Of a stretch of DNA of 64,000 bases, positions 1 to 64,000 are shown in pieces (positions within the stretch are counted from its first letter, which is position 1; each line of letters starts with the position of its first letter). The notes beneath the pieces were generated by a model. The model did not search any database. It was not told the DNA's origin and was given only the letters and a program-made list of their open reading frames with translations. Location of the stretch: positions 248,001 to 312,000 of the forward strand of contig NZ_QVLS01000003.1 in assembly GCF_003417535.1 (NCBI RefSeq), in the 5' to 3' direction. This DNA is from Hydrogenophaga borbori (lineage in GTDB: Bacteria; Pseudomonadota; Gammaproteobacteria; Burkholderiales; Burkholderiaceae_C). Made by a program: the position numbers and the translations under genes.

Positions 1-927
1 GCTGTCGTAGTCGCGCCCGCCGCGCATGTCCTGGATGCGCGCCATCACCCGGCCCGCGCGCTGCGGGCAGTGCTGCAGCAGCCACTGGCGGAAGATGGGC
101 GCCAGCTCCCAGGGCAGGCGGATCACCTGGTAGAAGGCGCGCCGCGCGCCGGCCTCGCGCGCGGCCTCCAGCACCTGCTCCATGTCCTCGTTCAGGAAGG
201 GAATCTGCGGCGAGACGCTCACGCCCACGGGGATGCCGGCCTCGGCCAGGGTGCGGATGGTGCGCAGGCGCCGGTGCGGCGCGGCGGCGCGCGGCTCCAG
301 CGCGCGCGCCAGCTTCGGGTCCAGCGTGGTGAGGGTGACGTAGACCGCCGCCAGGCCCATGCCGGCCAGCGGTGCAAGCAGATCGATGTCGCGCTCCACC
401 CCGCTGCCCTTGGTGACGATGCCCACCGGGTGGCGGGCGCGAAAGAGCACGTCCAGCGCGGCGCGCGTCAAGCGCAGTTCGCGCTCGATGGGCTGGTAGG
501 CGTCCGTCACCGTGCCCAGGGCCACCATGCTGGGCTCGTACGACGGGCGCTGCAGCTCACGCGCCAGCACCTCGGCGAAGCCGCGCTTGGCGATGAGCTT
601 CGTCTCGAAATCCAGCCCCGGCGAGAGGTTGAGGTAGCTGTGGCTGGGCCTCGCGTAGCAGTACACGCAGCCGTGCTCGCAGCCCCGGTAGGGGTTGAGG
701 CCGTGCACGAAGCCGATGTCGGGCGAGGCGTTGGTGGTGATGGCGCTTCTGGCGTCCTCCCAGCTCACGCTGGTGGCGGGCGCGGCGTGTTCTTCGGCCT
801 GCTCGGCGTCGAGCGTGCTCCAGCCGTCGTCGAAGGCGGCGCGCGCGGCGGACTCGAAACGGTGGGGCTGCCGGAAGGACACGCCACGCCCCTTGAGGGC
901 CGCGACGGGGATGTGGACCTCGCTCAT
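1..927 (-). CDS. PA0069-family radical SAM protein (3' end beyond window)
   Basis: Radical SAM enzyme of the group related to spore photoproduct lyase; the exact reaction is not known to me. The first 309 codons are present and the C-terminus lies outside the window. The iron-sulfur signature CEHGCVYC (Cys83, Cys87, Cys90) follows LNPYRG, which is typical of this family, and the N-terminus has KGRGVSF and QPHRFE as in relatives. ATG at 927 is chosen because GGAGG lies 5 nt upstream (plus-strand 933-937). A LexA-type palindrome at 942-961 overlaps a possible -10 element, so SOS control is likely. It is divergent from the KASIII cassette. The family call is firm; function and regulation are inferred. 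Confidence 0.88.
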   Translation of the reverse strand, partial: MSEVHIPVAALKGRGVSFRQPHRFESAARAAFDDGWSTLDAEQAEEHAAPATSVSWEDARSAITTNASPDIGFVHGLNPYRGCEHGCVYCYARPSHSYLNLSPGLDFETKLIAKRGFAEVLARELQRPSYEPSMVALGTVTDAYQPIERELRLTRAALDVLFRARHPVGIVTKGSGVERDIDLLAPLAGMGLAAVYVTLTTLDPKLARALEPRAAAPHRRLRTIRTLAEAGIPVGVSVSPQIPFLNEDMEQVLEAAREAGARRAFYQVIRLPWELAPIFRQWLLQHCPQRAGRVMARIQDMRGGRDYDS

Positions 928-941
928 GAGGGCCTCCAAAA

Positions 942-961
942 TACTGTACAAAACCACAGTA
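942..961 (-). promoter_or_regulatory. LexA (SOS) box upstream of the radical SAM gene
   Basis: The sequence is TACTGT, 8 bases, ACAGTA: a perfect 6+6 outer palindrome that matches the proteobacterial LexA consensus. It begins 15 bp upstream of the radical SAM start at 927. On the minus strand a possible -10 hexamer TATACT (958-963) overlaps it, so bound LexA would block the promoter. The match is direct; the role is inferred. Confidence 0.8.
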
Positions 962-1074
962 TATGAAGCCCCCACCCTGGGCGCACAGCCGCCCGTCGTC
1001 GGCGACCGAGCGCCGAACCGGCCCCGGTTCCCCGCGCGCCCCCCACTTGTGTGACTTATGCCCAGCGCCCAGCC

Positions 1075-1104
1075 TTGGGGCATGCATAGGCCCCTCCTTA
1101 TACT
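1075..1104 (+). promoter_or_regulatory. Candidate sigma-70 promoter of the KASIII cassette
   Basis: TTGGGG at 1075-1080 and TATACT at 1099-1104 are separated by 18 bp, about 75 bp before the TTG start at 1181. The -10 match is good and the -35 match weak. It is the only promoter-like pair I noticed in the 928-1180 gap apart from the SOS promoter on the other strand. Confidence 0.3.
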
Positions 1105-1180
1105 GACCGGGGTAAGCCAAAAGACGTCCAGCCCTCGCGCTGAGATCGCCCGTTCTTCCAGATTTCAAGAGGGACCCCGG

Positions 1181-2215
1181 TTGAGCCAATCGAACATCGG
1201 CGGCTTTCGCCTGGCCGGCGTGAGCACCTGCCTGCCGCCGACGGTGGTGGACAACCTCGACCCGGCCCTGGGCTTCGCGCCCGAGGACGTGCGCAAGGTG
1301 GTGGCCATGGCCGGCGTGCGCGAGCGCCGCGTGGTCACACCCGGCCTCACCTCGGCCGACCTGTGTTTTCGCGCCGCCACGCGGCTGATGGAGCGCCTGG
1401 ACTGGGCGCCCGACAGCGTGAGCGCGCTGATCTTCGTCACCCAGACGCCCGACCACTTCCTGCCCTCCACCAGCTGCCTGTTGCAGCAGCGGCTGGGCCT
1501 GCCCGACAGCTGCGCCGCCTTCGACGTCGGTCTGGGCTGCTCGGGCTACCCCTATGGCCTGTACCTGGCGGCCGCCATGCTGCGCGGCGGCGGCCACCGG
1601 CGCGTGCTCATGCTGCACGGCGAAACGCCCAGCCGCTTCGTCAGCCCCGAGGACCAGGCCACCGTGCTGCTGTTCAGCGACGCCGGCTCGGCCACCGCGC
1701 TGGAACTCGACGACGACCCCGCCGCGGGCGGCCAATTCGTGCTGCACACCGACGGCAGCGGCGCCGAAGGCCTGATCCTGCGCGGCGGTGCCTTCCGCGA
1801 CCGCGAGCCGGCCAACCCGCGCCACCGCTTCCTGGAAATGGACGGCGCGGCCATCTTCAACTTCACCATCAAGCGCGTGCCCGCGCTGATCGCCGACACC
1901 CTGGCCTTCGCCGGCAAGGCGGTGGCCGACGTCGACGCCTTCGTCTTCCACCAGTCCAATCGCTTCATCATGAAACACCTGATGAAGAAGAGCGGCCTGC
2001 CGGACGAGCGCGTGCCGATGTCCATCGAAGACAGCGGCAACTGCGGCGGCCCTTCGGTGGCGGTGGCGCTCACGCGCCGGATCGCGCCGCCGCCGCCCGG
2101 GCAGCACCGGCTGTGGATGCTGCTGGGCTACGGCGTGGGCCTGTCCTGGGGCGCCGCCCTGGTGCGGGCCGACGACCGTACCCTGCTGCTGCACGACGAC
2201 GGCGAAGGCCTGTGA
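1181..2215 (+). CDS. 3-oxoacyl-ACP synthase III (KASIII) family protein
   Basis: Thiolase-fold condensing enzyme, 344 aa. FabH-type enzymes join an acyl starter to malonyl-ACP. The triad is visible as Cys120 (GLGCSGY), His257 (FVFHQSN) and Asn287 (SGNCGGPS), with spacing close to FabH. A longer frame begins at 1058, but TTG at 1181 is preferred because AAGAGGGA sits about 6 nt upstream and homology begins there. It is the first gene of a co-directional cassette with two ACPs, a GNAT protein, AsnB, an acyl-adenylating ligase and a NadE-like enzyme. Housekeeping fabH normally lies in the fab cluster, so this copy is probably specialised for this pathway. Substrate unknown. Confidence 0.88.
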   Translation: MSQSNIGGFRLAGVSTCLPPTVVDNLDPALGFAPEDVRKVVAMAGVRERRVVTPGLTSADLCFRAATRLMERLDWAPDSVSALIFVTQTPDHFLPSTSCLLQQRLGLPDSCAAFDVGLGCSGYPYGLYLAAAMLRGGGHRRVLMLHGETPSRFVSPEDQATVLLFSDAGSATALELDDDPAAGGQFVLHTDGSGAEGLILRGGAFRDREPANPRHRFLEMDGAAIFNFTIKRVPALIADTLAFAGKAVADVDAFVFHQSNRFIMKHLMKKSGLPDERVPMSIEDSGNCGGPSVAVALTRRIAPPPPGQHRLWMLLGYGVGLSWGAALVRADDRTLLLHDDGEGL

Positions 2216-2234
2216 TCCATCCCAACCGCTCCGC

Positions 2235-2504
2235 ATGACGCCCAGCACCCGCCCCACCATCACCCAGACCGAGGCCCTGGCCATGCTGGCCGAGTGCTTC
2301 AACGTGCCGCCCGAGAGCCTGCACCCGGACGTGGAACGCGAGTCCATCGAAGACTGGGACTCCATGGGCGCGCTGATGCTGATCGCCGAACTCGACGAGC
2401 GCTTCGGCATCGAGCTCACGGCCGATGTCTCGCGCGAGATGACGCGCATCGGCCACGTGCTGGACTTCCTGCGCGAGCAGGGGGCGCTGCGTGCGGGCGA
2501 CTGA
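2235..2504 (+). CDS. Acyl carrier protein (first of two in the cassette)
   Basis: An 89-aa carrier protein with the phosphopantetheine site in WDSMG (Ser43), preceded by an acidic helix. It should carry an acyl thioester for the upstream KASIII or the downstream GNAT protein. It begins 19 nt after the KASIII stop, and its last 14 nt overlap the GNAT gene, which suggests translational coupling. The sequence differs from AcpP (Met after Ser, in place of the usual Leu), which supports a dedicated rather than housekeeping carrier. Confidence 0.9.
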   Translation: MTPSTRPTITQTEALAMLAECFNVPPESLHPDVERESIEDWDSMGALMLIAELDERFGIELTADVSREMTRIGHVLDFLREQGALRAGD

Positions 2505-3648
2505 ACACGGCCGCCCCGTGGCGCCGGCGCCGCGCGTGCCGGCGCACGACAAGCTCGGCCGCTTGGTGGCGCGCAGCCTGGGGCTGGACGAGGCCGCGCT
2601 GCGCGAGGGCCTGCGCGCGGCCACGCTGGACGACCTGCCCGAGCTCATCGCCCTGCGCCGCGAGCACCTGCTGCCCGGCCACGAGTGGGACGACGACGCC
2701 TACCTGCGCTGGCGCTACCGCCTCGGGCGCGAGGGCGCGGGCTTCGGCGAGCTGTGGTGCCTGCGCGCCCACGGCCGGGTGCTGGCCACCATCGGCGTGG
2801 AAGACCTGCCCATCGAACTGGACGGCCAGGCGCTCGCCGGCGCGCAGGTGATGGACCTGCTGGTGCGGCCGGAGGCGCAGGAGTCGGGCCTGGGCATCTG
2901 GCTCAACCAGGCCATGCTCGCGCGCCACGGCTTCACGCTCGCGGTGGGCGCCAACCAGAACTCGGCCGGCATCGTGCGCCGCCTCTTCGAGCCGCTGCCA
3001 CCGCGCCTGACCTTCACCCACCCCTTGGACCTGCAGCCCTTCGTTCGGCGCCGCTGGCCCGCGCTGGCCGCCACGCCGCTGGCCATGCGCCTGGCCAACG
3101 CCGGCCTGGCCCTGCGGCGCCTGGCGCTGCGCCGCCACCGCCCGCGCGGCTTCACGCTGGAGAACACCCCGCGGCTCGACCCCGCGCTGAGCGCGCCGCT
3201 GGCGCGCGGGGCCGCCGGCGTGCACCTGCGCCACGGTGGCGCCTACCTGCAGCGCCGCCTGCTCGACAACCCGCGCCGGCCCTTGAGCCTGCGCGTGGCG
3301 CGGCGCGGCGACGCCGTCGCCGGCCTCATCGCCTGGTCGGTGGAAACCGACGACCGCGGCCGGCCCGAGTTGCACCTGGTCGATTGGCACCACGACGGCG
3401 ACGACACCCTGCTGGTGCTGCTGCACGAGGCCATCCGCGAGGCCGCCGCGCTGCGCTGCACCTGCGTGCGCCTGCTGCTGCAGGACGAGGCCTCGCGGCG
3501 CGTGGCCGTGCGCGCCGGTTTCCTGCCGTCGCAGGACGACGGGGGTCGCCCCTGCGGCGTGCAGTCGCGCGACCCCGAACTGGCCGCCCGGCTGGCCCGC
3601 GCGCCCTGGCGCCTGACCGACCTGCGCGACGACGCCGATGGCTTCTAG
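2491..3648 (+). CDS. Tandem GNAT-fold acyltransferase
   Basis: A 385-aa protein with two GNAT-like halves. The first (about residues 40-160) has the motif-A-like stretch MDLLVRPEAQESGLGIWL; the second (about 265-350) has a degenerate GNAT core that ends EASRRVAVRAGF. Between them lies an Arg/Leu/Ala-rich linker. GNAT proteins move an acyl group from CoA or ACP to an amine, and the adjacent ACP makes an acyl-ACP donor plausible. The start is GTG at 2491, inside the ACP gene; another GTG lies at 2518. I do not recognise a named family, so acceptor and donor are inferred from context only. Confidence 0.72.
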   Translation: MRATEHGRPVAPAPRVPAHDKLGRLVARSLGLDEAALREGLRAATLDDLPELIALRREHLLPGHEWDDDAYLRWRYRLGREGAGFGELWCLRAHGRVLATIGVEDLPIELDGQALAGAQVMDLLVRPEAQESGLGIWLNQAMLARHGFTLAVGANQNSAGIVRRLFEPLPPRLTFTHPLDLQPFVRRRWPALAATPLAMRLANAGLALRRLALRRHRPRGFTLENTPRLDPALSAPLARGAAGVHLRHGGAYLQRRLLDNPRRPLSLRVARRGDAVAGLIAWSVETDDRGRPELHLVDWHHDGDDTLLVLLHEAIREAAALRCTCVRLLLQDEASRRVAVRAGFLPSQDDGGRPCGVQSRDPELAARLARAPWRLTDLRDDADGF

Positions 3649-3684
3649 GAAGCCCGAGCGCCCCTTGCCGAGCGAGGCCTGAGC

Positions 3685-5628
3685 ATGTGCGGCATCGCCG
3701 GTCTCTTCAGCCCCCGCCAGCCGCCCCGGCGCGAGGAACTCGCCGCCATGGCGCGCGCCCTGCATCACCGTGGCCCGGACGGCCAGGGCGTGTGGCACGA
3801 CGGGCCGATCGGCCTGGCGCACGCGCGCCTGGCCATCATCGACCTCGATGGCGGCGCCCAGCCCATGGCCAGCGCGGACGGCCGCGTGCAGCTGGTCTTC
3901 AACGGCGAAATCTTCAACTACATCGAACTGCGCGCCGAGCTGCGCGCCTTGGGCCGGCACTTCCGCACCGACTCCGACACCGAGGTGCTGCTGCAGGCCT
4001 ACCAGGCCTGGGGCGATGGCTTCCTGTCGCGCCTGAATGGCCAGTTCGCCATCGGCCTGTGGGACGCCGAGCGGCAGCGCCTGCTGCTGGCTCGCGACGG
4101 CGTGGGCATCCGTCCGCTGTTCTGGACGCGGATGGGCGAACGGCTGGCCTTCGCCTCCGAGGCCAAGGCCCTGTTCGCCCTGCCCGCCGTGCCGCGCGCG
4201 CTCGACCCGGCCGGCCTGGCCGCCAGCCTGGGCTGGTGGGCGCCGCTGGCGCCGCGCACGGCATTCGATGGCATCCACTGCCTGCCGCCGGGCCACCGCC
4301 TGGTGGTGGACGCCGCCGGTGAACACCTCAGCCGCTGGTGGGACTGGGACTTCCCCGACAGCGACCCCTTCGCGCCCGTGGACGAGGACGCGCTGGCCGA
4401 CCAGCTGCACGCCCTGCTGGTGGACGCCGTGCGCCTGCAGCTGCGCGCCGACGTGCCCGTGGGCGCCTACCTCAGCGGCGGGCTGGACTCGTCCATCCTC
4501 ACCACCATCATCCGCCGCCACACCGACACGCCGCTGCGTTGCTTCTCGCTCACCTTCGACGAGGCCGAATACGACGAGAGCGCGCACCAGCGCCTGATGG
4601 TGCGCCATCTGGACACGCGGCACAGCGCCATCGGCTGCGGCCGGGCGGACATCGCCGCCGCCTTCGCGCGCAGCGTGTGGCACGCCGAAACCCCGCTGGT
4701 GCGCACCGCCCCCGCCCCCATGCTGCGCCTGGCCGACAGCGTGCGCGCCGCCGGCTACAAGGTGGTGCTCACCGGCGAAGGCGCGGACGAGGTCTTCGGC
4801 GGCTACGACCTGTTCAAGGAAGCCAAGATCCGCCGCTTCGTCGCGCGGCTGCCCGGCTCGGCGCGGCGCGCGCGCGCGGTGGAGCGGCTCTACCCGTGGA
4901 TGGCGCGCTCGCCCGGCGGCGCCCACAACGTGCTCGCGCAGCGCTTCTTCACCGACAGCCGCGTGCCCGATGGCGACCCCGGCTTCGCCCACCAGACGCG
5001 CCTGGCCAGCACGCGCCGCGCCTGGGCCTTCTTCACGCCCGAGTGGCAGCACAGGCTCGCCGCGCACGAGCCCGCCGCGCAATGGCGCGCGCGCGTGCCC
5101 GAGGCCTTCGCCCACTGGCAGCCGCTGGCGCGCGACCAGTACACCGAGGCCCACACGCTCATGAGCGGCTACCTGCTGGCCGCGCAGGGCGACCGCATGG
5201 CCATGGCGGCGTCCATCGAAGGCCGCTACCCCTTCCTCGACCCGCGGGTCATCGCCTTCGCCGCCGCCCTGCCGCCGCGCCTGAAGATGCGCGGCCTGCG
5301 CGAGAAGTTGCTGCTGCGCCAGGCCTTCGCGCGCGAGCTGCCGCCCGCCATCGGCCAGCGCACCAAGCAGCCCTACCGCTCGCCCGACAGCGCCAGCTTT
5401 TTCGAGGACGGCCAACCCCTGCCCTGGGTGCGCGAGCTGCTGAGCGAGGGCAGCCTGCGCGAGGCCGGGCTGTTCGACGCACCTGCCGTCGCGCGGCTCA
5501 GCGCCAAGTGCGCGGCCGGTCGCGCCATCGGCTTCGCCGACAACATGGCCTTCGTGGGCGTGCTCTCCACCCAGCTGCTGCACCGGCAGTTCGTGCGCGC
5601 CGAGGCACCGGCGATGGAGCCGTCATGA
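3685..5628 (+). CDS. asnB: AsnB-type glutamine-hydrolysing amidotransferase
   Basis: Class II glutamine amidotransferase fused to an ATP-pyrophosphatase synthetase, 647 aa. The catalytic Cys2 is present (MCGIAGLF), so glutamine can supply ammonia. The synthetase PP-loop SGGLDSS is at residues 264-270, and GEGADEVFGGYD follows as in AsnB. The usual asparagine synthetase is about 554 aa; the longer form is common in polysaccharide, lipid and natural-product clusters, where it amidates other carboxylates. It is followed by an ATGA overlap with the ligase gene. Asparagine synthesis cannot be excluded, but the cassette suggests amidation of a pathway intermediate. Confidence 0.92.
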   Translation: MCGIAGLFSPRQPPRREELAAMARALHHRGPDGQGVWHDGPIGLAHARLAIIDLDGGAQPMASADGRVQLVFNGEIFNYIELRAELRALGRHFRTDSDTEVLLQAYQAWGDGFLSRLNGQFAIGLWDAERQRLLLARDGVGIRPLFWTRMGERLAFASEAKALFALPAVPRALDPAGLAASLGWWAPLAPRTAFDGIHCLPPGHRLVVDAAGEHLSRWWDWDFPDSDPFAPVDEDALADQLHALLVDAVRLQLRADVPVGAYLSGGLDSSILTTIIRRHTDTPLRCFSLTFDEAEYDESAHQRLMVRHLDTRHSAIGCGRADIAAAFARSVWHAETPLVRTAPAPMLRLADSVRAAGYKVVLTGEGADEVFGGYDLFKEAKIRRFVARLPGSARRARAVERLYPWMARSPGGAHNVLAQRFFTDSRVPDGDPGFAHQTRLASTRRAWAFFTPEWQHRLAAHEPAAQWRARVPEAFAHWQPLARDQYTEAHTLMSGYLLAAQGDRMAMAASIEGRYPFLDPRVIAFAAALPPRLKMRGLREKLLLRQAFARELPPAIGQRTKQPYRSPDSASFFEDGQPLPWVRELLSEGSLREAGLFDAPAVARLSAKCAAGRAIGFADNMAFVGVLSTQLLHRQFVRAEAPAMEPS

Positions 5629-7160
5629 GCATGGGCCCTTTCGTGCACAGCGCCTTCGAGGCGCGCTGCCGCGACCAACCCGGCAAGGTGGCCGTGGTGG
5701 TGGGCGAGCGGCGCCTGAGCTACGGCGAACTCGCGGCGATGGTCCAGGGCATCGCCGAGACCTTGCAGGTCGAGGGCGTGCGGCCCGGCGATCGCGTGGT
5801 GCTGTTGCTGGACAGCGGCGCCGAGTACGTGGCCGCCCTGCACGCGGTGTGGCGCCTGGGCGCGGTGGCGGTGCCGCTGGGTCCGCAGACCAAGGCGGCC
5901 AAGCTCGCCCATGTGCTCGCCGACACCGGCGCGCGCGCCCTGCTCACGCAAGCCACGCTGGCAACCGTGTGGACCGCCGCGCTCGCGCAGGCGCCCGAGA
6001 CGCCGCACGTGTGGGCCCACGGTCCGGTGCCCGCGGCCACGACCGCCCGGCCCTGGCCCCAGCCCGCGCCCATCCCCGCGCCCCTCGCCGGCCCCACCAG
6101 CCCCGGCGACCTGGCCACCCTGATCTACACCTCCGGCACCACCGGGCAGCCCAAGGGCGTGATGCTCAGCCACGCCAACATGCTCGCGGCCTGGCGCGCG
6201 GTGCAAACCTACCTGCAGCTGCGGCCCGACGACGTCATCGGCCTGGCGCTGCCGCCCAGCTTCAGCTACGGCCTGTACCACGTGGTGATGGGGCTGGGAC
6301 TGGGTGCCACGCTGGTGCTGGAAAACAGCGCGGCCTTCCCGGCCAGGCTGCTGCAGCGCCTCGCGGCCGAGCGCGTGAGCGTTTTCCCTGGCGTGCCCAT
6401 GCTCTGGGCCAGCCTGCTGGCGCTGGACCTGGGCGCGCACGACCTGTCCGCCCTGCGCCTCATCACCAACGCCGCCGCCGCCCTGCCGGCCGCGCACACC
6501 GCGCAGTTGCGCCAGCGCCTGCCCCGGGCGCGCCTGCTGCTCATGTACGGGCTGACCGAGTGCATGCGCGCGAGCTACCTGCCGCACGACGAGGTGGACA
6601 TCCGCCCCGACAGCGTGGGCCGCGGCCTGCCCTTCCAAGCCCACTGGCTGATCGACGAGCACGGCCAGCGCCTGCCCAACGGCGGCCTCGGCGCCACCGG
6701 CGAGCTGGTGGTGAGCGGTCCGCACGTGAGCCCCGGCTACTGGAACGCGCCGCCCGGCCAGACCGGCCGCATCACCCCAGGCCCGCGCCCCGGCGAACAC
6801 ACCCTGCGCACCGGCGACGTCTTCCGCTGCGACGCGCACGGCTGGCTCTACTGCGTGGGCCGCACCGACGACATGTTCAAGTCGCGCGGCGAGAAGGTCT
6901 ACCCGCTGGAAGTGGAGCACGCCATCTGCGAACTGCCCGGCGTGCTGGAGGCGGCCGTCGCCCCCATGCCCGACGAACGCCTGGGCCTGGCCGTGAAGGC
7001 CCACGTGCGACTGCAGCCCGGCGCCACGCTGAGCGAGCGCGAGGTCATCCGCCACTGCCAGGCCCGCCTGGAAAGCTGGATGGCGCCCAAGGCCGTGGCC
7101 TTCGTCGACCAATTGCCCCAAACCGAGTCCGGCAAGCTGCGCCGGCGCGACCTGGCCTGA
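5625..7160 (+). CDS. AMP-dependent acyl-CoA/acyl-ACP ligase
   Basis: A 511-aa ANL-superfamily adenylating enzyme that activates a carboxylic acid as acyl-AMP and passes it to CoA or a carrier protein. Visible motifs are the P-loop YTSGTTGQPKGV (A3), YGLTE (A5), the TGD core (A7), GRTDDMFKSRGEKVYP (A8) and the C-terminal lysine region ESGKLRRRDL (A10). The start ATG at 5625 overlaps the AsnB stop by four bases. Next to it is a small ACP, so loading of that ACP is likely. It resembles ligases found with exosortase-associated exopolysaccharide loci, but no exosortase gene is nearby. Confidence 0.9.
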   Translation: MSMGPFVHSAFEARCRDQPGKVAVVVGERRLSYGELAAMVQGIAETLQVEGVRPGDRVVLLLDSGAEYVAALHAVWRLGAVAVPLGPQTKAAKLAHVLADTGARALLTQATLATVWTAALAQAPETPHVWAHGPVPAATTARPWPQPAPIPAPLAGPTSPGDLATLIYTSGTTGQPKGVMLSHANMLAAWRAVQTYLQLRPDDVIGLALPPSFSYGLYHVVMGLGLGATLVLENSAAFPARLLQRLAAERVSVFPGVPMLWASLLALDLGAHDLSALRLITNAAAALPAAHTAQLRQRLPRARLLLMYGLTECMRASYLPHDEVDIRPDSVGRGLPFQAHWLIDEHGQRLPNGGLGATGELVVSGPHVSPGYWNAPPGQTGRITPGPRPGEHTLRTGDVFRCDAHGWLYCVGRTDDMFKSRGEKVYPLEVEHAICELPGVLEAAVAPMPDERLGLAVKAHVRLQPGATLSEREVIRHCQARLESWMAPKAVAFVDQLPQTESGKLRRRDLA

Positions 7161-7198
7161 GCCCTTTTCCCTTGACCCCCCCCAACGAGCACACCACC

Positions 7199-7456
7199 AT
7201 GAGCACCATCAAAGCCGAGGTCCGGCGCTACATCGAAGAGAACCTGCTGCTGGGCGCGGGCGCCGTCTCGCCGGGCGACGACGAGTCCTTCCTCGAGCAC
7301 CAGGTGCTCGACTCCACCGGCTTCCTCGAACTTGTGGCGCACCTGGAGCAGACCTACGGCATCACGATCGGTGACGAGGAAATGGTGCCGGAAAACCTGG
7401 ATTCGCTGAACGCGATCGAGGCCTTCGTGCTCGGCAAGAAGGCAGCGTCGGTATGA
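7199..7456 (+). CDS. Acyl carrier protein (second in the cassette)
   Basis: An 85-aa phosphopantetheine carrier with Ser39 in LDSTGF and the typical four-helix pattern ending in LNAIEAFV. It begins 38 nt after the ligase and overlaps the NadE-like gene by four bases (ATGA), so the three are probably co-translated. It is clearly different from the first ACP of the cassette, which suggests that the two carriers serve different steps. The most likely loading partner is the adjacent AMP-dependent ligase. Confidence 0.9.
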   Translation: MSTIKAEVRRYIEENLLLGAGAVSPGDDESFLEHQVLDSTGFLELVAHLEQTYGITIGDEEMVPENLDSLNAIEAFVLGKKAASV

Positions 7457-8424
7457 GCGCGGCACCGCTGGGCCCGCAAAGCCTGCACCTCGACTGCGCG
7501 GCCGAACTCGCTCGCATCAGCGAATGGATCCCGCGCGTGCTGACGCAGAAGCTGCGCCGCCGCGGCCTGGTGGTGGCCATCAGCGGCGGCATCGACAGCT
7601 CGGTCTGCGCCGCGTTGAGCGTGCGTGCCGTGGGCGCGGACAAGGTCTTTGGCCTGTTGCTGCCCGAGCGCGACTCCAGCGGCTTCAGCAGCGAGCGCGG
7701 CCGCCTGCTGGCCGAGCACCTGGGCATTCGGTACCAGGTGCACGACATCGCGCCCGCGCTGGAGGCCCTGGGCTGCTACCAGCAGCGCGACGAGGCCATC
7801 CGCCGCGTGGTACCGGCCTACGGCGAGGGCTGGAAGAACAAGATCGTGCTCGCGGGCGGGCTGGAGGGCGGCATCAACTTCTTCAGGCTGGTGGTGCAGT
7901 CGCCCGAGGGCGAGCAGCAAAGCGTGCGTCTGCCTCCGCGCGAGTACCTGCAGATCGTGGCGGCCACCAACTTCAAGCAGCGCGTGCGCAAGACCATGGA
8001 GTACTTCCACGCCGACCGCCTGAACTACGCCGTGGTGGGCACGCCCAACCGGCTGGAGTACGACCAGGGCTTCTTCGTGAAGAACGGCGACGGCTCGGCC
8101 GACCTCAAGCCCATCGCCCACCTCTACAAGACCCAGGTCTACGCCATGGCGCGTCACCTGGGCCTGCCCGAGGCGATCTGCAGCGCCGTGCCCACCACCG
8201 ACACCTACACCCTGCCGCAGGGCCAGGACGAGTTCTACTTCGCCCTGCCCTACGCGCAGATGGACCTGGCGCTGTGGGCGCTGGAGCATGGGCACACGGC
8301 CGATGAGCTGGCCGCCGCCCTGAACACCACGCCCGCGCAGGCGCAGCGCGTCTACGACGACATCCGCGCCAAGCGGCGGGCGACGGAGTACCTGGCCGCC
8401 GCGGCGGAACGGCTGCCGGCCTGA
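7453..8424 (+). CDS. nadE: NAD+ synthase-family ATP-dependent amide synthetase
   Basis: A 323-aa N-type ATP-pyrophosphatase. The PP-loop SGGIDSS is at residues 44-50; GTPNRLEYDQGFFVKNGDGSADLKPI matches in position the NadE segment that binds deamido-NAD and the magnesium site, and HLYKTQV follows. There is no glutaminase (nitrilase) domain, so ammonia would come free or from a partner such as the AsnB-type enzyme upstream. NadE makes NAD from deamido-NAD; this copy has a longer middle section and sits last in a biosynthetic cassette, so it may amidate or ligate another adenylated substrate. Housekeeping NAD synthesis cannot be ruled out. Confidence 0.8.
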   Translation: MSAAPLGPQSLHLDCAAELARISEWIPRVLTQKLRRRGLVVAISGGIDSSVCAALSVRAVGADKVFGLLLPERDSSGFSSERGRLLAEHLGIRYQVHDIAPALEALGCYQQRDEAIRRVVPAYGEGWKNKIVLAGGLEGGINFFRLVVQSPEGEQQSVRLPPREYLQIVAATNFKQRVRKTMEYFHADRLNYAVVGTPNRLEYDQGFFVKNGDGSADLKPIAHLYKTQVYAMARHLGLPEAICSAVPTTDTYTLPQGQDEFYFALPYAQMDLALWALEHGHTADELAAALNTTPAQAQRVYDDIRAKRRATEYLAAAAERLPA

Positions 8425-8431
8425 GTCCGGG

Positions 8432-8460
8432 CGCCTGGCGAAGCCTTCGCCGGGCGTTTT
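8432..8460 (+). terminator. Rho-independent terminator after the cassette
   Basis: An 11-bp stem (8432-8442 with 8446-8456, one G-T pair), 3-nt loop, then four T. It starts 7 bp after the NadE-like stop and closes the operon that begins at 1181. Confidence 0.75.
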
Positions 8461-8518
8461 CGCGGCGGGTTGGCCGGGTTACATTGGCGCCCTCAATCCG
8501 GCGCATCAGGAGCCCACC

Positions 8519-8674
8519 ATGCCCAAAGGCGAACAGCGCAGCAACAAGATGGTCAAGAAGCCGAAGAAGGACACCAGCCCGCCGCAGGAAGCCTCGGCCG
8601 GGGCCTCGCTGTCCCCCCGCCCCACGCCGCCCGTCACGGCGGTGATGCCCAAGGGCAAGATGAAGAACAAGTAG
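8519..8674 (+). CDS. Small basic conserved protein, 51 aa
   Basis: A short gene that reads MPKGEQRSNKMVKKPKKD and ends PKGKMKNK, with a Pro/Ala/Ser-rich middle. AGGAG at 8508-8512 lies 6 nt before the ATG. It is strongly basic, with lysine clusters at both ends, and has no hydrophobic segment, so it is likely cytosolic and perhaps binds nucleic acid. I recall similar unnamed proteins in Burkholderiales genomes but know no function. It lies alone between a terminator and a LysR gene. Confidence 0.7.
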   Translation: MPKGEQRSNKMVKKPKKDTSPPQEASAGASLSPRPTPPVTAVMPKGKMKNK

Positions 8675-8711
8675 CCTCGGCACCGGCCACGGCCCGGCCG
8701 GCCGCGCGTGC

Positions 8712-9602
8712 ATGGACATCAAGCTCATCGAGGATCTGGCCGCGCTGGAACGCTGCGCGAGCTTCGTCAAGGCGGCCGAGGCCCGCCATGTCACCCATCC
8801 CGCCTTCGGGCGGCGCATCCGCGCACTGGAAGACTGGGCGGGCGTGCCCCTGGTGGCCAGCACGCGGGCCCCCGTTCGCCTGACCCCCGAGGGACAGGCC
8901 CTGCTCACGCAAAGCGCGCCGCTGCTCGCCGGCCTGCGGCAGTTGCGCACGCAATGGGGCGCGCGCGACCGCGCCGACGGGCAAGGGACCGGTCTGCTGC
9001 GCGTGGGCACCGGCCGCACCTTGGCGCGCACCCTGGTGGCCGACTGGCTGGGGCGGCTGCGGGGCACCATCCGTGGCGCCCGGGTGCAGCTGCGCACACA
9101 GGCCATGGAAGAGATCTGCGCCACCTTCGAGCGCGGCGAGGTCGATCTGCTGATCTGCTACGAACACCCGGCGCTGTCCTACGGCCTCACGGGGCAGCGC
9201 TTTCGCCACATCACCCTGGCCACGGACCGCCTGCTGCCGGTGGCGCGCGTCGACGCCTCGGGCCGCGCGCGCCACGACCTGTTCGATGCCACCTGGATCG
9301 GCTACGCACCCAGCCTCACCCTGGGCCGCCTGCTGGAGGACCACCTGGAGGCCACCCGCAGCGGGCAGCAATCGCCGCCCACCATCGTGTGCGACTCCGC
9401 CGACGCGGTGCTGGAGCTGGCCATCAAGGGCCTGGGCATGGCCTGGCTGCCCCATTCGCTGACCGCGTCCGCGGTGCGCGCCGGGCTGCTGAAGGTGCTG
9501 GGCGGCCGCGGGGACCAGATCCACTTCGAGGTCCGTCTGTACCGGCACCGCGCCCGGCAATCGGACCTGATCGAAGCCGCCTGGGAGCACAGCAATCGCT
9601 AG
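8712..9602 (+). CDS. LysR-family transcriptional regulator
   Basis: A 296-aa regulator. The winged helix-turn-helix is at residues 1-60 (FVKAAEARHVTHPAFGRRIR, then LEDWAGVPLV) and the substrate-binding-like effector domain follows (about 90-290). The recognition region departs from the usual LysR pattern (THPAFGRRI), as in a subgroup often found near Bug transporters. It lies 96 bp upstream of a Bug protein gene on the same strand, so it may control that gene and the hydrolase behind it. The inducer cannot be told from sequence. Confidence 0.92.
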   Translation: MDIKLIEDLAALERCASFVKAAEARHVTHPAFGRRIRALEDWAGVPLVASTRAPVRLTPEGQALLTQSAPLLAGLRQLRTQWGARDRADGQGTGLLRVGTGRTLARTLVADWLGRLRGTIRGARVQLRTQAMEEICATFERGEVDLLICYEHPALSYGLTGQRFRHITLATDRLLPVARVDASGRARHDLFDATWIGYAPSLTLGRLLEDHLEATRSGQQSPPTIVCDSADAVLELAIKGLGMAWLPHSLTASAVRAGLLKVLGGRGDQIHFEVRLYRHRARQSDLIEAAWEHSNR

Positions 9603-9698
9603 TCGGCACGCATCGGTGCCGATCCGGCACCTTGGTCTCAGACGAGCCACCTAGAGTCCGCTTCACCGCTGCGCCATCGCAGCCAACCAGGAGCGCCG

Positions 9699-10688
9699 AT
9701 GAAGTCCCCACTGATCCGCCGCCGTGAGGTTCTGCTTCTCACGGGCGCCGCCGCCACCCTCGGGTGCGCGCCGGCGCTGGCCCAGAGCACCAACTACCCG
9801 AATCGCCCGATCACCCTGGTGGTGGGCTACCCCCCAGGCGGCAGCACCGACCTCACGGCGCGCGTGCTGGCAGAGCAGCTGGCCCGCTCGCTGGGCCAGC
9901 CGGTCGTGGTCGAAAACGTGGGCGGGGCCGGTGGCGCGCTGGGCGCCCAGCGGGTGGCGCAGGCCACGGCGGACGGCCACACCCTGCTGCTGGGCAGCAA
10001 CAACGAGATGGCCATCGCCGGCTTGATCAATCCCGCGCTGCGCTATGACCCCGTCAAGCAGTTCACCCCAGTGGGCATGGTCGCCTCGCAGCCCATGGTG
10101 CTGGTGGCCAGCCCCAGCGCCGGCATGCCCAACATCGCCGGTTTCATCGAACGCGTGAAGCAGAACCCGGGCAAGTTCAGCTATGGCTCCGCCGGCGTCG
10201 GCACCGCCCTCAACCTGGCGGGCGAAATGGTCAAGCAGGCCGCCGGGCTGTTCATCGTTCACATCCCTTACCGCGGCGTGGGCCCGCTGACGACCGATCT
10301 GATCGGCGGCCAGGTGGAGCTGGGCGTGTACGTGCTGTCCAGCGGCCTGCCCCAGATCAAGGCGGGCAAGGTGGTGCCACTGGGCGTGACCGAGCGCGAG
10401 CGTTCGCCCGTGGCGCCCGACATCCCCGCGCTGGCCGAGACGCCCAGCCTGCGCCATGTGGACATCGGCACCTGGTTCGGCCTGTGGGGGCCCGCGGGCC
10501 TGCCGGCGCCCGTCGCGCAGCGCTTGCGCGGCGCCCTGGCCGAGTCGCTCAAGGTGCCCTCCCTGGTGGAAAAGCTGACGGCCTCGGGGGCGACCATTGC
10601 CCCGGCCAGCGCGGTATTGGCCGACTTCCAGGCGGCCGAAATCGCCAAGTACCGCCGCATCGTCGACCACGCCGGCATCCGCGTGTGA
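9699..10688 (+). CDS. Bug-family tripartite tricarboxylate transporter binding protein
   Basis: A 329-aa periplasmic solute-binding protein of the TctC/Bug family. The leader contains RRREVLLLTGAAATLG and ends ALAQS, so export by Sec or Tat is expected. The mature part starts NYPNRPITLVVGYPPGGSTD, the usual Bug ligand-loop motif. These proteins bind carboxylates or aromatic acids, and many have no dedicated membrane partner nearby, as here. The stop overlaps the start of the aspartoacylase-like gene (TGATG), which links this uptake protein to hydrolysis of an acylated amino acid or similar amide. Confidence 0.93.
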   Translation: MKSPLIRRREVLLLTGAAATLGCAPALAQSTNYPNRPITLVVGYPPGGSTDLTARVLAEQLARSLGQPVVVENVGGAGGALGAQRVAQATADGHTLLLGSNNEMAIAGLINPALRYDPVKQFTPVGMVASQPMVLVASPSAGMPNIAGFIERVKQNPGKFSYGSAGVGTALNLAGEMVKQAAGLFIVHIPYRGVGPLTTDLIGGQVELGVYVLSSGLPQIKAGKVVPLGVTERERSPVAPDIPALAETPSLRHVDIGTWFGLWGPAGLPAPVAQRLRGALAESLKVPSLVEKLTASGATIAPASAVLADFQAAEIAKYRRIVDHAGIRV

Positions 10689-11650
10689 TGCCGCCGCCGT
10701 TCGAAATTTCCCCGCCCGACATGGGCCCCTGGCTGGCCGGCAACACCGGCACGCCCGGCGTGTGGCGTTGGACAGCCAGCGAGCCCGGTCGCCGGGTGAT
10801 GGTGAGTGCGCTCGTCCACGGCAACGAGCTGTGCGGCGCCTGGGCGGTGCGCGACCTGCTGGCCAGCGGCTTGAGGCCGCGCCGCGGAACGCTCACCGTG
10901 GCGCTGGCCAACCTCGACGCCTTCGCGCGCTTCAACCCGCAAAGGCCCCATGTGTCGCGCTGCGTGCACACCGACATGAACCGCCTGTGGGGGGACATGC
11001 CCTGGCGCCACGACGGCACCGAGCTGGCGTCCGAGCACCGGCGGGTGCTGGAACTGCAACCCCATGTGGAGGCCAGCGATTGGCTGCTGGATCTGCACTC
11101 CATGCACGAGCCGGGCCCGCCGCTGGCGCTCACCGGGCCGCTCGCGCACCACGCCAGCCGGGCGGCCGCCCTGGGACTGGGTGCCCTGCGGGTGGCCGAC
11201 CCCGGTCACAAGGCGGGCGTTCGTCTGCGCGACCATGGCCGCTTCGGCCGGGCCGATGCGCCGGACGCCTTCGCCTTGCTGGTGGAATGCGGCTACCACG
11301 GCGCACGGGCATCGGTGACCGTCGCCCGCGACGCGCTCGCGCGCTTTCTCGATCTCAGCGGCGTGGTGGATGCGCAGGACATGCCGGCCGGCTGGCGCCA
11401 GCCCCATGCCCATGGCAGCGGCCCCTTGCTGGAGGTCACCGACGCCGTGACCGTGGCGCCCCACTCGGTGCCGGCGTTCACGAAGCCCTGGAAAAGCGGC
11501 GACCGGATCGCCAAGGCGGGCACCCTGATCGGGTGGAACGCGGCGCTGCCGGTCATCACGCCCTACGACGATTGCGTGCTGGTGATGCCCACGCTGCTGC
11601 ACGCGCGGCCCGGCGCCACGCTGGTCCGCTTCGCCCGCACCACGCCCTAG
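10688..11650 (+). CDS. Succinylglutamate desuccinylase/aspartoacylase-family hydrolase
   Basis: A 320-aa M14-type zinc hydrolase. Zinc ligands are visible in VHGNELCG (His, Glu) and LDLHSMHEPG (His); a later Glu in LLVECGYH is a good candidate for the catalytic base. Relatives remove acyl groups from N-acyl amino acids. No signal peptide is seen, so it acts in the cytosol. It overlaps the upstream Bug gene by one base and is almost certainly co-transcribed, so the Bug ligand may be its substrate. It converges with glycerate kinase, the two genes overlapping by four bases. Confidence 0.85.
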   Translation: MPPPFEISPPDMGPWLAGNTGTPGVWRWTASEPGRRVMVSALVHGNELCGAWAVRDLLASGLRPRRGTLTVALANLDAFARFNPQRPHVSRCVHTDMNRLWGDMPWRHDGTELASEHRRVLELQPHVEASDWLLDLHSMHEPGPPLALTGPLAHHASRAAALGLGALRVADPGHKAGVRLRDHGRFGRADAPDAFALLVECGYHGARASVTVARDALARFLDLSGVVDAQDMPAGWRQPHAHGSGPLLEVTDAVTVAPHSVPAFTKPWKSGDRIAKAGTLIGWNAALPVITPYDDCVLVMPTLLHARPGATLVRFARTTP

Positions 11651-12975
11651 GCGGGTTGGCCCGCCGGCAGCACCAGCAGCGCGCGGAAGTCGTTCACGTT
11701 GGTGTGCGTGGGCCCGGTGATCACCAGGTCGCCCAGCGGCTCGAAAAAGCCGTAGGCGTCGTTGCGCTCCAGGTGCTGGCCCACCTTCAGGCCTTTCGCC
11801 GCCGCGCGCGCCAGGGTGTCGGGCGTGACCAGCGCACCCGCGTTGTCCTCGATGCCGTCGATGCCGTCGGTGTCGGCCGCAATGGCCCACACGTTCGCCT
11901 GCCCGCCCAGGGCCTGGGCCAGGCCCAGGCAGAACTCGCCCGCGCGCCCGCCGCGCCCTCTGGGCTGGCCCTCGGCGCGCGGGCGCACCGTGACCGTGGT
12001 CTCGCCACCGCTGAGCAGCACGCAGGGCGCCTGGAACGCGCTGCGGCCCAGGGCCACCGAGCGCGCCAGCGCCGCATGCACCTTGCCCACCTCGCGCGAT
12101 TCGCCTTCGATCTCGTCGCTGAGGATGTGCGCGGCCAGCCCGAGCGCGCGCGCGGCCTCGGCCGCGGCCTCCAGGCTTTGCTGCGGCGTGGCGATCAGGC
12201 GCGTGTCGTGGCCGGCCAGGCGCGGATCGCCCGGCTTGGGCGTTTCCAGCGCGCCCGATTCGAGGGCGGCGCGCACCGGCGCCGGCACGGCGATGCGGTA
12301 GCGGTCCAGGATGGCGAGCGCGTCGGCGCAGGTGCTGGCGTCGGCCACGGTGGGGCCGCTGGCGATCACGCTCACGTCGTCGCCGGGCACGTCGCTGATG
12401 GTGAGCGTGACCACCTGCGCGGGCGCGCAGGCCGCCGCCAGCCGCCCGCCCTTGATGCGCGAGAGGTGCTTGCGCACGGTGTTCATCTCGCCGATGTGCG
12501 CGCCGCTGTCCAGCAGCTCGCGGTTGATGCGCTGCTTGTCCTGCAGCGTGAGGCCTTCGCAGGGCAGCGTGAGCAGGGCCGAGCCGCCGCCCGAGATGAG
12601 GCACAGCACCAGGTCATCGGCCGTGAGGCCTTGAACGAGTTGCAGGATGCGCTGCGCGGCCGCCAGGCCGGCCGCGTCGGGCACGGGGTGCGAGGCCTCC
12701 ACCACCTCGATGCGCTCGAGCAGCCCCTCGGGTCGCGGCGGCGTGTGGTGGTAGCGCGTGACCACCAGGCCCGACAGCGGCGCCTCGGCCGGCCACAGCG
12801 CCTCCACCGCCTGGGCCATGGCGCCACCGGCCTTGCCCGCGCCGATGACCACCGTGCGCCCCTTGGGCGGCGGCGGCAGGAAGGCCGCGGTGTTGTGCAG
12901 GGGCAGCGCGCGGCGCACGGCGGCGTCGTACAGGTGGCGCAGCAGGGCGCGGGGGTCTTGGGTGGCGAAGGTCAT
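11647..12975 (-). CDS. Glycerate 2-kinase (DUF4147/TtuD family)
   Basis: A 442-aa protein of the glycerate kinase II family, long annotated as TtuD hydroxypyruvate reductase; members phosphorylate D-glycerate. The N-terminal domain has VIGAGKAGGAMAQAVE, and LISGGGSALLTLP and SGGETTVTV match conserved glycine-rich motifs of the family. The C-terminus includes DTDGIDG and THTNVNDFRA, as in relatives. ATG at 12975 is used because the longer frame (to 13026) adds a tail without homology. It stands alone on its strand between two convergent or unrelated units. Likely role: glycerate entry into central metabolism. Confidence 0.9.
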   Translation of the reverse strand: MTFATQDPRALLRHLYDAAVRRALPLHNTAAFLPPPPKGRTVVIGAGKAGGAMAQAVEALWPAEAPLSGLVVTRYHHTPPRPEGLLERIEVVEASHPVPDAAGLAAAQRILQLVQGLTADDLVLCLISGGGSALLTLPCEGLTLQDKQRINRELLDSGAHIGEMNTVRKHLSRIKGGRLAAACAPAQVVTLTISDVPGDDVSVIASGPTVADASTCADALAILDRYRIAVPAPVRAALESGALETPKPGDPRLAGHDTRLIATPQQSLEAAAEAARALGLAAHILSDEIEGESREVGKVHAALARSVALGRSAFQAPCVLLSGGETTVTVRPRAEGQPRGRGGRAGEFCLGLAQALGGQANVWAIAADTDGIDGIEDNAGALVTPDTLARAAAKGLKVGQHLERNDAYGFFEPLGDLVITGPTHTNVNDFRALLVLPAGQPA

Positions 12976-13108
12976 GTCGGGCAGGGCTGGGTGGGAGGTA
13001 TCGCGGCCAGCCGGCATTGTCCACAAGGCCGCGAGGGCCGCGGGGAACGGCGTGCGTCGGCACCTGGCCCCGACACCCCCGCCCGAAGGACCTGGAAAGG
13101 AACGCGCC

Positions 13109-13582
13109 TCAGGCCGCGCCGGGCCAGCGCAGCGGGCGCTCCTCGAACTCCGTGCTCAGCACCACCGTGCTGGTGGTGCGCGCCACGCCCGGAATGGCCT
13201 TGATGGCGTAGAGCACGTCTTCCAGCGCGCGCGCGTGCGTGGTGCGCAGCTTGGCCATGAAGTCGTACTCGCCGGCCACGCTGTGCAGCTCCAGCACCTC
13301 GGGCAGCTCGCGCAGGCGCGGCGCGATCTCGCGGCAGTGCACGCCGCCGTCGTTGCGGATGGCGACGAAGGCGGTGAAGTGCAGGCCCACGCGCTCTGGG
13401 TCCACGCGCAGCGAAAAGCGCTCGATCACGCCGCGCTCGACCATCTTCTTCACCCGCTCGTGCACGGCCGCCGTGGACAGGCCCACCTCGGCCGCCACGT
13501 CGGCATAGGAGCGGCGGCTGTCGGCGCTCAGCGCCGTAAGAATTCCGGCGTCGATGCCATCGAGCTGAATATTTGCTTGCAT
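13109..13582 (-). CDS. Lrp/AsnC-family transcriptional regulator
   Basis: A 157-aa regulator with an N-terminal helix-turn-helix (DGIDAGILTALSADSRRSYADVA, then STAAVHERVKKM) and a C-terminal RAM/AsnC ligand domain (about 75-150), which forms octamers and binds amino acids in this family. ATG at 13582 is chosen over a longer frame from 13621 because homology starts here. It is divergent from a DMT-family transporter with 70 bp between the starts, so an amino acid probably triggers export through this regulator. Confidence 0.93.
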   Translation of the reverse strand: MQANIQLDGIDAGILTALSADSRRSYADVAAEVGLSTAAVHERVKKMVERGVIERFSLRVDPERVGLHFTAFVAIRNDGGVHCREIAPRLRELPEVLELHSVAGEYDFMAKLRTTHARALEDVLYAIKAIPGVARTTSTVVLSTEFEERPLRWPGAA

Positions 13583-13652
13583 GCGAGCCCAACTCTGATA
13601 AAAATACGAACCCTCGGCCAATCGCCGGAAATCTTACGACACAGGTGGCCGC

Positions 13653-14612
13653 ATGCCGTCCATTTTCAACCGATTCGGGGCGGACAACGCCTCCTGGCGC
13701 CTCGCCCTGGCGCTGCTGATCGTCTACCTCGTCTGGGGTACCACCTACTTCGCGCTGGCCGTGGCCATGCAGACCCTGCCGCCAGTGCTCATGAACGGGG
13801 CCCGTTTCATCGCGGCCGGCCTGGCCATGCTGGCCATCGCCCGCTGGCGGGGCCTGGCCTGGCCCACGGCGGCGCAGTGGCGCGCCAGCGCGCTCATCGG
13901 CGGGCTGATGGCCTTCGCCGCCATGGCCCTGGTGGTGCTGGCCCAGCAGGCCGGCATCGGCTCCGGGCTGATGGCCACGGTGGTGACCACCATGCCCATG
14001 TGGCTGGCGCTGTGGACGCGCTGGGGCGGCGAGCGCGTGCCGCTGACCAGCTGGCTGGGCCTGGTGCTGGGCGCGGCGGGCGCCGCGTTGCTGGCACTGG
14101 AGGGCGACTTCTCCACCACCCTGCTGGGCACGCTGTGCGCCTTCGGCGCGCCACTGGCCTGGAGCCTGGGCTCCTATGCCTCGCGCAAGCTCGCGCTGCC
14201 GCCACCGGCCATGGCCTCGGCCGCGCAGTGGCTGCTGGGCGGCCTGCTGTGCACGCTGGCCGCGCTGCTGTTCGAGCCGGGCGCGCGCGGCTTCCAATGG
14301 GCGCAGGTGTCGGTGGCCTCGGCCCTGGCCTGGCTCTACCTGGTGGTGATGGGCACCATGGTCACGCTCAACGCCTACCTGTGGCTGCTGAAGAACACCA
14401 GCGCCGCGCTGGCGGGCAGCTACTCCTTCGTGAACCCGGTGGTGGCCCTGGCGGTGGGCGTGGGCTTCGGCGGCGAGCGGCTCACGGGCTGGGTGTTCGT
14501 CGCCCTGCCCCTGATCGGCGCGGCGCTGGCGCTGATCCTCTACGGCCGGCCGGTGGTGGACGCCGCCGGCGCGCTGTGGCGGCGGCTCGCGCCTTCTCAG
14601 GCCAGGACCTGA
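13653..14612 (+). CDS. EamA/DMT-family transporter
   Basis: A 319-aa inner-membrane carrier with ten hydrophobic segments in two EamA repeats (about residues 15-145 and 155-295). YLVWGTTYFALAVAMQTLPP is the classic start of the first repeat (RhtA/YdcZ-like exporters). It is divergent from the Lrp/AsnC gene and likely exports an amino acid or related metabolite. Its last 16 bases overlap the 3' end of the esterase gene on the other strand. Confidence 0.92.
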   Translation: MPSIFNRFGADNASWRLALALLIVYLVWGTTYFALAVAMQTLPPVLMNGARFIAAGLAMLAIARWRGLAWPTAAQWRASALIGGLMAFAAMALVVLAQQAGIGSGLMATVVTTMPMWLALWTRWGGERVPLTSWLGLVLGAAGAALLALEGDFSTTLLGTLCAFGAPLAWSLGSYASRKLALPPPAMASAAQWLLGGLLCTLAALLFEPGARGFQWAQVSVASALAWLYLVVMGTMVTLNAYLWLLKNTSAALAGSYSFVNPVVALAVGVGFGGERLTGWVFVALPLIGAALALILYGRPVVDAAGALWRRLAPSQART

Positions 14613-15295
14613 AGCAACCAGCGGTTGAGGTCGCCCACTTCCTCGGGGCACACGCTGTGGCCCATGGGGTAGCTGTGCCATTGCACCGGGTGGCCCAGCG
14701 CCAGCAGGGCGTCGCGCGAGGCCTCGCCGCGCGCGGGCACCACGATGTCGTCCGCATCGCCGTGCGCCATGAAGATGGGCAGGCCGGCGTTGGCCCCGCT
14801 GCGCTCGGCCGCCGTGCGATCGGGCAGCGGCAGGTAGCCCGAGAGCGCCACCAGCCCGGCCAGGCGCTGTGGCGCGCGCAGGCCGGTGAGCAGCGTCATG
14901 GCGCAGCCCTGCGAAAAACCCATCAGCACGATGCGCGAGGCCGGCACGCCCATGCCGATCTCGCGGTCGATGAGCGCCTGCACCTGCGCCTGGGAGGCGC
15001 GCAGGCCGGCCTCGTCCTCGCGGCGCGGCTGGCCGGGGTCGGCCAGCGGCGGGTAGATGTCGTACCAGGCGCGCATGGCGTAGCCGCCGTTCAGCGTGAC
15101 GGGCCGCACCGGCGCGCTGGGAAAGACGAAGCGCACCGGGCCGACGGCCGACAGGTCCAGCATCTGCGCCACCGGCACGAAGTCGTTGCCATCGGCACCC
15201 AGGCCGTGCAGCACGATGAGGCTGGCCGCGGTGGGCGCGTCGGGCGCGCCCGAGCGGCCTTCGAGCCGCTCGAGTTCGAGGGGGGTGTCGTTCAT
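14597..15295 (-). CDS. Carboxylesterase/phospholipase-type alpha/beta hydrolase
   Basis: A 232-aa serine hydrolase of the Abhydrolase_2 family. The catalytic triad is visible as Ser in GFSQGCAM, Asp in HGDADDIVVP and His in PMGHSVCPEE. LHGLGADGNDF near residue 25 is the usual oxyanion motif. Relatives hydrolyse carboxylic esters or act as acyl-protein thioesterases. No leader peptide, so it is cytosolic. ATG at 15295 gives the family's usual length. It converges with the DMT gene, and its start is 40 bp from the divergent hydratase gene. Confidence 0.92.
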   Translation of the reverse strand: MNDTPLELERLEGRSGAPDAPTAASLIVLHGLGADGNDFVPVAQMLDLSAVGPVRFVFPSAPVRPVTLNGGYAMRAWYDIYPPLADPGQPRREDEAGLRASQAQVQALIDREIGMGVPASRIVLMGFSQGCAMTLLTGLRAPQRLAGLVALSGYLPLPDRTAAERSGANAGLPIFMAHGDADDIVVPARGEASRDALLALGHPVQWHSYPMGHSVCPEEVGDLNRWLLQVLA

Positions 15296-15335
15296 GGGAT
15301 GGCAGCATAGCCGCGCGCCCCCGACAATGCGCCGC

Positions 15336-16142
15336 ATGACCCCCGAGACCCTGCTGCACCACGTCGACACCGGCCGGCCCTGGGCCGCGCGCCTGAGCAC
15401 CCGCCCCGGCTACGGCCTGGACACCGCCTACGCCGACGCCCTGGCCGTGCGCGCGCTGCGCGTGGCGCGTGGCGAGCGGCCCCTGGGCTACAAGGTGGGC
15501 TTCACCAACCGCGGCATCTGGCCGGTCTACAACGTCTACGCACCCATCTGGGGCAGCGTATACGACAGCACCGTGGTGTTCTGCGACGGTGAGGGCCGGC
15601 TCGACCTGTCCCACACCTGCGAGCCGCGCATCGAGCCCGAGGCGGTGTTCGGCTTGCGCTCGGCGCCCGCCGCCGAGGCCTCCATCGGCGATCTTTTCGA
15701 CGCCCTGGAATGGGTCGCGCCGGGCTTCGAGATCGTGCAGTCGCACCTGGCGGGCTGGAAGTTCGAGGCCCCCGACACCGTGGCGGACGGCGGCCTGCAC
15801 GCGCGCCTGCTGGTGGGCCGGCGGATGCCGGTGCGCGAGATCGCAGCCGACGCCGCCGGCCTGGACGCCGCCCTGGCCGGCGCGGGTGTGGTGCTGGCGC
15901 GCGACGGCCAGGCGCTGGACCGGGGCAAGGGCGCGGCCGTGCTCGACGGCCCCGTGCAGGCCCTGTGGCACTTCGTGCAGGCGCAGCGCGCCTGCCCCGG
16001 CGCGCCGGCGCTGCGAGCGGGCGACATCGTCACCACCGGCACCTGGACCGACGCCTGGCCTGTCGCCCCGGGCCAGGTCTGGCACGGCGCCTTCGATGCG
16101 CCGCTGTCGCCGCTGTCGCCGCTGAGCCTGCGGCTGGAGTGA
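15336..16142 (+). CDS. 2-keto-4-pentenoate hydratase / FAH-superfamily protein
   Basis: A 268-aa protein that resembles the hydratase and decarboxylase branch of the fumarylacetoacetate hydrolase superfamily (MhpD-like). GYKVGFTNRG and the ERIEPE-like metal site RIEPEAVFGL are visible, as are ALEWVAPGFEIVQS and TTGTWTDAWPV. Members act on 2-oxo acids from aromatic ring cleavage with a divalent metal. The usual meta-cleavage pathway genes are not nearby. The alternative start three codons upstream (15327) is possible. The next gene begins 97 bp downstream. Confidence 0.85.
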   Translation: MTPETLLHHVDTGRPWAARLSTRPGYGLDTAYADALAVRALRVARGERPLGYKVGFTNRGIWPVYNVYAPIWGSVYDSTVVFCDGEGRLDLSHTCEPRIEPEAVFGLRSAPAAEASIGDLFDALEWVAPGFEIVQSHLAGWKFEAPDTVADGGLHARLLVGRRMPVREIAADAAGLDAALAGAGVVLARDGQALDRGKGAAVLDGPVQALWHFVQAQRACPGAPALRAGDIVTTGTWTDAWPVAPGQVWHGAFDAPLSPLSPLSLRLE

Positions 16143-16239
16143 GCTCCCCAATCCAGGGGGGACACGGGGAAAACCCACTGAGGAAATCGCGCACCGCTCG
16201 CTAGGCTGGCCGGGTTTCAGACACCAAGGAGACCCGTCC

Positions 16240-17931
16240 ATGAGCGAGAAGATCGCGCCCGCGCTGCTGGCCCTGCAACGCCTGTACGACTGGGAGACCA
16301 AGGCGCCCGCGCGCGTGGCCCTCACGCAGCCCATGGGCGGCGGCGTGGTGCACGACTTCACCTGGGCCCAGGTGGCCGACCAGGTGCGCCGCATGGCCGC
16401 GCACCTGCAGGCCCAGGGCTGGGAACCCGGCAGCAAGGTCGCCATCCTGTCCAAGAACTGCGCCTGGTGGATGATGAGCGACCTGGCGATCTGGATGGCC
16501 GGGCACGTGTCGGTGCCGCTGTACCCCACGCTCGCGCCCGAGACCATCCGCCAGATCCTCACGCACAGCGAGTCCAAGGCCCTGTTCGTGGGCAAGCTCG
16601 ACGGCTGGGACGGCATGAAGCCGGGCGTGCCCGCCGGCATGCCCTGCATCAGCTACCCGCTGTCGCCGGTGGATGCGATCCAGGACTACGACGGCTGGGA
16701 CGCCATCTGCGCGCGCACCGAGCCGCTCCAGGGCCAGCCCGTGCGTGCCGAGGACGATCTCGCCACGCTGATCTACACCTCGGGCACCACCGGCCTGCCC
16801 AAGGGCGTGATGCACAGCTTCGGCAACTTCGCCTGGGCCATCGACCGCGGCCTGCAGCGCATCCCGCTCACGGCCAAGGACCGCATGCTGAGCTACCTGC
16901 CGCTGGCCCATGTGGTGGAGCGCATGCTGGTCGAGCACGGCTGGCTGCGCACGGGCATGCACGTGTTCTTCGCCGAATCGCTGGACACCTTCGCGGCCGA
17001 CCTGCAGCGCGCGCGGCCCACGGTGTTCTTCTCGGTCCCGCGTCTGTGGGTCAAGTTCCAGCAGGGCATCCACGCCAAGATGCCGCCGGCCAAGCTGGAG
17101 CGGCTGCTGCGCATTCCCCTGCTGGGCGGCATCGTGCGCCGCAAGATCCAGAAGGCCCTGGGTCTGGACCAGTGCCAGTTCGCCGCCGGCGGCGCCGCGC
17201 CCATGCCGCCCGCGCTGCTGCAGTGGTACGCCCAGTTGGGCATCCCCATCAACGAGGGCTACGGCATGACCGAAAACCTCGCGCTCTCGCACATCACCGA
17301 ACCGGGCAAGAACCAGCGTGGCACGGTGGGCCCCCCCTACCCCGGCGTGGAGCAGCGCCTGGACCCGCAGACCGGCGAAATCCAGATGCGCAGCCAGGCG
17401 CTGATGCAGGGCTACTACAAGGAACCCGAGAAGAGCCGCGAGGCCTTCACCGAGGACGGCTGGCTGCGGACCGGCGACAAGGGCAGCATCGACGCCGCCG
17501 GCCTGCTGAGCATCACCGGCCGCGTGAAGGACCTGTTCAAGACCGGCAAGGGCAAGTACGTGGCGCCCGCGCCCATCGAGGACAAGCTGGTCATGCACGA
17601 GGCGGTGGAGGCCTGCGTGGTGACGGGCGCCAACCTGGGCCAGCCGCTGGGCATCTGCATGCTCAGCCCCGAGGCGTCCGCGAAGGCGAAGAACGCCGAC
17701 GAACGCGCCGCGCTGGAGCGCTCGCTGGCCGAGCACCGGGCGGCCATCAACGCCACCCTCGACCCGCACGAGCAGATGCAATGCCTGGTCGTGGTGTCCA
17801 CGCCCTGGACGGTGGACAACGACATGATCACGCCGACCTTCAAGGTCAAGCGCAACCGCATCGAGGACGTGTACGCCCGCCACTACGAGAAGTGGGAGGT
17901 CACCGGCAAGCCGGTGATCTGGGCCGACTGA
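16240..17931 (+). CDS. FadD-like long-chain acyl-CoA synthetase
   Basis: A 563-aa ANL-family ligase. The ATP loop YTSGTTGLPKGVMHS is near residue 180, GYGMTE near 340, and LRTGDKGSID and KDLFKTGKGKYVAP (A7 and A8) follow. Its KYVAP motif and PIEDKL fit the long-chain acyl-CoA synthetase branch of plants and bacteria rather than short-chain ligases. AAGGAG lies before the ATG. It should activate fatty acids at the inner membrane. The epimerase gene follows after 30 bp and may be co-transcribed, though the functions are unrelated. Confidence 0.9.
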   Translation: MSEKIAPALLALQRLYDWETKAPARVALTQPMGGGVVHDFTWAQVADQVRRMAAHLQAQGWEPGSKVAILSKNCAWWMMSDLAIWMAGHVSVPLYPTLAPETIRQILTHSESKALFVGKLDGWDGMKPGVPAGMPCISYPLSPVDAIQDYDGWDAICARTEPLQGQPVRAEDDLATLIYTSGTTGLPKGVMHSFGNFAWAIDRGLQRIPLTAKDRMLSYLPLAHVVERMLVEHGWLRTGMHVFFAESLDTFAADLQRARPTVFFSVPRLWVKFQQGIHAKMPPAKLERLLRIPLLGGIVRRKIQKALGLDQCQFAAGGAAPMPPALLQWYAQLGIPINEGYGMTENLALSHITEPGKNQRGTVGPPYPGVEQRLDPQTGEIQMRSQALMQGYYKEPEKSREAFTEDGWLRTGDKGSIDAAGLLSITGRVKDLFKTGKGKYVAPAPIEDKLVMHEAVEACVVTGANLGQPLGICMLSPEASAKAKNADERAALERSLAEHRAAINATLDPHEQMQCLVVVSTPWTVDNDMITPTFKVKRNRIEDVYARHYEKWEVTGKPVIWAD

Positions 17932-17961
17932 TCCGCCAGCGGCCTGCACTACGATCGCGGC

Positions 17962-18939
17962 ATGCACATCCTGCTCACCGGCGCCGCCGGCTTCATCGGC
18001 ATGCACACCGCGCTGCGGCTGCTCGCGCGCGGCGACACCGTCACCGGCATCGACAACCTCAACGACTACTACGACCCGGCGCTCAAGCAGGCCCGGCTGG
18101 AGCGGCTGCGGCCGCACGCCCAGTTCCGCTTCGAGCGCCTGGACCTGGCCGACCGCGCCGGCATGGAGGCGCTGTTCGCGCGCCAGCGCTTCGACGCCGT
18201 GGTGCACCTCGCCGCGCAGGCCGGCGTGCGCTACTCCATCACGAATCCGCACGCCTACCTGGAGAGCAACCTCACCGGCTTCGGCCACGTGCTCGAAGGT
18301 TGCCGCGCCCAGGGCCTGGGGCACCTGGTCTACGCCTCCAGTTCCAGCGTCTACGGCGGCAACACCAAGATGCCGTTCGAGGAGAGCGACCCGGTCGACC
18401 ACCCCGTGAGCCTGTACGCCGCCACCAAGAAGGCCAACGAGCTGATGGCGCACACCTACAGCCACCTCTACCGGCTGCCCGCCACCGGCCTGCGCTTCTT
18501 CACGGTGTACGGGCCCTGGGGCCGGCCCGACATGGCCTACTTCTCCTTCACCAAGGCCGTGCTCGAAGGCCGCACCATCGACGTCTTCAACCACGGCGAC
18601 ATGAAGCGCGACTTCACCTGGATCGACGACATCGTCGAGGGCCTGCTGCGCGTGCTCGACAAGCCCGCCACGCCCGAGAGCGAGGGTGGCGCGCCGCACC
18701 GCGTGTTCAACATCGGCAACCACGACCCGGTGCAGCTGATGGAGTTCATCGCCTGCATCGAGCGCGCCACCGGCCGCGAGGCCAGCAAGCGGCTGCTGCC
18801 CATGCAGCCCGGCGACGTGCCCGCCACCTACGCGAGCACCAAGGCCCTGAACGACTGGGTGGGCTTCGCCCCGGCCACGCCGCTGGCCGAGGGCATTGAG
18901 CGCTTCGTGCGCTGGTACCGCGACTACTACAAGGTCTGA
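17962..18939 (+). CDS. NAD-dependent epimerase, UDP-glucuronate 4-epimerase type
   Basis: A 325-aa extended short-chain dehydrogenase. The NAD loop TGAAGFIGMH begins near residue 6, the catalytic set is Ser in YASSSSVYG and YAATK, and DNLNDYYDPALK is characteristic of UDP-glucuronate 4-epimerases (GalE relatives lack it). It makes UDP-galacturonate for polysaccharides. The next gene, on the opposite strand and overlapping by 13 bases, is a low-molecular-weight tyrosine phosphatase, a common neighbour in capsule loci. No glycosyltransferase is in the window, so the sugar's use is unknown. Confidence 0.93.
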   Translation: MHILLTGAAGFIGMHTALRLLARGDTVTGIDNLNDYYDPALKQARLERLRPHAQFRFERLDLADRAGMEALFARQRFDAVVHLAAQAGVRYSITNPHAYLESNLTGFGHVLEGCRAQGLGHLVYASSSSVYGGNTKMPFEESDPVDHPVSLYAATKKANELMAHTYSHLYRLPATGLRFFTVYGPWGRPDMAYFSFTKAVLEGRTIDVFNHGDMKRDFTWIDDIVEGLLRVLDKPATPESEGGAPHRVFNIGNHDPVQLMEFIACIERATGREASKRLLPMQPGDVPATYASTKALNDWVGFAPATPLAEGIERFVRWYRDYYKV

Positions 18940-19430
18940 GGCGCGGCCTCGGGCGCCAGACCCACCAGGCGCTCGATCACGCGCGGCGCGGCGCGCTCGC
19001 ACATGGCCATCACGTTCTCGAAGCCTTGCAGGGGGCCGTAGTAGGGGTCGGGAACCTCGTCGAACCCCAGACCCGCGTAATCCAGGAACAGGTGCAGCTT
19101 GTGCGCCTGCGGTGGCGGGCAGCGGCGCCGCAGCTGCGCAAGATTGCCTTCGTCCATGGCGAGGATGGCGTCGAAGCGCTCGAAATCCTCGGGCCGCACG
19201 GCGCGCGCCCGCTCGGCGTCGATGGCCACGTAGCCGCGTGCGCGCGCCAGCTTGACCGCGCGGCTGTCGGCGCGCTCACCCGTGTGGCCGCCGTACACGC
19301 CCGCCGAATCCACCGCGACGCGCCCTTGCAGGCCGCGGCGTTCCACCTCGGCCTGCAACACCGCGCTGGCCATGGGCGAGCGGCAGATATTGCCCATGCA
19401 GACCACCAGTACCCGTTGAACCTGTTGCAT
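18927..19430 (-). CDS. Low-molecular-weight protein-tyrosine phosphatase
   Basis: A 167-aa phosphatase with the P-loop CMGNICRS (nucleophile Cys11, Arg17) and the general acid Asp in PDPYYG near residue 126. In bacteria these enzymes dephosphorylate BY-kinases and enzymes of exopolysaccharide synthesis; a UDP-glucuronate epimerase gene overlaps its 3' end. ATG at 19430 is preferred; another in-frame ATG at 19442 adds four residues. No BY-kinase gene is nearby. Confidence 0.93.
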   Translation of the reverse strand: MQQVQRVLVVCMGNICRSPMASAVLQAEVERRGLQGRVAVDSAGVYGGHTGERADSRAVKLARARGYVAIDAERARAVRPEDFERFDAILAMDEGNLAQLRRRCPPPQAHKLHLFLDYAGLGFDEVPDPYYGPLQGFENVMAMCERAAPRVIERLVGLAPEAAPQTL

Positions 19431-19479
19431 GGGTCCGAGCATAACGAGGCGCGGACCGCCCCTGCCCTTGGCCCCATGG

Positions 19480-19896
19480 TCAGCGCGGCCCGGCGTCCGG
19501 CGCGCGGCATTCGGGCGCGCCGTTGGCCTGGCGCAGGTAGGCGATGAGGTCGGCGCGCTCGCGCGCGTCGGCCACGCCGTCGTAAGTCATGCTGCTGCCC
19601 GGCACCACCTGCAGCGGCCGCGCCAGGAAGCGGTCCAGCGTCTTCTCGTCCCAAGTGAGGCGCGAGTCCTTCATGGCCTGCGAGTAGGCGAAGCCGGGCA
19701 CGCTGCCCGCGCGCCGGCCCAGCAGGCCGCAGTGGCGCGGCCCCACGCGGTCCTGCGCCAGCGCGTGGCAGGCCAGGCAGCGGTTGTAGACCTGCGCGCC
19801 GCGTTGCGCGGACGGCGCATCGGCGCGCGCGGCGCCGAGCGCGGCCAGGGCGGCCAGGGCCAGCGGCCCGGCCAGCCCACCCCGCGCGCCGCTCAT
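19480..19896 (-). CDS. Class I cytochrome c, monoheme
   Basis: A 138-aa protein with a Sec leader of about 25 residues (ends AARADA). The heme site is CLACH (residues 40-44) and the probable axial Met is in SSMTYDG (Met103). It should be a small periplasmic electron carrier. Its start overlaps the ferritin-like gene stop by four bases (ATGA), so they are translated together. Both are under the promoter at 20503-20537, which is shared in form with the ECF sigma gene. Partner and electron donor unknown. Confidence 0.92.
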   Translation of the reverse strand: MSGARGGLAGPLALAALAALGAARADAPSAQRGAQVYNRCLACHALAQDRVGPRHCGLLGRRAGSVPGFAYSQAMKDSRLTWDEKTLDRFLARPLQVVPGSSMTYDGVADARERADLIAYLRQANGAPECRAPDAGPR

Positions 19897-20462
19897 GACA
19901 CGAAGGCCGAGGGCACCGCCACCTCGCCCAGCGCCTGGCGCAGCACGGCCCAGTGCATGGCCTCGTCGCCCAGGATGCTGGCGGCGGCCTTGGACAGGTC
20001 GCGGTTGCCGAACAGCGGCACGGCGCCCAGGTAGGCGCTCACGGCGCCCTGCTCCAGCCGCGCCGCGAAGCGCAGCACGTCGGCCTGCGACTTCAGCTGG
20101 TCCACCGGAAAGTTGTAGCTGGCCTTGGCCGCCACGGGCTTGCCACCCAGCTTCTCCACCGTCTTGGCCAGCACGTCGGCGTGTTCCTTGTGGTGGCCCT
20201 GGAAGCTCAGCGCCAGGTCGAGCACGGGCTTTTGCAGCAGCTTGCTCTCGGCGCCCAGCTGGTAGGCCGCGATGGCCTCGAGCTCGGCGCCCAGCGCGGT
20301 GTTGAGGATCTGCACGTCCTGCGCCGCGCTGCCGCCCGCTTGCGCGGCGAGCGCGTCGCGGCCGGCGAGCAGCGCGACGGCGGTGCCCGAGAGGATGAGG
20401 CCGGACTGGCCAAGGAAGCGGCGGCGCGCCGCGGCGGGGTGGGGCATCTGCAGGAAGGACAT
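19893..20462 (-). CDS. Tat-exported ferritin-like domain protein
   Basis: A 189-aa protein. Its leader has RRRFLGQSG and ends ALAAQAG, a twin-arginine type signal. The mature part is a helical bundle with ALGAELEAIAAYQLG and FQGHHKEHADVL, which give Glu and His residues suitable for a di-metal site, and GDEAMHWAVLRQALGE in the last helix. This is the Ferritin_2 type of periplasmic protein; the function in bacteria is not established. ATG at 20462 is preferred over 20474 because GGAGAAAG precedes it. Operon with the cytochrome; linked to the ECF sigma gene. Confidence 0.88.
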   Translation of the reverse strand: MSFLQMPHPAAARRRFLGQSGLILSGTAVALLAGRDALAAQAGGSAAQDVQILNTALGAELEAIAAYQLGAESKLLQKPVLDLALSFQGHHKEHADVLAKTVEKLGGKPVAAKASYNFPVDQLKSQADVLRFAARLEQGAVSAYLGAVPLFGNRDLSKAAASILGDEAMHWAVLRQALGEVAVPSAFVS

Positions 20463-20502
20463 GGCTTTCTCCATCGGGGGCTGGGGTCACGATCGACCCT
20501 CT

Positions 20503-20537
20503 GCCCATTGGATGGAGCGGTTTTCCGCCCCGTTCCC
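20503..20537 (-). promoter_or_regulatory. ECF-type promoter of the ferritin-like/cytochrome operon
   Basis: On the minus strand: GGGAACG, 16 bases, CATCCAATGGGC. The same two blocks with the same 16-bp spacing occur before the ECF sigma gene (21275-21309), while the 16 bp between differ. GGAAC is a usual ECF -35 element. The expected transcript start lies about 40 nt before the ferritin-like ATG. Confidence 0.78.
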
Positions 20538-20565
20538 GCGCGGCGCGGGACACAGCGCGCGGCCT

Positions 20566-21264
20566 TCAGCCCAAGCGCCTGAGCACGGTGGCCACGATGC
20601 GGTCGCAGCGCTCGCCGTCGAACGAGAAGGCGTCGGCGATGGCCATGTCCACGTCGCGCGAGAGCCCTTCGCGCAAGAGGCTGCGCGCGCGAAAGAAGCG
20701 CGTGCGCACCGTGGCCTCGGGAATGGCCAGCGCCTGCGCCACCTCCTCCACGCTCAGCTCTTCCACGCCGCGCAGCATGAACACGCTGCGAAAAGCCTCA
20801 GGCAACTGGTCGATGCGCGCCTCCATCATCCGGCGGATCTGCTCGCGCATGGCGATGCGGTCCGGCTGGCGGTCCACGTCGTCGCTCAGCCAGCGCTGCA
20901 TGTCCGGCTCGATGGACGCCATCGCGGCGTCGAGCGGGATCACCGGCACCTCGCGCCGGCGCAGCCGCCCCAGCGCCTCGTTGATGACGATGCGCGCCAG
21001 CCAGGTCGACAGCCGGGCGTCGGCGCGAAAGCTACCTAGCGCGCGCCAGGCGCGCAGGTAGGCCTCCTGGAGCACGTCCTGCGCATCTTCATCGTTCTTC
21101 AGGATGCTGCGGGCCGTGCGAAAGAGCAGTCGGTTGTGGCGTCGCATGATGGTCTCGAACGCGGCTTCGTCGCCGCTGGCGGCGCGCGCCGCCAGCGCGT
21201 TGTCCGCAGCGTCCGCCAGGGGGTCATCGGCCGGCACGGTCGTGCCGCGGTGGGTGCTGTGCAT
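20566..21264 (-). CDS. ECF-type RNA polymerase sigma factor
   Basis: A 232-aa sigma factor. Region 2 (about 35-105) has DAQDVLQEAYLRAWRAL and FRADARLSTWLARI; region 4 (about 145-205) has LPEAFRSVFMLRGVEELSVEEVA and PEATVRTRFFRARSLL. It has no regions 1.1 or 3, so it is group 4. A tail of about 30 residues follows region 4. GGAGG lies 5 nt before the ATG. No anti-sigma gene is next to it, unlike most ECF loci; the ferritin-like and cytochrome genes follow on the same strand. It probably drives its own promoter and theirs. Confidence 0.95.
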   Translation of the reverse strand: MHSTHRGTTVPADDPLADAADNALAARAASGDEAAFETIMRRHNRLLFRTARSILKNDEDAQDVLQEAYLRAWRALGSFRADARLSTWLARIVINEALGRLRRREVPVIPLDAAMASIEPDMQRWLSDDVDRQPDRIAMREQIRRMMEARIDQLPEAFRSVFMLRGVEELSVEEVAQALAIPEATVRTRFFRARSLLREGLSRDVDMAIADAFSFDGERCDRIVATVLRRLG

Positions 21265-21274
21265 GGGAACCTCC

Positions 21275-21309
21275 GCCCATTGGATGGCCGCGGCGCCGGC
21301 GCCGTTCCC
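21275..21309 (-). promoter_or_regulatory. ECF-type promoter of the sigma gene (autoregulation)
   Basis: On the minus strand: GGGAACG, 16 bases, CATCCAATGGGC, identical in blocks and spacing to 20503-20537. The -10 lies about 17 nt from the ATG at 21264, so the leader would be about 10 nt and just hold the GGAGG site. Suggests that the sigma factor activates its own gene. Confidence 0.78.
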
Positions 21310-21318
21310 GCCGCCCGG

Positions 21319-22086
21319 TCACACCACCTCGACCACCAGCGCCGGATCGAAGGCGGCGTTCTCGTTCACGCCGTCGCGGGCGTAGCCGCGCGGGTTGCAC
21401 AGCACGCGCGTGCCATGCAGCGGGTAATCGAAGCTGTCGTGCGTGTGACCGTGGATCCACAGGCGCACGCGCCGGCCGTCCACCAGGCGCTCGGCGTCGG
21501 ACACGAAGCAGGCGTTCAGGGCCGAACCCGCGAAGCGCGGGTGGATGCTGCGCGGCGAGGGCGCGTGGTGCGTGATGACCACGGTCGGCCCCGCGTGCGG
21601 CACCGACAGCGCCGCGTCCAGCCAGCGGGCCTGATCCGCGAAGAGATCGGCCGTGTCCCGCGGCGCCAGCGCCGCGTGCGCGGGCGGCGCGTCGCGGCGG
21701 ATGCGGCTGAAGTCGCGCATGAAGCGCTGCGCCTCGGCCATGGCCTCGGCCTGGCCCGTCCCATCGCCCAGCAGCCGGAAGTCGGTCCACAGCGTGGTGC
21801 CCAGGAAGCGCACGCCCTGCAGGACCACTGCCGCGCCGTCCAGCAGGTGCACCGGCGTGCCCTCGCACAGCCGGCGCAGTTCGTCCTTCGCTTCGGGCAG
21901 GCTGGAGCCGTAGAACTCGTGGTTGCCCGGCACATAGAGCACCGGCTTGCCCAGGCCCAGGGCCCAGGCCACCGCCTCCCGAGGGCGAGCGATGTCGCCG
22001 GCCAGCACCACCGCGTCGGCCTCGGTGGGTGGCGCCGCCATGCCCTGGACGCCCAGGTGCAGATCCGACAGCACATGCAGCTTCAT
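21319..22086 (-). CDS. Calcineurin-like metallophosphoesterase
   Basis: A 255-aa protein with the full set of metal motifs: SDLHLG at the N-terminus, AGDIA near 30, GNHEFY near 54, ITHHAPS near 170 and HGHTHDS near 210. The two-metal site hydrolyses phosphomono- or diesters; the substrate cannot be told. No leader peptide, so cytosolic. It lies downstream of the hns-like gene on the same strand, but a terminator at 22141-22170 separates them. Confidence 0.92.
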   Translation of the reverse strand: MKLHVLSDLHLGVQGMAAPPTEADAVVLAGDIARPREAVAWALGLGKPVLYVPGNHEFYGSSLPEAKDELRRLCEGTPVHLLDGAAVVLQGVRFLGTTLWTDFRLLGDGTGQAEAMAEAQRFMRDFSRIRRDAPPAHAALAPRDTADLFADQARWLDAALSVPHAGPTVVITHHAPSPRSIHPRFAGSALNACFVSDAERLVDGRRVRLWIHGHTHDSFDYPLHGTRVLCNPRGYARDGVNENAAFDPALVVEVV

Positions 22087-22140
22087 GCGATGGCCCTTTC
22101 GTCGCTGGCAGGCCGGCCGGCCCGGGCCGCAGTCTGGCGG

Positions 22141-22170
22141 AAAGAAAAAGCCCGCCGGAGGGCGGGCTTT
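22141..22170 (-). terminator. Rho-independent terminator after the H-NS-like gene
   Basis: A perfect 10-bp stem (22147-22156 with 22161-22170) with a GGAG loop; on the minus strand it continues into a T-rich tract. It lies about 30 bp after the stop at 22203 and 55 bp before the phosphoesterase start. Confidence 0.85.
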
Positions 22171-22202
22171 CTGGTGGGCGCGGGGTGGGCGCGGTGGCGC
22201 GC

Positions 22203-22511
22203 TCAGATCTTGTACGCGTCCAGATCCTTGCCAGCGGCGAGCGCATCGCGCACCCACTGCGGCTTGCGGCCCGGGCCGCCGGCCCAGAGTTCGCCGTTGG
22301 GGCCACGGTACTTGGGCGCCGCGCCCGACTTGGACTTGGCCGCCTTGCGGCCGCCCGCGCTGGCGCCGCCCAGATCGGCCACGCTGATGCCGTACTGCTT
22401 CATCTTGGCCTTGATGTCGGCGATCACGTTGGACAGTTCGTCCTTGCGGGCCTGCTCGGCCTGCGCCATCAGCGATTGCGCCTGGGCCATCAGTTCGGAA
22501 TACGTTGCCAT
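22203..22511 (-). CDS. H-NS family nucleoid-associated protein
   Basis: A 102-aa protein. The N-terminal half (about 1-50) is a coiled-coil oligomerisation region; a Lys/Ala/Gly linker follows; the C-terminal DNA-binding motif YRGPNGELWAGGPGRKPQWV is the form usual in Burkholderiales H-NS/BpH3 proteins. These bind AT-rich DNA in the minor groove and silence acquired genes. Single gene with its own terminator. Such proteins often occur in several copies per genome, so this may not be the main H-NS. Confidence 0.95.
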   Translation of the reverse strand: MATYSELMAQAQSLMAQAEQARKDELSNVIADIKAKMKQYGISVADLGGASAGGRKAAKSKSGAAPKYRGPNGELWAGGPGRKPQWVRDALAAGKDLDAYKI

Positions 22512-22583
22512 ACCGGTAATCCTTGTCGCTTTGTGAAATGAATCGGGGCATCGATGCGATGCGCCGTGAATTCTATTCGCTTT

Positions 22584-23558
22584 TCACAGGGAATCGACGA
22601 AGCCTTGCAGTTCGTTTGGCAATTCCGTTTGCAATTGCAAAGGAGATTGGCTTTGCGGATGGGTCAGGCGCAGGCGCCAGGCGTGCAGGAACATGCGTTT
22701 GAGGCCATGCCGCGCCAATTCCCGGTTGCGTTCGAAATCGCCGTATTTGTCGTCGCCGGCGATCGGGTGGCCGGCGCTGGCCAGGTGCACGCGGATCTGG
22801 TGCGTGCGTCCGGTCTTGATGGTGACCTCCAGCAGGCTCAGCGGCCCGCCCCCGCCGGGCGAGGATGCCCAGCGGCGCGCCACTTTGACGAGAGTGATCG
22901 CCCGCATGCCATCGGGATCGTCGGCCGAGGTCACGCGCACACGCCGCTCGCCGTCGGCCAGCAGGTACTTGTGCAGTGGCACGTCGATCACCTTGCGCGC
23001 CGCCGGCCAATCGCCCAGCACCAGCGCCAGATAGGTCTTGCCGGTTTCCCGTTCGCGAAACTGGTCCTGCAAGGCCTTCAGCACGCTCTTCTTTTTCGCA
23101 ATGAGCAACAGCCCGCTGGTTTCGCGGTCCAGCCGATGCACCAATTCGAGCAGACGGGCGGTTGGCCGCGATTGCCGCAATTGCTCGATGACGCCAAAAC
23201 TGACACCACTGCCACCGTGCACGGCAACCCCTGCCGGCTTGTGAATCGCGAGCAATCCCTCGTCTTCGTGCACCACCGGGAATTCGCGCGCGGGGGCCGG
23301 CCGTTCGGCCTTTTCCTCGACGCGCGCGGACAGTCGAATGGGCGGAATGCGCAACACGTCACCGGCGGCCACGCGCTCGTCGGCGCTGGCGCGCGCTTTG
23401 TTGCGGCGCACCTCGCCGGAACGGATGACCCGGTAGATGTGGGTCTTGGGCACGCCCTTGAGGTGGCGCATGAGGAAGTTGTCCAGCCGCTGGCCGTCGG
23501 ACTCCTCGTCGACGGTGATATGGCGGACGGCAGGCGGGGTGTCTATCGGGGCTTTCAT
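22584..23558 (-). CDS. rluC: Ribosomal large subunit pseudouridine synthase C (RluC)
   Basis: A 324-aa RluA-family enzyme that makes pseudouridines in 23S rRNA (955, 2504 and 2580 in E. coli). An S4 RNA-binding domain (about 25-85) precedes the catalytic domain. The catalytic Asp is in HRLDRETSGLL near residue 157, and GRTHQIRVHLA near 255 is the family's RNA-contact motif. It is divergent from rne, as in E. coli. ATG at 23558 is the first start that keeps the S4 domain intact without an unrelated extension. Confidence 0.95.
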   Translation of the reverse strand: MKAPIDTPPAVRHITVDEESDGQRLDNFLMRHLKGVPKTHIYRVIRSGEVRRNKARASADERVAAGDVLRIPPIRLSARVEEKAERPAPAREFPVVHEDEGLLAIHKPAGVAVHGGSGVSFGVIEQLRQSRPTARLLELVHRLDRETSGLLLIAKKKSVLKALQDQFRERETGKTYLALVLGDWPAARKVIDVPLHKYLLADGERRVRVTSADDPDGMRAITLVKVARRWASSPGGGGPLSLLEVTIKTGRTHQIRVHLASAGHPIAGDDKYGDFERNRELARHGLKRMFLHAWRLRLTHPQSQSPLQLQTELPNELQGFVDSL

Positions 23559-24114
23559 GTATCCACCACGGACGCGGGGGACGTGTCTATAATGCGCGAC
23601 GCCCGTTGTGTGCTGTAAGTGTTTGATTTGCCTTGAGTTTAAGGCAGCGGACACCGCAGTGGCCGACCCGGATGCCGGGAGCCCGGCGGGCGAAGGTGGC
23701 CAGCCGCGGCACCCGGCCCTCGCGCCAGACCCCGATGCCGCTTCGTGCATCCCGGTCGGCCCCCGTGCCGGAGGACGCCGCGGTGGAATCCGCAGACCCA
23801 CAGCGAACCGACAACGGAATACCCCAATCGCCCAGGCCCCGACAGCAACGGCCTGGACGAGGAGACGACCCAGCAGCCACCGAGGCCCGACGCTGTCACC
23901 GACAGCCGTCGACCCCTAGCGGCCCTGCCCTCGGCTCCACGCGCCCATGCCCGACCCGGCACCCTGTCGCAGCGCCCGAGCGCGCGCACCGTGCCCGGTC
24001 ACGGCTCTCCGGCAATTCCTCCTACGTTCGTTGCGTGTGCGGCTTCCCGGCCTTGCGGGCGGCCCGGGCAGATCGGCCCGAGCGCCGCCGTGTGCCAACG
24101 AAGGGAAACGCACC
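23559..24114 (+). other. Long rne leader / rluC-rne intergenic region
   Basis: A 556-bp gap without a credible gene. A perfect -10 hexamer TATAAT lies at 23588-23593, so an rne transcript would carry an untranslated leader of about 510 nt. E. coli rne also has a long structured leader used for autoregulation by RNase E. The rest is GC-rich with proline-like codon runs in one frame, which I take as noise. I could not fold it. Confidence 0.6.
23588..23593 (+). promoter_or_regulatory. Candidate -10 element of the rne promoter
   Basis: TATAAT, identical to the consensus, in very GC-rich DNA about 520 bp before the rne start. No good -35 hexamer is visible at 16-18 bp, so it may need an activator or other contacts. 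Confidence 0.5.
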
Positions 24115-27030
24115 ATGAAACGCATGCTGATCAACGCCACGCAGGCCGAAGAGCGCCGGCTGGCGATCGTGGACGGGCAGAAACTGCTCGACTACGAAAT
24201 CGAGATCGAGGGGCGCGAACAGCGCAAGGGCAACATCTACAAGGCCGTCGTCACGCGCGTCGAGCCCTCGCTGGAGGCCTGCTTCGTCGACTACGGCGAA
24301 GACCGCCACGGCTTCCTGCCGTTCAAGGAAATCGCCCGCCAGTTCTTCCAGGGCAACGTCTCGCCCTCGCAGGCGCGCATCCAGGACGTGATCAAGGAAG
24401 GCCAGGAGCTCATCGTCCAGGTCGAGAAAGAGGAGCGTGGCAACAAGGGCGCGGCCCTCACCACCTTCATCAGCCTGGCCGGCCGCTACGTGGTGCTGAT
24501 GCCCAACAACCCGCGCGGCGGTGGCGTCTCGCGCCGCATCGAGGGCGATGAGCGCGCCGAACTCAAGGCCGCGCTCGACCAGCTCGAGTACCCCAATGGC
24601 ATGAGCATCATCGCGCGCACGGCCGGCATCGGCCGCGACGCCGCCGAGCTGCAGTGGGACCTGAACTACCTGCTCAAGCTCTGGACCGCCATCGACGGCG
24701 CCGCCGGCGCCGGCAAGGGCGCCTTCCTGATCTACCAGGAATCGAGCCTGGTGATCCGCGCCATCCGCGACTACTTCAACAGCGACATCGGCGAGATCCT
24801 CATCGACACCGATGACATCTACGAGCAGGCGCACCAGTTCATGAGCCACGTGATGCCCGAGCACGGGCACCGCGTGAAGCGCTACCGCGACGACGCGCCG
24901 CTGTTCAGCCGCTTCCAGATCGAGCACCAGATCGAGACCGCCTACAGCCGCATCGTGCAGTTGCCCAGCGGCGGCGCCATCGTGATCGACCAGACCGAGG
25001 CCCTGGTGGCCGTGGACGTGAACTCGGCGCGCGCCATCAAGGGCGGTGACATCGAGGAAACCGCCACGCGCACCAACCTCGAAGCCGCCGATGAAGTGGC
25101 GCGCCAGGCCCGCCTGCGCGACCTCGGCGGCCTCATCGTCATCGACTTCATCGACATGGAGGAGAGCAAGAACCGGCGCGAGGTGGAAAACCGCCTGCGC
25201 GACGCGCTGCGCCAGGACCGCGCGCGCGTGCAGTTCGGCTCCATCAGCAAGTTCGGCCTGCTCGAAATGAGCCGCCAGCGCTTGAAGCCCATGCTCAGCG
25301 AAGGCGCTTCCATCCCCTGCCCGCGCTGCGGCGGCTCCGGCCACATCCGCGACACCGAGTCCTCGGCGCTGCAGATCCTGCGCGTCATCCAGGAAGAATC
25401 GCTCAAAGACAGCACGGCCGCCGTGCTTGTGCAAGTGCCGGTGGAGGTGGCGAGCTTCCTGCTCAACGAAAAGCGCACCGAGATCACCAAGATCGAACTC
25501 AAGCAGCGCATCAGCGTGCTGCTGGTGCCCAACAAGTCGCTCGACACGCCCAACTACAAGCTCGAGCGCCTCAAGCACGACGACCCGCGCCTGGACAACC
25601 TCGACTCCAGCTACAAGCTGGCCGAGGAAGTGGACGACGTGGCCAGCTTCACGCGCCGCAGCCAGGAACGCACCAACAAGCAGGAGCCGGTGATCAAGGG
25701 CGTGCTGCCCGACGCGCCGGCGCCCGTGGCCGTGCCCAAGCCGGCACCCGCCCCGGCGGCCCCGGTGGCCGTGGCCGCCCCCGTACCCGCTGCCGCGCCG
25801 GCCGAAAAGGGCTTCTTCGGCTGGCTCAAGGGCCTCTTCGGCGGCGCCCCCACCGCCACCCCCGCGCCCGCGCCGGCCGCCACCCCCGCCGCCAAGGACA
25901 CCGGCAGGGGCGATGGCCGCCGCGACGCTGGCCGTGACGGCGGCCGGGGCCGTGGCAACCGCGGTGGCCGCGGTGGCGAAGGCCGTGAGGGCCGCGACAA
26001 CCGCGAAGGCCGTGGCCAGCGCGACGGCCAGCCGCGCGAGGCGCAGGCGGCCGACGGCCAGCGCCCGAACGGTGGCCGCAACGGCGAGAACCGCCGGGGT
26101 GAGGGCCGCCAGGACAACCGCGGCGAAGGCCGCGCCGACAACCGCGAGGGCCGTGGCGAAGGCGCCCGCGGCCAGAACGAGCGCCGCGAGCGCCGGGGCG
26201 AGCGCCGCGACGCGCCTACCGCCGAGACCGCCGAACTGAACGCCACCGCCGTGCCGTCCACCGACACGGCCGACAACGCCGACGCGCAGAACCGCCGCGA
26301 GCCGCGCCGTGGCCGCGGGCGTGACGGCCGCGAGGGCCGCGAGGGCGAGCAGCAGCGCCGCCGCCCCGAGGGCCAGGACGTGCCGCGCGGTGGCGAGGAA
26401 GCCGCCGCCTCCGCAGAAGCCGTTGCCGCCAGCCCCGAGCAGGGCGACGACAACGCCCAGCGCGCGCCGCGCGAGCGCCGCACCCGCGACCGCTACGGCC
26501 GCGACCGCCGCGAACGCGGCCCGCGCGACGAAGCCGCCGCCGATGCGCCCGCCGAAGCCGGCGACACCGTGCCCATGGCCATGGAGGGCGAAGCCGCCGA
26601 GGACACGCCGCCGGTGCGCAGCTACTTCACCGTGCCCGCCGCCGCGCCCGTGGCCGCCCCGGTGAGCGCCCCCACCCCCGCGCCGGTGGCGCAGAGCGCC
26701 CCAAGCGCTGCCGCGCCGGTGGCTGCCGCGCCGGTCGCCGCCGCCCCCGCGCCGGTCCCGGCCGAGGCGCCGCGCGGCATGCCCAAGGTGCAGGCCTACC
26801 AACTCGGTGTGGACGAACTGCGCGCCGTGGCCGCCTCCAGCGGCCTGGAATGGGTCAACTCCGACGCCGAGAAGGTCGCCCAGGTGCAGGCCGCCATCGC
26901 CGCCGAGCCCGCGCCCATCCATGCGCCGCGCGAGCCCAAGCCGCCCGTGGTCGTGGACGAAGGCCCGCTGGTGCTGGTCGAGACCCGCAAGGACCTGCGC
27001 GACATGACGCTGCCCTTCGAGCAGCGCTGA
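24115..27030 (+). CDS. rne: Ribonuclease E
   Basis: A 971-aa endoribonuclease, the core of the RNA degradosome. The catalytic half has an S1 domain (about 35-115), the DNase I-like site ([13 protein letters not shown] and LIVIDFIDM, metal Asp residues) and the zinc link CPRCGGSGH (about 400-408). From about 540 on it is a disordered scaffold with a Pro/Ala stretch, the segment [11 protein letters not shown] (a likely membrane-targeting amphipathic helix), an Arg/Gly/Asp/Asn-rich tract (about 600-820) and a short conserved end. The upstream frame is open to 23947 but homology begins at ATG 24115, after GAAGGGAAA. Likely autoregulated by its leader. Confidence 0.97.
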
Positions 27031-27066
27031 CCGGCCGGCGCGGCGCCACCGGCGCCGCGTGGAAGG

Positions 27067-27112
27067 CCCAAAACACAAAGGCCAGCGGGAACGCTGGCCT
27101 TTGTGTTTTGGG
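27067..27112. terminator. Bidirectional terminator between rne and the heme operon
   Basis: A perfect 21-bp inverted repeat (27067-27087 with 27092-27112) with a GGAA tetraloop. A- and T-rich outer arms on both strands let it stop rne from one side and the hemCDXY transcript from the other. It lies 36 bp after the rne stop and 33 bp from the hemY stop. Confidence 0.88.
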
Positions 27113-27145
27113 GGACGCCCCCGGGCCCGCCCCACGGCGGCGGCT

Positions 27146-28474
27146 TCAGTCGATCTGCGCGGCCTGCCGCCAGGCCTCTTGCGCGGCCTCGGTGTCGCCA
27201 CGCTCCTCGGCCAGCCGCGCCAGCGAGCGCCAGGTGCGCCGGCGCAGCGTGGCGTCGCGCAGCCCACTGCGCGCCAGTCCCAGCAGTTGCGCGGCCTTGC
27301 CCCACAGCTGGCGGTGCAGGCAGGCCTGGCCCGCCAGGTACTGCAGGTGCGGGTTCTGCGGCCACTGGCGCTGCAGCAGCTCCAGGCGCGCCAGGCCGGC
27401 GGCGTCGAGTTGCGCCAGGTCCGGCTCCAGCGCGAGCGCGAGGCGGGCCTGGTGGCGTTCGTCGAGTGCGCCGAAATCCTCCCACAGGGGCGCCAGCCAG
27501 CCCCGCACGCGCGTGGCGACGTCCTCGCCGCGCATGTCCTCGCGGCTCTCGTCGGCGCCCTCGTTCTCCTCCCGCCGCGACAGCGCGTGCGCGCGGTCGG
27601 CCGCGGCCAGCGCCAGCTCGGGCATGGCGCGCTCGGCGGCATCCAGGCCATCCCACACCCGCTGCAGCTGGGTCAGGTCGTGCGCGCCGCGCAGCGCGTC
27701 CAGCGCCAGGCCCAGCAGCAGGCTGCGCGCGGCCTCGGGCGAGAAGGCGCGGTGCTTGGCCAGCAGGCGGGCGGTTTCCAGCGCCTCGCCAGTGGCATCG
27801 CCCAGGCGCGCCACGCGCAGCTTCAGGCGCAGGGCCTGCACGCGGCGCTGCGCACCCTGCGGCAGCTCGGCCAGGCGCGCGCGCGCGGCGCTGGCGTCGC
27901 GGTCTTCCACCGCCCAGCGGGTGGCGCGCAGCAAGGCGCCCTCCAGCACCTCGGGGGAGTGGCGCGCCATGGCGGGGTTCAGCGCGGACTGCAGGTGCTC
28001 GTCGCGCTGCGCGCGGTTCTGCAGCGAATGCGCGCTCTCGGCCGCCAGCAGGTGGGCCAGGGCGCGCAGCTGCTCCCGGCGCGGCCAGTCGGCGCTGGTG
28101 CTGCCGCCGAGGTGGTCGAGCGCGTTCTGCGCCGCCGACTGCGCGCGCACGAAGCGCCCCGCCAGCTGGTTGGACAGCGCGTCCAGCACCCAGCCCACCA
28201 CCGCGCGTTCCATCTGTTGGCTGCGCCAGCGCCGCGCCTGCAGCGGCAGCTCGCGCAGCAGGGCCAGCGCGCGCAGCGCGGCGTACAGCAGTACGAAGCC
28301 CCCCACGAGCACGAACAGCACGAGGTTGAAGGACACGTCGAAGCGCCAGGGCGGCCAGAACAGCGTGACGGTGCCGCGGTTGTCGCCCATCAGCATGGCC
28401 AGGGCCACGGCCAGGGCCGCCAGGCCGAGCAGCCAGAACACACTGCGCATGGCGCCCCGCTGCCGCGCCCGCAT
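27146..28474 (-). CDS. hemY: HemY N-terminal domain TPR membrane protein
   Basis: A 442-aa inner-membrane protein of the heme operon (not protoporphyrinogen oxidase). Two hydrophobic segments near the N-terminus (about residues 10-30 and 45-70) flank RGTVTLFWPPWRFDVSFN, and the rest is alpha-helical with TPR-like repeats facing the periplasm or cytosol. The function is not settled; it is linked to heme or tetrapyrrole handling. The ATG at 28474 overlaps the hemX stop (TGATG), so coupling is likely; ATG at 28450 is the alternative and gives MRSVFW, the usual family start. Confidence 0.88.
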   Translation of the reverse strand: MRARQRGAMRSVFWLLGLAALAVALAMLMGDNRGTVTLFWPPWRFDVSFNLVLFVLVGGFVLLYAALRALALLRELPLQARRWRSQQMERAVVGWVLDALSNQLAGRFVRAQSAAQNALDHLGGSTSADWPRREQLRALAHLLAAESAHSLQNRAQRDEHLQSALNPAMARHSPEVLEGALLRATRWAVEDRDASAARARLAELPQGAQRRVQALRLKLRVARLGDATGEALETARLLAKHRAFSPEAARSLLLGLALDALRGAHDLTQLQRVWDGLDAAERAMPELALAAADRAHALSRREENEGADESREDMRGEDVATRVRGWLAPLWEDFGALDERHQARLALALEPDLAQLDAAGLARLELLQRQWPQNPHLQYLAGQACLHRQLWGKAAQLLGLARSGLRDATLRRRTWRSLARLAEERGDTEAAQEAWRQAAQID

Positions 28475-29631
28475 CAGCGGCCTCCGGCGGCCGCGGCCAG
28501 CGCCGCGAGCGTGTCGTCGGGGCGCGGCAGGTCCTGCGCCACCAGGTCGCGGCGCAGGCGGCCCAGGCCGCCGAGCGCGCTGGCCACGGCCGGCGCGCTG
28601 GTGTCGAAGTAGTGCTGCAGCAGGCCTTCGACGGCCACCACGTCGGCGCGCGCGGCGCTCATCTGGCGCGCCAGCAGGGCCAGGCGCGCATTGAGCAGCT
28701 TGAGCTTGATGTTCTCGCGCAGGAAGAAGGCCTGCTCGGGTGCGAGCAGCGCGGCCTCGGGGTGGTCGATGCGGCTCACGTGCACGAGGTCGCGCGAGCC
28801 TTGCACGACCTGCCCGAAGGCCTCGCGCCACCAGCGGTTCCAGCGCTCGGCGAAGCGCTGCCAGGGCGAGGCGTCGGCGGCTGGGTCCGCGTCGGCGGCG
28901 GGGGCGTCGGGTGCCGCGGCGGGCGCGCCCGCCTCCGGCGCGGGCCGGCGCGGCTTGCGCGGCGCGGCGCGCTCCACGCCCACGGCGTTGAGCGTCGGCC
29001 AGCCGTCGACCTGGCGCACCAGTTCATCGATCTGCAAGGCCAGGTTGGGAATGTCGGCGAGCGCGGCGGCGCGGATGCGGTCGACGTCGCGCGCGATGGC
29101 GCGCTGCACCGGGTTCAGGCGCGGCTGAGCGGCGCGCTGGATGCGCTGGTCGGCCGCCTGCAGGGCGGACACCATCGGCTGCGCGCTGCCGGTGAGCTGG
29201 GCCTGCTGCAGCGCCAGGCGCAGCGAGGCTTCGAGGTCCTGGATGAGGTTGTCGTCGCGCGAGCGCGACAGCGAAAGCATCAGCTCCTCAAGCTGGCTGC
29301 GCTGCAGGCTGACCTCCGACAGGCGCACCTCGGCCACGCCCAGGCGCGCCTGCAGCTCCTGCACCTGTGCCTCGGCCTGCGAAGCGACGGTGCGGGCCTC
29401 CACCACCTGCAGCTCGGCGTCGTGCGCGCGCCGCGCGAGCTCGGCCTGTGTGAGGTTGAGGCGCTGCCACATCATGCCGGCCATGACCAGCGCGGCGGCG
29501 GCCACCAGCAGCGCCAGCAGGGTCAGGCCCACGCCCGCACGCCGCGGCGCGTCGGGCGCAGGACTGGTGGGGGAAGGGGCGCTGGGCGCGGGGGCCGCCA
29601 CGGGCGCGGGATCGTTGTCGGGTGCGTTCAT
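28474..29631 (-). CDS. hemX: HemX, uroporphyrinogen-III C-methyltransferase-like membrane protein
   Basis: A 385-aa protein with a Pro/Ala-rich N-terminal tail, one transmembrane helix (about 33-55: VGLTLLALLVAAAALVMAGM) and a long coiled coil (about 60-140) ahead of the HemX domain. Although named after a methyltransferase, no SAM site is visible, and the role may be to scaffold heme synthesis. The start overlaps the hemD stop by four bases (ATGA) and the stop overlaps hemY, so the four heme genes form one tight operon. Confidence 0.9.
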   Translation of the reverse strand: MNAPDNDPAPVAAPAPSAPSPTSPAPDAPRRAGVGLTLLALLVAAAALVMAGMMWQRLNLTQAELARRAHDAELQVVEARTVASQAEAQVQELQARLGVAEVRLSEVSLQRSQLEELMLSLSRSRDDNLIQDLEASLRLALQQAQLTGSAQPMVSALQAADQRIQRAAQPRLNPVQRAIARDVDRIRAAALADIPNLALQIDELVRQVDGWPTLNAVGVERAAPRKPRRPAPEAGAPAAAPDAPAADADPAADASPWQRFAERWNRWWREAFGQVVQGSRDLVHVSRIDHPEAALLAPEQAFFLRENIKLKLLNARLALLARQMSAARADVVAVEGLLQHYFDTSAPAVASALGGLGRLRRDLVAQDLPRPDDTLAALAAAAGGR

Positions 29632-30455
29632 GGCGAGGCAGATGCCCAGGATTCTAGGCCGCGCCCCACGTCGGCCAATGTAGGACGGCACCGGATCACC
29701 CGGGTGAAACCCAGGGCCAGCGCCGCCTCGGCGATGCGCGGGTGCGTGGCCAGGGCGACCGCGCGCGCGCCGGCGGGCCAGTGGCCCTGCAGGGCCTGCA
29801 CCGCCTCGCTGCTGCTGAACAGCCACACGGTGGCGGGGCCGCTGGCGGCGCGCAGGCGCTCGCGATCGGCCTCGCCGGGCGGCCGGCGCTCGCGCCGGTA
29901 GGCCACGCAGGCCTCGACCTCGGCACCGGCCGCGCGGCACTGTTCGATGAGCCAGTCGCGGCCCTGGCCCGACGGGTCGCCCTCGGCGGCGCCGCTGGTG
30001 CCGCGCACCACCAGCACGCGCCGGCCCGGCGCGAGTTGGGTGCGCACCACCGGCCACAGGTGCTCGGAGTCAAACTGCTCGGCCGCCGGCGGGGGCGTGT
30101 CGATGCGGTCCTCGCCCACGCCGAGCGGCCACAGCGCCTGCGCCAGCGCGCGCGCGGTGCCGGGGCCAGGCGCCCAGAAGCGCGTGTGTGCGTTCGGCGG
30201 CGCCACGGGCTCGGCGAAGAAGCGCTGCGCGGCGGCGCTGCTGACGAACATCAGCGCGTCCTGCTTCGGCCAGGCCGCGCGCCAGGTGCGCAAGCGCTCC
30301 AGCGCCGGGCCTTCGGGCGGCTCGGCAATTCGCAGCAGCGGCCAGGCCTCGGCGGGCCAGCCGCGCTCGCGCAGCGAAGCCACCCAGCGCCCGGCCTCGG
30401 GCTCGGGACGCGTGACGATCACCCGTTCGATGGCGTGCGCGGCAGCGGCGGCCAA
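29628..30455 (-). CDS. hemD: Uroporphyrinogen-III synthase
   Basis: A 275-aa enzyme that closes and inverts ring D of hydroxymethylbilane to form uroporphyrinogen III. The family is weakly conserved; the visible signs are VIVTRPEPEAGRW at the N-terminus, MFVSSAAAQRFF, and VWLFSSSEAVQAL in the second domain. Four bases separate the hemC stop from the TTG start at 30455; a GTG at 30424 is a possible alternative. Position between hemC and hemX supports the call. Overlaps hemX by ATGA. Confidence 0.93.
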   Translation of the reverse strand: MAAAAAHAIERVIVTRPEPEAGRWVASLRERGWPAEAWPLLRIAEPPEGPALERLRTWRAAWPKQDALMFVSSAAAQRFFAEPVAPPNAHTRFWAPGPGTARALAQALWPLGVGEDRIDTPPPAAEQFDSEHLWPVVRTQLAPGRRVLVVRGTSGAAEGDPSGQGRDWLIEQCRAAGAEVEACVAYRRERRPPGEADRERLRAASGPATVWLFSSSEAVQALQGHWPAGARAVALATHPRIAEAALALGFTRVIRCRPTLADVGRGLESWASASP

Positions 30456-30459
30456 GGCC

Positions 30460-31404
30460 TCAGGCCTCCCCGTGCGGGGCGTGCGCGCCGGCAGCGCGCA
30501 AGGCGGCGGCGACGCGCGCGCCCAGGGCCTCGGCCTCGTCCAGGCTGGCCACCGAGGCGGTGTCCTCGGCGCGCACCAGCGTGGCGGCGCCCTCGGGTTC
30601 GCCCCAGGCGGTGCGCAGCCACAGGCGCTCGCCCACCCATTCGGCGTGCGCGGCCAGCGGCATGGAGCAGCTGCCGCCCATGGCGCGCGAGACGGCGCGC
30701 TCGGCCGCCACGCGCAGCCAGGTGGCCTGGTGCGCCAACGGTCGCAGCGCTTCGATCAGGTCGGCGCGGTCGGCGCGCACCTCGATGCCGAGAGCGCCCT
30801 GCCCCGCCGCCGGCAGCGATTGCGTGGGTTCGAAGACGGCGCGGATGCGATCGCCCAGGCCCAGGCGCTTGAGCCCGGCGGCGGCGAGCACGATGCCTTG
30901 GTACTGGCCCTCATCGAGCTTGCGCAGGCGCGTGTCGAGGTTGCCGCGCAGGGGCTCGATGCGCACGTCGGCGCGGCCCAGCGTGGCCAGCGCCTCGCGC
31001 AGCAGAACGACGCGGCGCAGGCTGGAGGTGCCCACCACCGCGCCCTGGGGCAGATCGGCCAGGCCCGCCGCGTGCGGCGACACCCAGGCGTCGCGCGGGT
31101 CCTCGCGCTCCATCACGCAGGCCAGCGCGAAGCCCTCGGGCAGCTCCATGGGCACGTCCTTGAGCGAGTGCACGGCGATGTCGGCGCGGCCGTCGGCGAG
31201 CGCGTGCTCCAGCTCTTTCACGAACAGGCCCTTGCCGCCCACCTTGGACAGCGTGCGGTCGAGGATCTGATCGCCCAGGGTGGTCATGCCCAGCAGCGTG
31301 ACCGCGTGGCCGCGCGCTTCGAGCAGGGACTGCACGTGCCGGGCCTGCCACAGGGCGAGGCGGCTTTCGCGCGTGGCGATGGTGATGGCCGGGGGCGAAG
31401 ACAT
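30460..31404 (-). CDS. hemC: Hydroxymethylbilane synthase (porphobilinogen deaminase)
   Basis: A 314-aa cytosolic enzyme that condenses four porphobilinogen units. Cys246 in GGSCSMPL holds the dipyrromethane cofactor (Cys242 in E. coli). [12 protein letters not shown] includes the catalytic Asp, and GTSSLRRV and RGNLDTRL are the Arg-rich substrate contacts. ATG at 31404 gives [19 protein letters not shown]. It is the first gene of hemC-hemD-hemX-hemY and is divergent from ppc with 149 bp between starts, a layout common in proteobacteria. Confidence 0.97.
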
Positions 31405-31553
31405 GGGCAAACTCGAAGGACTGACACCCGGCTGACGGAGCGCGGAACACGGGGGAATTCGGTACCCGTTTCGGAACCGGAACAGGGCGCGGGCGATGCT
31501 AGCATGCCCCCTCCCCCACCTTTGGTAAGCCTTCCGTCAAGGCCCCTCCCGCC

Positions 31554-34340
31554 ATGAGCCGATCCACCGCGGGCGCCGCCCGACGCGACAAGGACCAACC
31601 CCTGATCCTCGACATCCGCCTGCTCGGCCGCATCCTGGGCGACGTGATCCGCGAGCAGGAGGGCAAGGACGCCTTCGAACTCATCGAGCGCATCCGCCAG
31701 CTCTCGGTGGCTTTCCGCCGCGACGACGACCGCTCGGCCGACAAGGCGCTGAAGAAGCTGCTCAAGTCGCTCAGCGCCGACCAGACGGTGAGCGTGATCC
31801 GCGCCTTCACCTACTTCAGCCACCTCGCCAACCTGGCCGAGGACCGCCACCACATCCGCCGCCGCACCGTGCACGAACGCGCGGGCGAACGCTCGCAGAC
31901 CGGCAGCCTGGCGTTCGCGCTGGGGCGCCTGCGCGAGGCCGGCGTCGCGCCCGCCCAGGTGGCGCGCACGCTGGCCGGCGCCCACCTCTCACCGGTGCTC
32001 ACCGCCCACCCCACCGAGGTGCAGCGCAAGAGCATCCTGGACGCCGAGCGCGCCATCGCGCGGCTGCTGGCGGCGCGCGACGAGGCCACGCCGCGCGAGC
32101 AGGCGGTCATCGACGCGCAACTGCGCGCGCGCGTCACCCAGCTCTGGCAGACGCGGCTGCTGCGCTTCACCAAGCTCAGCGTGGCCGACGAAATCGAGAA
32201 CGCGCTCAGCTACTACGAGAGCACCTTCCTGCCCGAGATCCCGCGCCTGTATGCCGAACTGGAGGCCGGCCTGGGCCGACCCGTGGCGCCCTTCCTGCGC
32301 ATGGGCCAGTGGATCGGCGGCGACCGCGACGGCAACCCCAACGTCACCGCCGACACGCTGGAGCTGGCGCTGCGGCGCCAGGCGGAGGTGGCCCTGCGCC
32401 ACCACCTCACCCAGGTGCACCTGCTGGGCGGCGAGCTGTCCATGTCCGGCATGCTGGTGGGCGCCAGCGAGGCCATGCAGGCCCTGGCCGCGCGCTCGCC
32501 CGACACCAACGCGCACCGCCAGGACGAGCCCTACCGCCGCGCGCTCACCGGCATCTACGCGCGGCTGGCGGCCACGCTCACCGCGCTCACCGGCGGCGAG
32601 GCCGCGCGCCACGCCGTGGCGCCGCAGGACCCGTACGCCAGCGCGGCCGGCTTCCTGGCCGACCTGCGCACCATCGAGGCCTCGCTGCGCGCCCACCACG
32701 GCGAAGCCCTGGTGGACATGCGCCTGAGCGGCCTGATCCGCGCGGTGGAGGTGTTCGGCTTTCACCTCGCCACCATCGACCTGCGGCAAAGCTCCGACCA
32801 GCACGAGCTCGCCGTGGCCGAGCTGCTGGCCGCCGCGCGCCTGGCGCCCGGCTACGGCGCGCTCGACGAAGCCGCCAAGCGCGCCGTGCTGCTGCGCGCG
32901 CTCGACGACGTGCGCCCGCTGCGCGTGCCCGGCACCGCCTACAGCGAGCACACGCGCAGCGAACTCGCCATCTTCGAGGCGGCGCGGCGCGGCCGCGAGC
33001 GCTTCGGCCCGCAGGCCATCCGCCACGCCATCATCAGCCACACCGAAACCGTGAGCGACCTGCTCGAAGTGCTGGTGCTGCAGAAAGAGGCCGGGCTGCT
33101 GCACGGCACGCTGAACGACGGCGCGCTGGCGGACCTGATCGTGGTGCCGCTGTTCGAAACGATCGAAGACCTGCGCAACGCCGCGCCCATCCTGCGCGAC
33201 TACTACGCCCTGCCCGGCGTGCGGGCCATGGTGCAGCGTGGCGCGGCCGACGGCTACGGCGAGCAGGACGTGATGCTGGGCTACTCGGACAGCAACAAGG
33301 ACGGCGGCATCTTCACCAGCAACTGGTCGCTCTACCAGGCCGAGACGGCCCTGGTGGCGCTGTTCGACGAGCTCAATGCGGGAAAGAAGAAGCCCATCAA
33401 CCTGCGGATGTTCCATGGCCGCGGCGGCACCGTGGGACGCGGCGGCGGGCCGAGCTACCAGGCCATCCTGGCGCAGCCACCGGGCACCGTGCGCGGCCAG
33501 ATCCGCCTGACCGAACAGGGCGAGGTGATCGGCGCCAAGTACGCCAACCCCGAGATCGGCCGGCGCAACCTGGAAACCCTGGTGGCTGCCACGCTGGAGG
33601 CCACGCTGCTGCAACCCACGCGCGACGCCTCGCCCGCGTTCCTGAAAGCGGCCGAGGCGCTGTCGCAAGCCAGCATGTCGGCCTACCGCGCGCTGGTCTA
33701 CGAGACGCCGCGCTTCGCCGACTACTTCTTCAGCGCCACGCCGATCCGCGAGATCGCCGAGCTCAACATCGGCTCGCGCCCCGCCAGCCGCAAGGCCACG
33801 GGCCGCATCGAGGACCTGCGCGCCATTCCCTGGGGCTTCAGCTGGGGCCAGTGCCGGCTCACGCTGCCGGGCTGGTACGGCTTCGGCTCGGCGGTGCAGG
33901 CCTTCGTCGCCGCGGACCCGAAGAACGCCGCGCTGCTCAAGCGCATGCACCGCGACTGGCCTTTCTTCAACACCCTGCTGTCCAACATGGACATGGTGCT
34001 GGCCAAGAGCGACCTGGCGCTCGCCTCGCTGTATGCCGAGCTGGTGGAGGACAAGGCCCTGCGGCGGCGCGTGTTCATGGCCATCGAGGCCGAGTGGCAG
34101 CGCACGGCACAGGCGCTGGCGCTCATCACCGGCGAGCGCGAGCGCCTCGCGGGCAACGTCGCGCTGCGCCGCTCCATCGAGCACCGCTTCCCCTACATCG
34201 ACCCGCTGCACCACTTGCAGGTCGAGCTGATCCGCCGGCACCGGGCCGGCACGCTGAATGCCGACGACGAGGGCCGGGCCAAGCGCGGCATCCACATCGC
34301 CATCAACGGCATCGCGGCGGGACTGCGCAACACCGGCTGA
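31554..34340 (+). CDS. ppc: Phosphoenolpyruvate carboxylase
   Basis: A 928-aa enzyme, the usual bacterial length, that makes oxaloacetate from PEP and bicarbonate. The catalytic His is in [12 protein letters not shown] (about residue 153), the glycine loop is [13 protein letters not shown], the second active-site block is [12 protein letters not shown] and [14 protein letters not shown], and the C-terminus ends GLRNTG, the invariant allosteric end. Divergent from hemC. A strong call with no odd features. Confidence 0.98.
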
Positions 34341-34382
34341 GCCGACCCCGGTGACAGCGCGGCCAATACCCCCACTTTTACA

Positions 34383-35246
34383 ATGTCAAGCGTGAACCCC
34401 CTGCTCAACGCCGACCTGCACTGCCATTCCACCGTCTCGGATGGCACGCTGGCGCCCGAGGCCCTGGCCGCACGCGCCAAGGCCAATGGGGTCGAGCTCT
34501 GGGCCCTCACCGACCACGACGAACTCGGCGGCCAGCAGCGCGCCCTGGCCGCCGCCCGCGCCCAGGGCCTGCCCTACCTCACCGGCGTGGAAATCTCCGT
34601 CACCTTCGCCGGCATCACCGTGCACATCGTCGGCCTGGGCATGGACCCGGACGACCAGGCCCTGCTCGACGGCCTGCGCGCCACGCGCGGCGGGCGCGAG
34701 CAGCGGGCCCGCGAAATGGCCGATGGGCTGGCCCAGGTCGGCATCCCGGACGCCTTCGATGGCGCGCTGCGCTACGTCGGCAACCCGGACCTGATCTCGC
34801 GCTCGCACTTCGCGCGCCACCTGGTGGACACCGGCGTCTGCAAGGACATCCCCGAGGTCTTCCGCCGCTACCTCAGCGAGGGCAAGCCCGGCTTCGTGCC
34901 GCACCGCTGGGCCGCGCTGGGCGACGCCGTGGGCTGGATCACCGGCGCCGGCGGCATCGCCATCGTCGCCCACCCGGGCCGCTACAAGTTCACCCCCACC
35001 GAGGAATACGCCCTGTTCACCGAGTTCAAGCAGCACGGGGGCCGGGCGGTGGAGGTGGTCACCGGCGCCCACAGCCAGGCCGAGTACGCCAAGTACGCCG
35101 GCTTCTGCGCCGAGTTCGGCCTGGCCGCCTCGCGCGGCAGCGACTTCCACAGTCCCGACGAGAGCCACACCGACCTCGGGCAGCTGCCGGACCTACCCGG
35201 CAGCGTGACCCCCGTGTGGACCCTGCTGGAAGAGCGGGTGCGTTGA
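34383..35246 (+). CDS. PHP-domain phosphoesterase (RNase AM / YciV type)
   Basis: A 287-aa metal-dependent phosphatase. Motifs in order: DLHCHSTVSDG, LTDHDELGG, HIVGLGMD, IVAHPGRYKF and GSDFHSPDES, a complete PHP trinuclear metal site. Relatives (E. coli RNase AM/TrpH) hydrolyse 3',5'-bisphosphonucleotides and trim the 5' ends of RNA. It precedes a DMT transporter gene with a TGATG overlap, and it sits in the usual Burkholderiales order before yciO, M50 protease and trpS. Confidence 0.93.
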   Translation: MSSVNPLLNADLHCHSTVSDGTLAPEALAARAKANGVELWALTDHDELGGQQRALAAARAQGLPYLTGVEISVTFAGITVHIVGLGMDPDDQALLDGLRATRGGREQRAREMADGLAQVGIPDAFDGALRYVGNPDLISRSHFARHLVDTGVCKDIPEVFRRYLSEGKPGFVPHRWAALGDAVGWITGAGGIAIVAHPGRYKFTPTEEYALFTEFKQHGGRAVEVVTGAHSQAEYAKYAGFCAEFGLAASRGSDFHSPDESHTDLGQLPDLPGSVTPVWTLLEERVR

Positions 35247-36151
35247 TGGGCGCTGCCGCGCCCCGGCCCGGTCAGGCCCTGGCCGGCATCGGCTTCCTGG
35301 TGGCCGCGACGGCCTGCTTCGCGGTGCTCGACACCACCGTCAAGGTGGTGGGCGCGGTGGTCTCGGTGCTGCTGGCGCTGTGGTTCCGCTACACCTTCCA
35401 CGCGGTGGCGGTCACGGCCGTCATGCTGCCGCTGCGCGGGCGCGCGCTGCTGCGCACCGAGCACCCCCGCTACCAGGCGCTGCGCGGCGCGCTGCTGCTG
35501 TCGGTGAGCCTGGTGTCCTTCGTCGCCGTGCAGTACATGCCAGTGGGCGAGTTCACCGCCATCGTCATGGTCACGCCGCTGGCGGTGACGCTGCTGGCCG
35601 CGCTGTTCCTGGGCGAGCGCGTGGCCCCGCTGCGCTGGCTGCTGGTGGCGGGCGGCTTCGCGGGGGCGCTGATGGTGGTGCGCCCGGGCGGCGGAGTGCT
35701 GGGCTGGGCCGCGCTGATCCCGCTGGGGATGGTCTTCCTCTATGCCTGGTTCCAGATCCTCACCGCCAAGATGGCGCGCACCGAGGACCCGATGACCATG
35801 CACTTCTACACCGGCTGGGTCGGCGCCCTGATCGCCAGCCTGGCGCTGCCCCTGGTGTGGCAGGCCGTGCCGGACGCGCGCGCGCTCGCGCTGCTCTGCC
35901 TCATCGGGCTCATGGGCACGGTCGGGCACTTCCTGCTCATCCTGGCCTTCCAACGCGCGCCGGCCTCCACCATCTCGCCCTTCCTCTACACCCAGATCGG
36001 CTTCGCGATGTTCTGCGGCTGGCTGGTGTACGGCCACGTGCCCGGCGCGCTCGAACTCGCCGGCATCGGCCTGATCGTGCTGTGCGGCGCGAGCGCGAGC
36101 TGGCTCACCGCGCGCGAGCAGCGCCTGCCGGTGGAGCCGCCGGAGGCCTGA
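35246..36151 (+). CDS. DMT-family transporter (first of tandem pair)
   Basis: A 301-aa membrane protein with ten hydrophobic segments and two EamA domains. Its first helix reads FLVATACFAVLDTTVK. The start overlaps the PHP gene stop (TGATG), so it is translationally coupled. The gene 13 bp downstream is a close paralogue: FAVLDTTVK, MPVGEFTAI, the stretch around MARTEDPMTMHFYTGWVGAL and the RAPAST motif are the same. Substrate unknown. The pair probably arose by tandem duplication. Confidence 0.93.
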   Translation: MGAAAPRPGQALAGIGFLVAATACFAVLDTTVKVVGAVVSVLLALWFRYTFHAVAVTAVMLPLRGRALLRTEHPRYQALRGALLLSVSLVSFVAVQYMPVGEFTAIVMVTPLAVTLLAALFLGERVAPLRWLLVAGGFAGALMVVRPGGGVLGWAALIPLGMVFLYAWFQILTAKMARTEDPMTMHFYTGWVGALIASLALPLVWQAVPDARALALLCLIGLMGTVGHFLLILAFQRAPASTISPFLYTQIGFAMFCGWLVYGHVPGALELAGIGLIVLCGASASWLTAREQRLPVEPPEA

Positions 36152-36164
36152 GCGCGCCCGCACC

Positions 36165-37073
36165 ATGACAGCCCTTACCGCGTCCGCCCCCGCCGCCCGC
36201 GCCCTCGCGGGCATCGCCCTGCTGATCGCGGCCACGGCCTGTTTCGCGGTGCTCGACACCACCGTCAAACTGGTGGGCGCCGTGGTCTCGGTGCTGCTGG
36301 TCATCTGGTTCCGCTACCTGTTCCACGCGGTGGCCATGACGGCCTGGCTGCTGCCGCGCCGGGGCCGCAGCGCGCTGCGCACCGCCCACCCGCGCTTCCA
36401 GCTGTTGCGCGGCGCGCTGCTGCTTTCGCTCAGCCTCATGGGCTTCGTGGCGCTGCAGCGCATGCCGGTGGGCGAGTTCACGGCCATCCTCATGTTCACG
36501 CCACTGGCCGTGACGCTGATGGGCGCCACCGTGCTGCGCGAGCGCGTCTCGGCCGGGCAGTGGCTGCTGGTGGCCGGCGGCTTCGCGGGCGTGCTGCTGG
36601 TGGTGCGCCCCGGTGGCGGCGACATCGGCTGGGCCAGCGCCCTGCCGCTGGCCATGGTGCTGCTCAGCGCCTGGTTCCAGATCCTCACCGCCCGAATGGC
36701 GCGCACCGAGGATCCCATGACCATGCACTTCTACACCGGCTGGGTCGGCGCCCTGGTCACCAGCGCCCTGCTGCCCCTGGTGTGGCAGGCCATCCCCGAC
36801 GGGCGCACCCTGGGCCTGCTCGTGCTGGTGGGCATCGCAGGCACCGTCGGCCACCTGCTGCTCATCATGGCCTACCAGCGCGCCCCGGCCTCCACGCTCT
36901 CGCCCTACCTGTACTCGCAGATCGCCTTCGCCATGGCCTTCGGCTGGCTGGTGTTCGGCCACGTGCCCGGGGCGGTCGAACTCGCCGGCACGGCGCTCAT
37001 CGTGCTGTGCGGCGCGCTCAGCGGCTGGCGCACCGCGCGCGGCCACCTGCCGATCCGCCCGCCGGAGGACTGA
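36165..37073 (+). CDS. DMT-family transporter (second of tandem pair)
   Basis: A 302-aa paralogue of the gene just upstream, with the same ten-helix EamA layout. Identical stretches include ATACFAVLDTTVK, MARTEDPMTMHFYTGWVGAL and QRAPAST; divergence is higher in the loops near residues 60-70 and at both ends. 13 bp separate the two genes and 3 bp separate it from the yciO-like gene, so it is inside one operon. Function unknown; a two-subunit heteromer with its neighbour is possible, as for small DMT exporters. Confidence 0.93.
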   Translation: MTALTASAPAARALAGIALLIAATACFAVLDTTVKLVGAVVSVLLVIWFRYLFHAVAMTAWLLPRRGRSALRTAHPRFQLLRGALLLSLSLMGFVALQRMPVGEFTAILMFTPLAVTLMGATVLRERVSAGQWLLVAGGFAGVLLVVRPGGGDIGWASALPLAMVLLSAWFQILTARMARTEDPMTMHFYTGWVGALVTSALLPLVWQAIPDGRTLGLLVLVGIAGTVGHLLLIMAYQRAPASTLSPYLYSQIAFAMAFGWLVFGHVPGAVELAGTALIVLCGALSGWRTARGHLPIRPPED

Positions 37074-37076
37074 CCC

Positions 37077-37712
37077 ATGTCCCAGCTCTTCAGCGTCCAC
37101 CCCGACAACCCGCAGCCGCGCCTGCTCAAGCAGGCCGCCGCCGTGCTGCAGCGCGGCGGCGTGATCGCCGTGCCCACCGACTCCAGCTACGCCCTGGCCT
37201 GCCACCTGGACGACAAGGCCGCGGCCGACCGGCTGCGCCGCATCCGCCAGGTGGACGACAAGCACCACCTCACCCTGTTGTGCCGCGACCTGAGCGAGCT
37301 CGCCAGCTACGCCAAGGTGGACAACCGCCAGTACCGCCTGCTCAAGCTCGCCACGCCCGGGCCCTACACCTTCATCCTCGAAGCCAGCAAGGAGGTGCCG
37401 CGCCGCGTCAGCCACCCCTCGCGCAAGACCATCGGCCTGCGCGTGCCCGAGCACCGCGCGCTGCGCGAGCTGCTGGAGCAGCACGGCGCGGCCCTGCTGG
37501 CCACCACGCTCATCCTGCCCGGTGAGTCGCACCCGCTGAACGACCCCGAGACCATCCGCGACCGCCTGCAACACGAGGTGGACGCGGTGATCGACGCCGG
37601 CGCCTGCGCACTGGAGCCCACCACCGTGCTCGACCTGGTGCCCATGGGCACCGGCGGCGAACCCGAGGTGGTGCGCCAGGGCCAGGGCTCGCTGGCCCCG
37701 CTGGGGCTCTGA
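37077..37712 (+). CDS. YciO/Sua5/YrdC-family protein (threonylcarbamoyl-AMP synthase-like)
   Basis: A 211-aa protein with a single YrdC fold. GGVIAVPTDSSYALACHLDDK and RIRQVDDKHHLTLLCRDL are typical of the YciO subgroup. Sua5/TsaC make threonylcarbamoyl-AMP for the t6A base of tRNA; YciO paralogues have weak or uncertain activity, so the enzyme role is not assured. It lies 3 bp after the second DMT gene and 33 bp before the M50 protease. Confidence 0.9.
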   Translation: MSQLFSVHPDNPQPRLLKQAAAVLQRGGVIAVPTDSSYALACHLDDKAAADRLRRIRQVDDKHHLTLLCRDLSELASYAKVDNRQYRLLKLATPGPYTFILEASKEVPRRVSHPSRKTIGLRVPEHRALRELLEQHGAALLATTLILPGESHPLNDPETIRDRLQHEVDAVIDAGACALEPTTVLDLVPMGTGGEPEVVRQGQGSLAPLGL

Positions 37713-37745
37713 CGCCCCGGCGCCCGCGTCTGGGACAATCCGCCC

Positions 37746-38414
37746 ATGGATATCGCCCTCATCGTCCAGACGGTCACGCTCTACGCCATCCCGGTGCTGT
37801 TCGCCATCACCCTGCACGAGGCGGCGCACGGCTACGTGGCGCACCACTACGGCGACCCCACGGCCTGGCAGCTCGGCCGCGTCACGCTCAATCCGATGAA
37901 GCACATCGATCCCTTGGGCACCATCCTCATGCCGCTGCTGCTGTACTTCGCCACGGCCGGCAACTTCCTGTTCGGCTACGCCAAGCCGGTGCCGGTCAAC
38001 TTCGGGCGGTTGCGCAACCCCAAGCGCGACATGGTCTGGGTGGCCCTCGCCGGCCCGGCCTCCAACCTGCTGCAGGCCGCGCTGTGGCTGCTGCTGCTCT
38101 ACGTGCTGCAGTCCATCGGTGTCAGCGAGCGCTTCTGGCTCGCCATGTGCCGCGCCGGCTTCGTCGTCAACCTGGTGATGTTCGCCTTCAACCTCTTCCC
38201 GCTGCCGCCGCTGGACGGCGGGCGCATCCTCACCGGCCTGCTGCCCTGGAAGCAGGCCGCCGCCTTCTCGCGCATCGAGCCCTACGGCTTCTTCATCGTG
38301 CTGGCGCTGGTGGTCACGGGCATCGTGGGCAACCTCTGGCTGCGCCCGCTCATGAACATCACCGGCAGCGCCATCGAATGGCTGCTCACCCCGATCCGTC
38401 TGCTCCTGCTCTGA
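37746..38414 (+). CDS. Site-2 protease family (M50) membrane metalloprotease
   Basis: A 222-aa membrane protein of the short M50 branch (YwhC/sll-type). The zinc site HEAAH is at residues 24-28, in the first membrane helix, and the third ligand Asp is in FNLFPLPPLDGGRIL (about 160). No PDZ or CBS domain. Such proteins cut substrates inside the membrane, but this subgroup has no known target. It is one base ahead of trpS (stop 38412-38414, start 38416), so they share a transcript. Confidence 0.93.
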   Translation: MDIALIVQTVTLYAIPVLFAITLHEAAHGYVAHHYGDPTAWQLGRVTLNPMKHIDPLGTILMPLLLYFATAGNFLFGYAKPVPVNFGRLRNPKRDMVWVALAGPASNLLQAALWLLLLYVLQSIGVSERFWLAMCRAGFVVNLVMFAFNLFPLPPLDGGRILTGLLPWKQAAAFSRIEPYGFFIVLALVVTGIVGNLWLRPLMNITGSAIEWLLTPIRLLLL

Positions 38415-38415
38415 T

Positions 38416-39717
38416 ATGAATCCCGTTCGCGTCCTCACCGGCATCACCACGTCCGGCACGCCCCACCTGGGCAACTACGTCGGCGCCATCCGGCCCACCG
38501 TGCGCGCCAGCCGCCTGCCCGGCGTCGAGAGCTTCTACTTCCTGGCCGACTACCACGCACTCATCAAGACCAGCGGCGACCCGGCCCGCGTGCAGCGCTC
38601 CACGCTGGAGATCGCCGCCACCTGGCTGGCCTGCGGGCTCGACCCCGAGAAGGTGACCTTCTACCGCCAGTCCGACATCCCCGAGATCCCCGAACTCACC
38701 TGGATGCTCACCTGCGTGACCGGCAAGGGCCTGCTCAACCGGGCCCACGCCTACAAGGCCGCGCTGGACAAGAACGCCGCGGCCGGCGCCGAGCCCGACG
38801 ACGGCGTGACCGCCGGCCTGTTCATGTACCCGGTGCTGATGGCGGCCGACATCCTGATGTTCAACGCCCACCAGGTGCCCGTGGGGCGCGACCAGGTCCA
38901 GCACCTGGAGATGGCGCGCGACATCGCCTCCAGCTTCAACCACCTCTATGGCGAGCACTTCACGCTGCCCGAAGTGGTCATCGAGGAACAGGTGGCCACC
39001 CTGCCCGGCCTGGACGGGCGCAAGATGAGCAAGAGCTACGACAACACCATTCCGCTGTTCGTGCCGCGCGAACAGCTGAAGAAGCTCATCATGGGCATCG
39101 TCACCGACTCGCGCGCGCCGGGCGAGCCCAAGTCCACCGAGGGCTCGGCCCTGTACCAGCTCTACCAGGCCTTCGCCAGCGCCGAGGAGACCGCCGCCCT
39201 CGCCAAGGCCTATGCCGAGGGCATCGCCTGGGGCGAGGCCAAGCAGCTGCTGTTCGAGCGCCTGGACCGCGAGATCGCGCCCCTGCGCGAGGTCTACGAC
39301 GACCTGATCCAGGACCCCTCGCGCATCGAGAAAACCCTGAAGATGGGCGCGGCCAAGGCGCGCGCCACCGCCACCCCCTTCACGCAACGCCTGCGCCACG
39401 CCGTCGGCCTGCGTCCGCTGGACGCCCAGGCCGACAGGGCCGGGGCTTCGGCCAAGGCCGCCAAGGCGGCCCTGCCGGTCTTCAAGCAGTACCGCGAGAA
39501 GGACGGCCTCTTCTATTTCAAGCTCGCCGACGCCAAAGGCGAGCTGCTGCTGCAAAGCCAGGGCTTCGCCGCCCCGCGCGAGGCCGCCCAGGCCATGGCC
39601 CGGCTGCAGGCCGAGGGAAAGGCCGCGCTCGATGCCTTGGCGCCCCATTTGATTACGCCCAATGATGTGGAGCGCGTCACGTCCGCGCTGCTGCAGTTGC
39701 GCGAATCGGCCACCTGA
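38416..39717 (+). CDS. trpS: Tryptophan--tRNA ligase with C-terminal extension
   Basis: A 433-aa class I synthetase. The ATP motif TPHLGN is at residues 15-20 and KMSKS at 203-207. The usual TrpRS is about 335 aa; this one runs on by about 100 residues. The extension has an Ala-rich linker and then YREKDGLFYFKLADAKGELLL and GFAAPREAAQAMARL, which resembles the DUF1508 (YegP) fold. The extension is in frame without a stop, so it is a true fusion. Effect on tRNA charging is not known. Confidence 0.96.
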   Translation: MNPVRVLTGITTSGTPHLGNYVGAIRPTVRASRLPGVESFYFLADYHALIKTSGDPARVQRSTLEIAATWLACGLDPEKVTFYRQSDIPEIPELTWMLTCVTGKGLLNRAHAYKAALDKNAAAGAEPDDGVTAGLFMYPVLMAADILMFNAHQVPVGRDQVQHLEMARDIASSFNHLYGEHFTLPEVVIEEQVATLPGLDGRKMSKSYDNTIPLFVPREQLKKLIMGIVTDSRAPGEPKSTEGSALYQLYQAFASAEETAALAKAYAEGIAWGEAKQLLFERLDREIAPLREVYDDLIQDPSRIEKTLKMGAAKARATATPFTQRLRHAVGLRPLDAQADRAGASAKAAKAALPVFKQYREKDGLFYFKLADAKGELLLQSQGFAAPREAAQAMARLQAEGKAALDALAPHLITPNDVERVTSALLQLRESAT

Positions 39718-39805
39718 ATTGGTTCACAATCGGCCCCCAGGCGGATAGCGCAACCCTCCTCCGCCTTCAGCGTGCCCCTGGGGAAGGGCGCCCGGCTATC
39801 GCCAA

Positions 39806-39822
39806 ATCGGTTATATGCCGAT
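39806..39822. promoter_or_regulatory. Inverted repeat upstream of the response regulator
   Basis: ATCGG, 7 bases, CCGAT in a locally AT-rich stretch 43 bp before the response regulator start. A possible operator; short enough to arise by chance. Confidence 0.25.
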
Positions 39823-39864
39823 ATGCTGTGCCGTTAAACCAAATCATGAATTGCGCATCCTGAC

Positions 39865-40458
39865 ATGAGTATTTTTGTCATTGACGATCACCCGCTGATG
39901 CGCGAGGCCGTGGTCATGTTGCTGCGCCGCCTGCGCGCATCGACCCAGGTGGTTGAGCTCGAGCGCCTGGCCTCGGTGAGCAAGGCCATTGCCGAACACG
40001 GTGAACCCGAGCTGGTCTGCCTCGACCTGAAACTGCCCGACACCAACGGCGTCTCCGGTGTGCGCGAGATCCGTCAGATGCTGCCCGACACCTCGCTGAT
40101 CGTGTTGTCGGCCTCCCCCTCATCCGATTACGAAGACCTGGCCCGCGAGGCCGGCGCCGACGCCTACGTGGAAAAGTCCGCTGGCGCGGCCCAGATCGCC
40201 AAGGTGCTGCGCGAATTCCTGGCCGATGAGGTCGAGGACGAGAACGCCCCCACCATTCCCGACAAGCTGTCCAAGCGCCAGAAGCAGTTGCTCGTCATGC
40301 TGGACCGCGGCCTGTCCAACCGCGACATCGCCGAGCAGTTGCAGATCAGCGAGCACACCGTCAAGGTGCACCTGTGGCGGCTGTTCCGCCGCCTGAACGT
40401 GAAGAGCCGCTCCCAGGCCAGCCACCTGGCCCGCACCGCCGGCCTGCTGGACCTCTGA
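39865..40458 (+). CDS. NarL/LuxR-type response regulator
   Basis: A 197-aa regulator. Receiver domain (1-120) with the acid pocket DDHP at 7-10 and the phosphorylated Asp54 in CLDLKLPD; Ser in VLSAS and Lys in VEKSAGA complete the site. The C-terminal LuxR helix-turn-helix (about 135-195) has LSKRQKQLLVMLDRGLSNRDIA and ISEHTVKVHLWRL. A sensor kinase gene converges on it across a terminator, so the two probably form a pair despite opposite orientation. Target genes unknown. Confidence 0.95.
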   Translation: MSIFVIDDHPLMREAVVMLLRRLRASTQVVELERLASVSKAIAEHGEPELVCLDLKLPDTNGVSGVREIRQMLPDTSLIVLSASPSSDYEDLAREAGADAYVEKSAGAAQIAKVLREFLADEVEDENAPTIPDKLSKRQKQLLVMLDRGLSNRDIAEQLQISEHTVKVHLWRLFRRLNVKSRSQASHLARTAGLLDL

Positions 40459-40480
40459 AGCCCGCGCCCCTCCCCGCCAC

Positions 40481-40511
40481 AACCGCCGTTCACACGGCGG
40501 TTTTGTTTTTT
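40481..40511 (+). terminator. Rho-independent terminator after the response regulator
   Basis: A 9-bp stem (40481-40489 with 40494-40502), TCAC loop and a T-rich tract to 40511. The tract touches the stop codon of the convergent histidine kinase gene. Confidence 0.88.
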
Positions 40512-41935
40512 CAGCCCGGTGCCACCACCGTGGGCTGCGGGTCGGCGGCGCCGTCCTGCTGGGTATAGGCCGGCAGCATCACGCGAAACACGCTGCCCCG
40601 GCTGGCCTCGGACTGCAGCGCCAATTGGTAGCCCATGAGCGTGGCCAGCTTGGAGACGATGGTCAGGCCCAGGCCCAGGCTGTCCTCGGTGCCCTGGTGC
40701 TGGGACACGCGAAAGAACTCCTGGAAGATGGCCTGCTGGTGCTCGCGCGCGATGCCCACGCCGGTGTCCCAGACCTCGAACACCACCATGTCCTGGCGGC
40801 GGCGCAGCGCCAGCAGCACGCCGCCGCGCGTGGTGTGGCGCAGCGCGTTGGACACCAGATTGCCCAGGATGCGGCGCAGCACCACCGGGTCGGACCACAG
40901 CGTGATCGGCTGGGCCCGGGTGCGCAGCCGCAGCTGCTTGCCCGCGGCCACGGGCTCGAACTGCAGCGCGATGTCGGCGAACAGCTTGTGCACCTCCACG
41001 TGCTGCAAGCGCACCTTGTAGTTGCCGGCGTCGATGCGGGTGAGGTCGAACAGCGAGTCGAACAGCTCGTTGATGGCGCGCGTGGACTGCAGGATGCGCG
41101 GCGCGATGTCGCGCGCCATCTCGGGCTCGCTGGCCAGCCAGTCGGCGTACAGGCTGAGCGCGTGCACCGGCTGGCGCAAGTCGTGCGCGGCCGAAGCCAG
41201 GAATCGGTTCTTGGTGGACACGGCGCGCAGCGAAGCGCGCGTCTGCAGCGTGAGCGAGTCGATCAACTCCTGGTTGGAGAACTGCAGCTCGAAGCTGGAC
41301 CGGTAGACCTGGTGCAGGCGCACGCCGGCCATCTGCAGCAGGGCCCAGAAGACCACCAGCACGGCGAACAGGGCCGTGGTCTGCAGCGGGTCGGTGCGAT
41401 CGAAATAGAGCACGGTGGCCAGCACCAGGCCGATCAGGGCGGACAGCGACAGCGCGTTGGTATAGGAGCGGTAGATGGGGCGGTAGGCGCTGTAGGCGGC
41501 CAGCGTCACCAGGCCCTGCCCCACCACCAGCAAGGCGCAGACGAACTGGGTGATGAAACTGGCCTGCAGGTAGCTGAGCGCCACCGGACCGCCCCAGAGC
41601 AGGCCGATAGCGGGCCAGGACCAGCCGTAGCGCTCGATGAACGCCTGGCGCTGCGGGCCGTCCACGCTGTCGTAGCGCAGGCGGTAGATGCCGATGAGTC
41701 GAAACCGCAGCACCAGGCTGATCAGCATGGCCGCCGTCCAGAGCACCAGGGCCGGGGTGGAAACCTCGCCGGCCATGAGATAGACCAGGATCGGCAGCGA
41801 CAGCCCGCCCAGCAGCAGGGTCGACCCGAGGTTGTCCATCATCACCCCCACGAGCTGGGAATTGACCCAGGCGTCGCGCACCTCTGGCGCGGCCGGAACG
41901 TGCTGATGGGTGGCGGGCTGGGTGTCGACGAGCAT
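40511..41935 (-). CDS. Membrane sensor histidine kinase
   Basis: A 474-aa kinase. The N-terminal part (about 35-205) has six or seven hydrophobic helices and no periplasmic domain. A HisKA domain follows with His251 in ASAAHDLRQPVHALSL, then HATPase_c with NLVSNALRHTTRGG (N box), WDTGVGI (G1) and SLGLGLTIVSK (G2). It is the HDLRQP type common in Burkholderiales. It converges with the NarL-type response regulator, which is probably its partner. It begins about 100 bp from the tRNA-Ser gene on the other strand. Signal unknown. Confidence 0.94.
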   Translation of the reverse strand: MLVDTQPATHQHVPAAPEVRDAWVNSQLVGVMMDNLGSTLLLGGLSLPILVYLMAGEVSTPALVLWTAAMLISLVLRFRLIGIYRLRYDSVDGPQRQAFIERYGWSWPAIGLLWGGPVALSYLQASFITQFVCALLVVGQGLVTLAAYSAYRPIYRSYTNALSLSALIGLVLATVLYFDRTDPLQTTALFAVLVVFWALLQMAGVRLHQVYRSSFELQFSNQELIDSLTLQTRASLRAVSTKNRFLASAAHDLRQPVHALSLYADWLASEPEMARDIAPRILQSTRAINELFDSLFDLTRIDAGNYKVRLQHVEVHKLFADIALQFEPVAAGKQLRLRTRAQPITLWSDPVVLRRILGNLVSNALRHTTRGGVLLALRRRQDMVVFEVWDTGVGIAREHQQAIFQEFFRVSQHQGTEDSLGLGLTIVSKLATLMGYQLALQSEASRGSVFRVMLPAYTQQDGAADPQPTVVAPG

Positions 41936-42035
41936 GGCGGCGGCGGAAGGGTCGCGCGATTGTGCACGGCGAAACAGCGGCTGCGGCAGAACCGGGAGGG
42001 GTTTCGCCGCCTGCTAGAATCGCGGGCTTCGACAC

Positions 42036-42127
42036 GGAGAGATGGCAGAGTGGTCGAATGCACCGGATTCGAAATCCGGCGTACAGGTTCTCCTGTACCG
42101 AGGGTTCGAATCCCTCTCTCTCCGCCA
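42036..42127 (+). tRNA. tRNA-Ser (anticodon CGA)
   Basis: A 92-nt class II tRNA including an encoded CCA end. The acceptor GGAGAGA pairs with TCTCTCC (42117-42123). The anticodon stem CCGGA/TCCGG encloses the loop TTCGAAA with CGA at 42070-42072, which reads UCG. The long variable arm and the T loop GGTTCGAATCC are visible. A terminator follows at 42139-42163. Confidence 0.96.
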
Positions 42128-42138
42128 GCGAGTCTCAG

Positions 42139-42163
42139 GCCCCTGCAGTGCAGGGGCTTTTTT
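42139..42163 (+). terminator. Rho-independent terminator after tRNA-Ser
   Basis: An 8-bp stem (42139-42146 with 42150-42157), AGT loop and six T. It begins 12 bp after the tRNA CCA. I see nothing else in the stretch from here to 42376. Confidence 0.88.
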
Positions 42164-42376
42164 GTTGGCTGAACGCGAGGCATGGCGCTGAATGGCGCAG
42201 GCCCCGGGCGTTTCTCCCGGCGCCCCTGGCACCCGTCGCAACGCGCTCGGGCCGGCACGGGCCGACTGTCTGTCGACCGGGGGTTCGGTCGATCCCGGTG
42301 GGGAGGCCAGCGGTGCCGACGTCGCATGGGGTGCCGCGGACCCGATGCCTCGACTTGCGGGGCGTTGGATAGGGCC

Positions 42377-42919
42377 TCAACGCCGGCACAGCTTCACCGG
42401 CCCCCGCCCCTGACAGCCCCGACGCTGCGTTTCCACGCTGCACTTCAGGTCGTAGGCCGAACCCTTCCACGCCCACACCGGCTCGCAGAAGCCCGCGGTA
42501 CCGATGCGCAGGTCCGGCCAGCCCTGGGTTCGTGTGGGCAGCGGCGTGACGCTCGCGCCGGGAAAACCCAGTTGCTGCGCATAGCGGCCCTGCGCGTCTT
42601 TCACGAACAGAAACACCGACGAGCCGGTATGACCCGAGGTGCAGGCATTGCCCGCGATCACCAGCACCTCGGGCACACCGTCGCTGTTGAGGTCGAGCAC
42701 CTCGGTCTCGTGCGCGATCTCGCCGCAATCGGGCGCGATCAAGGCCTTGCCACCCGGGGCGAGCCGGTAGTCGAGCAGGCGGAAGATGGCCTGCTGCTCG
42801 GCCACGGGCAAGCGGCCGGCCATGTCGCCGAACAACAGGCGCGGCCCCGCAGGCTGGGCCCAGGTCGCCGCTGCGGTCGTGAAGCACAGCGCGGCCAGCC
42901 AGCACGAACGCGGTGCCAT
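42377..42919 (-). CDS. Secreted protein of unknown function (FG-GAP-like repeat)
   Basis: A 180-aa protein that I do not recognise. Its first 21 residues form a Sec leader ending TWAQP. The middle has VLDLNSDGVPEVLVIAGN, a calcium-type FG-GAP/VCBS repeat, and there are six cysteines in the mature part (around DCGE, NACTS, GFCEP, LKCSV, RGCQG, KLCRR), which suggests disulfides in the periplasm. It follows the gene at 42927-43691 by 7 bp on the same strand, and that one is also secreted, so the two likely act together. Confidence 0.75.
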   Translation of the reverse strand: MAPRSCWLAALCFTTAAATWAQPAGPRLLFGDMAGRLPVAEQQAIFRLLDYRLAPGGKALIAPDCGEIAHETEVLDLNSDGVPEVLVIAGNACTSGHTGSSVFLFVKDAQGRYAQQLGFPGASVTPLPTRTQGWPDLRIGTAGFCEPVWAWKGSAYDLKCSVETQRRGCQGRGPVKLCRR

Positions 42920-42926
42920 GGGGTGC

Positions 42927-43691
42927 TCAGAGCTTGGGCGCCGCGCCGCGCGACAACCGCGCCTTCACGGCCCCTTGCCGTTGCTGCTCCACCCAGTCCT
43001 TGGCCTTCTGGTGCGTGCCGGCCCAGGCGCCGTAGTCCACCAACCGAACCGTGAGGTTGCGCACCGGCTCGCCAGCCATGCTGGCGGCTGCGGCCAGCCC
43101 GCAGGTCGACGGGTCTCGCGGCACATGGCCCTTGTCCTGGCCGCGCTTGAGACTGCTCAGGATGTCGGATGCCTCGCCCACCCCGATCACCGTGGTGTTG
43201 GGCGTGCTGCGCCAGCACATGGGTTTGCCGGGTTCCCCCCAAACGAGGTTGGTGGTGGCGTTGCTCTTGCCGCTGGTGGTGGGCGCGCCGTAACGCTGCG
43301 TCAGCTGGGCGCCGAGCTGGGCCTGCGTGGGTGGTGCCTTCAGGCTCAGTTGCCGCGTCACGCCGAGCACGCGCGAGGCGCTGGGCGGCGGCGCGAAGTA
43401 GAGCCGGAAATCCTCGCGGCCTTGCGCGTCGTCGAAGCTCACCCACAGCTCGTACAGAAAGGACGGCGTATTGAGCTGCTGCACGCCGTCGCTGTAGCTG
43501 TAGGCCATGTGGCGCTTCTGCACGCGCATGCCGGGCCGGTGTGCGCTGAGCGCTGCCATCGCTTCGGCTTCGCTCATGCCGGGGCGCAAGCCCACGATGT
43601 CGAACGAGGCTTGGGCCACGGCGGGCTGGCACAACGCGGCGGCCATGGCGAGCAGCCCGGCCGAGGCGCGCCGGGAAACGGCGTAACGCAT
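42927..43691 (-). CDS. Secreted protein of unknown function
   Basis: A 254-aa protein without a family I can name. The leader ends near AVAQAS. The region after it (FDIVGLRPGMSEAEAMAAL) looks like the small SmpA/BamE-like pattern, in which GMS begins a helix that follows a strand, and YELWVSFDDAQGREDFRLYF follows. Three Cys lie in the mature part. The open frame extends upstream to 43811, but ATG at 43691 directly precedes the signal peptide. It forms an operon with the next secreted protein gene (42377-42919). Confidence 0.72.
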   Translation of the reverse strand: MRYAVSRRASAGLLAMAAALCQPAVAQASFDIVGLRPGMSEAEAMAALSAHRPGMRVQKRHMAYSYSDGVQQLNTPSFLYELWVSFDDAQGREDFRLYFAPPPSASRVLGVTRQLSLKAPPTQAQLGAQLTQRYGAPTTSGKSNATTNLVWGEPGKPMCWRSTPNTTVIGVGEASDILSSLKRGQDKGHVPRDPSTCGLAAAASMAGEPVRNLTVRLVDYGAWAGTHQKAKDWVEQQRQGAVKARLSRGAAPKL

Positions 43692-43815
43692 ATCGACTGT
43701 CCTCGGATGTGATGGGCGCATGCTAAGTCGCGCGGGCACGCGACACACCCCCCAAATGAGAGGTACACCAATGAACGGTGCGAGACCCGCGGCGCTGGCG
43801 GGCGGGGTCACGACC

Positions 43816-44964
43816 TCAGTGCGTCTGCAGCGGGCGGGCCGACTGCGTGACCCGCACCAGCAGCGCGATCAGTTCGCTCTGTCGCGTGGTCCCGGTCTTC
43901 TGGAACAGGATCTTCAGGTACCAGCGCGCGGTGGCATAGCTCATGCGCGCGCGCGACGCGGCTTCGCGCAGTCCGCCCCCGTCCATCAGCGACAGCGCCA
44001 GCCGCGCTTCGGCCCTGGTGAAGCCGAACAGCGCGGACAGCGTCTCGCGCGCCTGCGCGAGCGGCAGCGCCAGCGGCTCCGACAGGCTCACGAGGACGGC
44101 CGCCTGCGGCGACACGAACACGCTGCGCGTGCTGCGCAGGGGTGTCATCTGCAGCACCAGCCCCTGGACCACGAGCGCGGCCGGCTGGAGCGGTTCGGCC
44201 CGGGTGCTGCCGGCCGTGCAGGCGTTCAGCAGGGCATCGACACGCGCCTGGTCTTGCGGCTCGCGAGCGGCGAGCCGGCCGCTGCGCAAGCAGAAGCCCT
44301 TGCCCCGCGCGAGCAGCCGCAGCGCCGCCTGGTTGGCCTGCAGCAAGGCCCCTCGCGCGTCGAGCACGGCCATGCCCTGCTCCACCCGATCGAGGGCCAT
44401 CGTGCTGTCGCTGCAACGCTGCGTGAGCGTGTCGAGCTTCACCACCATGCGCATGGCGCGTTCCATGTGCCTCGCGAGCCGATCCAGGCGGCGTTGCTCG
44501 GCACCACCGAAGGCGCCGCGACCGGGCTCGCGCAGCAGGCTGAAGTTGAGCACCAAGCCCTCCTCTGCCCACGGGGTGATGCCCATGGTGTGCGCGAGGT
44601 CCTGCGGCCGCAGCCACTCGTTGAAATAGGTCGAGCGCCGCAGGGCCTGCGGGTCTCCCAGGTGAGCGAGCATGCGTTCGTCGGTGCGGACCACGCCGGG
44701 CCGGTGCAACTCGGGCGTTTTCAGACAGGGGTTGTCGGGCAGGTAGAAACTGGCCGAGAAGCGTTTGATCTGTGCCCGCTCGACGCCTTCGACGCGAACG
44801 GGCCGCAGGGCGCGCGCGCGCAGGTCCAGGCAGTACAAGGCTTCCACCCGCGAATGGAACAGGGCGCGCAGCGCCCGCATGGCATCGTCCCAGGCGGCTG
44901 GGTCGATCACAGCGTCGTACAGGGCCTCGGTGGCCCGGTGCATGAGGACATCGGGTCGGGACAT
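43816..44964 (-). CDS. LuxR-type helix-turn-helix transcriptional regulator
   Basis: A 382-aa regulator with a long N-terminal sensory half (a PAS-like segment near 205-260, MALDRVEQGMAVLDARGALLQANQAAL) and a C-terminal LuxR DNA-binding domain (about 310-375: LFGFTRAEARLALSLMDGGG, then YATARWYLKILFQKTG). No receiver domain. It lies downstream of the catabolic operon (44965-51803) on the same strand with a 117-bp gap, so it may regulate that operon or be carried on it. A 10-bp palindrome lies 14 bp upstream of its start. Confidence 0.9.
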   Translation of the reverse strand: MSRPDVLMHRATEALYDAVIDPAAWDDAMRALRALFHSRVEALYCLDLRARALRPVRVEGVERAQIKRFSASFYLPDNPCLKTPELHRPGVVRTDERMLAHLGDPQALRRSTYFNEWLRPQDLAHTMGITPWAEEGLVLNFSLLREPGRGAFGGAEQRRLDRLARHMERAMRMVVKLDTLTQRCSDSTMALDRVEQGMAVLDARGALLQANQAALRLLARGKGFCLRSGRLAAREPQDQARVDALLNACTAGSTRAEPLQPAALVVQGLVLQMTPLRSTRSVFVSPQAAVLVSLSEPLALPLAQARETLSALFGFTRAEARLALSLMDGGGLREAASRARMSYATARWYLKILFQKTGTTRQSELIALLVRVTQSARPLQTH

Positions 44965-44977
44965 GGCGGCGTTTTAA

Positions 44978-44987
44978 CCGATATCGG
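44978..44987. promoter_or_regulatory. Palindrome upstream of the LuxR-type gene
   Basis: CCGATATCGG, a perfect 10-bp palindrome next to a short TTTTAA tract, 14 bp before the ATG at 44964. Possible autoregulatory operator; short enough to be chance. Confidence 0.25.
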
Positions 44988-45081
44988 CCCATCGCAAGCG
45001 GGTGCCTTCCCCGTGCGGCGACCGGCGTGGCCAAGGGAACGCGATCTCGCGCGCGCGCACCATCGGCCGCCGTGGAACCGC

Positions 45082-46614
45082 TCAGTCGGCCTGGCCGGAT
45101 GCCGCCAGTTGCTCGCGCAACTGCGCTTTGAGGATCTTGCCGGCGGCATTCTTGGGCAGCTCCGCGGCCTGCAGGTAGCGCTTGGGCCGCTTGAAGCGCG
45201 CGATGTGCTCGATGCAGAGCTGGTCCAGCTCCTGCGCCGTGGCGGCCTCGCCGTCGCGGCAGCTGTAGACGGCCACCACCGATTCGCCCCAATCGGCGTC
45301 CGGCATGCCGAGCACACACACCTCGCGGACCGCGGGGTGGCGCAGCAGCACCTCCTCGACCTCGCGCGGGTAGATGTTGGTGCCGCCGCTGATGATCACG
45401 TCCTTGCTGCGGTCCTTCAGCGTCAGCAGGCCGTCCGCGTCGAAGGCGCCGACGTCGCCCGTGTAGAGCCAGCCATCCCGGAGGGTTTTGCGGGTCGCGT
45501 CCGGCAGGTTCCAGTAGCCCAGCATGACCGTGGGCGCGCGCACCACGATCTCGCCCGTCTCGCCGACCGGCAGGGCCTCGCCGCGATCGTCCAGGATGCG
45601 GATCTGCACGCCGGTCTGCGCGTAGCCGCAGGAGGCCAGGCGTGCCTGCAGCCGGGGGTGGCCGCGCTCGTGCTGCGAGCGTGTCAGCGAGCTGATGGTC
45701 ATGGGCGTTTCGCCCTGGCCGTAGATCTGCGCCAGGCGTTCGCCGAAGCGATCCATGGCCTGCACGCAGTCGGCCACGTACATCGGCCCGCCGCCATAGA
45801 CGAGCGTCTGCAGGCCGGGCAGGTCGGTGACCGCCGACAGCGTGAGCCGGGTGACCATGGTCGGCGCGGCGAACATCGACACGCCCCGGTGCACGGCCAT
45901 CAGCCGATCGATCTCGTCGACCTCGAAGCCGCGCGACTCGGGGCAGATGTGCAGCGAGCCGTGCAGCACGTGCGGCAGGATGTACAGGCCCGAGCCATGC
46001 GACATGGGCGCCGCGTGCAGGATGGCGCGGCCCATGCCTTCGGGCTCGACGTCGTTGGCGTAGGCGCAGGCCATCGCCAGCAGGTTGGCGTGGCTGAGCA
46101 TGGCGCCCTTGGGCCGTCCGGTGGTGCCGCTGGTGTAGAACAGCCAGGCCAGGGCGTCCGGGGCCACCGGTTCGGGCGCCATCGGGGGCGCGCCCAGCAG
46201 GCGCTGGTAGTCGGCGCCGCCGACCGCGATCCCGGGCGTGCGCGGCACCAGGCCGAGCGCGTCCAGCGCGTCCTGGTGGCCCGGGTCGTGGAACAGCGCG
46301 CGCGCCTGGCAGTCGTCCAGGATGAAGGCCAGTTCGCGCGCGTGCAGCTTCACGTTGACCGGCACGACCACCAGGCCACGCGCCCAGCAGCCGAACATCA
46401 GGGCCAACCACTCGGGCTGGTTCTTCATGAAGATCACCACCCGGTCGCCGGGCCGGCAGCCCAGGCGGGCCAGCCCCGCCGACACGTCCAGGGCGCGCTC
46501 GAGCAGATCGCCGTAGCGCGCCACGACCCGTTCGCCCAGGGCCACGGCCGGGGCCTGGGGCCGCTGCGTGGCGGTGCGCCACAACAGGCCGAAAACACCG
46601 TGATTGAAATGCAT
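45082..46614 (-). CDS. AMP-dependent acyl-CoA ligase
   Basis: A 510-aa ANL-family enzyme. Motifs: FYTSGTTGRPKGAMLS near 170, YGQGETPMT near 310 (where most relatives have YGxTE), YTGDVGAFD, KDVIISGGTNIYP and the catalytic Lys in KNAAGKILK near 497. It makes an acyl-CoA from a carboxylic acid, perhaps the acid taken up by the TRAP transporter of the same operon. Ten bases separate it from the SDR upstream. It is last of the seven catabolic genes before the LuxR gene. Confidence 0.93.
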   Translation of the reverse strand: MHFNHGVFGLLWRTATQRPQAPAVALGERVVARYGDLLERALDVSAGLARLGCRPGDRVVIFMKNQPEWLALMFGCWARGLVVVPVNVKLHARELAFILDDCQARALFHDPGHQDALDALGLVPRTPGIAVGGADYQRLLGAPPMAPEPVAPDALAWLFYTSGTTGRPKGAMLSHANLLAMACAYANDVEPEGMGRAILHAAPMSHGSGLYILPHVLHGSLHICPESRGFEVDEIDRLMAVHRGVSMFAAPTMVTRLTLSAVTDLPGLQTLVYGGGPMYVADCVQAMDRFGERLAQIYGQGETPMTISSLTRSQHERGHPRLQARLASCGYAQTGVQIRILDDRGEALPVGETGEIVVRAPTVMLGYWNLPDATRKTLRDGWLYTGDVGAFDADGLLTLKDRSKDVIISGGTNIYPREVEEVLLRHPAVREVCVLGMPDADWGESVVAVYSCRDGEAATAQELDQLCIEHIARFKRPKRYLQAAELPKNAAGKILKAQLREQLAASGQAD

Positions 46615-46624
46615 GGGGACCCTT

Positions 46625-47425
46625 TCAGCGCCGCGGCATCGGCTGGTAAGTCTGCCAGCCGGAGCCCGCCAGCCAGCCGCAGTCCACCACCAGGGTGGTG
46701 CCCGTGACCGCGGCGGCCTGGTCGGACAGCAGGAAGCGCACGCTGGCGGCGATCTCCTGGGGAGTCGCGAAGCGGCCCATGGGCACCTGCGACAGGATGG
46801 CATCCGCGTCGCGCAGGCCGGCATCGATCTTGTCCTGCAACGCCTGCGTCAGCGTGAAGCCGGGCGCCACGGCATTGATGCGCACACCGTGCGGCGCGTA
46901 GGCCACGGACAGGGAGGCCGTCAGGTTCTCCAGCGCCGCCTTGGCGGGACCGTAGGCCAGCAGCGGCGTGGCGCGCTGCGCGGTGACCGAGGACACGGTG
47001 ACGATGGCGCCGCGCCCGACCACCCGCATGCGCTCGCCCCACAGGCGGCAGCAGTGGTAGCTGCCGTGGTAGTTGATGCGCCAGACCCGGTCGTGCACGG
47101 CCAGGTCCAGCGTGTCGATGCCATGCATGGGCTGCAGCACGCCAGCGGCCAGCACCATGTGCTCGACCCGCACGCCACGCGCGTCGAGATCGGCGGCGAT
47201 GCCCTCCAGCGCAGCCGCATCGGACACATCGACCTCGCGCGTCTCGACCGCCACGCCCAGCGAGGACAGGCGCGAGCGCGCCGCCGCCAGGCCGGCCGCG
47301 TCCACGTCCAGCAGCACCAGGGCACTGCCTTCTTGCGCCAGCGCCTGCGCGCAGGCCAGGCCGATGCCGCTGGCACCGCCGGTGATGAGAGACCAGCGCC
47401 CCTCGAATGCGTGTGTCTCAGCCAA
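46625..47425 (-). CDS. SDR-family NAD(P)-dependent oxidoreductase (first to the right of the ligase)
   Basis: A 266-aa classical short-chain dehydrogenase. Cofactor loop TGGASGIG at residues 15-22, Asp in LLDVDAA suggests NAD, and the catalytic Ser in VSSVTAQ and YGPAK motif are present. NAVAPG follows. The start is TTG at 47425, preceded by GGAGG, and it overlaps the stop of the second SDR by 8 bases, so translation is coupled. Role: oxidation of a hydroxy acid or reduction of a keto intermediate in the catabolic operon. Confidence 0.92.
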   Translation of the reverse strand: MAETHAFEGRWSLITGGASGIGLACAQALAQEGSALVLLDVDAAGLAAARSRLSSLGVAVETREVDVSDAAALEGIAADLDARGVRVEHMVLAAGVLQPMHGIDTLDLAVHDRVWRINYHGSYHCCRLWGERMRVVGRGAIVTVSSVTAQRATPLLAYGPAKAALENLTASLSVAYAPHGVRINAVAPGFTLTQALQDKIDAGLRDADAILSQVPMGRFATPQEIAASVRFLLSDQAAAVTGTTLVVDCGWLAGSGWQTYQPMPRR

Positions 47426-48173
47426 TCCAGGCCCCTCCGTTGACGTCGATGACCTGGCCTTGCACGTAGCTGGCCGCCGGGCTCATCAGAAACGCGATGA
47501 TCCGCGCCACCTCCACTGGCTCCGCGGCCCGCCCCAGCGGGATGCGCGAGGCGTTGTACGAGCGGCCCTCGATCATGGGGGTCAGCGTGACCCCGGGCGC
47601 GACGGCGTTGACGCTCACGCCGCGCGGCGCGGCGCGCTGCGCCAGCCAGCGCGCCGCGGTGTGCAGGGCGCCCTTGCTCGCCGCGTACTGGCCACCGGCC
47701 AGCAAGCCGCCATTGCGCGCCGCCATGGACCCCACCAGCACGATGCGCCCCTGGCCGCGCGCGGCCATGGCCTCGAGCATGCGCAGGCTCAGCCGCAGCG
47801 GCGCCGCCACGTTGATGCGGAACACGGCCTCGAAGCTCTCGTCCCAAGCGGCGGACGCGGGGTCGAGCCCGGACTCGTCCGGGCACACCGCGCTGGTGAT
47901 GGCCAGCGCATCGACGTCGCCGCACTGCGCCAGCAGGCGGTCCTGCGCCGAGGCCTCGGACAGGTCCATCGCCAGCCACCGGTGCGAGGCCGCCGCGCAC
48001 AGGGTGTTTCGCAGGTCCTCGGCGGGCAGCTGCCGGTCGACCAGGGTCAGGCGCGCGCCGAGGGCCGCGCAGATGCGCGCGAGGGCCCAGCCGATGCCGC
48101 CCACGCCCAGGATCAGGGCGTGCCGCCCTCTCAGGTCGACGCCCAGCGCGTCGATGCCTTCTTTCGGGTTCAT
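47418..48173 (-). CDS. SDR-family oxidoreductase with degenerate cofactor loop
   Basis: A 251-aa short-chain dehydrogenase, distinct from its neighbour. The cofactor loop reads LGVGGIGWAL (TGxxxGIG in most), the Ser/Tyr/Lys set is in VGSMAARN and YAASKGAL, and NAVAPGVTLTP follows. The missing Thr and altered spacing in the loop may alter cofactor binding. It begins 11 bp after the TRAP large permease stop. Together with the other SDR it gives the operon two oxidoreductase steps. Confidence 0.9.
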   Translation of the reverse strand: MNPKEGIDALGVDLRGRHALILGVGGIGWALARICAALGARLTLVDRQLPAEDLRNTLCAAASHRWLAMDLSEASAQDRLLAQCGDVDALAITSAVCPDESGLDPASAAWDESFEAVFRINVAAPLRLSLRMLEAMAARGQGRIVLVGSMAARNGGLLAGGQYAASKGALHTAARWLAQRAAPRGVSVNAVAPGVTLTPMIEGRSYNASRIPLGRAAEPVEVARIIAFLMSPAASYVQGQVIDVNGGAWIG

Positions 48174-48184
48174 CGTGCCGCCCC

Positions 48185-49462
48185 CTATCGAAACACCGCG
48201 TCGCGCAGCGTGAGCGAGATCTCCGGCACCGCCGAGATCAGCACCAGGCAGAGGATGACCACGCCCACGAACGGCAGCAGCGGCTTGACCAGCTGGTCCA
48301 GGGGGATGCGCGCCACCGCGCAGGCGGCGAACAGGTTCACCCCCACCGGCGGTGTGATCATGCCCAGGGCCAGGTTCACGATGACGATCAGCCCGAAGTG
48401 CACCGGGTCGATGCCAAAGAAAACCGCCACCGGGGCCAGGATCGGCGCCAGCACGATGATGGCCGCCCCGGTCTCGACGAACATGCCGATCAGGAACAGC
48501 GCGAGGTTGACGCCCAGCAGGAAGTTCATCGGCGTCTTGAGCGTTTCCTGCAGGTAGTGGCCCAGGGTCTCCGGGATGCCGGCGTAGTTCACCAGGTAGG
48601 AGAACAGGCCCGCGTTCATGATGATGAACATGATCACCGAGGTGGTGACCGCCGACTGGCGCAGCACGCGTGGCAGCGCGCGCCAGCTCAGCCCCTTGTA
48701 GACGAACAGGCCCACGAACACCGCGTAGACCACGGCCACCGCCGAGGCCTCGGTGGGCGTGAAGATGCCGCCGTAGATGCCGCCCAGGATGATCACCGGC
48801 ATCATCAGCGCCCAGAAGGCGTTGCGCCCCGCCACCCAGAGGGCCAGCCGGCCCTCGCCATCGCGCTTGCCCATGCCCGTCACGCGCGCCCAGATGAGCA
48901 CGTAGAGCATCAGCGCCCCCGCGATGAGCACGCCCGGGCCGATGCCGGCGACGAACATCTCGCCGATCGAGACCTCGGCCGCGACGCCGTACAGGATCAT
49001 GGGCACCGACGGCGGCACGATCACCCCCAGCTCCGCCGAGGTGGCCTGCAGCGACGCCGCCCAGTTCGTGGGATAGCCCATGCGCACCAGGGCCGGGATG
49101 AGGATGGAGCCGACGGCGAAGGTGGTGGCCACGGACGAGCCCGACACCGCCGCGAAGATCAGGCAGGTGAGCACGCAGCTCAGCGCCAGGCCACCCTGCA
49201 TGCCGCCCACCAGCGAACGGGCGAACTCCACCAGGCGCTGCGAGATGCCGCCCTCTTCCATCAGCTTGCCGGCAAGGACGAAGAAGGGCACCGCCAGCAG
49301 CGGAAACTTGTCGAGGCTGGAGAACATCTCCTTGGGCACCACCACCAGCGGCAGGCTGCCCGACATCAGCACGCCGCCCAGGCTGGCCAGGCCGATCGAC
49401 ACGGCCACGCTGACGCTGAGCGCGAAGCACAGCAGCATCGTGCCGAACATCATTCCTGGCAT
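48185..49462 (-). CDS. TRAP transporter large permease (DctM)
   Basis: A 425-aa integral membrane protein with about 12 hydrophobic segments of the DctM family; FFVLAGKLMEEGG near residue 60, SGSSVATTFAVGSI near 108, and PPSVPMILYGV near 152 are the classic motifs. With DctQ and DctP it imports a carboxylate with sodium ions. Its start overlaps the DctQ stop by 13 bases. Confidence 0.96.
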   Translation of the reverse strand: MPGMMFGTMLLCFALSVSVAVSIGLASLGGVLMSGSLPLVVVPKEMFSSLDKFPLLAVPFFVLAGKLMEEGGISQRLVEFARSLVGGMQGGLALSCVLTCLIFAAVSGSSVATTFAVGSILIPALVRMGYPTNWAASLQATSAELGVIVPPSVPMILYGVAAEVSIGEMFVAGIGPGVLIAGALMLYVLIWARVTGMGKRDGEGRLALWVAGRNAFWALMMPVIILGGIYGGIFTPTEASAVAVVYAVFVGLFVYKGLSWRALPRVLRQSAVTTSVIMFIIMNAGLFSYLVNYAGIPETLGHYLQETLKTPMNFLLGVNLALFLIGMFVETGAAIIVLAPILAPVAVFFGIDPVHFGLIVIVNLALGMITPPVGVNLFAACAVARIPLDQLVKPLLPFVGVVILCLVLISAVPEISLTLRDAVFR

Positions 49463-49977
49463 GCCAAGCCTCCAAACTCCCGCTGGCCTGGCGCGTCTTG
49501 CGACGGGGCGATGAACTGGGCCACCAGGGCGATGGCGGCGAAGGCCGCGCCCACCGGAATGGCCGCGTAGGCCCAGGTCATGGACAGCTCCACGCTGGCG
49601 AAGCTCTGGAAGCGCACCCGCCAGGCCATGTCGGCGCCGATCCAGGCCACCGTCACCAGGAACACCAGCGAGAGCAGGAACACGCTCGCGCGCACGAAGG
49701 CCCGCAGCCAGGCCGCCCGCACGCGGTTGATGACGTCGACGCAGATGTGCGAGCCGTAGCGAAAGCCGATGGACAGCCCGATGGCCACCAGCCAGATCAT
49801 GGCCCGCCGCAGGAACTCTTCCGACCAGGGCGAAGGCTCATGCAGCACGAAGCGCGTGGCCACCTGGAAGAAGCCCAGCAGGGCCATCGCACCCATCAAC
49901 GCGGTGAGCGCGAGCGCGCACAGGCGCTCGCACCCATTGGCAAACCCCAGGTATGCGCGGCGCACGTTCAGGCTCAC
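49450..49977 (-). CDS. TRAP transporter small permease (DctQ)
   Basis: A 175-aa membrane protein with four predicted helices (about 15-40, 50-68, 88-110, 130-152). VATRFVLHEPSPWSEEFLRR is the usual DctQ motif, and the loop has RYGSHICVDVI. Start overlaps the DctP stop by ATGA and its stop overlaps DctM, so the three transporter genes are translated together. Confidence 0.94.
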   Translation of the reverse strand: MSLNVRRAYLGFANGCERLCALALTALMGAMALLGFFQVATRFVLHEPSPWSEEFLRRAMIWLVAIGLSIGFRYGSHICVDVINRVRAAWLRAFVRASVFLLSLVFLVTVAWIGADMAWRVRFQSFASVELSMTWAYAAIPVGAAFAAIALVAQFIAPSQDAPGQREFGGLACQE

Positions 49978-50948
49978 TGCACGCGCTGGATGGCCGCGAT
50001 GTCGGGGCCGAACTGGGCCTCGAACTTCTTGAAGGTCGGCGCCAGCGCCTTGCGGAAATCGGCCGTGTCCGGGCGCGTGATGCTCATGCCCTCTTTCTCC
50101 AGCAAGGCCACGGCGGTCTGTGCCTCGCGCGTCACGCGCTCACGCTGCGCCGCCGCGCCGGCCTTGGCGGCGTTGAGAAACAGCTGGCGGTCGGCGGCGT
50201 TGAGCTTGGCCCACAGCGCCGGACTGGCGATGAGCAGCGTCGGCGAATACACGTGCGAGGTGAGCGCCAGGTGCTTTTGCACCTGCCACAGCTTGGCCGT
50301 CACCAGGATCGACAGGGGGTTCTCCTGCCCGTCGATGGTGCCCTGCTGGAGCGCGGTGTAGACCTCCGGCCAAGCCATCGGCGTGGGCAGCGCGCCCAGG
50401 GCGCGGAAGCTCTCCACGTGCACGCGGTTTTCCATGGTGCGCAGCTTGATGTTGGCCAGGTCGCCCGGCGCGCGGATCTCGCGCCGCGAGGTCGTCAGGT
50501 GGCGAAAGCCGTTCTCGCCCCAGGCCATGGCGATCAGGCCCTTGGACGGGAAGGCGGCGAGCAGCTTCTGGCCCACCGCGCCATCGAGAACGGCGCGGGC
50601 GTGTTCGGTGTCGCGGAACAGGAAGGGCACGTCCAGCACACGGATGTCGGGCACGAAGTTGCCCACCGTGCCGCTCGACACAAAGGCGACGTCGAGCGAC
50701 CCGATCTGCGCGGACTCGACCATCTCGCGCTCGTTGCCCAGGGTCGCGTTGGGGGCCTGGCTGCACTTGAAGCGGTTCGCGGACCCCTTCTCCAGCGTGT
50801 CGCAGAACGCGTCGGCGCCAGCGCCATAGTGGCTGTCGCGGGACACCGCGTAGCCGATCTTGACGATCTGCTGGGCGTGGGCGGCGGCGCCGGCCAGCGT
50901 GGCGCCGGCCACGGCGATCGCCGCCGCGAGGGTGCGGAAGGTGCTCAT
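49974..50948 (-). CDS. TRAP transporter substrate-binding protein (DctP)
   Basis: A 324-aa periplasmic protein. A Sec leader of about 25 residues ends AAHAQQ. The motif FRALGALPTPMAWPEVYTAL gives the position of the ligand-binding Arg region, with KLRTMENRVHVESF just ahead. DctP proteins bind carboxylates through a salt bridge with that Arg. 33 bp after the aldolase gene. Ligand unknown; likely a hydroxy or keto acid used by the operon. Confidence 0.95.
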   Translation of the reverse strand: MSTFRTLAAAIAVAGATLAGAAAHAQQIVKIGYAVSRDSHYGAGADAFCDTLEKGSANRFKCSQAPNATLGNEREMVESAQIGSLDVAFVSSGTVGNFVPDIRVLDVPFLFRDTEHARAVLDGAVGQKLLAAFPSKGLIAMAWGENGFRHLTTSRREIRAPGDLANIKLRTMENRVHVESFRALGALPTPMAWPEVYTALQQGTIDGQENPLSILVTAKLWQVQKHLALTSHVYSPTLLIASPALWAKLNAADRQLFLNAAKAGAAAQRERVTREAQTAVALLEKEGMSITRPDTADFRKALAPTFKKFEAQFGPDIAAIQRVQ

Positions 50949-50981
50949 GTCTTGTCTCCTGGTTGTCGGTTGAAGTCGGGA

Positions 50982-51803
50982 TCAGTTCTTGTAGGACGGG
51001 TCGAGGCGGTCCAGCTTGCGCAGCAGGGCCGGCCATTCGCGGTTGGCATCGCTGCTGAAGTCCTCCTGCCATTGCTGGTCGGTCAGCGCGCACACCTGCG
51101 GCTCGGGCACCAGCAGGCGCTGGCCGGTCGACTGGGCCGTGATCTGGGCCTGCGCCGCCTTCTCGAGGTAGTACATCTCGACGAAGGCACCCCCCACCGT
51201 CTTGCCGACGGTCAGGGTGCCGTGGTTGCGCAGCACCAGCGCGCGGTGCTGCCCCAGCGCCGCGACGATGCGCTCGCGCTCACCCGTCGACAGGGCGATG
51301 CCTTCGTAGTCGTGGTAGCCGATGCGCCCATAGAAGCGCAGCGCGTGCTGGCTCAGCGGCTGCAGGCCCTCGGGCAGCATGGACAGGGCCATGCCGTGGA
51401 TGGTGTGCAGGTGCATGACGCTGCCCATGTCTTCGCGGGCCTGGTGGACACCCCCATGGATGACGAAGCCGGCGGCGTTGGGGCGATAGGGCGTGTCGCC
51501 GATGACGTTGCCGTCGTAGTCGATCTTCACCAGCGAGGAGGCCGTGATCTCGTCGAAGGCCAGCCCCAGCGGGTTGACGAGGAAGTGCCCCGACGTGCCC
51601 GGCACACGCGCCGAGATGTGGGTGTAGATGAGGTCGTCCCAGCCGTGCATCGCGCACAGGCGGTAGGCTGCGGCGAGGTCCACGCGCACCGCCCACTCTT
51701 CGGCGGTGATGCCCACGGGATCGGGCCGCCGGTTCGCGTCGAGTTCGAAGCTGCGGAAGCTGGTCTGACCGGCCTGCGCGACCTGTTCGGCGGATTGCTG
51801 CAT
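50982..51803 (-). CDS. Class II aldolase/adducin-family protein
   Basis: A 273-aa zinc enzyme. Metal ligands are in VMHLHTIHGM (His pair) and LRNHGTLTVG (third His); the acid residue region EEWAVRVDLAAAYRL is at the N-terminus. It may cleave or decarboxylate a sugar-like or hydroxy-keto acid. It is first in the catabolic operon and divergent from the TetR gene across 58 bp with a perfect palindrome, so it is the probable direct target of that repressor. AGGAG lies 9 nt before the ATG. Confidence 0.9.
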   Translation of the reverse strand: MQQSAEQVAQAGQTSFRSFELDANRRPDPVGITAEEWAVRVDLAAAYRLCAMHGWDDLIYTHISARVPGTSGHFLVNPLGLAFDEITASSLVKIDYDGNVIGDTPYRPNAAGFVIHGGVHQAREDMGSVMHLHTIHGMALSMLPEGLQPLSQHALRFYGRIGYHDYEGIALSTGERERIVAALGQHRALVLRNHGTLTVGKTVGGAFVEMYYLEKAAQAQITAQSTGQRLLVPEPQVCALTDQQWQEDFSSDANREWPALLRKLDRLDPSYKN

Positions 51804-51828
51804 GATGGGGAACGTCTCCTTTTTATAA

Positions 51829-51842
51829 ACTGAACGTTCAGT
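51829..51842. promoter_or_regulatory. TetR-type operator between the aldolase operon and its regulator
   Basis: A perfect 14-bp palindrome ACTGAACGTTCAGT in an AT-rich gap. It extends with partial symmetry (ATA before, TAT after, each one base removed). It lies 26 bp before the aldolase start and 20 bp before the TetR start, so one bound dimer could repress both. Confidence 0.75.
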
Positions 51843-51861
51843 ATATTAACATCGCGACACC

Positions 51862-52575
51862 ATGTCTACTCGAACGCCTGCCGACAATTCAGTGGCCGAA
51901 AGCAAGAGACCGCGCGGGCGCACGCGCAGCAAGGAGGCCGAAGAGGCGGTGCTGGATGCCGCCTATGCCCTGCTGTCGGAGCACGGCCTGCAGGCCACGA
52001 CGGTCGACGCGATCGCGGCCCGATCGAAGGTGAGCAAGGCCACCATCTACAAGTGGTGGCCCAACCGCGCCGCGATCATCATGTCGGCCTTCCGGCGCGA
52101 GTCGCTGGTGTCGATCCCCTACCCCGATCGGCTGTCGCTGGACGTGGTGATCGACCGTCTGCTCAACATGAGCGAGCAGTTCCGAGGCCCCCTGGGGCGC
52201 ATGATGGCGGCGCTGATCGCGGAGGGGCAGTCCGACCCGGCGCTGGCCGAGGCGTTTCGCGAAGGCTACATCCGGGCCCGGCGCGAGGAAGGCGTTCGCA
52301 TCGTCAAGTCCAGCATCGCCGATGGCACCGTGCGCAACGCCGACCCGGAGGTCATTCTGGACGTGCTCTATGCGCCGCTGTACTACCGCCTGCTCGTGGG
52401 CCACCAGACGCTGACGCCGAAGTTCGTGCGCGAGTACCTCGACCTCGCCATGCACGGCGTGTTGAGCGAGAACGTCAAGCTCGACGCGGTCCGGGCCAAG
52501 AAACCGGCGAAACCACCGAAGAAGGGCCAGGACACGAAGGCGCCCGCCGCACGCGCGGGCACCCGCTCCTCCTAG
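51862..52575 (+). CDS. TetR-family repressor of the catabolic operon
   Basis: A 237-aa regulator. The helix-turn-helix is at residues 28-75 (LLSEHGLQATTVDAIAARSKVSKATIYKWW), followed by a TetR_C-like effector domain. A Lys/Pro-rich tail (PAKPPKKGQDTKAPAARAG) ends the protein and is unlike most TetR proteins. Divergent from the aldolase operon with a palindrome between. Converges with a second TetR gene, overlapping by 4 bases. The inducer may be the imported substrate or its CoA ester. Confidence 0.93.
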   Translation: MSTRTPADNSVAESKRPRGRTRSKEAEEAVLDAAYALLSEHGLQATTVDAIAARSKVSKATIYKWWPNRAAIIMSAFRRESLVSIPYPDRLSLDVVIDRLLNMSEQFRGPLGRMMAALIAEGQSDPALAEAFREGYIRARREEGVRIVKSSIADGTVRNADPEVILDVLYAPLYYRLLVGHQTLTPKFVREYLDLAMHGVLSENVKLDAVRAKKPAKPPKKGQDTKAPAARAGTRSS

Positions 52576-53174
52576 GCGGCAGCCCGGCTGCCTTGCGCCT
52601 CCCTCACCAGGCCCACGAACTTGCGCGCCAGCACGCGCGGTGAATCGCGGCCGTCCGGGTCGAACCACAGGGCCGCCCAGTTGAGCGCGCCCATGAGCAT
52701 CAGGCGCAGGGCGCGCCTGTCGGTCCCGGCCGGCAAGGGCAGCTGCGCCACGACCTGGCGAAAGAACTGCTCGTAGCTGTCCCGCAGCTCCCGCAAGCGG
52801 TCCGCGGCCTGCGGGATGTCATCGGGCAACACACGGATCAGGACCTGGGCGTAGTCGCTGTCGCGCAAGACGGTCTCCAGGTGCGCCTTGCACATCGCCT
52901 CCAGGCGGTCCCAGGGATCGGTCTCCTTGGCCACGGCTTCGGTGGCCGCCTTTTCCAGTTCGATCACGCCGGCCTGGTACACCGCAAGCAGCAAATCTTC
53001 CTTCGAAGGGAAGTGGTAGTAGAGCGAGCCCGGCAGCATCTTGATTTCGACGGCGATGTCCCGCATGGACGTCGCGGCGTACCCGTGGCGGGCAAAGAGG
53101 CGCGCCGCGGCATCCAGCAGCTCCGGCAGTCGGTTGTCGGATCGGGGCGATCGGGCCGGTTTGGTGCTGGACAT
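52572..53174 (-). CDS. TetR-family regulator linked to the efflux operon
   Basis: A 200-aa regulator with helix-turn-helix at 18-62 (LFARHGYAATSMRDIAVEIKMLPGSLYYHF) and a KstR/FadR-like core. The segment SLYYHFPSKEDLL is the hallmark. It is 66 bp downstream of the ABC permease gene on the same strand, so it is likely the last gene of the HlyD-ABC operon and regulates it, possibly in response to a fatty acid or drug. Confidence 0.93.
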   Translation of the reverse strand: MSSTKPARSPRSDNRLPELLDAAARLFARHGYAATSMRDIAVEIKMLPGSLYYHFPSKEDLLLAVYQAGVIELEKAATEAVAKETDPWDRLEAMCKAHLETVLRDSDYAQVLIRVLPDDIPQAADRLRELRDSYEQFFRQVVAQLPLPAGTDRRALRLMLMGALNWAALWFDPDGRDSPRVLARKFVGLVREAQGSRAAA

Positions 53175-53240
53175 AGAGGCAATCGTCGGTGGGATGGGTT
53201 GGGGAGAGGCACGCCTTGAGACCGGTCCGCCGGTGGGCCC

Positions 53241-54374
53241 TCAGTCGAGGGTCTGCCGGTAGCGCGCGAGCGCGACCACGGCCGCCACCAGCAGGAAAGC
53301 CAGCATGGGCCACAGCTCGGGCAACACGTCCGCCAGCGTGCTGCCCTTGAGCAGGATACCGCGCACGATGCGCAGGAAGTGCGTCAGCGGAAGGACTTCG
53401 CCGATGGCCTGCGCCCAGGCCGGCATGCCCCGGAACGGGAACATGAAGCCCGACAGCAGCATCGAGGGCAGGAAGAAGAAGAAGGTCATCTGCACCGCCT
53501 GCAGCTGGTTGCGGGCGATGGTCGAGAAGGTGAAGCCCACGCCGAGGTTGGCCACGATGAACACCCCGATCATGGCCAGCAGCAGCCAGACGCTGCCCAC
53601 CATGGGCACCTCGAACAGCACGAAGGCCGCGCCCAGGATCACGCCGAGCTGCAGGTAGCCGATCACCACGTAGGGCAGGATCTTGCCCAGCATCACCTCC
53701 GCCGGCCGCACCGGCGTGGCCAGCAGGCTCTCCATGGTGCCGCGCTCGCGCTCGCGGGTCATGGCCAGGGAGGTGAGCATCACCATGGTCATGGTCAGGA
53801 TGGTGCCGATCAGCCCCGGCACGATGTTGTAGCGCGACAGCCCCTCCGGGTTGTAGCGGCGGTGCACGCGCAGATCGAACGGCGGCGCGGCCGCCTGCAG
53901 GCCGCGCAAGGGGCCCACGAGGTCGTGCTCCAGCGCCCGCGGCACCAGCTGCGACAGCGCGGCGATGGCGTTGGCCGCCGCCGACGGGTCGGTGGCGTCC
54001 ACCGAGACCAGCAGCGCGGGCGTCTCGCCGCGCAGGAGCCGGCGCGAGAAGTCGGCCGGGATCGCCACCACGAATTGCACCTCGCCCAGGGCGATCAGGC
54101 GCTCGGCCTCGGCCTCGCCGGCCGGCTGGTGGGTGATGCGGAAATAGCCCGTGTTCTCGATCGCGCTCACGATGGGTTGGGCCAGCGCGCCCCGGTCGGC
54201 GTTCACCAGGGCGGTGGGCAAGCCCTTGGGGTCGGTGTTGATGGCGTAGCCGAACAGCACCAGCTGCAGCACCGGAACGCCGACCGCCATGGCGAAGGTC
54301 AGGCGGTCGCGCAGCATCTGCTGGAACTCCTTGACGAACACGGCCAGCGTGCGCGCCCAGGAAAGGCCGTTCAT
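53241..54374 (-). CDS. ABC-2 type transporter permease
   Basis: A 377-aa membrane protein of the YhhJ/YbhR type. One helix near the N-terminus (about 25-45) is followed by a large periplasmic region (about 50-175) and five helices (about 180-370). MTRERERGTMESLLATPVRP is the conserved cytoplasmic loop of drug-export ABC-2 permeases. Overlaps the ATPase gene by ATGA. One permease gene only, so it is a homodimer or pairs with an unseen subunit. Confidence 0.93.
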   Translation of the reverse strand: MNGLSWARTLAVFVKEFQQMLRDRLTFAMAVGVPVLQLVLFGYAINTDPKGLPTALVNADRGALAQPIVSAIENTGYFRITHQPAGEAEAERLIALGEVQFVVAIPADFSRRLLRGETPALLVSVDATDPSAAANAIAALSQLVPRALEHDLVGPLRGLQAAAPPFDLRVHRRYNPEGLSRYNIVPGLIGTILTMTMVMLTSLAMTRERERGTMESLLATPVRPAEVMLGKILPYVVIGYLQLGVILGAAFVLFEVPMVGSVWLLLAMIGVFIVANLGVGFTFSTIARNQLQAVQMTFFFFLPSMLLSGFMFPFRGMPAWAQAIGEVLPLTHFLRIVRGILLKGSTLADVLPELWPMLAFLLVAAVVALARYRQTLD

Positions 54375-55276
54375 GCGCGCCCCATCAGGTTGATGAACAC
54401 GTCCTCCAGGCTGGCCTCGATGCGCTGCACCCCGAAGCCCTGCTGCTCGAGCGCCCGCAGGCGGGGCTCCACCGGTGCCGCGTCGCGCGCGCTCAGGTGC
54501 AAGGCATTGCCGAACGCGGCCACGCCGAGCACGCCGGGCCAGGCGCGCAGCGACGGTGCGAGCGTGCTCACCCCCTCCCCCTTCAGCGACCACACCACCA
54601 GCCCGGCCGCCTCCAGAATCTGGCGCTCGCTGCCGCGCGCCAGTACGCGGCCGTCGACGATGTAGACCAGTTCGTGGCAGCGCTCGGCCTCGTCCATGTA
54701 GTGCGTGGACACGAGCACCGTGATGCCCTGGTCCGCCAGGTCGTGGATCTGGTCCCAGAACTCGCGCCGCGCCTTGGGGTCGACGCCAGCCGTCGGCTCG
54801 TCGAGCAGCAGCAGGCGCGGCTCGTGGATCAGGCAGGCGGCGAGCGACAGGCGCTGCTTCCAGCCGCCGGACAAGGCGCCGGCCAGCTGCCCCTGGCGCG
54901 CGGCCAGTCCCAGCCGCTCCAGCGTGCGCGCCACCACCTCGCGCCGCCGCGGCAGTTCGTACAGGCGCGCGACGAAGTCCAGGTTCTCGCGAATCGACAG
55001 GTCCTCGTACAGCCCGAAGCGCTGCGGCATGTACCCCACCTGGCGCTTGATGCGCACCGCCTGCTCGCGCAGGTCCAGGCCCAGGCAGGTGCCGCTGCCC
55101 GCGTCCGGACGCAGCAGGCCGCACAGCAGGCGGATCGTCGTGGTCTTGCCACTGCCATTGGGGCCGAGGAAGCCGCAGATGCGCCCGGCGGCCAGCTGCA
55201 GCTGCACGCCATCGACCACCTTGCGCCCGCCGTAGGCCTTGGTCAGGCCGCTGACGTCGATGGCCAGCGCGCTCAT
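54371..55276 (-). CDS. ABC transporter ATP-binding protein
   Basis: A 301-aa ATPase. Walker A is GPNGSGKTTT near 39, the Q loop is in YMPQRFGLY, the signature is LSGGWKQRLSL near 138, Walker B LLLLDEPTAGVD near 158, and the switch His lies in VSTHYMDEAERC. Full-length family fold with a C-terminal DrrA-like tail. Overlaps both neighbours by four bases, so the HlyD-ATPase-permease set is one translational unit. Confidence 0.95.
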   Translation of the reverse strand: MSALAIDVSGLTKAYGGRKVVDGVQLQLAAGRICGFLGPNGSGKTTTIRLLCGLLRPDAGSGTCLGLDLREQAVRIKRQVGYMPQRFGLYEDLSIRENLDFVARLYELPRRREVVARTLERLGLAARQGQLAGALSGGWKQRLSLAACLIHEPRLLLLDEPTAGVDPKARREFWDQIHDLADQGITVLVSTHYMDEAERCHELVYIVDGRVLARGSERQILEAAGLVVWSLKGEGVSTLAPSLRAWPGVLGVAAFGNALHLSARDAAPVEPRLRALEQQGFGVQRIEASLEDVFINLMGRA

Positions 55277-56259
55277 GGCGTGCCCGCGACAGGGCGCTCG
55301 ACGTCGACCGGCTGCCCCGGGTGCAGGCGCGCCGCGTCCGCGGGCTCGGGCCGGGCCTCGACCATGAACACCAGCCGAGCGCGCTGCGCGTTCGAATAGA
55401 TCACCGGCGGCGTGTACTCGGCCTGCCCGGCGATGTGCGAGACACGGACCTGCAGCGGCGCGCCACAGCCGTCGCAGCGCGCCGCCAGGGACTGGCCGAG
55501 GCGGATGCCGGACAGCTCGGCCTCGGGCACGAAGAAGCGCAGCTTGATGTTCCCCGGCGGCAGCAGCGCCAGCACCGGCTGGCCGGCCGGCACGAACTCG
55601 CCCGGGCGAAAGAAGACATCGTTCACGACACCGGCCACCGGCGCGAACCGCCGCGTCTTCTCCAGCTGGCGCTCGAGCAGGCGCAGGGCGCCGCCCGCCG
55701 CCGCCACGTTGGCGCGGCTGGCTTGCTGCTCGTCGCCGCGCGCCGGCAGCTGGGCGACCCGCAGCGCGGCCGACAACTCGTCGACCCGCGCGGCCGCCGC
55801 GCGCTGCCGCGTGCTGGCGTCGTCGACCTGGGCGAGCGACACGAAGCCCTGCGCCAGCAGGCGCTGCTGGCGCTCGACCTCGCGCTGGGCCAGCGCGAGG
55901 GCCACCTGGGCCTGCGCCAGCTGCGCCCGGATCACCGCCTGCTCGTCGGCGCGGCGCCCCTTCTCCAGATTGGCCTGTTGCGCCTGGGCGGCCTGCAGCC
56001 GCGCGGCGGCCTCGTCCCGGGCCGCGGCTTCGCTGGCCGATTCCAGCTCGAACAGCGGCGCCCCGCGCGCCACGGTGTCGCTGGCGCGCACCTGGAGGGA
56101 TTCGAGGGTGCCCGCCAGCGGCGCGGCCACGTAGACGAAATCCCCCACCGCATAGCCGGACCAGGTGGCGGGTGGTTCGGGCGAACAGGCCGCGAGCGCC
56201 AGCGCGGCGGCGGCGCAGAGTCCGCGGGCGACGGGGGACGCGCTGACACGGCAGAACAT
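55273..56259 (-). CDS. HlyD-family periplasmic adaptor, lipoprotein
   Basis: A 328-aa membrane-fusion protein. The leader ends LAACSPEP with the lipidated Cys25, so it is anchored in a membrane rather than spanning it. A barrel-sandwich segment (about 40-70 and 195-235) surrounds a coiled-coil hairpin (about 75-190, rich in Gln and Arg). It links the ABC pump to an outer-membrane channel. First gene of the operon. An FNR-type box lies 45 bp upstream. Confidence 0.93.
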   Translation of the reverse strand: MFCRVSASPVARGLCAAAALALAACSPEPPATWSGYAVGDFVYVAAPLAGTLESLQVRASDTVARGAPLFELESASEAAARDEAAARLQAAQAQQANLEKGRRADEQAVIRAQLAQAQVALALAQREVERQQRLLAQGFVSLAQVDDASTRQRAAAARVDELSAALRVAQLPARGDEQQASRANVAAAGGALRLLERQLEKTRRFAPVAGVVNDVFFRPGEFVPAGQPVLALLPPGNIKLRFFVPEAELSGIRLGQSLAARCDGCGAPLQVRVSHIAGQAEYTPPVIYSNAQRARLVFMVEARPEPADAARLHPGQPVDVERPVAGTP

Positions 56260-56303
56260 GGCGCCAGCTTAGAGGAAATGGCCGCCGGCGTCGCCGGCTG
56301 GCC

Positions 56304-56317
56304 ATGATCTGGATCAA
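56304..56317. promoter_or_regulatory. FNR/Anr-type box before the HlyD-ABC operon
   Basis: ATGAT, 4 bases CTGG, ATCAA: nine of ten positions agree with the TTGAT-N4-ATCAA consensus. Centred about 51 bp before the HlyD ATG at 56259, in the 82-bp gap after the Bug gene. Suggests induction at low oxygen; not proven. Confidence 0.5.
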
Positions 56318-56341
56318 GCCGGCGCGCCGCCGGCGACCGCC

Positions 56342-57328
56342 TCAGTCCACCTTGAGCTTGACCGCCTGGAAGATGCGCGTGAGGCGCTGCGCCTCGGCGC
56401 TGTAGAACTTCTGCGCCTGGGCCAGGGGCATGGCGCGCTTGAGCGCGACACCGCCCGCCTCGCGCGTGTAGTTCTCGAATTCGGGCCCCTGCAGGGCGGT
56501 GTCGACCGCGCGGTGCAGCGTCGCCACCACCTCGGCCGGCACCTGGCGCGGCAGGAAGACACCGGTCCACACGGTGTAGACGAAGTCCTTGAGGCCATCC
56601 ACGTCGCCCAGGCGCGGCACGCCGGCCACCGGCTCGGCCGCGGCGTTGGCGATCAGGCGCAGCGAGCCCTGCTCGATCAGCTTGGCCGTGCTGCCGGCCA
56701 TGGGCAGGAAGGCGATGTCGACCTGTCCGCCGAGCAGGTCGTTGAGCGCGGGCGCCAGCCCCTTGTAGGGCACGTGCAGCAGCTGCCCGCCCGTGAGCGA
56801 CTTGAAGTGCTCGCCCATGAGGTGGTAGAGCGTGCCGCTGCCCGGCGTGGCGTAGCTCAGCGCCTTGGCCGACGGGTTCTTCATGTGCTCCAGCAGCTGT
56901 TGCACCGAGCGGATGTTCAGGCTGGGCCGCACCACCAGCGCGATGTTGGTGTACGACAGCTGCGACACCAGGACCAGGTCCTCGGGCTTGTGGCGCACGT
57001 TGGGCATGGTCAGGGGCGGCAGGATGGGCTCGGCCACCGTGGCCAGCAGCACCGAATGGCCGTCGGGCGGCGCCGACAGCACCTTGCCCACGCCGAGCGC
57101 GCCGCCCACGCCGGCGAAGTTCTCCACGATCACCACCTCGCCCAGCGCTTTCTGCACCAGGGGCTGCATGACGCGCGCCACCATGTCGGCGGGACCGCCC
57201 GCGGGAAAGGGCACCACCAGCGATACGCGGCGCGCGGGGTAGCTGGCCTGCGCCAGGGCCAGAGGGGCCACGGCACTCAGGGTCGAGGCCGCGGCGGCGG
57301 CCAGCAGGGAGCGGCGATGGAAGTTCAT
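56342..57328 (-). CDS. Bug-family tripartite tricarboxylate transporter binding protein
   Basis: A 328-aa periplasmic binding protein. Leader MNFHRRSLLAAAAAST runs to LALAQAS. The mature part begins YPARRVSLVVPFPAGGPADM, the Bug ligand-loop motif, and PYKGLAPALNDLLGGQVD is typical of the second lobe. It lies 28 bp downstream of the amidohydrolase gene, and no membrane subunits are nearby. Likely binds the substrate of that enzyme. Confidence 0.94.
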   Translation of the reverse strand: MNFHRRSLLAAAAASTLSAVAPLALAQASYPARRVSLVVPFPAGGPADMVARVMQPLVQKALGEVVIVENFAGVGGALGVGKVLSAPPDGHSVLLATVAEPILPPLTMPNVRHKPEDLVLVSQLSYTNIALVVRPSLNIRSVQQLLEHMKNPSAKALSYATPGSGTLYHLMGEHFKSLTGGQLLHVPYKGLAPALNDLLGGQVDIAFLPMAGSTAKLIEQGSLRLIANAAAEPVAGVPRLGDVDGLKDFVYTVWTGVFLPRQVPAEVVATLHRAVDTALQGPEFENYTREAGGVALKRAMPLAQAQKFYSAEAQRLTRIFQAVKLKVD

Positions 57329-57356
57329 GTGCTTGTCTCCGGTGAGGGGCTGGGAA

Positions 57357-58301
57357 TCAGGCGGCGGCCTTGTCGGCGCGCGTGCCCCGGCCTTGCTTGG
57401 CCTGGTCGATGCGGTACAGGCGGGTGGCGTTGCCGCCCATGATGAGTTCAATGGCGTGGTCCGGAATCTCCGGCATGCCCAGCGCCTTGGCGTGTTCGTT
57501 GATGCCCTGCACGGTCTTGTGGAAGGTCCACATGAAGGGGTTCTCCGAGCCGTACAGCAGCCGCTCCCAGGGGTTCACGCAGCCGAAGTCGTGGATCAGC
57601 TGGTAGACGGTGCGCGGGTGGTAGAAGCCCAGCGCGCTGAGGTCGGCGTGGAAGTTGGGGTTGCGCGCGACCACGCCCATGGCCTCGGCCGCGTAGGGGT
57701 AGCCCAGGTGGCAGATCACCACCTTCATGTCGGGGAAGCGCTGGCCGACCTCGTCGAGCAGCCAGGGCTGCTGCAGTTTCATGTCGGCGCCGCACACGGG
57801 CGTGAAGCCCATGTGGAAATGCACCGGCACGCCCAGCGCCGTGGCCGCTTCGTACAGCGGGTCGCAGGCCTTGTCGCGCGGATCGAAGTGCGCATAGGTG
57901 GGGTAGAGCTTGATGCCGCGGAAGTCGAGGTCGCGCACGCAGCGCTCCAGCTCGTCGGCCGCGCCCCAGGGGTCGACGATGGGGTCGGCGCTGCAGATGC
58001 CGATGAGGCGGCCGTTGGACGCCGCCACCTGCTTGGCCACGAAGTCATTGGGCACGTCGTAGGGGCGGTGCTCGGGCTTGAGCACGCGGTTCCAGTTGCC
58101 CGCGAGCACGCAGCACACGTCGATGCCGACCTCGTCCATCACGTGCACCAGCATCTCGCCGTCGCGCCGCTCGGACTTCACCTCGGTGCTGTGGTAGCGG
58201 AAGCCCCGCTCGCTCCAGTTCTTGCGCAGCTGCTTGTACACGTGCTCGGACACGTGCACGCCGGGCTGGCCCAGGTGGATGTGGTTGTCGACGACGAACA
58301 T
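57357..58301 (-). CDS. Amidohydrolase-family protein (ACMSD-like branch)
   Basis: A 314-aa TIM-barrel metal enzyme. The metal motif is HIH at residues 7-9 (DNHIHLG), another His lies in PVHFHMGF, one in CHLGYP, and the Glu/Asn region YGSENPFMWT near the C-terminus carries the position of the conserved Asp in most relatives. This amidohydrolase_2 group hydrolyses or decarboxylates aromatic and lactone acids. Pairs with the Bug protein downstream. Faces the MarR gene across 118 bp with repeated half-sites. Substrate unknown. Confidence 0.9.
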   Translation of the reverse strand: MFVVDNHIHLGQPGVHVSEHVYKQLRKNWSERGFRYHSTEVKSERRDGEMLVHVMDEVGIDVCCVLAGNWNRVLKPEHRPYDVPNDFVAKQVAASNGRLIGICSADPIVDPWGAADELERCVRDLDFRGIKLYPTYAHFDPRDKACDPLYEAATALGVPVHFHMGFTPVCGADMKLQQPWLLDEVGQRFPDMKVVICHLGYPYAAEAMGVVARNPNFHADLSALGFYHPRTVYQLIHDFGCVNPWERLLYGSENPFMWTFHKTVQGINEHAKALGMPEIPDHAIELIMGGNATRLYRIDQAKQGRGTRADKAAA

Positions 58302-58344
58302 GCGATCTCCTGTCTCTTGGTGGTCCGTGACGGGAGTCGAATGG

Positions 58345-58386
58345 TAGACGTCGAATAGTTCGATGTCAAACTAATAGACATCAAAT
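58345..58386. promoter_or_regulatory. MarR-type operator array
   Basis: The direct repeat TAGAC(G/A)TC(G/A)AAT occurs at 58345-58356 and 58375-58386, 30 bp apart. GACGTCGAA-TAG-TTCGATGTC (58347-58367) forms a 9-3-9 inverted repeat with one mismatch. GATGTC (58362) and GACATC (58377) form another. AT-rich, in the gap between the amidohydrolase and marR starts: probable binding site of the MarR protein. Confidence 0.7.
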
Positions 58387-58419
58387 CATCAGGGGGTGCG
58401 TGCTATCCTGCCGCCCCGC

Positions 58420-58866
58420 ATGGCCGCTCCCCCCGACACCCCCTCGCCCGCCCTGGGCAACCTCGACGCCTACCTGGGCTACCACCTGCGCCGGGCGCAC
58501 AACCGCTCGCTCAAGCGCATCGACCAGGCGCTGGCCAAGCTGCAGCTCACCACCGCCATGTACGGCGTGCTGGAGCTGCTGAGCTGCAATGCGGAGCTGT
58601 CGCAGGGGCGGCTGGCCAAGGCGGTGGGGCTGACCAACCCGTCCATGGTGCCGCTGGTGGACAAGCTGGCCGAGCGCGGCCTGGTGGAGCGCTGCCGCCA
58701 CGAGCACGACCGCCGCAGCGTGCACCTCAAGCTCACGCCCGAAGGGCGGCGCTTCTGGACGCGCGCCGCGCGCGTGGTGCGCGAGCACGAGAACCACCTG
58801 CGCAGCGGCCTGTCGGACAGCGACGTGGCGGAGCTGATCCGCCTGCTGGGCAAGGTCGGAGAGTAA
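58420..58866 (+). CDS. MarR-family transcriptional regulator
   Basis: A 148-aa winged-helix regulator. The recognition helix region is GRLAKAVGLTNPSMVPLVDKL (about 60-80), and the wing is ERCRHEHDRRSVHLKLTPEG, the conserved D-x-R-s motif. ATG at 58420 is preferred; GTG at 58396 gives eight more residues. Divergent from the amidohydrolase/Bug genes, which it likely represses until a phenolic or other acid appears. Confidence 0.93.
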   Translation: MAAPPDTPSPALGNLDAYLGYHLRRAHNRSLKRIDQALAKLQLTTAMYGVLELLSCNAELSQGRLAKAVGLTNPSMVPLVDKLAERGLVERCRHEHDRRSVHLKLTPEGRRFWTRAARVVREHENHLRSGLSDSDVAELIRLLGKVGE

Positions 58867-58900
58867 GAAGCCGCGGGCGCGCGCCGGCGCCCGGGCGGGC

Positions 58901-60889
58901 TCAGGCCCCGCCGGCCCCCAGGCGGAACACCGACACGGTCGACACCAGTTCGTCCGCCTGCTGGCGCAGGCTGTTGGCGGCCGCGGCCATCTGTTCCACC
59001 AGCGCGGCGTTCTGCTGCGTGGTCTGGTCCAGCTGCACCACCGCCTCGCCCACCTGGCCCACGCCAGCGCTCTGTTCGCCGCTGGCGGTGCTGATGTCGG
59101 ACATGAGCCGCGACACCTTCTGGATGGAAGCGATCACCTCGCGCATGGTCTGGCCGGCCTCGTTCACCAGCACGGTGCCCTGGTCCACGCTGTCCACGCT
59201 GCTGCCGATCAGGGCCTTGATTTCGTGCGCGGCCTGGGCCGAGCGCGTGGCCAGGTGGCGCACCTCGCTGGCCACCACGGCGAAGCCGCGGCCCTGCTCG
59301 CCCGCGCGCGCCGCTTCCACGGCCGCGTTGAGCGCCAGGATGTTGGTCTGGAAGGCGATGCCGTCGATGACGCCGATGATGTCGGCGATCTTGCGCGAGC
59401 CGGCGTTGATGTCGCCCATGGTGTCCACCACCCGCTGCACGGCCGCGCCACCCTGCTCGGCCAGCTCGCTGGCCGAGCGCGCGAGCTGGTCGGCCTCGCG
59501 CGCGTGCCCCGCGTTCTGACCGACCGCCGTGCCCAGCTGCTCCATGGAGGCGGCCGTCTCTTCCAGCGCGCTGGCCTGACCTTCCGTGCGGCCGGAGAGA
59601 TCCTGATTGCCCTGCGAAATCTCCGAGCTGGCCGTGGCCACCGCCTCGGCACCCTGGCGCACGCGCGCCACCACGCCCGCGAGGTCGCGCTGCATGCGCG
59701 CCAGCTGGGCCATCAGGCTGTGCTGATCGCCCGGGCGCACGGGCACGGGCTGGCCCAGGTCGCCGCGCGCCACGCGCTCGCTGACCGCCACGGCCTCGGC
59801 CGGCTCACCGCCGAGCGGGCGCAGCACCAGCCGCTGCAGGGCCCAGAGCAGGCCCAGCGAGACCAGCGCGACCGAGACGGCGCCCAACGTCCAGGCGGTG
59901 ACGCGCAAGGCGTTCACCTCGGCCAGGATGCGGTCCTGCGGCACCGTGGCGGCAAAGGCCCAGAGCGAGCGGTCCTTGCCCACCGGCACCGGCACGTAGA
60001 TGCGCGTGACCTCGGTGTCCAGGCGCGGGTCTTCGTGGCTGACCCGCACCACCCGGCCGTCGCGCAGGGACGCGTTCAGCGGCTCGCGCTCGTCGGCCGC
60101 CGTCAGCTCGCGCCCCACGTTGTCGGGATCCCGGTCGCCCACGGTCAGGCCGCCCGCGGAGAACAGGCTGGCGTAGCCGGTGTCGTAGACGCGGATCGCG
60201 CCCACCTTGTCCTGCAGGCTGGAGAGCGCCACATCGATGCCCGCCACGCCGAGCAGACGACCGCCCATCACGATGGGCACGGACGTGGTGGTGATCAGCA
60301 CCTCCTTGCCCGCCACGGTGTACTTGTACGGCTCGATCAGCGTCTCCTGGCCGCTGCGCTTGGGCAACTGGTAGTAGTCGCCGGCGCCGGGCTTGTCGTA
60401 GTCCACCAGGACCTCCACCGACGCCACGCCGCTGCCGCGGTTCCAGTACGGGATGTAGCGACCCGAGGCGTCGTGCCCGGGCTTGCCCGCGAACTCCGCG
60501 TCGCGGCCATCGAAGGCGTCGGGCTCCCACGCGGTCCAGACGCCCAGGAACTGCGGCGATCCCTCCAGCACGCTCTTGAGCAAGGCGTCGGCCTGCGCGC
60601 GGTCGGCGCGACCGCTGGCCTTCAAGCCGGCCAGCGACTGCGCCAGGGTGCGCGCGGCCGTCATGGTGGCGTTGAGCTCGGCGCCGATCTGCGCCGCGTT
60701 GCGCGTCGCCAGTTCCTCGGCGAACATGAGCGCCGTCTTCTCCTGCAGCTGGCCCGCCTGGCGCGTCAGCGATACCACCGTGGCGGCGAAACCGGCCAGC
60801 ACGACGCCCACCACCATCAGCAGCAGCTTGGTGCGCAGGCTCAGGGAGGCGAGCCAGGGGCCCGGGGAAGGGGACTGGGAAGACAACAC
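58901..60889 (-). CDS. Methyl-accepting chemotaxis protein with Cache-type sensor
   Basis: A 662-aa chemoreceptor. A helix at about 18-40 starts the periplasmic double-Cache-like domain (about 45-325; its first module includes [20 protein letters not shown]). A second helix (about 330-352) leads to HAMP (about 353-405) and the signalling domain. The tip region [20 protein letters not shown] is well conserved. The C-terminus ends in [10 protein letters not shown] without the NWETF-type CheR/B pentapeptide. Start is GTG at 60889. Ligand unknown; lies 34 bp from the MarR gene, tail to tail. Confidence 0.95.
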
Positions 60890-60980
60890 GCGCGATTCCT
60901 TTCGTCGGCCGACATGACCGCCAGGGAATCTCCCACGTCTGCCGCCCCGTGAAGCCGGGAACAGCGCGGCGAAGCGGCGC

Positions 60981-63302
<2,322 letters not shown>

Positions 63303-63303
<1 letters not shown>

Positions 63304-63749
63304 CACAGCACCCCGATCAGTTGCACCTCGAAGCGCACGGGCTGGCCGGCGAGCGGGTGGTTGAAATCGAACAGCACTGCGCCGTCCTCGCGCACCTCGC
63401 GCACGGCCCCGGCGTAGGTGCCGGTGCCGTCGGGCGTGGGGAACTGCACCACATCGCCGACGGCGTAGCGCTCCAGCGGGTCGCCCAGCTGGTCGAGCAG
63501 CTTGCGCGCCACCCACTGCTGCATCTCGGGCTGGCGCTCGCCAAAGGCCTCGCCGGGCGCCAGTTCGATGACGGTGCGCGTGCCCTCTTCCAGGCCGATG
63601 AGGCGCTGTTCGATGGCCGGCGACAGCTCGCCCTGGCCCAGGCTGAGCGTGGCGGGCTGGCCGTTGAAGGTATCGATGATGACCTGACCGCCCGCATCGC
63701 TCATGCGGTAGTGCAGGGTCAGGAAGGAGCCGGGCTGGACGTGGGACAT
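63303..63749 (-). CDS. fkpB: FKBP-type peptidyl-prolyl isomerase (SlpA/FkpB)
   Basis: A 148-aa two-domain FKBP. Starts at [16 protein letters not shown]; the FKBP fold has the IF insertion (about 65-125) typical of the SlyD/SlpA group, without SlyD's His-rich tail. [16 protein letters not shown] is the conserved C-terminal strand. A folding helper in the cytosol. It is upstream of ispH with a TGATG overlap and divergent from radC with 79 bp between starts. Confidence 0.95.
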
Positions 63750-63828
63750 GGCGGGGGTGGCGATGCACCCGGGGGGATGGGGTGAAACGCGTATTGTAAA
63801 AAGCGCCGGCCACCCAGGGAGCCAAGGC

Positions 63829-64000
63829 ATGCAAGTCCATCCGGGGGTCGGGCTCAAGGGCCTGCCCAGCGACGCGCGACCGCGCGAGAAACTGCTCGCG
63901 CGCGGCGCGAACGCCCTCAGCGACACCGAACTGCTGGCCGTGCTGCTGCGCACCGGCCTGGCCGGCAAGCACGTGCTGCAGCTCGCCCAGGAGCTGCTGG
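63829..64000 (+). CDS. radC: RadC family DNA repair protein (5' part only)
   Basis: The first 57 codons: [20 protein letters not shown], then [22 protein letters not shown], the conserved helix-hairpin-helix N-terminus of RadC/YicR. The JAB metalloprotease domain lies beyond the window. AGGGAG lies about 8 nt before the ATG. Divergent from fkpB. Confidence 0.93.

Follow-up and report, generated by a model that had tools for sequence, protein, structure and literature searches.

The window analysed here, a stretch of 64,000 nucleotides from Hydrogenophaga borbori, carries a cassette of seven genes that is a real, selected, patchily distributed and composite unit. The gene set, its conservation and its two-module structure are established by the present analysis. 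One module is a core of four genes, encoding an AsnB-type amidotransferase, an AMP-forming ligase, an acyl carrier protein (ACP2) and a NadE-like protein, often with a relative of the GNAT acyltransferase. The other is an extension unit of KASIII and ACP1. The model we favour overall, with a probability of about 0.4, is a self-contained pathway that builds an amide-bearing acyl group and transfers it onto an amine. The open frames confirmed the seven co-directional genes that an earlier note had described, at positions 1181 to 8424, all on the + strand:

1181 to 2215, + strand: KASIII, beta-ketoacyl-ACP synthase III-like, 344 aa, TTG start (PF08541/PF08545)
2235 to 2504, + strand: ACP1, 89 aa, phosphopantetheine Ser43 (PF00550, 21.8 bits, cut-off 20.8)
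2491 to 3648, + strand: predicted tandem-GNAT acyltransferase, 385 aa, GTG start (AF2 model)
3685 to 5628, + strand: AsnB-type glutamine-dependent amidotransferase, 647 aa, Cys2 and SGGLDSS intact (PF00733, PF13537)
5625 to 7160, + strand: AMP-forming acyl ligase, 511 aa (PF00501/PF13193)
7199 to 7456, + strand: ACP2, 85 aa, Ser39 in LDSTGF (PF00550, 26.2 bits)
7453 to 8424, + strand: NadE-like NH3-dependent amide synthetase, PRK00876 subfamily, 323 aa (NF002048, TIGR00552)
about 8429 to 8460, + strand: probable intrinsic terminator hairpin and short U run (folding energy)

Pfam and NCBIfam identified six of the seven proteins, ACP1 barely over its cut-off, while the GNAT protein had no match in either collection at E 0.001. 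Two of the three gene overlaps in the earlier note are real and 4 nt long (AsnB/ligase and ACP2/NadE); the third, ACP1/GNAT, depends on the start, as an alternative GNAT GTG at 2518 leaves no overlap. The terminator it had placed behind the last gene is plausible rather than certain. A hairpin of 13-14 bp at about 8429-8459 is followed by a short U run, and the region 8420-8470 (51 nt) folds with -28.6 kcal/mol (z -1.76, 13 of 200 shuffles equally good), but it is absent from the consensus-scan list for the window. Upstream of the cassette lie a reverse-strand radical SAM gene (1-927), a DUF1653 gene and thiamine genes, and downstream LysR, TctC, AstE-like and MOFRL-family genes. No ketoreductase or glycosyltransferase was present among the flanking genes scanned beside the window cassette, and there was no sugar gene among the 10 scanned. 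Compared with Hydrogenophaga intermedia, the seven genes have dN/dS values of 0.14-0.41, lowest in NadE (0.14), and are therefore maintained under purifying selection.

The active sites are intact, as had been stated for KASIII, AsnB, the ligase and both carrier proteins, and they are kept in all aligned rows, window included: Cys120/His257/Asn287 of KASIII and Ser43 of ACP1 in 18 of 18, Cys2 of AsnB and Ser39 of ACP2 in 37 of 37, and Lys177, Glu312, Asp398 and Lys504 of the ligase in 36 of 36. Ligase Thr172 is replaced by Ser in 17 of 36 rows and Gly503 by Ala in one of 36; NadE Lys210 is Arg in one of 37 rows. KASIII is not a standard FabH, since it scored 191.2 bits with TIGR00747 (cut-off 292.1), although the triad is present. 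AsnB passed the general model TIGR01536 (482.3 bits) and was rejected as an N-acetylglutaminylglutamine amide (NAGGN) amidotransferase (TIGR03104, 340.4 bits, cut-off 570.1). ACP2 matched the cispentacin ACP model NF058660 (AmcB) weakly (48.2 bits, under the cut-off of 80) and the ornithine-lipid OlsHI ACP model NF052616 with 39.9 bits (cut-off 130). The OlsHI route (PMC12493201) was rejected because of this weak ACP score.

We define the core as AsnB, AMP ligase, ACP2 and NadE, all linked, as they are in the window. The NadE family was over its cut-off in 15 of 398 Pseudomonadota genomes, that of the window included. Around the other 14 genes (stretches of 17-20 kb), AsnB was found 13 times, the ligase 14 times and ACP2 14 times, whereas around ordinary NadE genes from the window's order, from which all control loci were drawn, each of the three was found in 0 of 20 stretches of 17.5 kb; a KASIII match occurred in 3 of these 20. 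Short stretches gave linkage in 14/14 loci versus 0/29 around ordinary NadE, where the control reached just 1.5 kb past partial NadE matches; 20 of these 29 were the ones redone at 17.5 kb. Linkage was kept in all 14 NadE-family loci, which come from two GTDB classes. A NadE gene over the family cut-off was also seen in the Methanosarcina control genome.

With seven plasmid loci (L091, L092, L095-L099) hand-picked among the matches listed (40 and 38 of 116 records), the NadE-selected loci numbered 21, and 20 of them had all four core genes; the stretch read around each was 6.7 to 25 kb, and the gene content of L082 was obtained by tblastn. Loci L087-L090, which repeat L041, L043, L057 and L044, were left out of the counts, and L100 is a repeat of the Sinorhizobium (S.) meliloti locus. 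Because L098, labelled Roseateles, is an UNVERIFIED_ORG record and its NadE adjoins that of Shinella in the tree, it was not counted as a betaproteobacterium. Neither KASIII nor ACP1 was found in any of the 21 core loci within the stretches read. Several core loci lie amid polysaccharide genes, and glycan genes occur near L045 and near at least seven of the 21; such counts are lower bounds, as the Pfam scan of neighbouring genes was partial.

The extension unit has a distribution of its own. Among 17 loci found with KASIII, by a scan that reaches close relatives only, six have the gene order of the window (Hydrogenophaga, Pseudoxanthomonas) and nine further ones lack at most one of the seven genes, their order being changed or GNAT missing. 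ACP1 is present in 17, AsnB in 16, ACP2 in 15, NadE in 15, the ligase in 14 and GNAT in 13. Genes scattered among relatives, which would have refuted the earlier note, are not what the KASIII loci show. In Piscinibacter-type loci the cassette also includes two SDRs and a dehydratase of the FabA-like kind (by Pfam on L045, by clustering in the others), and sugar genes adjoin the cassette at L045, so that the reported lack of an adjacent ketoreductase or glycosyltransferase holds at the window but not in its relatives. An AAC(3)-family gene occurs in three of the four KASIII loci where GNAT was not found (by Pfam on L045, by clustering on L046 and L047), which we read as a swap of the transferase and as support for the favoured model. 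The reordered loci carry a gene of the Asp/Arg hydroxylase family, which includes the lipid A hydroxylase LpxO. Counting against the favoured model, 19 of 21 plasmid records with KASIII relatives are from Azospirillum and are not viosamine clusters. The KASIII label needs three changes on the NadE tree, a number that does not separate a single gain from several.

The AF2 model of the GNAT protein (pLDDT 85.4) established its predicted fold as a tandem GNAT, aligned with N-myristoyltransferase at Z 20.8 (rmsd 4.8, 312 residues, 12% identity). The eukaryotic enzyme has the same tandem-GNAT architecture (about 300-330 residues, Z about 20), whereas the cassette protein is bacterial, is 10-12% identical and probably uses acyl-ACP as donor. 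By its model it would thus have the N-myristoyltransferase fold, and we do not class it as a member of that family. Relatives were found in 12 of the 21 core loci (four clear, eight marginal) and none was seen in nine; they are distant. Their presence in 12 loci speaks for the favoured model, the nine loci without one and the eight marginal matches against it. As for the ligase, those of reordered loci are 36-38% identical to that of the window and diverge at what is presumably a pocket position, which makes one common substrate doubtful. The 15 ligases of KASIII loci, that of the window among them, all have S, N, I or A at position 214, whereas the 21 core-locus ligases have D (10), G (7), S (2) or A (2). 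We take this position to match the Asp that binds the amino group in NRPS adenylation domains; the pattern in the pocket is only a lead.

In S. meliloti the core forms an operon on pSymB with the order AsnB-ACP-ligase-NadE, unlike that of the window. Its products are 50% (AsnB), 46% (ligase), 47% (ACP, 74 residues) and 61% (NadE) identical to those of the window. No KASIII or ACP1 match was found there in the 25 kb read, and the GNAT relative lies about 10 kb from the core, a further point against the favoured model. The ligase is taken to be SMb20650, the sole AMP-binding match found on pSymB. According to PMC7232532, SMb20650 acylates the ACP SMb20651 in E. coli and cannot replace FadD for long-chain fatty acids, giving no growth on oleate. 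A 2017 paper left the function of SMb20651 open, and PMC10315480 names SMb20650 solely among genes down-regulated under predation. The literature search found no paper on SMb20652 and SMb20649 together with SMb20651, and no described pathway with the seven-gene set in the literature searched. The reading of the earlier note needs amending in that the core is partly known from experiments in S. meliloti.

Viosamine systems share KASIII, an ACP and an N-acyltransferase with the cassette. The Pseudomonas syringae N-(3-hydroxy-1-oxobutyl)viosamine island (mVio) contains KASIII-ACP-reductase-acyltransferase sets (vioS-acp-vioR-vioB), a point for the favoured model, and on the Burkholderia glumae plasmid pBGF3 the KASIII that follows vioA is 38% identical to that of the window. 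The pBGF3 transferase is of the NeuD/VioB type, whereas that of the window is modelled as a tandem GNAT; the viosamine systems carry a reductase and the window cassette does not; and the pBGF3 stretch (L093) has no AsnB, ligase, ACP2 or NadE match. No aminotransferase was found among the Pfam matches of the cassette or the scanned flanks, and the cassette is not a viosamine-type module.

The pathway for an acylated, amidated product proposed in the earlier note stands as one functional unit, and activation, extension, transfer and amidation all fit, but it comprises two modules, not one. Judging from the enzyme families, the ligase would adenylate a probably small carboxylic acid and load it onto the phosphopantetheine of ACP2, a step reported for the homologues in S. 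meliloti. With glutamine and ammonia as the respective nitrogen donors, AsnB and NadE may then amidate one or more carboxylates of the ligase-loaded group, or of its precursor, giving carboxamides or related amide bonds. Where the cassette includes KASIII, this enzyme could condense malonyl-ACP1 either with this group or with a short acyl-CoA, yielding a beta-ketoacyl-ACP1, which the SDRs and FabA-like enzyme of some relatives could reduce and dehydrate. The tandem GNAT would finally transfer the acyl group to an amine in the manner of N-myristoyltransferase. The likeliest acceptor may be an amino sugar that belongs to a surface glycan or to a nucleotide sugar; this is a guess, because no sugar gene occurs in the scanned flanks of the window or of the Pseudoxanthomonas locus L048.

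Two rival explanations concern the identity of the enzymes. NadE passed both NF002048/PRK00876 (488.7 bits, cut-off 313) and the general nadE model TIGR00552 (137.1 bits, cut-off 63.65). It shares fold, ATP loop and GFF-K-GDG-AD motif with E. coli NadE, and its model resembles 2e18 (TM 0.72 by target); the canonical row L109, which was in a wrong frame, was left out of the alignment with canonical NadE. Since it passes TIGR00552 and keeps this motif, it may truly synthesize NAD, and it could be a second NAD synthase linked incidentally to a pathway of the other six genes. We consider this improbable. The linkage holds in 14/14 loci of two GTDB classes versus 0/20 for ordinary NadE, the genome encodes a PRK13981-type NadE as well (788.3 bits), and the dN/dS of the cassette gene is the lowest of the seven. 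Moreover, compared with E. coli and housekeeping NadE, the cassette protein is longer, mainly at about 107-163, a segment conserved in the subfamily (alignment, AF2 model), and is in fixed linkage with AsnB, ligase and ACP. Passages on NadE structure in PMC3376133 and PMC6946656 make no mention of the PRK00876-type subfamily. More improbable still is that the cassette is a variant form of the polysaccharide cassette of exosortase A (XrtA/PEP-CTERM). TIGR03098 is indeed the model closest to the ligase, and TIGR03108 comes next for AsnB behind the general TIGR01536; at locus L085 there are a DUF3473 deacetylase and an ATPase, two kinds of protein known from XrtA/PEP-CTERM loci. Both enzymes are nevertheless far below the curated cut-offs (359 bits versus 592.35 and 401.7 versus 816.9), the window cassette adds NadE, no exosortase or PLP decarboxylase was found among the scanned neighbours, and contig C1 of the genome encodes an XrtA-type amidotransferase apart from the cassette (1026.8 bits). 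Exosortase membership was rejected on these scores and this separate gene, and the link to exosortase loci suggested earlier reduces to paralogy within the same superfamilies.

In extension of the favoured model it is possible, and we propose it tentatively, that a NAD-synthetase paralogue was recruited to amidate a carrier-bound or nucleotide-linked acyl acid, acting together with AsnB on one ACP-tethered building block, and that an orphan pathway with interchangeable N-acyltransferases, spread across rhizobia, azospirilla, Burkholderiales and Pseudoxanthomonas, makes an undescribed acyl-amide decoration of surface glycans, in legume symbionts too. The two remaining rivals concern the product. 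That the cassette makes a diffusible small molecule, be it a signal or another natural product such as an acyl amide or an AsnB-closed lactam, is a somewhat unlikely alternative to glycan decoration. It would suit the ordinary genes around the cassette in the window (thiamine, radical SAM, LysR, TctC), in Pseudoxanthomonas L048 (aconitase B and mnmA) and in L054 (alanyl-tRNA synthetase), the thioesterase-bearing adenylating protein or lone thioesterase adjoining some other cores, and the weak likeness of ACP2 to AmcB. However, clustering of the 17 KASIII loci gave no gene beyond the seven common to all variants, hence no co-travelling exporter or regulator; the glycan genes near core loci and the recurring transferase type, which acylates amines, also speak against it. 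A lipid or amino acid acceptor, which would yield an N-acyl amino acid or an aminolipid with an unusual head group, appears quite unlikely. The N-myristoyltransferase-like predicted fold and the hydroxylase-family gene of the reordered loci would agree with it, and the S. meliloti core ACP matches the ornithine-lipid ACP family, but with 57.3 bits, far below the cut-off of 130, and SMb20650 failed to support growth on oleate (PMC7232532).

The favoured acyl-building and transfer pathway ties the S. meliloti ACP and ligase to a core of four conserved genes and, with less certainty, to an acyltransferase of the tandem-GNAT kind, so that concrete partners are available for them. Gene order, transferase swaps and the added reductase and dehydratase of relatives make the logic of the pathway directly testable. 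These results also suggest that a relative of NadE, itself a textbook housekeeping enzyme, is specialised for biosynthesis and is automatically annotated as NAD(+) synthase, and part of the cassette recurs in root-nodule bacteria.

The earlier note's observation of a seven-gene cassette holds. The window lies at G000:C23:248001-312000, within its 4.58 Mb draft genome (G000), and the cassette occupies one span of it:

1181-8424, + strand: KASIII, ACP1, GNAT, AsnB, AMP-forming ligase, ACP2 and NadE

There are 4-nt overlaps between AsnB and the ligase and between ACP2 and NadE, and that of ACP1 with GNAT is conditional on which GTG is the GNAT start. The cassette is followed by a hairpin and a short run of U, which the consensus scan did not list. 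Upstream are a radical SAM gene (reverse strand), then DUF1653 and thiamine-synthesis genes, and downstream LysR, TctC, AstE-like and MOFRL-family genes. Pfam and NCBIfam matches were obtained for KASIII, the two ACPs, AsnB, the ligase (AMP-forming) and NadE (PRK00876 subfamily). The main catalytic residues are invariant across all aligned homologues, the three exceptions all being at secondary sites, and comparison with H. intermedia shows purifying selection on every one of the seven genes (dN/dS 0.14-0.41; lowest in NadE, 0.14, KASIII, 0.15, and ACP2, 0.16, and highest in ACP1 and GNAT, 0.41). Elsewhere in the genome, G000:C12:232000-297000 holds one long open frame after another (1,299-4,241 aa), rich in phosphopantetheine-binding domains, and is probably a large NRPS/PKS-like cluster.

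Among 398 Pseudomonadota genomes, 15 had a NadE over the family cut-off, the own genome being one of them; within the window's order the own genome was the only one (1 of 200). The other 14 NadE loci (17-20 kb stretches) contained AsnB in 13 cases and the ligase and ACP2 in all 14; none of these three was found in the 17.5 kb stretches that surround 20 ordinary NadEs from the order. With seven plasmid loci added, all four genes were present in 20 of 21 core loci, the sole exception being L078, which is without AsnB. KASIII and ACP1 had no match in any of the 21 (tblastn, E 1e-3), and a GNAT relative was present in 12. Because of this distribution, AsnB-ligase-ACP2-NadE is a four-gene core, often accompanied by a GNAT relative, with KASIII-ACP1 as an apparent extension unit. 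In a NadE tree of 38 rows, the 16 KASIII rows grouped with four rows without KASIII in a well supported set (20 rows, 98/99), the KASIII label requiring three changes.

Among plasmids, 116 records carry the NadE at E <= 1e-60 (Sinorhizobium 76, Azospirillum 12, Ensifer 9, Shinella 8, Mesorhizobium 7, Rhizobium 2, Nitratireductor 1, Roseateles 1), and the core was present in all eight plasmid neighbourhoods read (seven of the 116 and one further S. meliloti record). The plasmid labelled Roseateles sp. XES5 (L098, NZ_CP084753.1, UNVERIFIED_ORG) has a NadE closest to that of Shinella, and its label may be wrong.

A second NadE is encoded on contig C14 of the own genome (562 aa, 788.3 bits, over the PRK13981 NAD+ synthase cut-off). 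The cassette NadE also exceeds the general nadE model TIGR00552 and retains the SGGxDS loop and the GFF-K-GDG-AD motif in common with E. coli NadE. It is longer than the aligned ordinary NadEs, mainly at ~107-163, a segment common to ten aligned module NadEs, that of S. meliloti included, and its predicted model (pLDDT 78.7) matches NadE structures (TM 0.72 by target). It may amidate either a carrier-bound acid or deamido-NAD. The subfamily extends to archaea, since Methanosarcina acetivorans, alone among 14 control genomes, exceeded the NF002048 cut-off.

The third protein had no family match in Pfam or NCBIfam. Its predicted model, built from 14 sequences (pLDDT 85.4), is a tandem GNAT, and N-myristoyltransferases rank first among the structures it matches (Foldseek E 4.4e-13; VIA-align Z 20.8 over 312 residues, 12% identity), so the earlier label "GNAT" was right and can be sharpened to a two-domain architecture. 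In N-myristoyltransferases this architecture couples an acyl group to an amine. Four of the 12 GNAT relatives belong to family c42 (E 1.2e-16 for the best member and 0.013 for the weakest against the window GNAT family; hhalign 98.9%) and eight to family c41, where the relationship is marginal (best E 5.6e-5, hhalign 74.8%).

A KASIII peptide-pattern scan of the genome_contigs collection, which picks up close relatives only, yielded 17 loci, whose content was established by tblastn with the seven proteins and by gene-finding with clustering. ACP1 was present in 17, AsnB in 16, ACP2 and NadE in 15 each, the ligase in 14 and GNAT in 13. Six have the window's gene order (Hydrogenophaga L041, L043, L044 and L057; Pseudoxanthomonas L048 and L051). 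Four others (Piscinibacter L045 and L046; L047; L049) have KASIII-AsnB-ligase-ACP2-NadE, with ACP1 upstream amid two SDRs and a FabA-like dehydratase; GNAT was not found in them. In its place L045 has an aminoglycoside-3-N-acetyltransferase-family gene; L046 and L047 carry homologues of it, and none was found in L049. Five loci (L050, L052-L055) carry AsnB-ACP2-KASIII-ACP1-GNAT facing NadE-ligase, the ligase not being found in L055. Adjoining the cassette at L054:12532-15029 are an Asp/Arg beta-hydroxylase-family gene and an aldehyde dehydrogenase gene (Pfam), and clustering placed the same pair beside the cassette in the other four, hence in 5/5 reordered loci; they are possible tailoring genes.

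L056, a 6.7 kb contig of a gammaproteobacterial MAG, reads KASIII-SDR-ACP1-GNAT-PPTase-AsnB up to the contig edge; its phosphopantetheinyl transferase gene (L056:3522-4193) fits carrier proteins needing their own activation. L042 has KASIII-ACP1-GNAT only: in this Hydrogenophaga MAG (L042:10001-16186) a 5'-nucleotidase and an aldose epimerase follow directly, AsnB, ligase, ACP2 and NadE being absent from the stretch, which reflects either partial loss in nature or a join made during assembly. The scanned flanks of L048 and L054 are ordinary genes, aconitase B, mnmA and alanyl-tRNA synthetase among them. The cassette is patchy within the genus (KASIII at E <= 1e-100 in 5 of 60 genomes, own included).

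The first-ranked plasmid relative of KASIII lies in a Burkholderia glumae flagellin locus with vioA, KASIII, an ACP, a second KASIII, an SDR and a NeuD/VioB-family transferase. Of these two KASIIIs, the one annotated downstream of vioA shares 38% identity with that of the window, and the second, unannotated one 46%. This stretch of pBGF3 (L093:9540-15568; flagellin, fliD and vioA-KASIII-ACP-KASIII-SDR-VioB-type-Rieske) is apparently a glycan-acylation cluster. Azospirillum accounts for 19 of 21 plasmid records with KASIII relatives, and its one neighbourhood read (L094) has an SDR, a GNAT and sugar genes close by. According to PMC3927599, the P. syringae island for synthesis of N-(3-hydroxy-1-oxobutyl)viosamine includes vioS, acp, vioR and vioB. 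KASIII-ACP-transferase sets are thus able to produce amino-sugar amides with beta-oxo or beta-hydroxy acyl groups.

For the core, S. meliloti pSymB (L091) has a single match to the AMP-binding family, adjoining the core ACP. PMC7232532 describes SMb20650 as an AMP-binding ligase on pSymB, co-transcribed with the ACP SMb20651; holo-SMb20651 was acylated when SMb20650 was expressed in E. coli, and SMb20650 was no substitute for FadD on long-chain fatty acids. The single match and this description hence identify the core ligase and ACP, by exclusion, as SMb20650 and SMb20651. The function of SMb20651 is said in PMC5686131 to need further investigation. A 373-aa GNAT-like protein of family c41 (L091:23406-24527), ~10 kb from the core and past minCDE, is a candidate partner of the two.

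Glycan genes (glycosyltransferases, polysaccharide deacetylases, O-antigen ligase family, PIG-L deacetylase, nucleotidyltransferase) occur near L045 and at least seven of the 21 core loci (L080, L083, L084, L085, L095, L098, L099), and no such gene is among the ten scanned on the flanks of the cassette in the window; an amino sugar is for this reason only a plausible acceptor, with a small molecule or a lipid as rival products. The earlier interpretation, a pathway for an acylated, amidated small molecule, lipid or sugar head group, is borne out in part: the cassette is a real, orphan unit, made up of a core and an apparent KASIII-ACP1 extension. It consists of known enzyme families combined in a set for which no description was found in the literature searched. 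Its most likely working, at a probability of roughly 0.4, would be the building of an amide-acyl group on ACP followed by N-acyl transfer.
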